Source: an uncultured Spirochaetaceae bacterium
Lineage (GTDB): Bacteria; Spirochaetota; Spirochaetia; Sphaerochaetales; Sphaerochaetaceae
DNA: 39,592 nt
Assembly: GCA_944390015.1 (NCBI GenBank)
Contig: CALXOL010000020.1
Location: 1-39,592, forward strand
Direction: 5' to 3'
A program made the position numbers and the translations under genes. Positions 1-39,592 of the stretch are shown piece by piece. How positions within the stretch are numbered: position 1 is the stretch's first letter; each line of letters starts with the position of its first letter. A model generated the notes under the pieces. The model made no database searches. It saw only the letters and a program-made list of their open reading frames with translations, and had not been told where the DNA came from.

Positions 1-87
1 TCAGGTAAGTTCACAAGACTTCCAGAGCGCTCTGAGATTCCAGTAGAGGTAAACGACCAGCTCGTTGTAGAGTACTACTCTAAGTAA
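1..87 (+). CDS. rpsD: 30S ribosomal protein S4, C-terminal end (partial)
   Basis: Frame 1 is open from the window edge to a TAA at 85-87 and encodes the last 28 residues of ribosomal protein S4, a 16S rRNA-binding assembly protein of the small subunit. The tail reads LPERSEIPVEVNDQLVVEYY then SK, which matches the S4 C-terminal pattern (LP.R..I...V..QLVVE.YSK). The start lies outside the window. A strong terminator follows at 230-262, so rpsD ends its transcription unit here. The identification rests on a short but distinctive tail. Confidence 0.85.
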   Translation, partial: SGKFTRLPERSEIPVEVNDQLVVEYYSK

Positions 88-229
88 GATTGGCCTAAAG
101 GAACTTATCCTATCCACAAAGGAGAAGAGGAGAAGAAAGGACCATTCCATTTTTTCCTGCTTTTTCCCGCGTTTTCCCTACGGCTGCCCTCAAAAAGGGA
201 GAACGACAAGGTTCCTTAATTTTAAGATC

Positions 230-262
230 AGCGGGGTTGATGAAAGTCAACCCTGTTTTTTT
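230..262 (+). terminator. Rho-independent terminator after rpsD
   Basis: A stem of about 11 pairs (seven perfect pairs GGGTTGA/TCAACCC at 234-240 and 247-253, extended outward with G-T wobbles) closes on a 6-nt loop and is followed by a run of T at 256-262. It lies 143 bp beyond the rpsD stop. A long open frame reads through it into the response regulator, but that frame cannot be the true start because it begins inside the hairpin. The 88-229 stretch holds nothing else that I recognise. Confidence 0.8.
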
Positions 263-329
263 ACAACATCTTCATATTCGTTGTTCTTTTTCTCTTAGTT
301 GGAGTTTTGGTGAATTTCAATTTAAACCT

Positions 330-358
330 TTGCCAATTATCTTAATCGTAAATAATAT
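330..358 (+). promoter_or_regulatory. Candidate sigma70 promoter of the response regulator gene, leaderless type
   Basis: TTGCCA at 330-335 (5/6 to the -35 consensus), a 17-nt spacer and TAATAT at 353-358 (4/6 to the -10). The ATG at 366 is 7 nt past the -10, where transcription should begin, and no Shine-Dalgarno is present. Confidence 0.5.
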
Positions 359-365
359 TATTCTT

Positions 366-1061
366 ATGAAACTGATTTACATTGTTGAAGATCATGAGGT
401 TATTCGTAACGGAGTCGTCCAGTATCTGGAGCTCTCCGGTTTTGACGTTAAGGGATATGGAACTCTCGAGGAAGCGAGAAAGGCGTTTACAGAGCGGACT
501 CCGGACATGCTTATCCAGGATATAATGCTACCCGATGGTGATGGCTTTTCGTTCGTAAAAGAAGTCAGGAGCAAGAATCAGAGGCTCCCTATCATATTCT
601 TGACGGCAAGAATCGATGAATCAGATAAGATAATGGGCTTCGAATTAGGATGTGATGATTATATTACCAAGCCGTTCAGCCCTAAAGAACTCGTACTGAG
701 GGTTGAGGCTCTCTTCAGGCGTTCTGATGCGCAGGCTCCTGTCAGCTCATCAATGTCATATGCCCTTGGAGAGAGCATAATGGTGATCGATGAGGATGAG
801 CATAAGCTTACAATCGACGGTGAGGAAGTATCCCTTACTGCAGCTGAGTGGAGAATCGTCGCATACCTTGCATCCAATTCTCCGAATCTCATTTCAAGAG
901 GTCAGATTCTGGAAGAGTGTTTCGATTATAGTTTTGAAAGTTATGAGAGGGTTGTCGATACCCATATAAAGAATATCAGGGCAAAGCTGAAGAAAGAGGC
1001 TTGGATTGAGACGGTAAGGGGCTACGGCTACCGGTTTGCAGGAAAGAAGATAGATAAATAA
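366..1061 (+). CDS. OmpR/PhoB-family response regulator
   Basis: Cytoplasmic DNA-binding response regulator of a two-component system (231 aa). The receiver domain covers about residues 1-120: acidic pair E8-D9, phospho-acceptor D52 in QDIMLP, a conserved FLTAR segment and the Lys of ITKPF. A C-terminal winged-helix domain (about 130-230) ends in the typical RVVDTHIKNIRAKL and VRGYGYRF motifs. I chose ATG 366 because the receiver fold begins directly there (MKLIYIVEDHE), whereas the longer frame starts inside the rpsD terminator. The TAA overlaps the kinase ATG (TAATG), so both proteins are made from one mRNA. The target genes are not evident. Confidence 0.9.
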   Translation: MKLIYIVEDHEVIRNGVVQYLELSGFDVKGYGTLEEARKAFTERTPDMLIQDIMLPDGDGFSFVKEVRSKNQRLPIIFLTARIDESDKIMGFELGCDDYITKPFSPKELVLRVEALFRRSDAQAPVSSSMSYALGESIMVIDEDEHKLTIDGEEVSLTAAEWRIVAYLASNSPNLISRGQILEECFDYSFESYERVVDTHIKNIRAKLKKEAWIETVRGYGYRFAGKKIDK

Positions 1062-2593
1062 TGCGTAGGAATGTCTATTTAAGGTTGCTCTTATCCATCG
1101 TAAGCATAACTGTTCTCGTAATGGGGATACAGATGGCGATGCTTTATGTATCAACGAAGATAGCTGAGCGAACCTGGAAAGCGCATGTATTCGATGGCTA
1201 TGCGGAGACGCTTTCAACAACCTTTAGAGACAATCCTACATTGACTTTCGCAGATCTTCTGTATGTTCTTGTAGATAGTGCTCCTGATAGGGTCTCAGGA
1301 CTCCTTATCCGCGATGAGCGGGGAGATATCAGCATCTCTTTAGGAGCATCAAGCCGTGGGGATTTCATTCCTCAGCCTTATGAGAGGGGACGTCTTTTTG
1401 ATTCCTACAGCTCATCAGCAATGGCTTTTCCTCAAACATTCTCAATATCAGTCAGTACTACCGAGGACTATGACGTAAAGACGGTCAGGGCCCCTGAATA
1501 CAGCATAAATCTTACATCCCATTACACAGGACGGAACATGGTCGTCGATAATATCGAGGTTCGCAAGTCCGGACTGACCGGTGATATGGATGTGAGGATT
1601 CCAAGTGTGATAGAGAATAACGATATCGCAGGCTCAATCGTCCTTTATAACAACGGCACGATATACGGATATATAGATGTCATAGTCTTCGATATCGATG
1701 TCTACGGCCCGACTGAGATTCTTTTAAAGGACTTCTCCAGCAAGTTCCTCATCTTCCTCCCGATAGCCGTATTGATATCCTTAGTCGCAGGGTATTTCAT
1801 CTCAAAGCGTAATGCCAACATGATACGGGAGATACGTCGTTCATTAAGGGAATTGGCTATTGGAAACTACAAGGTGAAAGTGAACCGCAATCTCGTCAAT
1901 TATGATGACTTCTCAATGATTGCAGACAGCATTGAGCAACTGGGCATCGATCTTGAACGCCATAGGCAGTCCAGAAAGGAGTGGCTTAGGAATATAAGCC
2001 ATGATCTCAACACACCTGTTACAAGCATGAATATTCTCCTATCTGGAGCAGAAGACGGTATATTCCCTGTTGATAACGCTTTGATAAAATCCTTAAAAAA
2101 CGAGAATGATGTCCTCATAAGCCGTATTTCGAGTGTTACTTACTACTCAAGCCTTATTAACAGCGATCATCCACTCAACCTTGTTGAGTCAGATATAAAT
2201 GATGTCATATTCGCTTCTCTATCAGGAAGGGAAGGTTATTATTTCGAGCCGGATGAGCCAGTGTATGTGCATTTCGATTTCAATCTCGTAAAGAGGGCTT
2301 TGAAGGAGGTCTTCGATAATGCGGATAATTATGGGACAAAGGGTGAGAAAATCAGTGTCAGAGTCCGTAAGACAGATAAGGATGTCACTCTGATTGTGAT
2401 GAATAAAGGAAAGCTTCCTGATCCTCGTCCTCCTTTCTTCGAACCTTGGGCAAGAGGCGATGAGTCCCGCCATGAGGGGGGCTCGGGTCTTGGACTTCCG
2501 ATAGTCCATCAGATAATGGAGATGCATCACGGAAGCGTATCCATAGATGAGAATGATGGCTATGTTTTCGTAACTCTTACATTTCCAGTATGA
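1061..2593 (+). CDS. Membrane sensor histidine kinase
   Basis: Partner kinase of the response regulator just upstream (510 aa). A first membrane helix lies at about residues 7-30, followed by an extracytoplasmic sensing region of roughly 190 residues without a domain I recognise. A second helix (about 225-247, FLIFLPIAVLISLVAGYFI) leads into a HAMP-like linker. H314 in RNISHDLNTPV is the phosphorylation site. The ATPase domain shows the N box (DNADNYG) and the G box (GGSGLGLPIVHQIM). The signal sensed cannot be read from the sequence. The 3' end overlaps the convergent phosphodiesterase gene by 17 bp. Confidence 0.9.
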   Translation: MRRNVYLRLLLSIVSITVLVMGIQMAMLYVSTKIAERTWKAHVFDGYAETLSTTFRDNPTLTFADLLYVLVDSAPDRVSGLLIRDERGDISISLGASSRGDFIPQPYERGRLFDSYSSSAMAFPQTFSISVSTTEDYDVKTVRAPEYSINLTSHYTGRNMVVDNIEVRKSGLTGDMDVRIPSVIENNDIAGSIVLYNNGTIYGYIDVIVFDIDVYGPTEILLKDFSSKFLIFLPIAVLISLVAGYFISKRNANMIREIRRSLRELAIGNYKVKVNRNLVNYDDFSMIADSIEQLGIDLERHRQSRKEWLRNISHDLNTPVTSMNILLSGAEDGIFPVDNALIKSLKNENDVLISRISSVTYYSSLINSDHPLNLVESDINDVIFASLSGREGYYFEPDEPVYVHFDFNLVKRALKEVFDNADNYGTKGEKISVRVRKTDKDVTLIVMNKGKLPDPRPPFFEPWARGDESRHEGGSGLGLPIVHQIMEMHHGSVSIDENDGYVFVTLTFPV

Positions 2594-3113
2594 CGGAGTC
2601 GTCTTCCATCTTCCTTATTTCTATTCTCCCATCATCGTATATGGCGTAACTCCTCTCTTCCCCGTTTTTCGGAATTGATATGGAGCCGGGGTTAAGGAAT
2701 GTGATACCATCCTTTTTTTTCAGAACATGAAGATGTGTGTGTCCGCTGAAAAAATGAGTGTATCCGCATTCGGGCCTTCTATCCTCGTTATATATGTGCC
2801 CATGTGTCATGAATATCGTATTGCCGTCCGCATATACAAGTGCCTCTTGGCTCAGGCATGGGAATGAGAGTACCATCTGGTCAACCTCAGCCTCGCAGTT
2901 TCCCCTTACAGCAAGGATTCTAGGTGCGATTTTTCTAAGCTCTTCTATCACCTTCTTAGGATTGTAGTTTTCAGGAATATCGTTTCTTGGACCATGGTAG
3001 AGTATGTCGCCGAGCAGTAGGACCTTATCGGGATTCTCCTCATTTGTCCTTTGTACTATGAAAGCGGCGCTGTCTGAGCAGCCGTGTATATCAGAGAAAA
3101 TTAAAAACTTCAT
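2577..3113 (-). CDS. YfcE/MJ0936-family metallophosphodiesterase
   Basis: Small calcineurin-like phosphoesterase (178 aa), probably cytoplasmic, hydrolysing phosphodiesters with a two-metal centre. Metal-ligand motifs are in order: SDIHG at the N-terminus, LLGDILYHGPRND, VRGNCE, THGH and GHTHLHV, followed by LNPGSIS. This layout and length match the YfcE/MJ0936 family, whose natural substrate is usually unknown. I start it at ATG 3113 (MKFLIFSDIHG). A longer frame would add 39 residues that the family lacks and would cover the divergent promoter region. A perfect TATAAT lies 6 nt upstream of this ATG, with no Shine-Dalgarno. It converges on, and overlaps, the kinase gene. Confidence 0.85.
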   Translation of the reverse strand: MKFLIFSDIHGCSDSAAFIVQRTNEENPDKVLLLGDILYHGPRNDIPENYNPKKVIEELRKIAPRILAVRGNCEAEVDQMVLSFPCLSQEALVYADGNTIFMTHGHIYNEDRRPECGYTHFFSGHTHLHVLKKKDGITFLNPGSISIPKNGEERSYAIYDDGRIEIRKMEDDSVILEM

Positions 3114-3119
3114 GATAGG

Positions 3120-3148
3120 ATTATATGAATCTTTCTTATCATCTTCAA
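3120..3148 (-). promoter_or_regulatory. Candidate leaderless promoter of the phosphodiesterase gene
   Basis: On the minus strand: TTGAAG (3143-3148), a 17-nt spacer and a perfect TATAAT (3120-3125), then 6 nt to ATG 3113. The expected start of transcription falls on the A of the ATG. This is one of the clearest leaderless candidates in the window. Confidence 0.6.
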
Positions 3149-3163
3149 TTATGTCATTATAGT
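3136..3163 (+). promoter_or_regulatory. Candidate leaderless promoter of the alpha/beta hydrolase gene
   Basis: TTATCA (3136-3141), a 16-nt spacer and TATAGT (3158-3163, 5/6), then 7 nt to ATG 3171. There is no Shine-Dalgarno. The -35 lies inside the divergent phosphodiesterase promoter, so the two cannot be occupied at the same time. Confidence 0.5.
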
Positions 3164-3170
3164 AAGCACT

Positions 3171-3944
3171 ATGAGAATTACGGATAAGAAGATAGGAAAA
3201 GCTGATGCGTTCATGAGAATCTATCAGCATGAGGATTTAGCGGCAATAGGATATAAGGGGATGACTTTTCCAGAGAAAAGGAGAGCTGTGCTCATAATAC
3301 CGGGAGGTGGATATAACCACATATCGGAAAGGGAAGCAGAGCCTGTGGCTATTCATTTCTTCAATAAGGGCTATGAATGCGCTGTGCTTTATTACTCTGT
3401 TGGGGAAAATATAGAAAAGTCAAATCCTCTTCTGGAGGCATCCCAGGCGTTAATGGAACTTAGAGAACTTGAGCGTGTTGACAACTGCTCTGTAGCCGCA
3501 ATAGGATTTTCCGCAGGCGGACACCTTGCCTCAATGCTTGCCGCACATGGAAAGGAGTATTGTAAGGAGGCCGAATTAAATGCCTTAATCCTTGCATATC
3601 CAGTAATAAGCATGGGTAGTGTGACTCATAAAGGGTCTCATGATTTGATATGTCCCGACCTTAGTAAGGAGGACTATTTTAGTGCGGAGAAATCAGTCGA
3701 TGCGACATTTCCTCCCACATTCATATGGGCAACAAGGAATGATGAGACCGTGAATGTCAAAAACAGCCTCATGATGTATGAATCTCTTATTAATAATGGG
3801 ATATATTCTGAACTCCATATCTATCCGGATGGGGTGCACGGGCTCTCTCTTTCAACGATTGAGACGGGCAGGGTGAACCCCTATGTCTCCAGATGGATAG
3901 ATGAAGTGTATCTTTTCTTAGATACTGTTTTCAGAAATAAGTGA
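3171..3944 (+). CDS. Alpha/beta hydrolase (acetyl-esterase/BD-FAE-like)
   Basis: Serine hydrolase of 257 aa with no signal peptide or membrane helix, so probably cytoplasmic. The oxyanion-hole segment LIIPGGGYNHIS, the nucleophile elbow GFSAGG, an Asp in TRNDETV and a His in DGVHGLSL give a complete catalytic triad in the usual order. This pattern is common in small carbohydrate and xylan acetyl-esterases of gut anaerobes, but the substrate is not fixed by the sequence. The start at 3171 agrees with the -10 box 7 nt upstream. The 3' end overlaps the convergent FAD protein gene by 14 bp. Confidence 0.85.
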   Translation: MRITDKKIGKADAFMRIYQHEDLAAIGYKGMTFPEKRRAVLIIPGGGYNHISEREAEPVAIHFFNKGYECAVLYYSVGENIEKSNPLLEASQALMELRELERVDNCSVAAIGFSAGGHLASMLAAHGKEYCKEAELNALILAYPVISMGSVTHKGSHDLICPDLSKEDYFSAEKSVDATFPPTFIWATRNDETVNVKNSLMMYESLINNGIYSELHIYPDGVHGLSLSTIETGRVNPYVSRWIDEVYLFLDTVFRNK

Positions 3945-5211
3945 TCATGCCTTCGCTGGCCCTGATTCCGCTGGCCCATGCTCCTGTTATTCCACGGCTT
4001 GTACCGGCCCCGTCGCCAGCGAAGAAAACGCTCTCGCAAACCTGGAAATGATCATCCTTGTATTCAGGCTTGTTAGCATAAAGCTTGATCTCCGGATAAT
4101 ACATTATCGTGGATGGATGCAACACACCTGGGACGATCGTATCGAGGTTCTTCATCGCAGACCATATGTATCTTAAAATCTTACTCGGCATTGCAAGGGA
4201 GATGTCCGACGGGCAAGCATCAAGTGTCGGTTTGAAGTCGTAAAGATCCCCGTTGAATGTCGCAATCTTACTTCTCCTTCCAAGGCGGAAGTCTCCGACT
4301 CTCTGCATCAGTGGCTTTCCACCTCCCATGAGTGATGCAAGCAGCCCAAGATGCTCTGCGAATGTCTGTCCGGATGCAAGCGGCTCTGTGAATCTTACAG
4401 TCTTTAGAAGTGCGAAGTTTACAAGACCGTTGTTCCTTGTCTCATCTGCTTTGAATGCATGTCCGTTTACACTGTACCAGATATCTCCTCTCTCAGTCGC
4501 ATATTTCTCTTTTACGACATGTGCGTTACCGCTGTTAGTGCAGAACGTTCTAACCTTTTCCTTAAAGTAGAATTTCGGGTCGTAGTAGTCTTTTACTATA
4601 GGATAGTGCTCAAGTCTAGTCTCGACTCTTATTCCAACATCGATAATGTTGTCCATATACTGGATGTCAAGCTGATGCATCACATCCTGAAGGAAATGGA
4701 AGCCCTGTCTGCCCGGGGCGATCAGGATGCTTTTGTATCCGATTTCCCTCTTGTCCGTCGTGATGAGCTTGTTCTTATTGTCTATACTGAGCATCTCCTC
4801 TCCGAGTGAGAGGGTAACTCCGTTCTCTTTAAGACGCTCAAGAAGCTCTTTTATGAGCTCAAGTCCTCCGTCCGTTCCGAGGTGTGTCTGTTTTATCTCG
4901 AGCAGTGAGCACCCAAGGCGCTCTGCTCTCGCCTGATATGTGCCGATATTGCTTTTTGAAAGAATGTTTGGCTTAAGGAATGCCGTTACCTCGTCAAGAT
5001 ACCTATTCGCCTGGTCCTCGCTCCAGTATTCAAGAGGAAAACCTATAGGGAAGGTAAAATTCATCTTACAGTCGTTCCTCATTCCTCCCGTACTGTATGG
5101 CCTCTTGTCGAGCATAAGTATGCTCGCATTCTTTTTTCTTTTCAGAATCGAAAACGCTGCACCCATTCCCGCAGGTCCGGAGCCTATTATCACGGCATCA
5201 AATCTATCCAT
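3931..5211 (-). CDS. FAD-dependent dehydrogenase, COG2509 type
   Basis: Flavoprotein of 426 aa. An N-terminal Rossmann dinucleotide motif (VIIGSGPAGMGAA) binds FAD, an internal segment LIAPGR fits the second nucleotide-contact strand, and a C-terminal FFAGDGAGTSRGI..A motif closes the FAD site. Overall it matches the uncharacterised FAD-dependent dehydrogenases of COG2509, which are frequent in anaerobes and spirochaetes. The physiological substrate is unknown. The start at 5211 is supported by a purine-rich Shine-Dalgarno (GAGGGA) just upstream, unlike several neighbours. The gene is monocistronic and divergent from the HTH-Fic gene. Confidence 0.8.
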   Translation of the reverse strand: MDRFDAVIIGSGPAGMGAAFSILKRKKNASILMLDKRPYSTGGMRNDCKMNFTFPIGFPLEYWSEDQANRYLDEVTAFLKPNILSKSNIGTYQARAERLGCSLLEIKQTHLGTDGGLELIKELLERLKENGVTLSLGEEMLSIDNKNKLITTDKREIGYKSILIAPGRQGFHFLQDVMHQLDIQYMDNIIDVGIRVETRLEHYPIVKDYYDPKFYFKEKVRTFCTNSGNAHVVKEKYATERGDIWYSVNGHAFKADETRNNGLVNFALLKTVRFTEPLASGQTFAEHLGLLASLMGGGKPLMQRVGDFRLGRRSKIATFNGDLYDFKPTLDACPSDISLAMPSKILRYIWSAMKNLDTIVPGVLHPSTIMYYPEIKLYANKPEYKDDHFQVCESVFFAGDGAGTSRGITGAWASGIRASEGMITYF

Positions 5212-5319
5212 TTATATTTCCCTCGCCAAGCCATTAGTTTACTATATCGCCTACTTTTGTTTAAGATATTAAGGGAATGATTTTCAAATAAATAAAAATA
5301 ATTTTTAAATAAATAAAAG

Positions 5320-5348
5320 TTGTTTATATTCCAAAATCGGAGTAAAAT
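5320..5348 (+). promoter_or_regulatory. Candidate promoter of the HTH-Fic gene
   Basis: TTGTTT (5320-5325), a 17-nt spacer and TAAAAT (5343-5348, 5/6), with ATG 5355 only 6 nt further. A GGAG at 5339-5342 lies upstream of the predicted transcription start and so would not be in the mRNA. The intergenic 5212-5354 is very A/T rich. Confidence 0.45.
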
Positions 5349-5354
5349 ATTCAT

Positions 5355-6242
5355 ATGAAATATATAGATGTCAGTCAAGCTGCCAAAAAATGGGGGCTTT
5401 CCGATCGAAGAATTAGATATCTCTGCAATGAAGGAAGAATCGATGGTGCGATTAAGATGGGGTGGTCCTGGACCATACCTGAGGATACTCCACGGCCAAG
5501 GGATGGAAGGGTTCTAAGGCATTTTAAGAACATGGATATCCGTCCGGGCGGAGTCGATGTGGACAGGCTTCTCGAGATGCAGATAATGCATCCTGTCTCC
5601 GATGCCCTAAAAAAAGATAAAAAAATGAATGCAATCATCACTACGAATCTGTTGTATCTTTTCGATAAAGAGAAGATCATCATAGATGAGAAAGACATCA
5701 GAAGGATACTCTCAGGAAGAATTGTCGCCTCATTAAGCCTTGAAATCCATCTTCTCATCGTCAATTTCCGTTCCGTCCTACTATCCCTTATCGATATGAG
5801 GGAGCCTTGGACTGATAAGGACTTTAGAATGACATATTCAAGACTGATGCAGGGAATAGACGATATGGGCAGCCTCAGCTACAGGGACGGTTACAGCCTG
5901 AGGGAGGTTAGAGGCAAGGATAAAGTGAGGGTAGACGTGCAGATGGAGACACTCTTGACACAGTATGAGAGCTGGAAAAATCTTAATTCTCTTGTCTCTG
6001 CCGTCATGCTCTATGGCGAGATGGAGAGAATCTCTCCGTTTGAGAAATACCCATCGTTCTTTTCTTTTCTCGTTCTCTCTGGAGAGCTTTTGAGGGGCAA
6101 TATTCTTCCTCCTTCTTTCGCGCTTGGGGATAAGGCGGAGTTCGATGCTTCTTATTTCATTGCACTCAAAAGAGGTAACTATAGGGATTTTACTTCTTTT
6201 ATCGAGAGTAGGGTAATTAGGAGTTATAAACTTAATGTATGA
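5355..6242 (+). CDS. Helix-turn-helix protein fused to a degenerate (catalytically dead) Fic domain
   Basis: 295 aa. Residues 1-55 form a MerR/excisionase-like helix-turn-helix (VSQAAKKWGLSDRRIRYLC, then a wing ending in WSWTIPEDTPRPRDGR). The rest follows the Fic fold: an SGRIVASLSLEIHLLIVNFR segment matches the helix before the active site, RMTYSRLMQGI matches the LH.LL..G element, and the C-terminal helices match LLLLRAGLPP and the segment after it. At the catalytic loop, where Fic AMP-transferases have HPFxxGNGRxxR, this protein reads SPFEKYPSFFS (S227 onward), so the His, Asn and Arg residues are gone. The inhibitory Glu motif is not visible either. It is probably a DNA-binding regulator rather than an AMPylase. 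It overlaps the next gene by 8 bp, which implies co-expression. Confidence 0.65.
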   Translation: MKYIDVSQAAKKWGLSDRRIRYLCNEGRIDGAIKMGWSWTIPEDTPRPRDGRVLRHFKNMDIRPGGVDVDRLLEMQIMHPVSDALKKDKKMNAIITTNLLYLFDKEKIIIDEKDIRRILSGRIVASLSLEIHLLIVNFRSVLLSLIDMREPWTDKDFRMTYSRLMQGIDDMGSLSYRDGYSLREVRGKDKVRVDVQMETLLTQYESWKNLNSLVSAVMLYGEMERISPFEKYPSFFSFLVLSGELLRGNILPPSFALGDKAEFDASYFIALKRGNYRDFTSFIESRVIRSYKLNV

Positions 6243-7767
6243 TTATGTGTTTTCTAATGCTTTAATCGTAGATGGAACTGGAAGAGACGCATACAGGGCG
6301 GATGTGGCCGTTTATTCCTCTTTGATCTGCTTGATTGAAAAGCCATACAGCCTGAGTGCGCGTCATGTCATAGATAAGCCTGACCTCGTTCTTTCTCCAG
6401 GGTTTATAGACATACACAGCCATGATGATCTTGAAGTTTTGAGAAATCCATCGCTATTGGCAAAACTTGCACAGGGAATCACGCTCGATATAAATGGGAA
6501 CTGTGGGATTGGACTCTTTCCGATGCCCAAGGACAAAAATGATTTGATTTCGCTATCAGAAGACATACTCGGGCTCTATGATGGTCCTTTCTCCTGGTCT
6601 GATTATTCCAGCTATGCGGAAATGATTGAAAAAAGCGGCACTGGTATAAACCTTGGGTTTTTAACCGCGCATTCGGCTCTTCGTCTCGCCGTACTTGGTA
6701 GTGATTACGCAAGAGCAGCTGGTGATAAAGAGATTGAAGAGATGTGCTCGCTTCTTGATAAGCAATTGAAAGAAGGTTCATTAGGATTCTCAACAGGTCT
6801 GTATTACTCTCCATGCATGTTCGCAGATAAGAGGGAACTACTGTCCCTTCTTTCGGTAGTCAAAAGAAACGACAAGCTCTTTTCTGTGCATCACCGCTGC
6901 GAGGGAGATGACATAATAGAATCCGTGAGCGAGGTCTTGAATCTGGCATCAGAAAGCGGTGTCCGCCTTGAAATCTCCCATTTAAAGGCGATTGGCAGGG
7001 ACAATCAGGATAAGATTGACAGTGTGCTTTCCATGATTGAGAGTGCAAGAAAAACCGGTCTTGATGTAAGATTTGACCAGTACCCGTATGAGTACGGTTC
7101 GACAAGCCTCTTTTCCCTTCTTCCTCCTGATATCCAGCATCTAAGCAGGATAGAGCAACGCCTTGCAGTCTCTCTGGATAATGAGAGGGAGGAGATAAAA
7201 AAGGAGATGCTCTCTCCATCTGGATGGGATAGTATTTACTCTCTTGTCGGGCCTGATGATATAAAAATGCTCTCTCTCGACAGTCACCATGAGCTTGAAG
7301 GACTGAGCCTTACGCAGATTGGCCGGATGTGGAACTCAGATCCGCTTGATGCACTTCTTGATATCCTTTCTGACGAGACGGGCAGGGCTGTGATGATGGA
7401 TGTCACCGAGAGCATGGAGAATCTTAAAAAGATCATGCGTCATCCTCTTATGGGATTTGGAACCGATTCTCTTTTTTCCTCATCGTCTCCTCATCCAAGG
7501 ACACGTGATGCCGCGATGCATCTGATTAGGAAGTTCGTCAGTGAGGATAAGATTCTAAGCTTAAAAGAGGCGGTAAGGAAGATGAGCGGTGAGAACGCGG
7601 ACCGTCTCAGGCTTAAGGACCGCGGATACATCAGAGAGGGGATGAAGGCGGACCTTGTACTCTTTAATGCGGAGAAAGGAGTAGTGGATACAGTATTGGT
7701 CAATGGAAAGGCAGCCATTCTTGATGGGGAATATCAGAAAACACTCAGTGGAGCAATCATAAGATAA
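6235..7767 (+). CDS. N-acyl-D-amino-acid deacylase / D-aminoacylase-like amidohydrolase
   Basis: Cytoplasmic metal-dependent amidohydrolase of 510 aa, the usual length for COG3653. An N-terminal beta-sandwich strand (DYVFSNALIVDGTG) is followed by SPGFIDIHSHDD (metal ligands), GNCGIGLFP, GFSTGLYYSP, VHHRCEGD, LEISHLKAIG and DQYPYEYGSTSL. MGFGTDSLF then HPR sits near the end, and a C-terminal strand DLVLFNAEKGVVDTV completes the sandwich. These are the markers of N-acyl-D-amino-acid deacylases. The family also includes enzymes acting on cyclic ureides, so a role next to purine breakdown is possible but inferred. A GGAG at about 6220 supports ATG 6235. It is coupled to the HTH-Fic gene upstream and is 12 bp from the regulator downstream. 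Confidence 0.82.
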   Translation: MYDYVFSNALIVDGTGRDAYRADVAVYSSLICLIEKPYSLSARHVIDKPDLVLSPGFIDIHSHDDLEVLRNPSLLAKLAQGITLDINGNCGIGLFPMPKDKNDLISLSEDILGLYDGPFSWSDYSSYAEMIEKSGTGINLGFLTAHSALRLAVLGSDYARAAGDKEIEEMCSLLDKQLKEGSLGFSTGLYYSPCMFADKRELLSLLSVVKRNDKLFSVHHRCEGDDIIESVSEVLNLASESGVRLEISHLKAIGRDNQDKIDSVLSMIESARKTGLDVRFDQYPYEYGSTSLFSLLPPDIQHLSRIEQRLAVSLDNEREEIKKEMLSPSGWDSIYSLVGPDDIKMLSLDSHHELEGLSLTQIGRMWNSDPLDALLDILSDETGRAVMMDVTESMENLKKIMRHPLMGFGTDSLFSSSSPHPRTRDAAMHLIRKFVSEDKILSLKEAVRKMSGENADRLRLKDRGYIREGMKADLVLFNAEKGVVDTVLVNGKAAILDGEYQKTLSGAIIR

Positions 7768-7779
7768 AGTGAGGAGAAC

Positions 7780-8163
7780 ATGCTAAGAGCCGGAGAAGAT
7801 TATTTAGAGACCGTATTACAGCTGGAGAAGGCTCAGAACAGGGCCGGGGTAAGGATTACCGATATTGCAAAAAAGCTTGGGGTGACGAAGCCGAGCGTGA
7901 TCAGGGCGATGAAGCAGCTTAATGCCGACGGCTATGTCGAGCAGGAGTCATATGGGGATATATACCTGACTGAGAAGGGGAGGATGAAAGCCTCCCAGGT
8001 CTATCATAGGCACAGCGTTCTTACGAGGTTCTTCAGGGATGTTCTTGGAGTTGCTTCTGAGCAGGCGGAGAAAGATGCATGCCTCATCGAGCATTACATC
8101 TCTGCAGAGAGCATGGAGAAGCTCTCAGCTTTCGTAGATGCGGAGGCGGGGGAGGATTTATGA
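7780..8163 (+). CDS. DtxR/MntR-family metal-dependent transcriptional regulator
   Basis: 127-aa repressor-like protein. An N-terminal winged helix (ITDIAKKLGVTKPSVIRAMK, then a wing in GYVEQESYGDIYLTEKG) is followed by the metal-binding dimerisation helix with RHSVLTRFF and DACLIEHYIS. The Cys-x-x-Glu-His arrangement follows the DtxR/IdeR pattern more closely than MntR, which has Glu in place of the Cys. It lacks the SH3-like C-terminal domain, as short family members do. The Shine-Dalgarno GAGGAG sits directly upstream. The stop overlaps the next start (ATGA). Iron or manganese sensing is likely, and the targets are not visible here. Confidence 0.85.
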   Translation: MLRAGEDYLETVLQLEKAQNRAGVRITDIAKKLGVTKPSVIRAMKQLNADGYVEQESYGDIYLTEKGRMKASQVYHRHSVLTRFFRDVLGVASEQAEKDACLIEHYISAESMEKLSAFVDAEAGEDL

Positions 8164-8735
8164 GTCTTTACATTTTTGATATGGGTGATGTCGTTCTCAT
8201 TCCAGTCAGGACCCTTGGAAGGATGGCGGAGCAGTATGGCCTTGATTACAAGGAGTTCCGCTCGGATTATGGGTTATATGACAAGCCTCTGATGGACGGT
8301 TTCATGGCCCCAGAGGACTATTACAGGCATATGGAACTAAAATACGGAATCAAGATTACAGAGGATCTGTTTACGAAGTATTTCGATCCAGAAGTGAACA
8401 GCAGGTTAATAGGCTATGTGGATCAGCTTCGAGAAAGAGGGGATAGGTGTGTTATCGGATCAAATACGTTCTCCCCGCACTGGAGCTGCGTAATGTCTCA
8501 TTACAGGGAGATTCCTGATCATTTTGATGCGCTCTATGCCTCCCACCTGATGCACATTACCAAACCTGTGAAGGCGTTCTGGCTTAAAATCATGGAAGCA
8601 GAAGGCTATGATGCCGATGATACCTTCTTCATAGATGATAGGGCTGAGAACATTGAAGCTGCAGAGAGTCTTGGTATCAAATGCCATCTCTTTACTGGGG
8701 ACAATGATGAGCTTGCTCGCTTTTTAGCCCTCTGA
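8160..8735 (+). CDS. HAD-superfamily hydrolase (subfamily IA, YihX-like)
   Basis: 191 aa starting at the ATG that overlaps the stop of the regulator gene by 4 nt. A longer frame from 8079 only repeats regulator sequence in another frame. HAD motif I is YIFDMGDVV with the nucleophile Asp, but Gly stands in place of the second Asp, as in the YihX-type sugar phosphatases. Motif II is GSNTF, motif III the Lys in TKPVKAFW, and motif IV FIDDRAENIEAAESLGI. It is probably a soluble phosphatase of small phosphorylated metabolites. The 3' end overlaps the convergent thiI by 12 bp, so no terminator fits between them. Confidence 0.82.
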   Translation: MSLYIFDMGDVVLIPVRTLGRMAEQYGLDYKEFRSDYGLYDKPLMDGFMAPEDYYRHMELKYGIKITEDLFTKYFDPEVNSRLIGYVDQLRERGDRCVIGSNTFSPHWSCVMSHYREIPDHFDALYASHLMHITKPVKAFWLKIMEAEGYDADDTFFIDDRAENIEAAESLGIKCHLFTGDNDELARFLAL

Positions 8736-9920
8736 GGATTCCTCCTGCCCAAGTGGATTGAAGTAATATGTATCCATTTTCTCAATGGCTTTTTCTATCT
8801 CCTCATTCATTTCCAGGCTCTCATAGTGCTTTCTGGATTCCTCCTTATCAGGATGGGTGACGGGGTGTTTGGGAGAGAATATGACACAGCAGTCCTCATA
8901 TGGAAGGATCGATGTCTCATAAGTGCCTATCTCTTTGGCTGTTTTTATAATCTCCTCCTTGTCCATCCCAACCAGAGGTCGTATCACGAGCAGCTCTGTC
9001 ATGCTGTCGGTGAAGCTCATGGCATCGAGAGTCTGGGATGCAACCTGGCTGAGCGCCTCGCCCGTGACTATGGCACTTGCCTTCTTCTCTTTTGCGATCT
9101 TCTCGGCTGTCTGCATCATGCTGGCACGGAACATCAGGGTAGTCTCATCCTGGTAGCTCAGTTTCTTTATCCTCAGCTGACCATCTGTGAATGGAACGAC
9201 ATAGAGTCTAGTTCCTCCGAGGTATGGAGCGATTAGTGAGGCAAGTTTTTTTACCTTCTCAAGAGCTAAATCGCTGGTATATGGGTATGCGTGGAAATAT
9301 ATGCAGTCTATCTTGAGACCTCGCTTTGCCGCCCTGATTGCGGCAACAGGACTGTCTATGCCACCTGAGAGGAGGAGCATCGCACGTCCTGCTGTCTGCA
9401 CCGGCAGTCCTCCTGGGCCTTTCTCGTCATCGGTATAGATGTACACGTCCTTCCTAACTTCGACATGGAGTGTATAATCTGGATGCTTCAGGTCTACCGA
9501 TAGCTCTGGAAACATCTCATGAACGACATCGGCAAGTGAGAGCGAGATTTCATAGCTTGATAGTGGAAAGCTCTTATCCTCCCTGCGAGCATCGATTTTG
9601 AAGGAACCTTTCTCTGAGAATGGGTGAGCCTGGAGCACTTCTCTTACCTTGCTTATGATGGCATCCATGTCTTTATCACATTTATAGGCACGGGCAAACC
9701 CCGTGATGCCGAACGTACTTGAGAGTGCCTTATGAACCGTCTCATCATCCGCATCCTCATCCAGCCTGAGATAGAGTCTTCCCTTCTGCTTCTCTATGTC
9801 GGCGTTCCATATCTTGAGCTTGTCCTTTATGTTGTGTCTCAGTCTTTTCTCAAAAAGATTCCTATTGCCGCCTTTCAGTGATATCTCACCTTCTTTTATG
9901 AGATAGAGTTTAGATTCCAT
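8724..9920 (-). CDS. thiI: tRNA 4-thiouridine synthetase ThiI (no rhodanese domain)
   Basis: 398-aa cytoplasmic sulfur transferase that activates U8 of tRNA with ATP and accepts sulfur from a desulfurase. An N-terminal ferredoxin-like and THUMP region (about residues 1-165) precedes the PP-loop domain with LLSGGIDSPVAA. The C-terminus has the family motif EDCCVIFSPKHP. It lacks the C-terminal rhodanese domain found in E. coli ThiI, like the Bacillus enzyme that works with NifZ. This fits its neighbour: the desulfurase gene lies directly upstream and overlaps it by 11 bp. A clear AAGGAG precedes ATG 9920. Confidence 0.93.
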   Translation of the reverse strand: MESKLYLIKEGEISLKGGNRNLFEKRLRHNIKDKLKIWNADIEKQKGRLYLRLDEDADDETVHKALSSTFGITGFARAYKCDKDMDAIISKVREVLQAHPFSEKGSFKIDARREDKSFPLSSYEISLSLADVVHEMFPELSVDLKHPDYTLHVEVRKDVYIYTDDEKGPGGLPVQTAGRAMLLLSGGIDSPVAAIRAAKRGLKIDCIYFHAYPYTSDLALEKVKKLASLIAPYLGGTRLYVVPFTDGQLRIKKLSYQDETTLMFRASMMQTAEKIAKEKKASAIVTGEALSQVASQTLDAMSFTDSMTELLVIRPLVGMDKEEIIKTAKEIGTYETSILPYEDCCVIFSPKHPVTHPDKEESRKHYESLEMNEEIEKAIEKMDTYYFNPLGQEESSEG

Positions 9921-11037
9921 GAATTATCTCCTTAATTGCATTTATCAGGCCGTCAACTTCCCCTTCCTCAGTATAATCAGATAAGGAAATTCTTACCGAT
10001 GATTCCGCTCTCCTGTTTCCATAGCCCATGGCCTCGATTATGTTCTCGCCTTTTTTCGCATTATTTGAGCATGCGGAGCCGGATGAGATGGCATAGCCCT
10101 TGTCATCAAGCATGCGTGAGAACACCTCACTTGGAAGGGGAGATGAGACGTTTATTATGTAAGGGCTCGTCAGTCCTTCGCTGTTTATTTCAAGTCCCAG
10201 CGCACTTAGCTCATCCTTTATCCTTTCAGAGAGGGTGATGATTCTTTTTTCCTTCTCATCTCTATTTTCATACGCCTCTTCCAGTGCCTCGGAAAATGAT
10301 ACTATCCCTGCAAGGTTCTCTGTGCCACCTCTAATCGCACTCTCCTGTCCACCTGCGGCAGAGAGCGGTCTTATGAGGTTCTTATTTCTGATATATAGCA
10401 TCCCGACTCCACGTGGACCGGAGATCTTATGTGCGGAGAAAGATGCAGCGTCCACCCCGCTGCCATCTAAATCCAGTCCGGTCTTGGCCAGGGCCTGGAC
10501 ACTGTCAGAGAAGAAGATGATCTTGTGCTTGATGCTCTTCTCAAACTCCCTGATGACGGCTGCGATCTTATGAGTATCCTGGATTGCGCCGTTAACATTG
10601 TTCACATTCATCACAGCGACAAGTCTCGTGTCCTCGGTAAGTTCTCTTTTCACGTCCTCTGGATCGACAAACCCTCTTTTCGCCTTAAGCATTGCAACCT
10701 TCCATCCCTTTTCTTTTAAAAGAGGTATGAAGGATCTCACCGCATCATGCTCAATCCTTGAAATGATCACCTTGCCCGGTGTTTTATGCCATAAAAGAGA
10801 GGAAAAGACTATGTTTATAGCCTCCGTGGCTCCACTGGTGAAAACAACCTGTTCAGGTTTTATTCTAAGAATTGACGCTGTTCTCTCCCTCGTCTCATCG
10901 AGCTTCTTATGTGCTTTAAGTCCTCCCTTATGAATTGATGAGGGATTGAAAGGGTAGGACTCTGCGCATTTTACAAAACTAGATATCGCCCTTGGACTCA
11001 TCGGGCTTGTAGCTGCATAATCGAAATAATTTAGCAT
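9910..11037 (-). CDS. Cysteine desulfurase, NifS/NifZ type, partner of ThiI
   Basis: 375-aa PLP enzyme that takes sulfur from cysteine as a persulfide. The N-terminus YFDYAATSPMS is typical. The PLP lysine lies in FSAHKISGPRG and the catalytic cysteine in SSGSACSNNAKKG, on the long loop of group I desulfurases. Overlap with thiI implies that it feeds tRNA thiolation, and possibly thiamine synthesis, rather than Fe-S assembly. It is distinct from the second desulfurase at 22851-23978. ATG 11037 lacks a Shine-Dalgarno and is 7 nt past a candidate -10, so the mRNA may be leaderless. Confidence 0.9.
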   Translation of the reverse strand: MLNYFDYAATSPMSPRAISSFVKCAESYPFNPSSIHKGGLKAHKKLDETRERTASILRIKPEQVVFTSGATEAINIVFSSLLWHKTPGKVIISRIEHDAVRSFIPLLKEKGWKVAMLKAKRGFVDPEDVKRELTEDTRLVAVMNVNNVNGAIQDTHKIAAVIREFEKSIKHKIIFFSDSVQALAKTGLDLDGSGVDAASFSAHKISGPRGVGMLYIRNKNLIRPLSAAGGQESAIRGGTENLAGIVSFSEALEEAYENRDEKEKRIITLSERIKDELSALGLEINSEGLTSPYIINVSSPLPSEVFSRMLDDKGYAISSGSACSNNAKKGENIIEAMGYGNRRAESSVRISLSDYTEEGEVDGLINAIKEIIHGI

Positions 11038-11044
11038 AGGACAT

Positions 11045-11074
11045 ATGTTAATTAAGAAACAGATAAAATTGCAA
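11045..11074 (-). promoter_or_regulatory. Candidate promoter of the desulfurase-thiI operon
   Basis: On the minus strand: TTGCAA (11069-11074), an 18-nt spacer and TAACAT (11045-11050, 4/6), with 7 nt to ATG 11037. The -35 hexamer is a perfect palindrome and is shared with the divergent aroB promoter. Confidence 0.4.
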
Positions 11075-11096
11075 TAAACTAATCATTTCATATTAA
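11069..11096 (+). promoter_or_regulatory. Candidate promoter of aroB
   Basis: TTGCAA (11069-11074), a 16-nt spacer and TATTAA (11091-11096). This would give a leader of about 30 nt carrying the Shine-Dalgarno GAGGAG just upstream of ATG 11132. Confidence 0.4.
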
Positions 11097-11131
11097 GTCT
11101 ATTTATGTTACTTTCTTCATGAGGAGAAAAC

Positions 11132-12187
11132 ATGGAGGATAAATTCAAAGTAACTTTAGCGGGTGGAGAGACAAGCTCTGTCATTTTCAAAAAAAGCATC
11201 GATGATCTCTGCTCATATTTAAAGGCATACGGAGAGAATGTGTTCTATGTCTTTGATGAGAACAGTGCACGCATTCTTCCTTCCATACCCGAAAAAAGCG
11301 TCATATTGGAAAGCGGAGAGATCAATAAGAACATGGAGAGCCTTGAGAGGATAATCGGGAGTGCTCTTTCTTTCGGCTCTGCACGTGATACACGCTTTGT
11401 AGGTTTTGGCGGTGGTGTGATATGCGATATGACCGCTCTTGCCGCGTCTCTTTATATGCGAGGAGCCAAGCTTACACTGGTTCCGACGACGCTGCTTTCG
11501 ATGGTTGATGCCTCGGTAGGTGGAAAAACAGCGATTGATTACAGTGGAGGAAAGAACCTGATAGGCACGTTCTATCCGGCTGAGGATGTCATCATCACAA
11601 CCGAGTGCCTCTCTTCGCTTAGCGACAGGGAATACAGATGCGGTTTAGGGGAGGTGATAAAACACTCTTTCCTGACCGAAGATGACGCTCTTTTCCTCTT
11701 TTTAAGAGATAACAGGGAGAGCATACTTTCCAGATGCGATGAAGTGCTTGATGAGATGGTCTACTCATCCCTTATGGTAAAATGCTCTCTAATAGAGCAG
11801 GATCCGCTTGAGAAGAGAGGCATACGGAGCTTTTTGAATCTTGGACATACCTTCGGACATGCGCTTGAGAGTATGAAAGGATATTCAATAAGCCATGGAG
11901 AGGCCGTTGCATGGGGAGTTGCACGGGCTTTGGAGGCATCTTATGAAGAAAATGGACTTGATGAATCTGTCCTAAAAAGAGGACTAACTCTTTTAACTGA
12001 CTATGGTTACGATATTGGATATAGGATTGCCTCTTCATCTTGGGAGTCTTATTACCGCGCCATCGGTAAGGATAAGAAAAAGAGCGGGGGAAAAGTGAAG
12101 TTCGTTCTTCTTTCCGCCCCTGGCAGGCCTTACCTTGCTCCTTTGGATGAGCATACGGTGAGATCCCTTGTTGTGCAAAAATATTGA
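11132..12187 (+). CDS. aroB: 3-dehydroquinate synthase
   Basis: 351-aa cytoplasmic enzyme that cyclises DAHP to 3-dehydroquinate, the second step of the shikimate pathway, using NAD and a divalent metal. The NAD-binding segment is GFGGGVICDMTALAAS. It is followed by VPTTLLSMVDASVGGKTAID, KNLIGTFYPAEDV and GLGEVIKHSF. The metal-binding NLGHTFGHALES and SHGEAVAWG supply the conserved His and Glu residues. The length fits the family. GAGGAG precedes the ATG. The gene stands alone, divergent from the desulfurase gene. No other shikimate gene is in the window. Confidence 0.93.
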   Translation: MEDKFKVTLAGGETSSVIFKKSIDDLCSYLKAYGENVFYVFDENSARILPSIPEKSVILESGEINKNMESLERIIGSALSFGSARDTRFVGFGGGVICDMTALAASLYMRGAKLTLVPTTLLSMVDASVGGKTAIDYSGGKNLIGTFYPAEDVIITTECLSSLSDREYRCGLGEVIKHSFLTEDDALFLFLRDNRESILSRCDEVLDEMVYSSLMVKCSLIEQDPLEKRGIRSFLNLGHTFGHALESMKGYSISHGEAVAWGVARALEASYEENGLDESVLKRGLTLLTDYGYDIGYRIASSSWESYYRAIGKDKKKSGGKVKFVLLSAPGRPYLAPLDEHTVRSLVVQKY

Positions 12188-12237
12188 AATTGGGGTAAAG
12201 ATTGAAAGAATTTCTGCATGCAACCCTTTTTTAGGTG

Positions 12238-12277
12238 TATAATCAGACTAGATGGTATGAGGATGGTAACTCCTCAT
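12238..12277 (+). promoter_or_regulatory. Promoter -10 and 5' hairpin of the molybdenum hydroxylase operon
   Basis: A perfect TATAAT sits at 12238-12243 without a clear -35. About 14 nt further is a perfect inverted repeat: ATGAGGA at 12257-12263 and TCCTCAT at 12271-12277, with a 7-nt centre. It would form the 5' end of the mRNA or act as an operator at the transcription start. No T run follows, so it is not a terminator. The leader continues to a GGAG 8 nt before ATG 12309. Confidence 0.5.
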
Positions 12278-12308
12278 TATATAAAGAAAAAGATAATGGA
12301 GCGCTAAT

Positions 12309-14450
12309 ATGGCAGCAACTCACATCGATGATAAAATCAGGCGAAGCGATGCCTTAAGTAAGGCACGTGGAGAGGCAAAGTACGTATCCGATTACTTTTT
12401 TGAAGGCATGCTGCATGCCCAGATGCTTAGAAGTACGGAAGCTAGAGCTGATATAGTAAGCATCAATCTTCCGGTTTTACCGGATGGTTACTACTTCATC
12501 AGTGCTAAGGATATCCCGGAGCAGGGCGTGAACAGCCTTCACATGATTGGAGACGACTGGAGATGTTTTGCAGATGGGGATGTCCGTTATGTCGGAGAGA
12601 CCATAGGACTCTTTGTAGGTCCGTCCCCTGCGGTTGTCAAAAGTCTTGTTGATAACACAAGGGTTGAATACAGACCTAAGGAGAGCTGTATAACGATTGA
12701 CGATGCCATCGCAGTCAAGGGTGGATCCCTTCTTGATGGAAAAGATGATGATATCATGTGTCAGCTCTACTGTGAGAAAGGGCATGACATGGAGGAGGTC
12801 TTCAAGGATGCGGACATGGTTCTTACGGAGACTTTCGAGACGGGCTTCCAGGAGCACGTTCATCTTGAGACAAATGGAGCGATTGTTACTGAGGAAGGGG
12901 ACAGCTATGTGATTTACATCTCATGCCAGTGCCCGTTCTATGTTAGGAAATCAGTTGCAGCTCTTCTTGCCCTGCCGCTTGAGAAGGTGATAATAAGACA
13001 GACCACCACAGGTGGAGCATTCGGTGGAAAGGAGCATTTCCCCGATGTGCTTGCCGGTCCTCTTCTCGTTGCTGAGAGCAGGATACATAAGCCGATAAAG
13101 ATGATTTTTGACAGAGAAGAGGATATGGAGTTCTCAGTAAAACGACACCCTTCTAAAATCACATATAAATCCGCCATTAAGGACGGAAAACTAATCGGGA
13201 CACTCGGCGACATATATTATAACTGCGGTGCCTATCTTTCCGCATCATTCGTAGTCCTTCAGCGCGGAGTGTTCCACGCAAACGGAGTATATGACATTCC
13301 AAACACCCGCCTTAACGGGTATGGAATGGCCACAAATACGTTCCCAAGTGATGCTTTCCGTGGCTTTGGCGCTCCTCAGACTCTCTTTGCAATTGAGATG
13401 CACATGACGCATATTGCACGTAAGCTCGGCATCGATCCTGCTGATTTCAAGAAGAGCATGTTCCTTAAAAAGGGTGGGGAGACGGTTACTAACGGGCATG
13501 TTGTTGAAGAGGTCATGCTCAACGAGATGTTCGACAACATAGCAAAGGAATCTGATTATTACAGAAAAAGCCGTGAGTTCGGCTATGGCACAGGACGTGG
13601 AATCGGAGTGAGTTTCTATAATCATGGCGGTGCTTTCACTGGAAACGGCGAGCAGGCGATCATTAAGGCACATGCCAGGCTGAAAAAGACGGGAAATAAG
13701 GTCACGATAGAAACCGGCTCTACAGAGATGGGACAGGGATTCCAGACCATATTGAGGAAGATTGCGGCCTCCACTCTTGCCATTCCGATGGAGGATGTCG
13801 ATTATCCGAATCCAGATACTTCAGTAGTTCCTGACTCTGGTCCTACGGCTGCCTCCAGATCCACAATGATCGTAGGTAGGATAATCGAGCGTTGTGCCCA
13901 GGAGATGAAACAGCGCTGGGGTGAGGGCGATTTCTCCGTAGAGAAGGAGTATGAGCACCCCGATGGATTCCCTTGGGACCAGAGCACGTTCCGCGGTGAT
14001 GCGTATCTTGGATACGGTTGGGGAGCTGCGATTGTAGAGGTTGAGATCGACAAGAGGACGAATGAGGTACAGGTAAAAGGCATTTGGACGAGTCATGAGA
14101 TTGGAAAGGCCATCGATGAGCTTATCGTACATGGTCAGATAAACGGTGGTGTTATCCAGAGCCTCGGGTATGCTTCAATGGAGAAGATGGAGAACAGAAA
14201 CGGCCGCTTCAAGCAGACCAGCATGTCCGATTACGTGATACCTACCAGCATGGATTTCCCTGCTCAGTATTATCATATCCAGGAGAATCCATACCCTTAC
14301 GGTCCTTATGGTGCGAAAGGCATGGGAGAACTTGTATTCAACGGTGCTGACGCAGCATATTGTGATGCTCTTGAGAGGGCGATAGGAAAAGACATATTTA
14401 AGATTCCACTCCCACCGGAGGACATAGAGGAGGCACTTAGGAATGCTTGA
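12309..14450 (+). CDS. xdhA: Molybdenum hydroxylase large subunit, XdhA-like
   Basis: 713-aa molybdopterin-binding catalytic subunit of a xanthine dehydrogenase-type enzyme (E. coli XdhA is of similar size). Molybdopterin-contact motifs are present: TTGGAFGGKEH, DAFRGFGAPQT and ETGSTEMGQGF. The catalytic Glu lies in YGAKGMGELVF. E242 (in GGKE) and R319 (in LQRGVFHANG) align with bovine Glu802 and Arg880, which hold the purine, so xanthine or hypoxanthine is the likely substrate. The gene begins a five-gene operon, with 2Fe-2S and FAD subunits following in the overlapping order A-C-B. The selenium genes nearby suggest a selenium-dependent cofactor. Confidence 0.88.
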   Translation: MAATHIDDKIRRSDALSKARGEAKYVSDYFFEGMLHAQMLRSTEARADIVSINLPVLPDGYYFISAKDIPEQGVNSLHMIGDDWRCFADGDVRYVGETIGLFVGPSPAVVKSLVDNTRVEYRPKESCITIDDAIAVKGGSLLDGKDDDIMCQLYCEKGHDMEEVFKDADMVLTETFETGFQEHVHLETNGAIVTEEGDSYVIYISCQCPFYVRKSVAALLALPLEKVIIRQTTTGGAFGGKEHFPDVLAGPLLVAESRIHKPIKMIFDREEDMEFSVKRHPSKITYKSAIKDGKLIGTLGDIYYNCGAYLSASFVVLQRGVFHANGVYDIPNTRLNGYGMATNTFPSDAFRGFGAPQTLFAIEMHMTHIARKLGIDPADFKKSMFLKKGGETVTNGHVVEEVMLNEMFDNIAKESDYYRKSREFGYGTGRGIGVSFYNHGGAFTGNGEQAIIKAHARLKKTGNKVTIETGSTEMGQGFQTILRKIAASTLAIPMEDVDYPNPDTSVVPDSGPTAASRSTMIVGRIIERCAQEMKQRWGEGDFSVEKEYEHPDGFPWDQSTFRGDAYLGYGWGAAIVEVEIDKRTNEVQVKGIWTSHEIGKAIDELIVHGQINGGVIQSLGYASMEKMENRNGRFKQTSMSDYVIPTSMDFPAQYYHIQENPYPYGPYGAKGMGELVFNGADAAYCDALERAIGKDIFKIPLPPEDIEEALRNA

Positions 14451-14919
14451 TAATAAGATTTCATTCACCCTTAACGGGAAGATGGTAGAGTTCATTGGAG
14501 ATCCGTTGAGGCGTCTGATAGATACACTTCGAGAAGATTTCAATCTCATAGGAGTTAAAGAGGGTTGTGGAGAGGGCGAATGCGGCGCCTGCTCCGTGAT
14601 AAAGGACGGCAAGCTGGTAACAAGCTGTATAATCCCGATGGGCGCTGTAAACGGTGCTGATATCTGGACTATTGAGGGTATAAGGGAGACAGAGCTGGGT
14701 AAAATCATCATAGAGGCTTTTGCCGATGGCGGTGCCGTACAGTGCGGTTTCTGCATTCCGGGCATGGTACTTGCCTCTTATGTACTCTTAAAAGACAAGG
14801 AGAATCCAAGTGAGCTTGAGATAAGGGAGGCTATAAGCGGAAACATCTGCAGATGCACAGGTTATGACCTTATCGTTGAAAGCATCCGGCTCGCAGATGA
14901 GAGAAGGAGGAATGCGTGA
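14443..14919 (+). CDS. xdhC: Molybdenum hydroxylase 2Fe-2S subunit, XdhC-like
   Basis: 158-aa electron-transfer subunit carrying both clusters (E. coli XdhC is 159 aa). The plant-type ferredoxin domain shows EGCGEGECGACSV plus a Cys in LVTSC. The helical domain shows QCGFCIPG and NICRCTGYD, so all eight cysteines are present. The gene overlaps the xdhA stop by 8 bp and shares a TGATG junction with the FAD subunit gene. It is the only complete 2Fe-2S protein of the operon, so it could also serve the YgfM/XdhD pair, whose own ferredoxin domain is dead. This gene is not the XdhC/CoxI maturation factor, which is at 21913-22854. Confidence 0.92.
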   Translation: MLDNKISFTLNGKMVEFIGDPLRRLIDTLREDFNLIGVKEGCGEGECGACSVIKDGKLVTSCIIPMGAVNGADIWTIEGIRETELGKIIIEAFADGGAVQCGFCIPGMVLASYVLLKDKENPSELEIREAISGNICRCTGYDLIVESIRLADERRRNA

Positions 14920-15776
14920 TGAACTGTTATATTCCTGAGAATCTTACTGAGGCCTTAGAGATAAGGAAGAAGACACATGCCGTTCCTATGGCGGGTGGAA
15001 CGGATCTGATGGTTCAGGCGAAGAAGGGGATAGGAATAAATCCCGCTTTCAAGACTCCAATCATGATAATCTCCTATCTAAGTGAGCTGAAAGGGATAAA
15101 AGTAGAGGATGATGGCACTCTGGTAATAGGTTCTCTTGCTACAAGCAGTGAGATTGCAGATGATGAAAGGGTCTTCTATCCGATAAGAAAGGCTGCATCC
15201 CTCATGGGAGCCGTCTCGCTGAGAAATACAGCCACGATAGGAGGAAATATTGCAAATGCTTCCCCAAAGGGTGATCTTCCCCAGCCCCTGATTCTTCTAG
15301 ATGCCGAGCTGGTCCTCTCCTCTATAGATAGAGAGAGGATGATAAAAGTCGATGACTTCATCATAGGTGCGAAGAAGACAGTACTTCAGGATGACGAGAT
15401 AATAAAGGAAGTGAGAATAAAGCCTGTAAAGGCAACGCATTATTTCTATCATAAAATTGGAACGAGGAAAGCGAATGCGATCAGCAAGCTCTCTCTTTCA
15501 ATTCTTGCGGATGTGGAAGATGGCATCCTTAAGGATTTCAGGGCATCTTCAGGTGCTTCCGGGGACAAGGTGAAGAGAAGCAGGGATGCCGAGATGATTC
15601 TTATTGGTAAGCCCATCTCTGAGATTGCCTCCCATATTGATGAGTTTACTTCGGCATGGGATAGGATTCTCTCTCCACATGCGATGCCACAGTATAGGAG
15701 AGAGAGTACGAGGAGAATGCTTTCAGACTTCTTGATAAAACTGTCAGAAGGTGCCGAACCAGGCATATATGAATAG
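14919..15776 (+). CDS. xdhB: Molybdenum hydroxylase FAD-binding subunit, XdhB-like
   Basis: 285-aa FAD subunit that passes electrons from the Fe-S clusters to NAD or another acceptor (E. coli XdhB is 292 aa). FAD-contact motifs are MAGGTDLMVQAKKG and ATIGGNIANASPKGDLPQPL, followed by the CO dehydrogenase flavoprotein C-terminal domain (KIGTRKANAISKLSLS). I prefer ATG 14919, in the TGATG overlap 8 nt after AAGGAGG, over the GTG at 14916. It sits between the 2Fe-2S subunit and a second, shorter FAD protein. Confidence 0.9.
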   Translation: MNCYIPENLTEALEIRKKTHAVPMAGGTDLMVQAKKGIGINPAFKTPIMIISYLSELKGIKVEDDGTLVIGSLATSSEIADDERVFYPIRKAASLMGAVSLRNTATIGGNIANASPKGDLPQPLILLDAELVLSSIDRERMIKVDDFIIGAKKTVLQDDEIIKEVRIKPVKATHYFYHKIGTRKANAISKLSLSILADVEDGILKDFRASSGASGDKVKRSRDAEMILIGKPISEIASHIDEFTSAWDRILSPHAMPQYRRESTRRMLSDFLIKLSEGAEPGIYE

Positions 15777-15784
15777 GAGTGATG

Positions 15785-16453
15785 ATGAGGAATCTTTTAA
15801 GAGTCGATTCATTGAAAGAGGCTGTCAGGAAGGATGGTCTGTTCCTGGCAGGTGGAACCGAGATTCTCCGTTTGAATACGGGTGTGGATGAAAATGCGGA
15901 TTTAATTGATATCCTTCCCCTTCTAGATAAGGAGATAAGAGAGGAAGGAGATGACGTAATCATTGGATCCGGTGTTACTTTTTCAGATCTCCTTTCATCA
16001 GACATAGTTCCTGAATATGTGAAAAAAGCCGCACTCTACATGTGCTCTGCTGAGCTACGCAACCAAGCTACGATTGGAGGAAACATCGCATCATGGCGTG
16101 ATGATTCCTACCTTATTCCTTCCCTTGCGGCCGCGTCTGCCCGTCTTCTTGTGCTGGAAAAGGATGGAAAGCTTAAAAACCTTGGCATAGAGGAATATGC
16201 GAATTGCCATAGTTTGATTATCAGCATCACTTTGAACAGAAAGGAGAGTGTCTCATCTTTCAGGGAGAGCCTTACAAGTCATAGCCATGCGGCAATAACT
16301 GCCGCTTTCGGTACTAACGAGTGTTATGCTCTCAAAGGAAGTGGTATCTTCTTCTCTTTCGACTCTTTGAAGTTCGTAAGTGATTTATCCGGTAGCGCCT
16401 CTTATAAGAGCTATCTTGCATCTCTTTTCAGAAAAGAGAGCGGGAGGGTGTAA
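15785..16453 (+). CDS. ygfM: FAD-binding oxidoreductase subunit, YgfM-like
   Basis: 222-aa flavoprotein subunit, shorter than E. coli YgfM (259 aa). Motifs are LAGGTEILRLNTG, IGSGVTFSDLL and LRNQATIGGNIASWRDDSYL, with a reduced C-terminal domain. In E. coli ygfM lies directly upstream of xdhD, the same order as here (the stop is immediately followed by the xdhD ATG), so it should pair with XdhD. AGGAG at 15775-15779 favours ATG 15785 over the GTG at 15779. It differs clearly from the upstream XdhB, so it is not a recent duplication. Confidence 0.82.
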   Translation: MRNLLRVDSLKEAVRKDGLFLAGGTEILRLNTGVDENADLIDILPLLDKEIREEGDDVIIGSGVTFSDLLSSDIVPEYVKKAALYMCSAELRNQATIGGNIASWRDDSYLIPSLAAASARLLVLEKDGKLKNLGIEEYANCHSLIISITLNRKESVSSFRESLTSHSHAAITAAFGTNECYALKGSGIFFSFDSLKFVSDLSGSASYKSYLASLFRKESGRV

Positions 16454-19330
16454 ATGGTTATAAACGTAAAAATCAATGGTAAGAACGTAAGACTTGAAAG
16501 TGAGGCTCTAAAGGATTTGAGAAGCGTCCTCTATGCTGCTGGATATAATTCAGTAAGGGACAGTGATGACAGGGAGGGCTTTACAGGAAGTGATACCATC
16601 ATATTCAACTCCCGTCTGATGTACTCGAATTTTATTCCATTCTTCAGAGCGGATGGGGCTGAGATTTATACGGCCGAGTCTCTTTTGAAGAACAGGAAGA
16701 TCAATGATGTGCAGCAGGCAATGGTGGATGCGGGCATCGTGCAGAGTGCATACAATTCACCTGCGGCGGCGCTCATTCTTACCTTTCTTCTTGAGAAGAA
16801 TCCAGATGCGACAAGAACCGATGTGCGTGAAGCACTCTCAGGCCTTTTTGTCCGTGATGCAGGATATGAGCATTATTATCTGGCAGTAAGACTTGTTCAG
16901 GAGAAAAGGAGATATGGAGAGTATAAGAGCATCGTGTCCCCGTCATTCAGAGATAACCTGACTTATGTCGGAAAACCTACGGGAAAGATAGATGGGGAAG
17001 CTCTCGTCTCTGGTGAGCGGGTCTTTGTCGAGGATAAGGTTCTTCCTGGATACAGCGTTCTTAGGGTTTTGAGGAGCCCTTATGCTCATGCTTATATCAA
17101 GAGCATAGATACATCCGAAGCGGAGGCTCTTGAAGGTGTTGATACCGTCATTACATGTTTTAACTGTCCTGATGTGTATTATATGCAGGCTGGACAAGGA
17201 AATCCCGAGCCAAGTCCTCATGACAGAAGGCTTTTAAACAGGAAAGTACGGCATGTCGGAGACCGTGTCGCAGCCGTAGTTGCGGACAACGATGAAATAG
17301 CAGAGAAGGCTTTATCTCTTATCAAGGTTGAGTATGAGCCCCTTGATGCTGTCTTTACAGTAGAGGAGGCCATGGCTGAAGGCGCTCCCCTTGTTCATAA
17401 TGGAATAGTGGAGTATCGCTCAGGAGCCCCGGAGGATTTAGATGAGTACAATAAGAACGCCAATCCGCTGGATGGAAAGGTCATCTACCAATTTCCACTC
17501 CATGGGGATATCAGGAAGAATATAGCAGCGGGAGCGCACGGAGGAATAGGCGACATCGAGAAAGGTTTTGCCGAAGCCGATGCCATCGTTGATTCGACTT
17601 ATCAGACAAGTCAGGTACAGTGTACTCCTCTTGAGCCCCATGTATGCTATACGCGTCTTGAGAACGGGCGCTTAGTAATCCATGCATCCACGCAGGTCCC
17701 GTACCATGTGAGAAGAATCGTATCATGGGTTTGTCAGATTCCTGAGCATAAGATCCATGTGATAAAAGAAAGGGTCGGTGGAGGATATGGCAGTAAGCAG
17801 GATATCCTGGTTGAGGATCTTGCGGGCTATGCCACATGGATCACGGGTAAGAGTGTTTATTACAGGAATTCTAGGGAAGAGGAGTTCTGGGCGAATTCCA
17901 CACGCCATCCGATGAGGGTAAGAGTCAAGATGGGTGGAAAGAAGGATGGAACGATTACAGCGATCTACATGGATGTAAGGGCGAATACAGGTCCTTATGG
18001 GAACCATTGTCTTACGGTTCCTATGAACGCATCGAGTAAGACTCTTCCTATCTTTGCCGTTGAGAACATGTATTATGATCTTCTGACGTATTATACCAAC
18101 ATACCTCCTACGGGAGCCTATCAGGGATATGGTGCGCCAAAGGGATATTTCGGAATCATCAGTGCGATGGGAGAGCTTGCAATGAAGCTTGGCATAGATC
18201 CTCTCCTGATGGCAAAGAAGAATATCGTGCACTCAGGCTACATGCTTGAAATCCTCAAAGGGCTAGGAGAGGGAAGAGAAGGCACTGTGGTTCCTGTCGG
18301 TTCCTGCGGTCTTGAAGAGGCCCTTGATAAGGGTGCATCCATGATGGACTGGGGTAAGAAGGAGGTTTCTGAAGATCCTGATTGGGCTATCGGAAAGGGA
18401 TTTGCGATGATTCAGCAGGGCTCCGGACTGCCGGGACTTGACCACTCAAATGCCCAGGTGAAGCTTGTAGCCGACGGAACTTTCCTAGTCTTGTCAGGCG
18501 GGGCAGACATTGGAACCGGACTTGATACGATAAGCGCCAAGTGCTGTGCTGAGATAATGAAATGCCCGCTAGAGGATGTCTCCGTTGTCTCTGGAGATAC
18601 CGACTCCTGTCTTTTTGATACCGGCGCGTATGCATCCAGTGGTACGTACTTCAGCGGTAACGCATCATTGAATGCGACAAAAGATCTCAAGAAGAAGGTC
18701 ATCAAGGAGGCTTCCCTCCAGATGAATGAGGATGAGGCGGATCTTGAACTTGAATATCCGGGAAAGGTCGTTTCTAAAAAGAGTGGTAAGGAGCTAAGTT
18801 ACAAGGATCTTATTCATACGGCTCTTGCAGGTGATGGACGTGGTGCTATAGTAGGTACGGGATGCTTCGTAACTCCTAATTTCGCAGTTCCTTACGGTGC
18901 GCATTTTGCTCAGGTCGCTGTCAATAAGAAGACTGGAAAGGTGAAGGTGCTGAAGTTCTATGCGCTTCAGGATGCGGGTACTCCGATTAACCCGGAGCTT
19001 GCACTCTGTCAGATGTACGGGGCTGTGCAGAAGAGCATCGGGCATACGCTTTATGAGAACATGGTACTCGATAAGAGTGGAAAGTGTATTAACGGTAATT
19101 TCACCGATTATGGAGCACCAATGATTGAGGAGGCTCCAGAGGATTTCAAAGCGGTGCTTATAGATGTTAATGACCAGTATGGCCCGTTTGGTGCAAAATC
19201 GATTTCAGAGATTGCTACAAATGGCGCAGCTCCTGCCATTGCCATGGCTATTGCCGATGCCGTAGGAGTGTGGGTGCGGTCCTGGCCTATAACACCGGAG
19301 AAGATATTGAAGGAGATGGGGAAGATCTAG
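16454..19330 (+). CDS. xdhD: Selenium-dependent-type molybdenum hydroxylase, XdhD family
   Basis: 958 aa, nearly the length of E. coli XdhD (956). The first ~155 residues have the order of a 2Fe-2S subunit (NVKINGKNVRLE, then VQQAMVDAGIVQSAYNSPAA, then ALSGLFVRDAGYEH), but every cluster cysteine is replaced. The rest is a full molybdopterin subunit: KERVGGGYGSKQDI, GAYQGYGAPKGYF, GGADIGTGLDT, and the catalytic Glu in GPFGAKSISEI. Purine-binding residues differ from XdhA: Q449 stands for Glu802 and L531 for Arg880 of bovine XDH. Family knowledge links XdhD to the ygeW purine catabolism region of E. coli. The substrate is probably not xanthine itself. GGAGG precedes the ATG. Confidence 0.88.
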   Translation: MVINVKINGKNVRLESEALKDLRSVLYAAGYNSVRDSDDREGFTGSDTIIFNSRLMYSNFIPFFRADGAEIYTAESLLKNRKINDVQQAMVDAGIVQSAYNSPAAALILTFLLEKNPDATRTDVREALSGLFVRDAGYEHYYLAVRLVQEKRRYGEYKSIVSPSFRDNLTYVGKPTGKIDGEALVSGERVFVEDKVLPGYSVLRVLRSPYAHAYIKSIDTSEAEALEGVDTVITCFNCPDVYYMQAGQGNPEPSPHDRRLLNRKVRHVGDRVAAVVADNDEIAEKALSLIKVEYEPLDAVFTVEEAMAEGAPLVHNGIVEYRSGAPEDLDEYNKNANPLDGKVIYQFPLHGDIRKNIAAGAHGGIGDIEKGFAEADAIVDSTYQTSQVQCTPLEPHVCYTRLENGRLVIHASTQVPYHVRRIVSWVCQIPEHKIHVIKERVGGGYGSKQDILVEDLAGYATWITGKSVYYRNSREEEFWANSTRHPMRVRVKMGGKKDGTITAIYMDVRANTGPYGNHCLTVPMNASSKTLPIFAVENMYYDLLTYYTNIPPTGAYQGYGAPKGYFGIISAMGELAMKLGIDPLLMAKKNIVHSGYMLEILKGLGEGREGTVVPVGSCGLEEALDKGASMMDWGKKEVSEDPDWAIGKGFAMIQQGSGLPGLDHSNAQVKLVADGTFLVLSGGADIGTGLDTISAKCCAEIMKCPLEDVSVVSGDTDSCLFDTGAYASSGTYFSGNASLNATKDLKKKVIKEASLQMNEDEADLELEYPGKVVSKKSGKELSYKDLIHTALAGDGRGAIVGTGCFVTPNFAVPYGAHFAQVAVNKKTGKVKVLKFYALQDAGTPINPELALCQMYGAVQKSIGHTLYENMVLDKSGKCINGNFTDYGAPMIEEAPEDFKAVLIDVNDQYGPFGAKSISEIATNGAAPAIAMAIADAVGVWVRSWPITPEKILKEMGKI

Positions 19331-19866
19331 GCATTCTTCATCATCAGGGTAATCTTATCTTCAATTACTTTCAAATCAACATCCCTCTCTTCTATGGCAT
19401 AATAGAGGAGGGGGATTACTATTAGAGATGAGATCATGTTCTCAATCATCTCGTTTTCAGTTGAATACTCACATATGGAGTTTGCCTCCAAGTAGTATTT
19501 TACGGCATTAAGTATCTTTTCAAAGTAGGAAAAGCGGTTCTGAGAGGCTATCATGGCTTTTACAGCCTTCCTGTTTTCCGCAAAGAATGAGAAAAGATGC
19601 TCTATGAACATGCTTAGCTTCTCATCACCTTCAAATTCGAGGATATCCCTTATCGCCTCATTCTCAATAGCCTCATATACATCCTCAATCCTGTCATAGT
19701 ATGCATAGAAGGTCGTCCTCTCAACACCTGCTCTTTCGACAGCTGTTCTTACCGATATGTTTTCATTATTTTCAGAAAGCATTGCGATAACGGCATCCTG
19801 TATCTTGTACTCGGCGGAGGTGATGTTCTTTTTTAAGTTTTTCCTGATGTAAGAATAGCGGTTCAT
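19327..19866 (-). CDS. TetR/AcrR-family transcriptional regulator
   Basis: 179 aa with an N-terminal TetR helix-turn-helix (SVRTAVERAGVERTTFYAYY, then IEDVYEAIENE). The C-terminal ligand/dimer domain is all helical and has no motif that names a ligand. A strong GGGAGG precedes ATG 19866. It lies 12 bp downstream of the helicase gene and is probably the last gene of the minus-strand desulfurase-xdhC-helicase transcript. It converges on xdhD with a 4-bp overlap. Control of the neighbouring selenium and molybdenum genes is possible but is inferred from position only. Confidence 0.85.
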   Translation of the reverse strand: MNRYSYIRKNLKKNITSAEYKIQDAVIAMLSENNENISVRTAVERAGVERTTFYAYYDRIEDVYEAIENEAIRDILEFEGDEKLSMFIEHLFSFFAENRKAVKAMIASQNRFSYFEKILNAVKYYLEANSICEYSTENEMIENMISSLIVIPLLYYAIEERDVDLKVIEDKITLMMKNA

Positions 19867-19878
19867 TTTATCCTCCCT

Positions 19879-21879
19879 TTATGTGAAATCCAGATCATCG
19901 AGGATGTTGTAAGAGTTTGAATCTCCTTTGAAGAAATCTCCTTCAAAAGAATTCTCACCAGCTACGTTCACCATCGTGACCAGGCTCAAGTCGAAATTAT
20001 TTAGAAAATATGGACACTTCGAGCTTTCAAGCTCGTACGCTCTTATACTCTTCGTGTTCCTCATTATGTATAAATCATCTTTTGCTCTCGTAAGTGCGAC
20101 ATAGAGGCATCTTCTCTCCTCTTCGACCTCATCCGGTCCGTCGGCATATGCTCTTTCTGTCGGGAAGGCATAAGGTGATACATCAAGGACGAAACAGATG
20201 TTGCTCTCAAGCCCTTTTGCAGAGTGGATTGTTGATAGAATTACATAATCATCCGTACTCTCATCTTTTCTCATGGTCTCCTCAAGGCGCGGAGAGAGAA
20301 CGAAATCCGATATGAACGACTCAAGGCTCTCTGCTCTCTCTGCAAGGGAGAAAAGAATCTCGAAATCCTTTTTCCTATAGGCCCATTCATCCTTATACAG
20401 TAGGCTCAGTCTCTCTTCCAAGGCTTTATAAGATGCCTTTACTGCACTGAGCGCATTACTCCTATTTTCATTTATGCTGCTTAGAGTATTAATGATGACA
20501 TCTGGTGCCTTATTGAGTTTCAGGGCTCTTATCGCAGCCTCCGCATGTTCTTCATTTCTGACAGCTTCAATGTATTTCAGTGCACTCTTTTCCCCTATGC
20601 CTCTGAATAGGGTTAGAAATCGCATCCATGCTATCTCATCATGGATATTGAGGATGACCCGGATAGGAGAGAGGACATCCCTTATGTGCTTTGATTCCAT
20701 CAGCGAGCTTCCTCCGTAAAGTCTGTATGGTACGTCACGTTCGATGCATACGGCCTCAACCCTTCTTAACCCCATGACTGTACGGGAGAGTACCATGTGA
20801 TCTGCCCACTCATGCTCCTGAGTTGATATGTCCTCCATGATTTTGTCAACGATGAAATTCGCTTCCTCATATCCGTTATCGGTATGTACCAGCTTGGGCT
20901 TTCTTTCGCTTCTTCCTTTTTTTGCTATGAGTTCCTTATCGTAGTTGAGCGGACTCTGTCCTAAAAGCCAGTTAGATACTGCAAGGATCTCTGAATAGCT
21001 GCGGTAGTTCGTCCTGAGCTTATATACCTTGGATTCGGGAACGAGGGATATGAAGCTGTGTATGCTTTTGAAGTCAGAGCCGCGGAAGGCATAGATCGAC
21101 TGCGCATCATCCCCCACTGCGTATATGTGTGAATTCTCATAGAATGAAGATAAAAGGTCGTATTGCAGTGGGTTGGTATCCTGCATCTCATCTATGAGGA
21201 TGTGCTCATATCGTCTTGATATGTACTCTCTCGCCTTATCATTGCTCCTAAGGGTTCTTGCAACAGTATATAATAGATCATCGTAGTCGAGATACCTATG
21301 AGAGGTTTTGTAGCGTACGTATGCCTCTATTGCATTACGGTAATGCACGCCATATCTTTTTATGTACTCTTCAAGCTCTGCTTCTGGGTATGTTCTTCTA
21401 AGCTTGACTCTGATTGCCTCACTCAGGCTTTTCTTTGTATTCACCATGAATGAGTAGACATCGTGGACATCCTTGCCTTTTATGGGAAGAGGGGATTTTT
21501 CATTACGGGGAAATGTGTAGCGGAAGATGCTCTCAGCATCATCCTCATCGATTAGGGAGTAGGAGCTTTCCTTGAAAATTCCCGGATTGCTTTTTATAAG
21601 CTCGTAGCACCATGAGTGGAAGGTCTGTCCCGTGAGCGAGGATTTTTCCTTTATGCTTATCTCCCCCTTTACCCTTTCTGCGATCTCCCTTGCGCTCTTT
21701 CGTGTAAAGGAGAGTATGAGTATCCTCTCCGGGCGTACTCCTTTTTCCAAAAGGTACGCGGCTCGGGAGATTATTACACGTGTCTTGCCGCTACCGGCCC
21801 CCGCAAGAACGAGGATGTGCTTATCCTCGGCTGTGACAGCAGCCCTCTGCTCCTCGTTAAGATTCTCCAAATATCCCAT
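19879..21879 (-). CDS. UvrD/Rep/PcrA-type superfamily 1A DNA helicase
   Basis: 666-aa ATP-dependent 3'-5' helicase, probably for repair or replication restart. Motifs are in order: Q motif LNEEQRAAVTA, Walker A AGAGSGKTRV, LSFTRKSAREIAERV, Walker B LIDEMQDTNP, motif III VGDDAQSIYAFRGSD, LRTNYRS, STIHSAKGLE and YVALTRAKDDLYI. It is somewhat shorter than UvrD or PcrA (about 720-740 aa), with an acidic C-terminal tail instead of a long extension. It has no obvious functional link to the XdhC factor gene 33 bp upstream on the same strand. No Shine-Dalgarno precedes ATG 21879. Confidence 0.9.
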   Translation of the reverse strand: MGYLENLNEEQRAAVTAEDKHILVLAGAGSGKTRVIISRAAYLLEKGVRPERILILSFTRKSAREIAERVKGEISIKEKSSLTGQTFHSWCYELIKSNPGIFKESSYSLIDEDDAESIFRYTFPRNEKSPLPIKGKDVHDVYSFMVNTKKSLSEAIRVKLRRTYPEAELEEYIKRYGVHYRNAIEAYVRYKTSHRYLDYDDLLYTVARTLRSNDKAREYISRRYEHILIDEMQDTNPLQYDLLSSFYENSHIYAVGDDAQSIYAFRGSDFKSIHSFISLVPESKVYKLRTNYRSYSEILAVSNWLLGQSPLNYDKELIAKKGRSERKPKLVHTDNGYEEANFIVDKIMEDISTQEHEWADHMVLSRTVMGLRRVEAVCIERDVPYRLYGGSSLMESKHIRDVLSPIRVILNIHDEIAWMRFLTLFRGIGEKSALKYIEAVRNEEHAEAAIRALKLNKAPDVIINTLSSINENRSNALSAVKASYKALEERLSLLYKDEWAYRKKDFEILFSLAERAESLESFISDFVLSPRLEETMRKDESTDDYVILSTIHSAKGLESNICFVLDVSPYAFPTERAYADGPDEVEEERRCLYVALTRAKDDLYIMRNTKSIRAYELESSKCPYFLNNFDLSLVTMVNVAGENSFEGDFFKGDSNSYNILDDLDFT

Positions 21880-21912
21880 AAAAGACAGAATAGCACATAT
21901 GGTGGAAAATTA

Positions 21913-22854
21913 TTACATAATTAAGCGGAACATCACTTTTGTCTTTCCACCACAGGCCATGTTGAGAGCCCCGTCTTTCTCCAGATTGAAATCCAGAATT
22001 CTGAATTTCTCATTGTTCTTGAGCATCTTCCTTGCTTCTTTTATGCATTCGACTTCAATAGCTCCTCCGCCTATTGTGGAGAATACGTCGCTCTCTGTTA
22101 CCGCCATCTCCACTCCTTGCTCTCTAGGCCCTGAGCCCTCTTTCTCTACGATTCTCACAAGTATCGTTTTATCCTCATTACATTGAAGATAATCCAGCAT
22201 TGACGAATCGATTGTTATCTGTCTTTTGTCCTCTCTGAATGTTTTTATGACCTCGGCAAGAATTGAGATGGCTATCTCTTGAGGGCTTTGTGCGTTTATA
22301 TCCATTCCAATCGGGGCATGAACACTCTTTAGGAGTTCTTTATCTATTCCTCTTTTTTCCAAGTTGGAGTATGTAAGCTCTATTTTCTTCCTGCTTCCGA
22401 TCATACCCACATAGCGTGATCTGTACTTACTCAGTACGTAATAAAGAGCTTCCTCATCCCATTTGTGCCCATGGGTGAAGATAAGGAAATAAGGGTTATC
22501 AAAAGAGTATTGCTTCTGGAAGATCTTATCATAATCTTCAATTATTATTTCAGCTTTTGCATAAAGCTCGTCATCTGCTATGTTTTTCCTGTCATCAAAG
22601 ATGATGAGTGGGAATTCCAGTGCTTCAGATATCCTGTAGATGCTCTTTCCGATGTGCCCGAAACCAAAGAGCACGAGAGTGGGGCGCATTGATATTATCT
22701 CCTCGCTGTAGATGGATGGCTCATCGTATCCGCTTGTGCTGAGGATGAGAGAGCCGTCCCTGTATAGCCCTTCTTCTCCCGTTTCGAGGTCTGTGATCCT
22801 TTTTAATGCCCCTTTTTCAAGAAGTTTTTTCAACTCGCTATAATATCTTCTCAT
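21913..22854 (-). CDS. XdhC/CoxI-family molybdenum hydroxylase maturation factor, inverted domain order
   Basis: 313-aa accessory protein thought to bind the molybdenum cofactor, mature it (sulfuration or selenation) and insert it into the hydroxylase. Two family domains are present in the reverse of the usual order. The Rossmann domain comes first (about residues 58-205: LFGFGHIGKS, FTHGHKWDEEAL, GMIGSRKK and APIGMDINAQSPQEIA). The XdhC/CoxI domain is last (about 228-313: EGSGPREQGVEM, STIGGGAIEVE and MACGGK). In proteins such as B. subtilis PucA the CoxI domain is N-terminal. It overlaps the upstream desulfurase gene by 4 bp and has a GAGGAG Shine-Dalgarno. Its partners should be the XdhA and XdhD enzymes. 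Confidence 0.83.
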   Translation of the reverse strand: MRRYYSELKKLLEKGALKRITDLETGEEGLYRDGSLILSTSGYDEPSIYSEEIISMRPTLVLFGFGHIGKSIYRISEALEFPLIIFDDRKNIADDELYAKAEIIIEDYDKIFQKQYSFDNPYFLIFTHGHKWDEEALYYVLSKYRSRYVGMIGSRKKIELTYSNLEKRGIDKELLKSVHAPIGMDINAQSPQEIAISILAEVIKTFREDKRQITIDSSMLDYLQCNEDKTILVRIVEKEGSGPREQGVEMAVTESDVFSTIGGGAIEVECIKEARKMLKNNEKFRILDFNLEKDGALNMACGGKTKVMFRLIM

Positions 22855-23978
22855 CTCGTCTCCTCTCTTATGGCCTCTAATGTCTCTTCTATCTCATCAT
22901 TTTTTGTAAACGGTCCCGGTGAGAGCCTGATAGTCCCCTCAGGGTAGGTTCCAATGACCTTGTGCGCGGTTGCTGCGCAGTGCAGGCCGACCCTGGTTTC
23001 TATCTGATGGCGCTCAAGAAGCCGCTCTGCAAGAATTGCGTTATCCATGTTTTTCGCACTTATGCTGATTGCCGCATTCCTTTTTTCACTTTTATCGCCG
23101 AAAACTGTTATTCCATCTATGGATAGAAGTCCGCTAAGTAGGTGAATGATATTCCTCTTCTCTTTTTCTCTTAATTCTTTTAAGTGCTTTTTTACATAGC
23201 TGACACTCTCATAAAGTCCATAAAGACCGGGAAGATTGCGTGTGCCCGATTCAAACTTGTCGGGGAAAATCTCTGGTTGTGAAAAACTCTCAGAGAAGCT
23301 TCCCGTCCCTCCGGTATATAGGGGTTTGAGCCTCTGGGCAAACTCCTTTGTCGCAACGAACCCTCCGGTTCCCTCAGGCCCTAAGAGCCCCTTATGTCCT
23401 GAAAAACATAGAGCGCTTATTTTCCACTCGTCCATTTTGATGTCCACATAGGGCAGGGCCTGTGCCGTGTCTATTATCAGGGGGAGTTTCAATTCATCTG
23501 CTATCGATGATAGCTTTTCAACATCTTCAATCACACCTGTCACATTTGATGCGATGGAGAATACTATCGCCTTCGTGTTCTTCTTTTTTAGCGCTGGTAT
23601 ATCGTCAAGATTGTTTCTTCCACTCTTATCGGCTCCTGTCGTGGAGTAGTCAAGTCCGATTGAGCTTATTGTCCTCATTACGGCGTTATGCTCAGTAGCG
23701 GATGTTATGACATGATCCCCTTCTGATAGAAAACCACGCATGACTGTGTTTATCGATTCTGTGAGTCCTGAGTTCAGAAAGACCGTATCCTCTCCACAGT
23801 GCCCGATGAGCTCTGAAATCTCCATTCTCAGGCTTATCATGTCGTTTACAGTCTCATAGCTTTTCTCACTTGTCGTTCTGTTTATGTTCCTTCCATTCTT
23901 TGAGAGAAAGTCGAATACTCTTTCAGCTACCCCTGGCGCTTTTGGAAAACTCGTAGAGGAATTATCTAGGTAAATCAT
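22851..23978 (-). CDS. EF2568-type cysteine desulfurase of the selenium-molybdenum cofactor cluster
   Basis: 375-aa class V aminotransferase-fold PLP enzyme. It begins MIYLDNSSTSFPKAPGV, has the PLP lysine in FSGHKGLLGPEGTGG, LYTGGTGSFSE, ESGTRNLPG, and a late Cys in RVGLHCAATAHK. These are markers of the EF2568/SufS-like family that accompanies selenium-dependent molybdenum hydroxylase genes, where it may deliver sulfur or selenium. I start it at ATG 23978 because the longer frame (24002) begins inside a good promoter, 6 nt past whose -10 the internal ATG lies. It is coupled by overlap to the XdhC-type factor. It is divergent from yedE. Confidence 0.87.
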   Translation of the reverse strand: MIYLDNSSTSFPKAPGVAERVFDFLSKNGRNINRTTSEKSYETVNDMISLRMEISELIGHCGEDTVFLNSGLTESINTVMRGFLSEGDHVITSATEHNAVMRTISSIGLDYSTTGADKSGRNNLDDIPALKKKNTKAIVFSIASNVTGVIEDVEKLSSIADELKLPLIIDTAQALPYVDIKMDEWKISALCFSGHKGLLGPEGTGGFVATKEFAQRLKPLYTGGTGSFSESFSQPEIFPDKFESGTRNLPGLYGLYESVSYVKKHLKELREKEKRNIIHLLSGLLSIDGITVFGDKSEKRNAAISISAKNMDNAILAERLLERHQIETRVGLHCAATAHKVIGTYPEGTIRLSPGPFTKNDEIEETLEAIREETR

Positions 23979-23984
23979 AGGAAC

Positions 23985-24014
23985 AGTATAACGCTTTTCC
24001 ATTGCATGTGTAAA
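23985..24014 (-). promoter_or_regulatory. Candidate leaderless promoter of the desulfurase-xdhC-helicase-tetR unit
   Basis: On the minus strand: TTTACA (24009-24014, 5/6), an 18-nt spacer and TATACT (23985-23990, 5/6), then 6 nt to ATG 23978. No Shine-Dalgarno is seen. It overlaps the divergent yedE promoter region. Confidence 0.55.
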
Positions 24015-24030
24015 AACATAATGGTAAGAT
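24002..24030 (+). promoter_or_regulatory. Weak candidate promoter of the yedE-yedF-DUF3343-selD operon
   Basis: TTGCAT (24002-24007), a 17-nt spacer and TAAGAT (24025-24030, 4/6), then 6 nt to ATG 24037. There is no Shine-Dalgarno. The match is weak, but its placement repeats the pattern seen at other genes here. Confidence 0.35.
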
Positions 24031-24036
24031 TAACTC

Positions 24037-25107
24037 ATGATTTCATCTTTTAAGGAAAAAAGGAATTTAGCTATCACCGGTGCACTCATCGGTGTGGTAG
24101 CAATCGTTCTGATGGTTTTGGGAAATCCCGGTAACATGGGTTTCTGTATCGCATGTTTCATCCGTGACATCGCAGGATCTCTGAGCCTTCATAATACGGC
24201 AATAGTCCAGTATATGCGTCCTGAGATTATCGGAATCGTTCTTGGTGCGTTCATAATCAGTGTCATCAAAGGGGAGTTCAAGCCGAGAGCTGGAAGTGCT
24301 CCAATCATGCGTTTCGTTTTAGGCTTTTTCATGATGGTGGGGGCACTCGTGTTCCTGGGCTGTCCGCTGAGGATGGTTCTGCGCCTTGCAGCAGGGGATA
24401 TGAATGCTTTTATAGGACTTCTGGGTTTCATTACGGGAATCGCCATAGGTTCGTTTTTCCTTAATAACGGCTTTTCGTTAGGGAGGGCGCATGATGTGGA
24501 TAGAATTGAAGGTGCGGTATTTCCTTTTATAAATATCGTCCTGCTTTTCATCCTTCTTTTCTTCCCATCCCTCTTAAAGTTCAGTGAATCTGGGCCTGGA
24601 AGCATGCATGCTCCCATCGTCATATCTCTCCTTGTCGCCCTTATCGTCGGAATGGCGGCGCAGCGTACAAGGCTCTGCATGGCAGGTGGTATAAGGGATA
24701 TCTTCCTGATAAAGGATTTCACGCTAATAACGGGTTTTGTCTTCATTTTCATTGCAGCCCTTATCTCAAATATTGCTATTGGGAATTTCCATCTCGGTTT
24801 CGCAGACCAGCCTGTTGCTCATGATAAACATCTTTGGAATTTCCTCTCGATGGCACTTGTCGGCCTCTCTGCTGCGATGCTTGGAGGCTGTCCTCTCAGA
24901 CAGTTGATCCTAGCGGGAGAAGGGAACAGCGACAGTGCTGTAACTGTACTTGGTATGCTCATTGGAGCTGCGTTCAGCCATAATGCTGGAGCTGCATCTT
25001 CTGCAGGTACAGGTCCTGCGATGATTGGAAAGGTGAGTGTGGTAGTCGGTCTCGTATTCTGCTTGGCCTTGGCTGCCGTGATAACCAGAAAAAGGAGTAG
25101 ACAATGA
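24037..25107 (+). CDS. yedE: YedE-family putative selenium transporter
   Basis: 356-aa inner-membrane protein with about ten hydrophobic helices in two YeeE/YedE repeats. Paired Gly-Cys motifs typical of the family are GFCIACFIRDIAG and LGCPLRMVLR in the first half, TRLCMAGGIRD and GGCPLRQLIL in the second. The YeeE relative transports thiosulfate. The YedE subgroup next to selD and yedF is proposed to import selenium compounds, which is a family inference and not a measured substrate here. It starts a four-gene operon with overlapping junctions. Confidence 0.85.
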   Translation: MISSFKEKRNLAITGALIGVVAIVLMVLGNPGNMGFCIACFIRDIAGSLSLHNTAIVQYMRPEIIGIVLGAFIISVIKGEFKPRAGSAPIMRFVLGFFMMVGALVFLGCPLRMVLRLAAGDMNAFIGLLGFITGIAIGSFFLNNGFSLGRAHDVDRIEGAVFPFINIVLLFILLFFPSLLKFSESGPGSMHAPIVISLLVALIVGMAAQRTRLCMAGGIRDIFLIKDFTLITGFVFIFIAALISNIAIGNFHLGFADQPVAHDKHLWNFLSMALVGLSAAMLGGCPLRQLILAGEGNSDSAVTVLGMLIGAAFSHNAGAASSAGTGPAMIGKVSVVVGLVFCLALAAVITRKRSRQ

Positions 25108-25310
25108 TTGAAGTCGATGCGAGGGGGCTTAGCTGTCCTGAGCCTGTGATCATGGCTAAAAAAGCGTTGAAGAAGAGTCCCGATGGAATAGACATCCATG
25201 TAGATAATGTTGCAAGTAAGGAAAACGTCTCAAGGTATCTTGAGGCAATGGGCTGCAAGGTGAGCCTTAATGAAGGGATTGGGGAATGGCTGATATCAGG
25301 GAGGAAGTAG
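25104..25310 (+). CDS. yedF: YedF / TusA-like sulfur (selenium) carrier protein
   Basis: 68-aa protein of the TusA fold, starting MIEVDARGLSCPEPV with the single catalytic Cys in the CPxP motif, which in TusA carries a persulfide. In selenium clusters YedF is proposed to carry selenium between the YedE importer and SelD. The start overlaps the yedE stop by 4 bp (ATGA). Some YedF proteins carry a second domain. Here the protein is only the TusA unit, with the DUF3343 protein as a separate next gene. Confidence 0.88.
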   Translation: MIEVDARGLSCPEPVIMAKKALKKSPDGIDIHVDNVASKENVSRYLEAMGCKVSLNEGIGEWLISGRK

Positions 25311-25516
25311 TCATTACTTTCTTCTCGCATTATGAGGCTGTGAAGGCAAAGAGAATAATAGGAAGCGGAAGCCTCATTCCCGTTCCACGCGCTCTCTCCT
25401 CATCCTGCGGTACGGCTCTCAGGACGGAGCTTTCCGTATTCATGGCACATCATGAGTTTGATTATGACAAGGCATATTTGAAAGAGGGGGATTCATGGTC
25501 CGTCTTACAAGTCTAG
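25286..25516 (+). CDS. DUF3343 protein of the selenium cluster
   Basis: 76-aa soluble protein with VVITFFSHYEAVKAKRII at the N-terminus and a conserved LIPVPRALSSSCGTALR segment with one Cys, the hallmark of DUF3343. Members are repeatedly found next to yedE, yedF and selD and are suspected to help in selenium or sulfur handling, but no activity is established. It overlaps yedF by 25 bp and selD by 22 bp, so translation of all three is tightly coupled. Confidence 0.8.
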   Translation: MADIREEVVITFFSHYEAVKAKRIIGSGSLIPVPRALSSSCGTALRTELSVFMAHHEFDYDKAYLKEGDSWSVLQV

Positions 25517-26520
25517 TAAAAACATCCGGCTGTGCGGCAAAGCTCAGCCCTAAAGACCTCGATAGAGTTCTTTCTGAGATACCTTTGATGAGGTGTGACG
25601 GCCTTCTTGAAGGTTTTGAGCATTCAGACGATGCCCTGGTCTATGATATGGGGGATGGCAGTGTGCTTATAGAGACGGTCGATTTCTTCCCTCCGATGGT
25701 TGACGATCCTTTCACTTTCGGGCAGATTGCCGCTGCAAATGCACTTTCAGATATATATGCGATGGGAGGGGAGCCTAAGCTTGCCATGAATCTGATGTGC
25801 TTCCCACATTGCCTTGACCTCTCTGTGATGAAAGAGATTCTTCTTGGTGGAATGGATAAAGTTAAAGAAGCTGGTGCTGTCATAGCAGGAGGGCATACGA
25901 TAAGCGACAGGGAACCAAAGTACGGTCTATCCGTGACAGGATTCGCAAAAAAGAATGAAATCTGGTACAACAGGGGACTAAAAGAGGGAGATGTGATAAT
26001 CCTTACTAAGAAGATAGGGGTGGGCGTGGTTAATACTGCCAGTAAGGTGGATGAGGCTGACTCTGACAGCATAGAGGATGCCATAGCATCGATGACTACA
26101 CTGAATAAAAGAGCCCGTGATGCGGCAAGGGATCTTTCTGTCCATGCAGCAACCGATGTCACAGGCTTTTCTCTCTTAGGACATCTTAGGGAGATGGCGA
26201 AATCATCGGAAAAGACGGTTGAACTTTGCTATCATATGATTCCGCAGATAGATGGAGCTTTGGATCTCGCAAGGTTCGGTTTCCTTCCAGAGGGTGCATA
26301 TAACAACAGGGAGTTCATCTCTCCTGATGTCTCTTTTACTAAAGATATAAGGAGGGAGGATGAGGACATCCTTTTTGATCCTCAGACCTCGGGCGGCCTT
26401 CTTCTTTCAATGGATAGAAGTAATGCAAAGATATTCCTCTCCCGTATGAAGAATACCCCAGCCTCAATAATCGCAGAAGTGAAGGAAAGAGGGGAGAAGC
26501 TCATAGAAATACTTCCATGA
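25495..26520 (+). CDS. selD: Selenide, water dikinase (selenophosphate synthetase)
   Basis: 341-aa enzyme making selenophosphate from selenide and ATP. The N-terminal catalytic loop is KTSGCAAK. C13 aligns with essential Cys17 of E. coli SelD and K16 with Lys20, while the second cysteine (Cys19 in E. coli) is Ala. No selenocysteine codon is used. Further markers are a DFFPPMVDDPFTFGQIAAAN segment, IYAMGGEPKLAM, AGGHTISDREPKYG, TDVTGFSLLGHL and DPQTSGGLL. No selA, selB or tRNA-Sec is in the window, so here SelD most likely serves the selenium cofactor of the molybdenum hydroxylases. AGAGGGGG sits just upstream of ATG 25495. Confidence 0.94.
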   Translation: MVRLTSLVKTSGCAAKLSPKDLDRVLSEIPLMRCDGLLEGFEHSDDALVYDMGDGSVLIETVDFFPPMVDDPFTFGQIAAANALSDIYAMGGEPKLAMNLMCFPHCLDLSVMKEILLGGMDKVKEAGAVIAGGHTISDREPKYGLSVTGFAKKNEIWYNRGLKEGDVIILTKKIGVGVVNTASKVDEADSDSIEDAIASMTTLNKRARDAARDLSVHAATDVTGFSLLGHLREMAKSSEKTVELCYHMIPQIDGALDLARFGFLPEGAYNNREFISPDVSFTKDIRREDEDILFDPQTSGGLLLSMDRSNAKIFLSRMKNTPASIIAEVKERGEKLIEILP

Positions 26521-26823
26521 TTTGAATTTTATTTACCATGAAGACTCAGATGACCTAAAAGGAATACGTGATCTTGAAATGATATTGATGAATATTACAT
26601 ATACATTTATAAGATATGCCGCAATAAAACCTGTCAGGCTTGTCCTGAAGGATGAATGAGGCAAAGTCTCTATTTCTTAGGATGTGAATGGAAATACAAT
26701 CTAAGAACAGCACGATGACGGAAGATGCAAGCAGTCCTGTTGCTTTTTTACTTGTTACAATATTTGACCTTTGAAATTATTATTTTTTTGAAAAAACTTC
26801 TTTAGTCGTGCTATGTTACATAC
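26521..26823 (+). other. Intergenic region between selD and tnpB, probable left flank of the TnpB element
   Basis: No gene is visible in these 303 bp. A short hairpin at 26634-26651 (TCAGG, 5-nt loop, CCTGA) matches the right-end hairpin of the second TnpB copy at all but one of 18 positions, so it may mark the element's left end or an older remnant. A second inverted repeat pairs TTCTTAG at 26674-26680 with CTAAGAA at 26701-26707. A TTGAC occurs near 26764. No tnpA transposase gene is present. Confidence 0.5.
26788..26817 (+). promoter_or_regulatory. Candidate leaderless promoter of tnpB copy 1
   Basis: TTGAAA (26788-26793, 5/6), an 18-nt spacer and TATGTT (26812-26817, 4/6), then 6 nt to ATG 26824. 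No Shine-Dalgarno is present. Confidence 0.4.
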
Positions 26824-28092
26824 ATGAGAAGGTCGATAACTGTTTTTCCCAAGCTCACTGATAAGGAAGTCTCCGCTATAGTTGAGACAGGCAAGCAGTA
26901 TGCGAGGGCCTTCAACATGGCATCAGAGTGCCTAATCAATAACAGCAGCACATCCAAGAGGTTCCTTCATAAGGTCCAGTATGGGAGGATAAAGGAAGAA
27001 TGTCCTTCTCTTCCAACAGGACTCATACAGTGTGCAAGGGATGTCGCAGTGGAAGCTGTCAAGAACTGGAATGTGAAGAGGACGAAGCTTAAGCAGAAAC
27101 ATCCTAAGAAAGCAGAAAGGATGAAGCGGCCGTCGATGAAGGATAAGTGCACGATGCGCTATGATGTGAGAACCATAACGCTTCGAGGTTCTCAGCTCAC
27201 ATTCAGCACCTGCGACAAGAGGATAAAGACGATAATAACAATCCCTGAGTTCTTCAGAGGGAGATACTCTCCATCTGACGGCTGGAAGCTCAAAGGAGCG
27301 AACATAGGGATAAATAGGAAAGGACGGGTGTTCGTCAATCTCATTTACGAATGCCCTGATCATATAATTGAAGAGAACAATGATGGGAAGATAGTGGGAC
27401 TGGACAGAGGAATCTACAATATCGTTACGACCTCTGAGGGAGTCCACTATGGAGCAAAGGATGCAAGGCGGGTGAAGAGGAAATACAATCATGTACGCTC
27501 TGAGCTGCAGGAGAAAGGCACCCGCAGTGCGAAGAGGAGACTCGTCTCCATCTCGGGCTGCGAGAAGAGGTTTGTCCATGACCAGAACCACTGCATTTCC
27601 AAGAAGCTTGCCAATACTGATGATGTATCCGTATACGTCCTTGAAGACCTGTCATCCATGAACATGCTGAGACTCAAGGGGAAGAGCAACAAGACCATGA
27701 GGAAATGGATATCCAACTGGTCGTACTCCGACCTTGAGTTCAAGCTTACATACAAATGCCAGAAGAACGGCATAAAAGTTGAGTTCGTCGATGCGCGCTA
27801 TACTAGCCGGAAATGCTCGGTGTGCAAGACGATAGACAAGGCTTCAAGGAATGGAAACAGATACACATGCAGGCATTGCGGCAGCAGTATGCATGCAGAC
27901 GTAAATGCGGCCATCAACATCCGCGACAACTACATCACCCGGGCCCAGAAGTCCGGGCAGGCTGCAGTCAATCAGCCAGGGGAGCCTTCGGGTCACCCCG
28001 TAAGTGGATGGAGTGCCACAGGTAAACCGGAGACGGAACCTCTGGGGAAAACGCTCACGTCCAAGCCTTCAGGCTTGCCTGAAGGTCGTTGA
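26824..28092 (+). CDS. tnpB: TnpB/OrfB RNA-guided nuclease of an IS200/IS605-type element, copy 1
   Basis: 422-aa TnpB, a relative and ancestor-type of Cas12 that in studied members cuts DNA using an omega RNA guide. The RuvC residues appear intact: Asp in VGLDRGIYN, Glu in YVLEDLSSMN and Asp in HADVNAAINI. A four-Cys zinc site lies between them (CSVCKT and CRHCGS). The last ~40 codons overlap the presumed omega RNA and the right-end hairpin. No tnpA accompanies it, so it is a TnpB-only element that depends on a transposase elsewhere. A second, inverted copy lies at 38471-39592. There is no Shine-Dalgarno. Confidence 0.9.
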   Translation: MRRSITVFPKLTDKEVSAIVETGKQYARAFNMASECLINNSSTSKRFLHKVQYGRIKEECPSLPTGLIQCARDVAVEAVKNWNVKRTKLKQKHPKKAERMKRPSMKDKCTMRYDVRTITLRGSQLTFSTCDKRIKTIITIPEFFRGRYSPSDGWKLKGANIGINRKGRVFVNLIYECPDHIIEENNDGKIVGLDRGIYNIVTTSEGVHYGAKDARRVKRKYNHVRSELQEKGTRSAKRRLVSISGCEKRFVHDQNHCISKKLANTDDVSVYVLEDLSSMNMLRLKGKSNKTMRKWISNWSYSDLEFKLTYKCQKNGIKVEFVDARYTSRKCSVCKTIDKASRNGNRYTCRHCGSSMHADVNAAINIRDNYITRAQKSGQAAVNQPGEPSGHPVSGWSATGKPETEPLGKTLTSKPSGLPEGR

Positions 28093-28093
28093 C
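27979..28093 (+). ncRNA. Predicted omega RNA 3' scaffold and right end of TnpB copy 1
   Basis: Inferred from the known position of omega RNAs, which overlap the 3' end of tnpB and run into the flanking DNA that serves as guide. It holds a hairpin at 27979-27999 with a GGGG/CCCC stem, a GCC/GGT stem and a C-UUCG-G tetraloop, and a perfect 9-bp hairpin at 28066-28085 near the right end. The shared sequence of both copies ends with GTTGAC at 28088-28093. The guide would begin at about 28094. Confidence 0.5.
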
Positions 28094-28101
28094 GGCTATA
28101 T

Positions 28102-28554
28102 TCACAACATGTTGTTTAAAAGATATTGTCGTGTGACGGAGATGAAAAAGTCTGCATCCCACAATTCCAGCCTAGTAGTATCTTTCAAGAACGGACTGAC
28201 ATCTTTTTTTGTCTGATTGTAGTCAATGCTTTTAAATTTCTGTTCAAGAAGAGAGACTATTGATTCAATTGTCAGATCATCTGATTCTCTAATATAATTC
28301 GAGTCTATAAGTTTTGCTTTTAAATGAGGAATGTTTATTTCTATTTTTCTCGCTAAGTAGAATAAGTAATCATAGAGATCTCTTCCTTTGACTCTAGTCC
28401 ATCCTCGACAAAGAATATCATGAATTTTCCCAGCGAATAGAGAACTTTTATCATATAATCTGATTTTACATGGGTAGGGTAAGAGAATTGTTTTAAACTC
28501 GCACTTAAATTCAGGAGGTGGATTTATGCCAATCTCAAATTTGATTTTAATCAA
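28102..28554 (-). pseudogene. AbiEii/AbiGii-type nucleotidyltransferase toxin, C-terminal remnant
   Basis: About 150 codons matching the C-terminal half of AbiEii-family toxins: IKFEIGINPPPEFK, IRLYDKSSLFAGKIHDILCR, GRDLYDYLFYLARK and DVSPFLKDTTRLELW. Full-length relatives are near 290-300 aa and carry the nucleotidyltransferase GSxxD-type motif in the N-terminal half, which is absent. The frame extends upstream past the TTG at 28554 to an in-frame stop near 28647 without a convincing start. No AbiEi antitoxin gene is seen. The 3' end lies 8 bp from the TnpB element's right end. It is probably a decayed defence gene. Confidence 0.7.
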
Positions 28555-28713
28555 TTCGTTATAAATCAGTTGCGTAAAACCCGTATGCTTGCATATGGGA
28601 TGTAAGCAACAGAATATGGAATTAGAGAAGTAGGATAAACCTTAAAATGCATACATTCGTCCCTTTCTCCCGTTCTGCCACAGCCGGCACCTGAAATGCC
28701 ATGAATAACCAAA

Positions 28714-28784
28714 ATATGCGCAACATATGCGCAACAGAATGCAACATTTCCTTGCTAACTTAAGCTATCCATGATATGCTCAAC
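28714..28784 (+). repeat. Repeated 11-bp motif upstream of ygeW
   Basis: ATATGCGCAAC occurs twice back to back (28714-28724 and 28725-28735), followed by a degenerate unit ending GCAAC (28736-28745). A 10/11 match, ATATGCTCAAC, lies at 28774-28784 over the candidate -10. The one-turn spacing and promoter position suggest binding sites for a regulator of ygeW. Confidence 0.6.
28752..28780 (+). promoter_or_regulatory. Candidate promoter of ygeW
   Basis: TTGCTA (28752-28757, 4/6), a 17-nt spacer and TATGCT (28775-28780, 4/6). This gives a leader of about 18 nt that contains the strong Shine-Dalgarno AGGAGG. The last copy of the 11-bp repeat overlaps the -10, and the tandem pair lies just upstream of the -35. 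Confidence 0.4.
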
Positions 28785-28804
28785 TTGGTATAGGAGGACT
28801 TGCG

Positions 28805-30007
28805 ATGGCAAAGACCAGAAGTGATATTGAAGCTTTAATCAGTAAACTGAAATCTCTTAAAACGGAGAACATGTATCTTGATGATTTCTTCCATACATGG
28901 AAGAAGAGTGATGATGAGATTGATGCGGTATTTACAGTTGCAGAGATCTTAAGGGGAATGAGGGAGAACAATATCTCTTCAAAGGTCTTCGATTCCGGGC
29001 TTGGAATCAGCATCTTCCGTGATAACTCAACTCGTACGCGTTTCTCATTCGCATCCGCTTGTAATCTTTTAGGACTGGAAGTTCAGGATCTTGATGAGAA
29101 GCTTTCCCAGATTGCTCACGGAGAGACAGTCAGAGAGACTGCCAACATGGTATCCTTCATGGCAGATGTCATCGGTATCCGTGATGACATGTACATTGGT
29201 AAGGGCCATACATACATGAAGACCGTAAGTGAGGCTGTTCAGGAAGGATATAAGGACGGTGTTCTTGAGCAGAGACCTACGCTTGTAAACCTCCAGTGTG
29301 ATATCGACCATCCAACACAGGCCATGGCCGACATGCTCCATGTGATTAATCATTTCGGAGGGGTGGAGAATCTCAAAGGAAAGAAGATCGCCATGACTTG
29401 GGCGTACTCTCCTTCCTATGGAAAGCCACTTTCCGTTCCTCAGGGAATTATTGGACTCTTCACAAGATTCGGTATGGATGTCGTTCTGGCTCACCCAGAG
29501 GGATATGATGTGATGAGCGATGTTGAGGATGTTGCTGCTGAGAATGCAAAGAAATCAGGAGGATCCTATAAGAAGGTAAGCTCGATGGAAGAGGCATTCA
29601 AGGATGCAGATATCGTATACCCGAAATCATGGGCTCCATACGCTGTCATGGAAGAGAGAACGAAGCTCGTGGAGGAGGGCAAGTTCGATGAGCTTAAAGA
29701 GCTTGAGAAGAGGTGTCTAGCAAACAATGCGAAGTTCAAGAACTGGACATGCTCAGAGGATCTCATGAAGACGACAAAAGACGGCAAGGCACTCTACATG
29801 CACTGCCTCCCTGCTGATATCACGGGTGTTAGCTGTAAGGAAGGTGAGGTTGATGCATCCGTATTCGACCGCTACCTTGTTCCTCTTTATAAGGAAGCTT
29901 CCTATAAGCCATACATCATCGCTGCCATGATCTTCCTTTCCAAGTTCAAAGATCCATCTGCAAAACTCGCAGAGCTTCTTGAAGAGGGAAAGAAGAGGGT
30001 AAAATAA
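28805..30007 (+). CDS. ygeW: YgeW-type carbamoyltransferase
   Basis: 400-aa member of the aspartate/ornithine carbamoyltransferase superfamily, close in length to E. coli YgeW (396). The carbamoyl-phosphate loop is DNSTRTRFSF. HPTQAMADMLH supplies the His-Pro-x-x-Gln motif and MHCLPAD the Cys-Leu-Pro loop, so the carbamoyl-phosphate site looks intact. Its second substrate is not settled. In E. coli ygeW heads the purine catabolism cluster that includes xdhD, which fits the molybdenum hydroxylase genes in this window. It has its own promoter, an AGGAGG Shine-Dalgarno and a strong terminator, so it is a single-gene unit. Confidence 0.9.
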   Translation: MAKTRSDIEALISKLKSLKTENMYLDDFFHTWKKSDDEIDAVFTVAEILRGMRENNISSKVFDSGLGISIFRDNSTRTRFSFASACNLLGLEVQDLDEKLSQIAHGETVRETANMVSFMADVIGIRDDMYIGKGHTYMKTVSEAVQEGYKDGVLEQRPTLVNLQCDIDHPTQAMADMLHVINHFGGVENLKGKKIAMTWAYSPSYGKPLSVPQGIIGLFTRFGMDVVLAHPEGYDVMSDVEDVAAENAKKSGGSYKKVSSMEEAFKDADIVYPKSWAPYAVMEERTKLVEEGKFDELKELEKRCLANNAKFKNWTCSEDLMKTTKDGKALYMHCLPADITGVSCKEGEVDASVFDRYLVPLYKEASYKPYIIAAMIFLSKFKDPSAKLAELLEEGKKRVK

Positions 30008-30028
30008 TTTGTGAAAACCCTTTTACAG

Positions 30029-30053
30029 TGGGACTCAGATGAGTCCCATTTTT
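30029..30053 (+). terminator. Rho-independent terminator of ygeW
   Basis: A perfect 8-bp stem (TGGGACTC at 30029-30036, GAGTCCCA at 30041-30048) with a 4-nt loop is followed by five T. The stop codon of the minus-strand gene at 30035-30319 lies inside the stem. On that strand no T run follows, so termination appears one-way. Confidence 0.85.
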
Positions 30054-30319
30054 CGTTGAGTCATTTCTATATATTCCTTGCTGATGCTCTCTGGAAGTAC
30101 CAGATGTACCAATGTTCCCTCTGTCGTATGGACTATGACATCAGGAGTTGGAATTAAAGGATTTTCGTTACCCGTTTTTTCAACAATCTCAACCCAGTCA
30201 ACCTTAATAGACAAACCTGTGTATCTCCTGATGACACGTTCAAGGAACTCATGATCCTCTGCTGATTTTATGAAGTCCTTCCTGTTATTAAGTTTTCTTT
30301 TCAATTCATTGTCTCTCAT
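30035..30319 (-). CDS. Small protein of unknown function, paralogue of its upstream neighbour
   Basis: 94-aa soluble protein. It aligns along its length with the 93-aa product of the gene 12 bp upstream: KDFIKSAEDHEFLERVI against a D-NFLHAAEHSYDFLELVV segment, then IKVDWVEI, PDVIVHTTEGTLVHLVLPES and KEYIEM against the equivalent stretches. The pattern of helix, then a strand with Asp, then a strand that should carry catalytic Glu-x-Gln resembles the start of PD-(D/E)XK (Rpn/PDDEXK_2) proteins, but LVLPE stands where the active residues should be. That link is weak. A strong AAGGAGG precedes ATG 30319, so it is translated. The last codons overlap the ygeW terminator. Confidence 0.7.
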   Translation of the reverse strand: MRDNELKRKLNNRKDFIKSAEDHEFLERVIRRYTGLSIKVDWVEIVEKTGNENPLIPTPDVIVHTTEGTLVHLVLPESISKEYIEMTQRKMGLI

Positions 30320-30331
30320 CTTTTCCTCCTT

Positions 30332-30613
30332 TTAATGGACAAGTATCACCAGCTTCTCGTCCAGCGTCTCTGGTATTATGATTGAATAGGTCTTCCCGTT
30401 CGTGGCATAGATGTCGATATCAGGGCTTACGCCTCTCTCTTCCTTTTCATGAAACCAATGCGTTTCTATGCTATCGACTTTCATGTTCTCCTTTGTAATC
30501 GTATTAACGACTAATTCCAGAAAGTCATACGAATGCTCTGCCGCATGGAGGAAATTATCCCTATAGAGGAGGCAGTCTTTTGAAATCTGATTCTCTTTTC
30601 TTTTGCTTTCCAT
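30332..30613 (-). CDS. Small protein of unknown function, tandem paralogue
   Basis: 93-aa protein sharing its core with the next gene: FLELVVNTI, MKVDSIETHWF, then SPDIDIYATNGKTYSIIIPE. Charged residues dominate and there is no signal peptide or membrane helix. As in its paralogue, the layout resembles a short, inactive-looking PD-(D/E)XK_2 (Rpn-type) fold, with IIPE in place of Glu-x-Gln. This is inference only. AAGGAG precedes ATG 30613, and the two genes should form one transcript. The ABC exporter operon ends in a terminator upstream, so the pair is a separate unit. Confidence 0.7.
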   Translation of the reverse strand: MESKRKENQISKDCLLYRDNFLHAAEHSYDFLELVVNTITKENMKVDSIETHWFHEKEERGVSPDIDIYATNGKTYSIIIPETLDEKLVILVH

Positions 30614-30680
30614 TTTTCTTTCTCCTTACTTCTTAATGCGGGAAAGTCCATGGTATGTCAGTTTTTCAGGAAAAAAAGAG

Positions 30681-30708
30681 AAAAAAATTTCCCTGCACTC
30701 AGCAGGGA
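30681..30708 (-). terminator. Rho-independent terminator of the ABC exporter operon
   Basis: On the minus strand, the stem TCCCTGC/GCAGGGA (30702-30708 and 30690-30696) with a 5-nt loop is followed by a T-rich run. It starts 6 bp beyond the stop of the second exporter gene. Confidence 0.85.
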
Positions 30709-30713
30709 TGTGA

Positions 30714-32522
30714 TTAAGAGAGTTCAAACATGCCCATATAGAGCTTATAGTACCTTCCTTTTTGGGCTATCAGCTCATCGTGCGTGCCGCGTTCTACGAT
30801 TTTTCCACCCTCTAAAACCATGATGGCATTGGCATTCCTTACCGTTGATAGCCTATGTGCGATTACGAACACCGTCCGTCCCTCCATAAGGCCGTCCATT
30901 CCTTTTTCTATCAAATCCTCTGTCCTGGTATCTATATTGCTCGTAGCCTCATCCAGGATGAGTACCGGAGGATCGGCAACCGCAGCTCTTGCAATTGCAA
31001 TAAGCTGTCTCTGCCCACTTGATAGATTCGCACCATCGGAGACGACCATGGTATCATAACCATTGGGAAGACGCCGTATGAAGGAATCCGCATTTGCAAT
31101 CCTTGCTGCCTTTTCTATATCCTCATCGCTTGCGTCGAGACGACCGTACCTGATGTTGTCCCTGATGCTCGCAGTGAAAAGATGAGTATCCTGGAGTACC
31201 ATTGCAAGAGAATGTCTTAGATCCTTCTTCCTTATATCTTTTACGTTTATGCCATCATAAAGAATTTCTCCTTTATCAACATCGTAGAAACGGTTTATGA
31301 GGTTTGTAATCGTGGTCTTTCCAGCTCCAGTGGATCCTACGAAGGCGATTTTCTGCCCGGGTTTTGCATATAGGCTCAGGTTCTGAAGCACAGGATGATT
31401 CTCCTCATATGAGAATGTGACATTATTGAATCGAACATCCCCATTAAGTGGAACTAATGAGCCATCACTTCTCTTCCAATCCCATTTAGTCTCAGAAGTC
31501 TTTATGAGGCTGACTTTTCCTTCATCAGTCTCACTTTCCCTATCGATGAGTTCAAAGAGTCTTTCTGCTCCGGCGAGAGAGGAGAGTAGGAAATTGCTCT
31601 GCTGCGTGAATTGGTTTATAGGAGCGGCGGATTGACGGACGAAGACAAGGTAACTTGCAAGAGATCCGATATCGCTTAGGCCTTTTAGAACCATGAAACC
31701 ACCTGCAAGTGAGACGATAGCGTAGGTGAGGAAGGATATGCTTACGACGGCAGGAATCATTGTGGAGGCGTATGCCTGTGCAGCCGTTCCAACCCTTTGA
31801 AGCTCCTCATTACGTTCATTGAATCCCATCATGTTCTCATTCTCATGGTTGAATACCTTGATTACCTTCTGTCCTGCGACCATCTCCTGTATGTAACCAT
31901 CAAGTATTCCCAGGCTATTTTGCTGCTTCTTGTAATAGCTCTTACTCCTATGTGCCGAATAACGCACATAAGAGATCATGGCGGTATATGATATTGCAAC
32001 GATGATTGAAAGCTTCCAGTTGAGGATTAAGAGCATGCTCATCGTGCCGAGAATCTGTATGCCGTTCTTTACGACGGCTGCAAAGCTATTGTTCAATGCA
32101 TCTGAGATCGTATCGACATCGTTGGTATAATAGCTCATGATGTCTCCGCTCTGACGGGAGTCGAAGAAATTCAGAGGGAGGCTCTGCATGTGATTAAAAA
32201 GATCCTTTCTGATATCATAAACGACCTTCTGGGCAGAGCGTGCCATGATCTGCGTGTATCCTATTGCCGCAAGAACACCGATAACATAAATTACGGCTGT
32301 GACCATAACACCTCTGATAAGGCCATCCATACCTTCTCCTGCGGCGATTGTGTTAATTACAGGCCGAATCATATAGGTGCCAAGGAGGTTGCAAAGGACA
32401 CTGATTGTCACGAGTATCGCAACAGAAAGGAGGGAAAACTTATGCCTTCCCATGTATGATAGCAATCTCTTTACAGTATAGGCCATGTTCTTTGGTCTTT
32501 TCGCACTTACAACTCTTGCCAT
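30714..32522 (-). CDS. Heterodimeric ABC exporter, subunit with consensus ATPase site (TM288-like)
   Basis: 602-aa half-transporter: six membrane helices (about residues 25-330) and a nucleotide-binding domain with Walker A VGSTGAGKTT, signature LSSGQRQ, and Walker B VLILDEATSNID with the catalytic Glu. The D-loop and a His in IAHRLST follow. Its length is close to T. maritima TM288 (598). The start overlaps the stop of the partner gene, and the pair would export drugs, lipids or peptides across the inner membrane. MarR control is likely from gene order. The substrate is not evident. Confidence 0.92.
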   Translation of the reverse strand: MARVVSAKRPKNMAYTVKRLLSYMGRHKFSLLSVAILVTISVLCNLLGTYMIRPVINTIAAGEGMDGLIRGVMVTAVIYVIGVLAAIGYTQIMARSAQKVVYDIRKDLFNHMQSLPLNFFDSRQSGDIMSYYTNDVDTISDALNNSFAAVVKNGIQILGTMSMLLILNWKLSIIVAISYTAMISYVRYSAHRSKSYYKKQQNSLGILDGYIQEMVAGQKVIKVFNHENENMMGFNERNEELQRVGTAAQAYASTMIPAVVSISFLTYAIVSLAGGFMVLKGLSDIGSLASYLVFVRQSAAPINQFTQQSNFLLSSLAGAERLFELIDRESETDEGKVSLIKTSETKWDWKRSDGSLVPLNGDVRFNNVTFSYEENHPVLQNLSLYAKPGQKIAFVGSTGAGKTTITNLINRFYDVDKGEILYDGINVKDIRKKDLRHSLAMVLQDTHLFTASIRDNIRYGRLDASDEDIEKAARIANADSFIRRLPNGYDTMVVSDGANLSSGQRQLIAIARAAVADPPVLILDEATSNIDTRTEDLIEKGMDGLMEGRTVFVIAHRLSTVRNANAIMVLEGGKIVERGTHDELIAQKGRYYKLYMGMFELS

Positions 32523-34252
32523 CAGAGATTCCCTCCTTTAAGTTGGCTCTCATAGATTTCCTGATAGATCCGGCATCTTCCAAGCAATTCCTGGTGAGTG
32601 CCAGAGTCCACGATTCTTCCATCATCAAGGATTACAATCCTGTCTGCACTCATCACTGTTGATATCCTTTGTGCTATATAGATCTTGGTTATGCCCTTAA
32701 GCGATGCGAGATGGCTTCTGATTTCTTTTTCCGTAGCGGTATCTACGGCACTGGTAGAGTCATCGAATATGAGGATGCGCGGGTGTTTTAAAAGTGTTCG
32801 CGCTATGCAAAGCCTCTGCTTCTGCCCGCCAGAGACATTTACGCCTCCCTGCCCGAGATCGGTATCAAGCCCATTTGGAAAGCGCCTGAGAAATTCTGCG
32901 GCCCCTGCCTTCTCACATGATTGCCATATCTCCTCATCACTTGCCCTCTTATCTCCCCATAGAAGGTTCTCCCTTATGCTTCCGCTAAATAGGAGGTTTT
33001 TCTGCAGGACGATTCCAATTGCGTCTCGAAGTGTTTTCAGAGAGTATTCCTTTACGTTTATTCCTCCCAGAAGAACTTCTCCCTCATCTGCGTCATAGAG
33101 CCGCTCAATAAGTTGAACAAGCGTTGATTTTCCACTTCCGGTACCGCCTAGGATTCCAATAGTCTCTCCCTCTGCTATCTTCAGGCTTATGTCCTTTATG
33201 GTCTCTTCTTTTGCTGATGCTGAGTATTTGAACGAGACGTGATTGAATTCTATGGTCGAATTTTCTACTTTTTCAATCGGATTTTCTTTCTCTACTAGTG
33301 ATGGCCTCTCATCCAGTACTTCTGAGATTCTCGTTGCTGAGGCAAGGGAGCGTGTTAGCAGGAGAAATACGTTTGAAAGCATCATCATGGAGTTCATGAC
33401 CTGCATGACATAGCTTAGAAAGCCGGTGAGCGTACCAATCTCCATGTGTCCGCTTATAATCATTTTCCCTCCGATGAGCATGATCAGGATGATGCATGTG
33501 TACATGCCCGCCTGGAAGAACGGTAGGTTCATTACCGCCGTGCTGTTCGTTTTTATACCCGTTTCCCTCAGGCTCGAGTTGACACTCTCAAACTTCTCCT
33601 CTTCATATTCCTCCCTTATGAATGCCTTTACCGTCCTGATGGCACGGATGTTCTCTTCCACCACGCCGTTAAGCGAATCTACGGTCTTTTGAAGCACCGT
33701 ATACATCGGAGCTACTTTTCTCACAATGAGAAAAAGTATTATTCCCAATAGTGGTGCCATTACCATGAAGATGATTGCAAGGTATGAATTCATCGTAAAA
33801 GAGAAGATTATTCCGAGGATGAACATTATGGGGGCTCGTGTAATAGGGCGTAGACCTCCGTTTATCGCATTCTGCATCACGGTTACATCACTGGTCATCC
33901 TTGTTACTAACGATGATGTCTCGAACTTATCGATATTTGAGAACGAGTACTGCTGGACCCTCTCGTACTCTGCTTTTCTGATCAGCGCTCCCCAGCCGTA
34001 TGCGGCACGGGCTGCAAAACGGGCATATGTCAATCCTGTTATCAGGGCAAGGAGGGCACAAAGCGCCATCTGGGCCCCTTTTATGAACATGTATTTCGTA
34101 TCCCCTTTTGCCACCCCGAGGTCTATGAGATCCGCCATGAGGGTAGGGATGATAAGTTCAAAACAAGTTTCTATTGCAACGAGCAGAATCGCAAAATAGA
34201 AATCCTTTTTATATGGTCCCATGTAGGAGAATAGTCTTTTCAGCTTGTTCAT
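32522..34252 (-). CDS. Heterodimeric ABC exporter, subunit with degenerate ATPase site (TM287-like)
   Basis: 576-aa half-transporter (TM287 is 577). Six membrane helices precede the ATPase domain with Walker A LGGTGSGKSTL and signature NVSGGQKQRL. The Walker B segment is LIFDDSTSAVD, where the catalytic Glu is replaced by Asp, and the switch His becomes Gln in IAQRIST. These are the two classic changes of the degenerate site in asymmetric exporters. It overlaps the MarR gene by 4 bp (ATGA) and its partner gene by 1 bp, giving a three-gene operon. Confidence 0.92.
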   Translation of the reverse strand: MNKLKRLFSYMGPYKKDFYFAILLVAIETCFELIIPTLMADLIDLGVAKGDTKYMFIKGAQMALCALLALITGLTYARFAARAAYGWGALIRKAEYERVQQYSFSNIDKFETSSLVTRMTSDVTVMQNAINGGLRPITRAPIMFILGIIFSFTMNSYLAIIFMVMAPLLGIILFLIVRKVAPMYTVLQKTVDSLNGVVEENIRAIRTVKAFIREEYEEEKFESVNSSLRETGIKTNSTAVMNLPFFQAGMYTCIILIMLIGGKMIISGHMEIGTLTGFLSYVMQVMNSMMMLSNVFLLLTRSLASATRISEVLDERPSLVEKENPIEKVENSTIEFNHVSFKYSASAKEETIKDISLKIAEGETIGILGGTGSGKSTLVQLIERLYDADEGEVLLGGINVKEYSLKTLRDAIGIVLQKNLLFSGSIRENLLWGDKRASDEEIWQSCEKAGAAEFLRRFPNGLDTDLGQGGVNVSGGQKQRLCIARTLLKHPRILIFDDSTSAVDTATEKEIRSHLASLKGITKIYIAQRISTVMSADRIVILDDGRIVDSGTHQELLGRCRIYQEIYESQLKGGNL

Positions 34253-34740
34253 GACTTTTCCCCTTTTTTGAAGTTATCAATGATTCTTTCAAGGTATGAG
34301 TAGAGATTCTCTTCTTCCTCTTTAGTAAAACCAGAGAGCATCACAGCTTCGACCTTCCTGCATTCCTCGTTCCATCTTATGGCGCACTTCCTTCCTTTTT
34401 CCGTGAGAAAGAGTTTGTTTGCCCTGCGGCATTCTGAATCCTCGACTCTTTCGATGAATCCGTTCTTTTGTAGTATCTCGGCCATGCGTGAGATGGATGC
34501 CGGATCAACGTTGAAATATGATGCGATATCATTCTGGCTGCTCTCTCCATAGGAGAGAAGATACTTTAGAATCTTAGGCTGTCCTCTGCCAAGTCCAAGA
34601 CTTTCAAAGACAGGCTGAAGCATGTTGCTCTGACCATGGTAAGCTCTGAATAGAAGCTGATGAAATGTTACATTCATAATATTTGCCTTATCAATAATTG
34701 ACTTGTCAATGTTATAGCTTTTTGTTTTATTTTCGTCCAT
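34249..34740 (-). CDS. MarR-family transcriptional regulator
   Basis: 163 aa with the MarR winged helix: ILKYLLSYGESSQNDIASYF, then VDPASISRMAEILQKNGFIE and a wing in DSECRRANKLFLTEKG. It is the first gene of the ABC exporter operon, a common arrangement in which MarR represses the pump and responds to its substrates. The start is uncertain: ATG 34740 lacks a Shine-Dalgarno and follows directly on the upstream terminator. ATG 34677 (MNVTFHQLL) lies just after a palindrome at 34697-34710 that looks like a MarR operator, and would give a 142-aa protein of normal family length. Confidence 0.87.
   Translation of the reverse strand: MDENKTKSYNIDKSIIDKANIMNVTFHQLLFRAYHGQSNMLQPVFESLGLGRGQPKILKYLLSYGESSQNDIASYFNVDPASISRMAEILQKNGFIERVEDSECRRANKLFLTEKGRKCAIRWNEECRKVEAVMLSGFTKEEEENLYSYLERIIDNFKKGEKS
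34697..34710. promoter_or_regulatory. Candidate MarR operator
   Basis: Inverted repeat ATTGAC/GTCAAT with a 2-nt centre. Size and symmetry resemble known MarR/SlyA-type sites. On the minus strand it contains a perfect -35 hexamer TTGACA (34704-34709), so binding would block transcription of the operon if the protein starts at 34677. Confidence 0.45.
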
Positions 34741-34750
34741 AGAAGAGATG

Positions 34751-34776
34751 AAAAAAACGGAGCTTTCAAGGCTCCG
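34751..34776 (-). terminator. Rho-independent terminator of the FecBCD-type operon
   Basis: On the minus strand, CGGAGC (34771-34776) and GCTCCG (34758-34763) pair around a 7-nt loop and are followed by seven T. It lies just beyond the stop of the binding-protein gene and separates that operon from marR. Confidence 0.85.
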
Positions 34777-34797
34777 CGGAAAGTGAAGCAGTCATCT

Positions 34798-35865
34798 TCA
34801 TGGCTGAATGCATAATAGATCTTCTACTTCCGTATCATTAAGCTCATAGCCATAGAAAAGGGAATAGAACTCTTTTACCTCTTTTCTTAAGTCTATTTCG
34901 TCATAGATGTCGGGGTAGAGGAGGCATCCGAGCCAGTAGATTCCTATGATTCTATTCACGCTTGGTGGGCTGTCTATGAATGAGAAAGGCTCAGTAGGAA
35001 TCAGGTATACCCTGTTTTCCTTTACGGCTTTTATTCCACTCCATGAAGGGGCGCTGGTTACAGTATCGTAAGCGTTCCTGTCTGCGAGCAGGATTACATC
35101 GGGATCCCAGATGAGCACCTGCTCAAGGGAGATCATGTTGCCTCCCTCTGAGAAAGAGGAGGGGACTACGTTCTCACATCCTATCTTCTCGATGACTTCT
35201 CCATGGAAGCTACCGGTTGTAATTGCAGAAAGTGGATCGCTCATCGACGAGTAGTACACTCTTACAGGGGTACTGACCTCTTTTTTAAGTTCATGTGCCG
35301 TCTCTATGGCACGTTCTGCGTATTCGGCTCTCTTCTCAGCCTCCTGCTCAAGGCCAAGAAGTTCTCCAAGCCTTCTATACGCTGTTGCGGTGTTGTCCAG
35401 GTAGCACTCTATGAATACTACCGGGATGTTCAGCTGCTCTGTAAGCGTATCGAGGTCATCTATCGTGTTCTTCTCATCCCCCTTTATCTCGCCCATATCG
35501 ATTACAACATCCGGATCCTCGAGAATGACAGCTTCCCTGTTAAGATTTGCTTTCTTCCCATAAAATGTTCCAAATAAGGGGAGAGCATTTGTCTCTTCAT
35601 CTAAAAAACGCAGTGCGCTCTCATCCAGGTATGAGGAGAGGCCTACCATCTCATCCTTAGCAAGCGAGTAGAGTATCATCTGGGCCAGGTTTCCAGATGG
35701 AGCGATTCTTTCTATTGGCCCGCTGAATGTGAAAGTCCTGCCAAGGTCGTCCGTGAATGAAAATGATGAGATGCTCTCTGCTGTTGTCTCTTCTTTTGCA
35801 CCACCTGCAAAGATGAAGGTGACTGCTAAGAGCATGATTGCCAAGATTGTTAATAGCTTCTTCAT
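34798..35865 (-). CDS. FecB/BtuF-type periplasmic substrate-binding protein
   Basis: 355 aa. The signal peptide MKKLLTILAIMLLAVTFIFA is followed by GGAKEE, with no lipobox Cys, a style common in spirochaete binding proteins. The mature part begins SFTDDLGRTFTFSGPIERI, the usual start of the two-lobe TroA-like fold, and includes EDPDVVIDMGE and IWDPDVILLADRNAYD. The C-terminal PFSFIDSPPSVNRIIGIYWL, followed by LYPDIY and FYSLFYGYELND, resembles the subgroup with iron, corrinoid or molybdate (MolA) proteins. The ligand is not decided. Molybdate would fit the molybdenum enzymes in this window. It overlaps the methyltransferase gene by 4 bp. Confidence 0.85.
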   Translation of the reverse strand: MKKLLTILAIMLLAVTFIFAGGAKEETTAESISSFSFTDDLGRTFTFSGPIERIAPSGNLAQMILYSLAKDEMVGLSSYLDESALRFLDEETNALPLFGTFYGKKANLNREAVILEDPDVVIDMGEIKGDEKNTIDDLDTLTEQLNIPVVFIECYLDNTATAYRRLGELLGLEQEAEKRAEYAERAIETAHELKKEVSTPVRVYYSSMSDPLSAITTGSFHGEVIEKIGCENVVPSSFSEGGNMISLEQVLIWDPDVILLADRNAYDTVTSAPSWSGIKAVKENRVYLIPTEPFSFIDSPPSVNRIIGIYWLGCLLYPDIYDEIDLRKEVKEFYSLFYGYELNDTEVEDLLCIQP

Positions 35866-36530
35866 CTATCTTCCTCCTTTTCGATTATGAATATGCTGAT
35901 TTCCTTTTTATTTCTGAATATCAAAGGGTATTCATCGTCGTTTGTCCTATCAAGATCTGGGATATTGTCATTCTCATATGAAAGAGAAAAGTACTTTTCA
36001 ACCTCATCCTCCCTCAGAGGCTGGTCAAAGTTCAGACTCGTGTCTATGATTGAGTACTTCATTTTGTTCTCACTTAGAAGGGATTCAATCTCATTTCTTC
36101 TGTCTTTTCGTGTGGAATAAGGATTACCCTTATGCCTGCTGATGACGTATATGACTCTCTTTCTTGCAAGGGAAAGGAAATAATCGAGGCTGCTGCCGTC
36201 TTTTATAGAACCGAAGAACAGCATGAGTACCACATCGGCTTTCTCTTTCAATGAACATGCATCGGAAAGTGTCAGTAGCTTTATTTTCTCCCTTCTGTTT
36301 ACGAAGTTTACGGCATTTGCACAGTTGTCATAAGCTTTAATATCATAACCGTCATAGTGAAGAAGACTTGTAACATGTGCCATGCCCGCACCTAACTCTA
36401 ATATCGTATCGCTCTTTGCGATATGTTCTTCTATGATCGAGGCAAGCTTTCTATGAAATGATGAGTACATGCTTGCCCTTTCGTAAAATGCTATCTTATC
36501 ATCAGTCCACCAGTTTACATCGGGGCGCAT
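35862..36530 (-). CDS. Class I SAM-dependent methyltransferase embedded in the importer operon
   Basis: 222-aa soluble protein. SAM motif I is TILELGAGMAHVTSLL, followed by the acidic strand end DIKAYDNCAN and ADVVLMLFFGSI. The C-terminal half (IYVISRHKGNPYSTRKDRR) has no hallmark I can tie to a substrate. The gene sits between the ATPase and binding-protein genes and overlaps both (16 and 4 bp), so it is made in step with the importer. It may modify the imported chelate or chelator, but that is inference. The N-terminus MRPDVNWWTDDKIAFYERA is typical of small-molecule methyltransferases. Confidence 0.78.
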   Translation of the reverse strand: MRPDVNWWTDDKIAFYERASMYSSFHRKLASIIEEHIAKSDTILELGAGMAHVTSLLHYDGYDIKAYDNCANAVNFVNRREKIKLLTLSDACSLKEKADVVLMLFFGSIKDGSSLDYFLSLARKRVIYVISRHKGNPYSTRKDRRNEIESLLSENKMKYSIIDTSLNFDQPLREDEVEKYFSLSYENDNIPDLDRTNDDEYPLIFRNKKEISIFIIEKEEDR

Positions 36531-37291
36531 ACGTACCTCTCGTTTTCTCCTGTAAAGATTTTCTTTATATAGAGCTTTCTTCCATATAGCCTATCAAGCG
36601 TATCGGCTTCTATAAGTTCTTCTGGACTTGAGTATGTTGATATCTTTCCTGCATTCAGCGTCAGGATCCTGGATGAATAGGTAAGGGCGAGTTCAGGATT
36701 ATGCGTGCTGTAGATGATTCCTATTCCCTTCCTGTTTAATTCCTTCAGCTTTTCAAGTACCATCAGCTGATTACCGTAATCAAGATTGCTCGTAGGTTCA
36801 TCAAGAATGATGAATGCTGCTTTCTGAAGCATTGCCCTTGCTATGAGGACAAGTTGTTTTTCCCCTCCAGAGAGTTTTTCCATACTCCTAAAAGCAAGAT
36901 GTTTTATATTGAATGCTTCAAGAATCTGCGCTGCCTCCTCCTCTTCTTTCTCTTTTGGAGAAGAGAATAGGGGAAGGCTGGAAGCCTTTGCCATCAGAAG
37001 CGTATCCATCACGGTATATTGAAATTCCATGAATGAGGCCTGAGGGATATAGGAGAAAACCCTGGCAAGCTCCTTGTTGCTGAAAACCTGGAGATTCTTT
37101 CCATCTATCTCTATCTCACCGGTTTTTTGCTCAAGCATTCTCAGAAAGATTTTGAATAAAGTGCTCTTTCCAGCACCGTTCCTCCCCAGAAGTACCGTCA
37201 TATCGCTGCTTGATAGTTTGAAGGATGTATCGCTTAAAACCTCTCTTCCTTCCTTATAGCTGAAGCTTATGTTCCTGATATCAATATTCAT
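36515..37291 (-). CDS. FecE/BtuD-type ABC importer ATPase
   Basis: 258-aa cytoplasmic ATPase of a metal-chelate importer. Walker A LLGRNGAGKSTL, Q-loop YIPQASFME, signature KLSGGEKQLVLIARA, Walker B AFIILDEPTSNLD and the switch His in YSTHNPE are all canonical. It overlaps the permease gene by 11 bp and the methyltransferase gene by 16 bp. Confidence 0.92.
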   Translation of the reverse strand: MNIDIRNISFSYKEGREVLSDTSFKLSSSDMTVLLGRNGAGKSTLFKIFLRMLEQKTGEIEIDGKNLQVFSNKELARVFSYIPQASFMEFQYTVMDTLLMAKASSLPLFSSPKEKEEEEAAQILEAFNIKHLAFRSMEKLSGGEKQLVLIARAMLQKAAFIILDEPTSNLDYGNQLMVLEKLKELNRKGIGIIYSTHNPELALTYSSRILTLNAGKISTYSSPEELIEADTLDRLYGRKLYIKKIFTGENERYVCAPM

Positions 37292-38303
37292 GTTTCTTTG
37301 CCTCCCTTATTATGAGATAGAGGAAGAACGGGGCTCCGACGAATGATGTCAGGATTCCAATAGGAATTTCAGAGGTCGTTATGCTTCTTGCAATAGTATC
37401 GACAATCGTCAGAAAAGAGGCGCCAAGGAGCATGGATGCCGGAATACTCTCCTTTGTGTTGCTACCGACTATCATGCGGGAAAAATGGGGGATTACGAGG
37501 CCGACCCATCCAATTTGACCAGAGGATGCGACGGAGGCTGCGGTAAGGAGTGTTGAAGATGCGATGACGATGAGACGTAGTCGTGTTGTATTTACTCCCA
37601 TGCTCTTTGCCTCCTCCTCGGAAAGTGAAAGGAGGTTTATCCTCCATGAAATCAGAAGAATTGGTACAGATGCGATGATTGCCACAGTGAATACGAGGAT
37701 GAGATCGGAAGACCTGAATGACGAGAGGGAGCCCATGAGAAAGTAGGTTATCGCAGGAAGCGTGTCCTCAGTATCCGCTACAAGCTTAATAAAACTCGTT
37801 GAGCTTGAGAAAAGACTGCTTACCATTATTCCACAGAGTATCAGGGTAAGTGTGTCCCGTTTCTTTATTCTTGAGGAGATGCCTATTATGAGCAGTAGGG
37901 AGAGTATTCCAAAAAGAAAGGCCGAAATACTCACAGCAAGATATCCTGCACCACTTAAAAGCGCAAGGGAGGCGCCGAATGCGGAAGCACTTGAGCTTCC
38001 AAGCACATCCTGGCTTGCCATTGGATTGTTGAACACCTGCTGTAACAGAAGTCCAGAGAGGGCAAGTGAAGAGCCTATTATGAAAGAGAGGAAGACGCGC
38101 GGAAGACGGATATTGAATACTACGGTCTCCGCCTGATCCGGCCATGTCTGAGGGATGCTGACAATCCTTGAGAGAATGATTTTCACCAGTTCAATAGGGC
38201 CTATGGGGTAGCGCCCGATCTGGAATGATATTATTATCGATAGCAGGAAGATTATCAGTAAAATGAAAATCTTTCCTCTTCTGTTCCTTTTATTCATTAC
38301 CAT
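37281..38303 (-). CDS. FecCD/BtuC-type ABC importer permease
   Basis: 340-aa inner-membrane permease with about ten hydrophobic helices. It shows the FecCD markers: an early IRLPRVFLSFIIGSSLALSG, then LLQQVFNNPMASQDVLGSSS and VGLVIPHFSRMIVGSN. It forms the translocation channel for iron-siderophore, heme, corrinoid or molybdate. It is the first gene of the operon. An in-frame ATG at 38297 (MNKRNR) is an alternative start. Neither has a Shine-Dalgarno, and a perfect TATAAT lies 10 nt before ATG 38303. Confidence 0.92.
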   Translation of the reverse strand: MVMNKRNRRGKIFILLIIFLLSIIISFQIGRYPIGPIELVKIILSRIVSIPQTWPDQAETVVFNIRLPRVFLSFIIGSSLALSGLLLQQVFNNPMASQDVLGSSSASAFGASLALLSGAGYLAVSISAFLFGILSLLLIIGISSRIKKRDTLTLILCGIMVSSLFSSSTSFIKLVADTEDTLPAITYFLMGSLSSFRSSDLILVFTVAIIASVPILLISWRINLLSLSEEEAKSMGVNTTRLRLIVIASSTLLTAASVASSGQIGWVGLVIPHFSRMIVGSNTKESIPASMLLGASFLTIVDTIARSITTSEIPIGILTSFVGAPFFLYLIIREAKKHEY

Positions 38304-38313
38304 AGATTATTCC

Positions 38314-38319
38314 ATTATA
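38314..38319 (-). promoter_or_regulatory. -10 box upstream of the importer operon
   Basis: A perfect TATAAT on the minus strand, 10 nt before ATG 38303, with no convincing -35. It would give a leader of only a few nucleotides. The A/T-rich region between here and the second TnpB element holds no gene. Confidence 0.4.
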
Positions 38320-38467
38320 TTTTAAAAAATACAATGGAAAACCTTATTTTTTCTCATCTTTCTTGTTTAAATGCAGATGATATGACACAGGCAGTGAAGA
38401 TTTAGAGATTCCATCGATTGAGCATACAACTCTTATTCTTGAGAATATCGAATAGAGGAGTCAACGA

Positions 38468-38488
38468 CCTTCAGGACGAGCCTGAAGG
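38468..38488 (-). repeat. Right-end hairpin of TnpB copy 2
   Basis: An 8-bp stem CCTTCAGG/CCTGAAGG with a 5-nt loop. It corresponds to the 9-bp hairpin at 28066-28085 of copy 1, which has a 2-nt loop. Sequence shared with copy 1 ends at about 38460, which places the element boundary there. Confidence 0.7.
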
Positions 38489-39592
38489 CTTGGACGTGAG
38501 TGTTTTCCCCAGAGGTTCCGTCTCCGGTTTACCTCTGGCACCCCATCCATACGGCTGATTGACTGCAGCCTGCCCGGACTTCTGGGCCCGGGTGATGTAG
38601 TTGTCGCGGATGTTGATGGCCGCATTTACGTCTGCATGCATACTGCTGCCGCAATGCCTGCATGTGTATCTGTTTCCATTCCTTGAAGCCTTGTCTATCG
38701 TCTTGCACACCGAGCATTTCCGGCTAGTATAGCGCGCATCGACGAACTCAACTTTTATGCCGTTCTTCTGGCATTTGTATGTAAGCTTGAACTCAAGGTC
38801 GGAGTACGACCAGTTGGATATCCATTTCCTCATGGTCTTGTTGCTCTTCCCCTTGAGTCTCAGCATGTTCATGGATGACAGGTCTTCAAGGACGTATACG
38901 GATACATCATCAGTATTGGCAAGCTTCTTGGAAATGCAGTGGTTCTGGTCATGGACAAACCTCTTCTCGCAGCCCGAGATGGAGACGAGTCTCCTCTTCG
39001 CACTGCGGGTGCCTTTCTCCTGCAGCTCAGAGCGTACATGATTGTATTTCCTCTTCACCCGCCTTGCATCCTTTGCTCCATAGTGGACTCCCTCAGAGGT
39101 CGTAACGATATTGTAGATTCCTCTGTCCAGTCCCACTATCTTCCCATCATTGTTCTCTTCAATTATATGATCAGGGCATTCGTAGATGAGATTGACGAAC
39201 ACTCTTCTTTTTTTATCTATCCCTATGTTCGCTCCCTTGAGCTTCCAGCCCTCTGATGAGGAGTATCTCCCTCTGAAGAACTCAGGAATAGATATGATTG
39301 TTCTTATCCTCTTGTCGCAGGTGCTGAGTGTGAGCTGAGAACCTCGAAGCGTTATGGTTCTCACGTCATAGCGCATCGTGCACTTATCCTTCATCGACGG
39401 CCTTTTCATCCTTTCTGCTTTCTTAGGATGTTTCTGCTTAAGCTTCGTCCTCTTCACATTCCAGTTCTTGACAGCTTCCACTGCGACATCCCTTGCACAC
39501 TGGATGAGTCCTGTTGGAAGAGAAGGACATTCATCCTTTATCCTCCCATACTGTACTTTGTGAAGAAACCTCTTGGATGTGCTGCTGTTATT
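38471..39592 (-). CDS. tnpB: TnpB/OrfB RNA-guided nuclease, copy 2 (partial at window edge)
   Basis: The frame is open from the window end to a TGA at 38471-38473. It aligns with copy 1 from its residue 39 onward, so only the N-terminus is missing. RuvC residues (VGLDRGIYN, YVLEDLSSMN, HADVNAAINI) and the zinc cysteines are intact. It is identical to copy 1 through the central and C-terminal catalytic part. It differs in scattered positions near the N-terminus, in a cluster before VNLIYECPD, and by loss of about eight residues after AAVNQP, which removes the UUCG hairpin from the presumed omega RNA. Orientation is opposite to copy 1. Confidence 0.88.
   Translation of the reverse strand, partial: NNSSTSKRFLHKVQYGRIKDECPSLPTGLIQCARDVAVEAVKNWNVKRTKLKQKHPKKAERMKRPSMKDKCTMRYDVRTITLRGSQLTLSTCDKRIRTIISIPEFFRGRYSSSEGWKLKGANIGIDKKRRVFVNLIYECPDHIIEENNDGKIVGLDRGIYNIVTTSEGVHYGAKDARRVKRKYNHVRSELQEKGTRSAKRRLVSISGCEKRFVHDQNHCISKKLANTDDVSVYVLEDLSSMNMLRLKGKSNKTMRKWISNWSYSDLEFKLTYKCQKNGIKVEFVDARYTSRKCSVCKTIDKASRNGNRYTCRHCGSSMHADVNAAINIRDNYITRAQKSGQAAVNQPYGWGARGKPETEPLGKTLTSKPSGSS

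Follow-up and report, generated by a model that had tools for sequence, protein, structure and literature searches.

Canonical XdhC binds the molybdenum cofactor, which is sulfurated by the desulfurase NifS4 while bound, and then inserts it into the enzyme; nearly every member of the family retains one particular cysteine, Cys82 in R. capsulatus XdhC (PMC2997495). An XdhC half is also found fused to YqeB (TIGR03309), e.g., in Escherichia coli, haloarchaea and Spirochaetia, where it is a module of the selenium-dependent molybdenum hydroxylase (SDMH) system; genetic data from C. difficile implicate YqeB in selenium-dependent purine use (PMC11448449).

The protein described here is encoded in a 39,592-nucleotide stretch of DNA from an uncultured Spirochaetaceae bacterium (hereinafter, the window). 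It shares with R. capsulatus XdhC (TIGR02964), PaoD, PucA and CoxF both Pfam domains, the GSxPR, IGGG, CGG and GxGH motifs and the conserved cysteine. Genes of the canonical family likewise cluster with molybdenum hydroxylases and a cysteine desulfurase (cf. the NifS4-XdhC partnership), but the protein from the window differs from this family in its rotated domain order and in scores that fall below those required by the equivalog models. Among proteins of known structure, BH1974 (PDB 3ON5) and the Mycobacterium smegmatis homolog of Rv0376c (PDB 2WE7/2WE8) align with it in all three segments, in both sequence and fold, except that the CoxI domain is N-terminal in 3ON5 (residues 1-104) and C-terminal in the permuted protein. 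The YqeB fusions differ from it in having the canonical order and, in those spirochaetes that also possess the permuted protein, in lacking the cysteine of the CGG motif. As far as the searchable open literature goes, the permuted arrangement is apparently an undescribed variant of XdhC: no description of it was found in papers with an open license, nor was any biochemistry or experiment on a permuted member.

Circular permutation of XdhC

The gene (21913..22854, minus strand) is a single open frame for a protein of 313 aa; stop codons abound on the opposite (plus) strand. A Pfam search identifies XdhC_C (PF13478) at residues 60-202 (E 3.7e-35, 121.6 bits, with a cut-off of 29.7) ahead of XdhC_CoxI (PF02625) at residues 229-286 (E 6.2e-13, 48.9 bits, with a cut-off of 24.3); with both domains above the curated cut-offs, the protein belongs to the XdhC/CoxI family in the broad sense. 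Three segments are recognizable, all on the minus strand: an N-terminal "mid" segment (22687..22854, residues 1-56 or about 57), a degenerate CoxI-like repeat; the XdhC_C Rossmann domain (22231..22686, residues 57-208) with the GFGHIG motif at residues 64-69 (22648-22665); and the C-terminal CoxI domain (21916..22221, residues 212-313) with SGPREQG at residues 241-247, TIGGG at 260-264 (IGGG from 261) and CGG at 301-303, the codon of Cys301 being located at 21952..21954. These motif positions are those given in the initial annotation, which also correctly recognized the Rossmann-first, CoxI-last order as the opposite of that in XdhC and PucA. It regarded an additional CoxI domain at the N-terminus as incompatible with this reading; the Pfam scan gives no CoxI match there, but residues 1-57 are not domain-free, given that the mid segment is weakly CoxI-like.

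The 313-aa protein is a true circular permutant, in which the order CoxI-mid-Rossmann is converted into mid-Rossmann-CoxI, because its N-terminal 57 residues correspond to the segment that links CoxI and Rossmann in long canonical XdhCs and is itself degenerate CoxI-like, and every segment of the parent is accordingly present in rotated register. Comparison of the profile of 67 permuted relatives with 3ON5 aligns positions 11-226 with residues 136-348 of the chain and positions 228-328 with residues 21-122. The NCBIfam model XdhC_rel_AOR, which represents canonical XdhC, is also matched in rotated register; for example, residues 3-241 of the Geosporobacter protein align with profile positions 108-345, and the second stretch is matched separately. 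The hhalign score of the N-terminal segment against the mid segment of long canonical XdhC is 31-34, compared with 11 for the best of 150 shuffles.

The AlphaFold2 model of the 313-aa protein (pLDDT 95.2, pTM 0.90), which is of very high confidence, agrees with this correspondence. Residues 1-213 of the model superimpose with VIA-align on residues 107-331 of 3on5_A with a Z score of 18.9 and an rmsd of 5.6 A over 205 residues, a loose fit, so that the relative placement of the mid and Rossmann segments may differ, and the CoxI domain, modelled alone, superimposes on residues 1-104 with a Z score of 14.6 and an rmsd of 2.2 A; both Foldseek and VIA-align superpositions follow chain order. As judged from the conservation of sequence, fold and motifs, the cut point falls between structural units, near residue 105 of 3ON5, so that both the CoxI and the Rossmann module remain whole, and the suggestion of the initial annotation that the permutation moved the cofactor site finds no support. 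The domain order, the homology of all three segments and the preserved folds are direct results of these comparisons.

The mid segment of long XdhC is itself similar to CoxI (E 3e-6), so that, judging by sequence, the architecture of the long form looks like CoxI, degenerate CoxI and Rossmann. This similarity, together with a weak resemblance of the permuted N-terminus to canonical CoxI (E 4e-4), would also fit a rearranged duplication, in which the N-terminal segment is a remnant of the original CoxI and a second CoxI was added at the C-terminus. Such a history is unlikely: the match of the N-terminal segment to the mid segment is much stronger than that to CoxI (score 34 vs 22, with shuffle maxima of 10 and 15, respectively) and extends over almost the entire segment, and it is collinear with the mid segment of 3ON5.

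The permuted protein retains all invariant XdhC motifs. Cys301 of the CGG motif, invariant across the 67 permuted proteins, is the conserved cysteine expected in the XdhC/CoxI family and, by motif position rather than by direct alignment, is probably the equivalent of Cys82 of R. capsulatus XdhC. The protein stays below the curated cut-offs of the canonical XdhC equivalogs TIGR02964 (150.0 vs 161.6 bits) and NF045664 (218.5 vs 350 bits), and the order that these define, with CoxI N-terminal to the Rossmann domain, is inverted; the permuted order alone would cause such scores. Annotators should be aware that equivalog models miss permuted XdhC owing to its domain order.

Phyletic distribution and origin

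The permuted order is found at over 100 loci from five phyla, and its presence as an uninterrupted frame in 112 distinct proteins excludes chance or an assembly artefact. Nor is it a recent oddity of this genome, given that it is both family-wide and present in the five phyla. In the sample of the class Spirochaetia (297 genomes), it is confined to the family represented in the window, with 34 genomes as counted from single matches spanning both domains, and canonical XdhC is the rule in the other families examined. When GTDB genomes were scanned with a ranking by full-length match, which favors the permuted form, this form was identified in Lachnospiraceae and other Clostridia, Synergistaceae, Desulfovibrionaceae and one Dehalococcoidia MAG; in Geosporobacter, both domain orders are present in one cluster (L095).

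In the tree constructed from the reordered domains, 68 of the 69 permuted rows form one group, and a tree in which all permuted rows are constrained to a single clade is not rejected (p-AU 0.665) and has a likelihood higher than that of the free search. The simplest reading is probably one permutation with later transfer between phyla.

In another spirochaete family, XdhC is split (L121:6372-7450): in contrast to the single permuted protein, it is encoded by two slightly overlapping genes, a mid-Rossmann gene (255 aa) followed by a CoxI gene (105 aa). This pair adjoins selD, and its sequences cluster with the permuted ones.

Gene neighborhood

The locus in the window is an SDMH cluster. The start of the permuted XdhC gene overlaps by 4 nt (ATGA) the stop codon of a gene for a class V aminotransferase (22851..24002, minus strand), a relative of the EF2568-type cysteine desulfurase/selenocysteine-lyase (TIGR01977, E 1.2e-102, below the cut-off). 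Such a relative is encoded directly upstream of permuted XdhC in 33 of the 40 loci of the same family, and several of the remaining 7 include too little upstream sequence. Next to this pair, in divergent orientation on the plus strand, are genes for a putative selenium transporter of the YedE family (24037..25107; TIGR04112, 496 bits, with a cut-off of 200), the selenide, water dikinase SelD (25495..26520; TIGR00476) and the YgeW knotted carbamoyltransferase (28805..30007; TIGR03316, 772.8 bits). A frame at 26824-28092, between selD and ygeW, appears from its sequence to be TnpB-like (IS605-type).

On the other side, also on the plus strand, lie the gene for the molybdenum/Fe-S subunit of SDMH (16454..19330; TIGR03313, 1208 bits, with a cut-off of 1102), which is the likely client of permuted XdhC, and that for an FAD subunit related to TIGR03312 (15779..16453). 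The latter is short (224 aa) and scores 65.9 bits, far under the cut-off of 241.5. They are preceded by three plus-strand genes for a second molybdenum hydroxylase (12309..15776), namely the molybdenum subunit (12309-14450; PF02738/PF20256), the 2Fe-2S subunit (14443-14919; 158 aa with 8 Fe-S cysteines) and an FAD-type subunit (14916-15776), the last assigned by reading its sequence. In the SDMH subunit, the ferredoxin-like N-terminal half (residues 1-175) is kept as a domain but its Fe-S cysteines are lost, none being present in the protein from the window and nearly all being gone in 15 relatives; the separate 158-aa subunit retains its eight.

On another contig, the same genome encodes YqeC and an XdhC-YqeB fusion. 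Thus, with the TIGR03313 hydroxylase, selD and yedE at the locus and yqeB in the genome, the permuted XdhC lies among the markers of SDMH, as expected of an SDMH accessory protein, although the form is not restricted to genomes with YqeB (see below). The selD/yedE context mentioned in the initial annotation is indeed present.

Predicted function and the YqeB-fused XdhC half

Taken together, it is likely that permuted XdhC derives from a long XdhC, probably once, has spread widely among anaerobes and works as an XdhC; in Sphaerochaetaceae, it appears to have replaced the XdhC half fused to YqeB. Its cofactor binding, sulfur or selenium transfer and client enzyme are predicted from the canonical family and from gene context. 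In a long XdhC (CoxI-mid-Rossmann), the CoxI domain would have been relocated to the C-terminus, probably in a single event. The resulting protein, in which Cys301 occupies the place of the conserved XdhC cysteine, would bind and hold the molybdenum cofactor; sulfur, or selenium mobilized through SelD, would be supplied to the held cofactor by the EF2568-type desulfurase/lyase, to which permuted XdhC is translationally coupled, and permuted XdhC would then insert the loaded cofactor into the molybdenum hydroxylase of the cluster. The desulfurase relative directly upstream and the invariant CGG cysteine suggest the same job as that of canonical XdhC, with either sulfur or selenium delivered; most likely, this is the ordinary XdhC job with an unmoved cofactor site.

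Many spirochaetes encode YqeB fused to an XdhC half in canonical order, and the state of the CGG cysteine in this half follows the presence of the permuted gene, a link that is new here. Among Spirochaetia genomes with the permuted protein, the cysteine is absent in all 23 sampled fusions (e.g., at L112), whereas 25 of the 26 fusions from genomes without that gene retain it (L106:2735-4234 and L181-L200 compared with L201-L220 and L234-L240). The sole exception comes from a fragmented genome, and other sampled members of its genus have the permuted gene. The cysteine is also retained in the YqeB fusions of E. coli and two haloarchaea. Five permuted-bearing genomes of the genus represented in the window encode YqeB in frames that, at only 266-277 aa, leave no room for an XdhC half. 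On the YqeB tree, gain of the permuted gene and loss of the cysteine map to one place, so that the pattern represents a single event; it is suggestive but does not consist of statistically independent cases, and its raw Fisher value is no evidence of repeated events. With the cysteine of the fused half lost in the presence of the permuted protein and kept in its absence, the permuted protein looks like a functional replacement that, in Sphaerochaetaceae, seems to have assumed the role of the YqeB-fused canonical half. A more complete scenario, which we propose tentatively and rate slightly below an even chance, is that the permuted lineage had a single origin, was dispersed among phyla and displaced the YqeB XdhC module in Sphaerochaetaceae, with subsequent loss of the cysteine, such that a cysteine-bearing unit for sulfurating or selenating the cofactor (permuted XdhC with its coupled desulfurase) became split from a cysteine-free YqeB fusion.

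The XdhC-YqeB fusion on another contig of the same genome would leave room for the permuted protein to have drifted to a different task, e.g., that of a selenium carrier partnering YqeB, with insertion into the hydroxylase performed elsewhere. This is quite improbable, considering that the fused half lacks the conserved cysteine here and in all sampled relatives with the permuted gene, and that the permuted protein retains every invariant XdhC motif.

The two modules of XdhC can be rotated, split (L121) or fused to YqeB, which suggests that they probably act as a docked pair and not through chain order. The permuted proteins are natural constructs for locating the binding of the molybdenum cofactor, and their comparison with the cysteine-less XdhC-YqeB offers a clean genetic contrast for the entry of labile selenium into selenium-dependent molybdenum hydroxylases.

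Domain order and selenium

The initial annotation connected the permutation with a selenium-specific reaction. In this reading, the rearranged protein would handle a selenium-bearing cofactor in place of a sulfurated one, and some counts of YqeB, the marker of SDMH, are compatible with this: YqeB accompanies the locus in the window, is encoded in 33 of the 34 permuted-bearing Spirochaetia genomes, compared with 41 of the 89 that have the canonical form only, and is present in 33 of 48 other permuted-bearing genomes from many groups. The Spirochaetia excess, however, comes from a single family, Sphaerochaetaceae, and a permuted copy is lacking in 41 of the 74 YqeB-positive Spirochaetia. Among 196 Clostridia genomes, 32 have XdhC matches; as read from the match rows, a permuted copy is present in 14 of them and the canonical form alone in 18, with no significant excess of YqeB in the permuted-bearing genomes (10 of 14 vs 10 of 18, Fisher p 0.47). 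All 20 YqeB-positive Clostridia fall among these 32 genomes, and half of them have canonical XdhC only. Conversely, YqeB is missing in 4 of the 14 permuted-bearing Clostridia and in 15 of the 48 genomes from many groups, many of which are incomplete MAGs. The Clostridia survey rejects a restriction of the permuted form to selenium genomes. The permuted gene also occurs next to general molybdenum cofactor genes (L068 and L095) and unrelated genes (L089). A selenium-specific adaptation is thus very unlikely: the permutation is genuine but widespread in many anaerobic bacteria, and a selenium-specific meaning is not supported.

The presence of YqeB on both sides of the Clostridia split, together with the Spirochaetia counts, shows that XdhC accompanies YqeB irrespective of domain order. 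In 8 canonical-only Clostridia, a compact XdhC is adjacent to YqeB, and in 7 other Clostridia with YqeB, the permuted gene lies within about 11 kb on the YqeB contig, with no canonical XdhC match; near YqeB, the two forms look interchangeable in this class. In Lachnospiraceae and relatives (L221-L231), several YqeB frames continue into sequence resembling the start of MocA (VILAAGAGTR) and are apparently YqeB-MocA fusions that lack an XdhC half.
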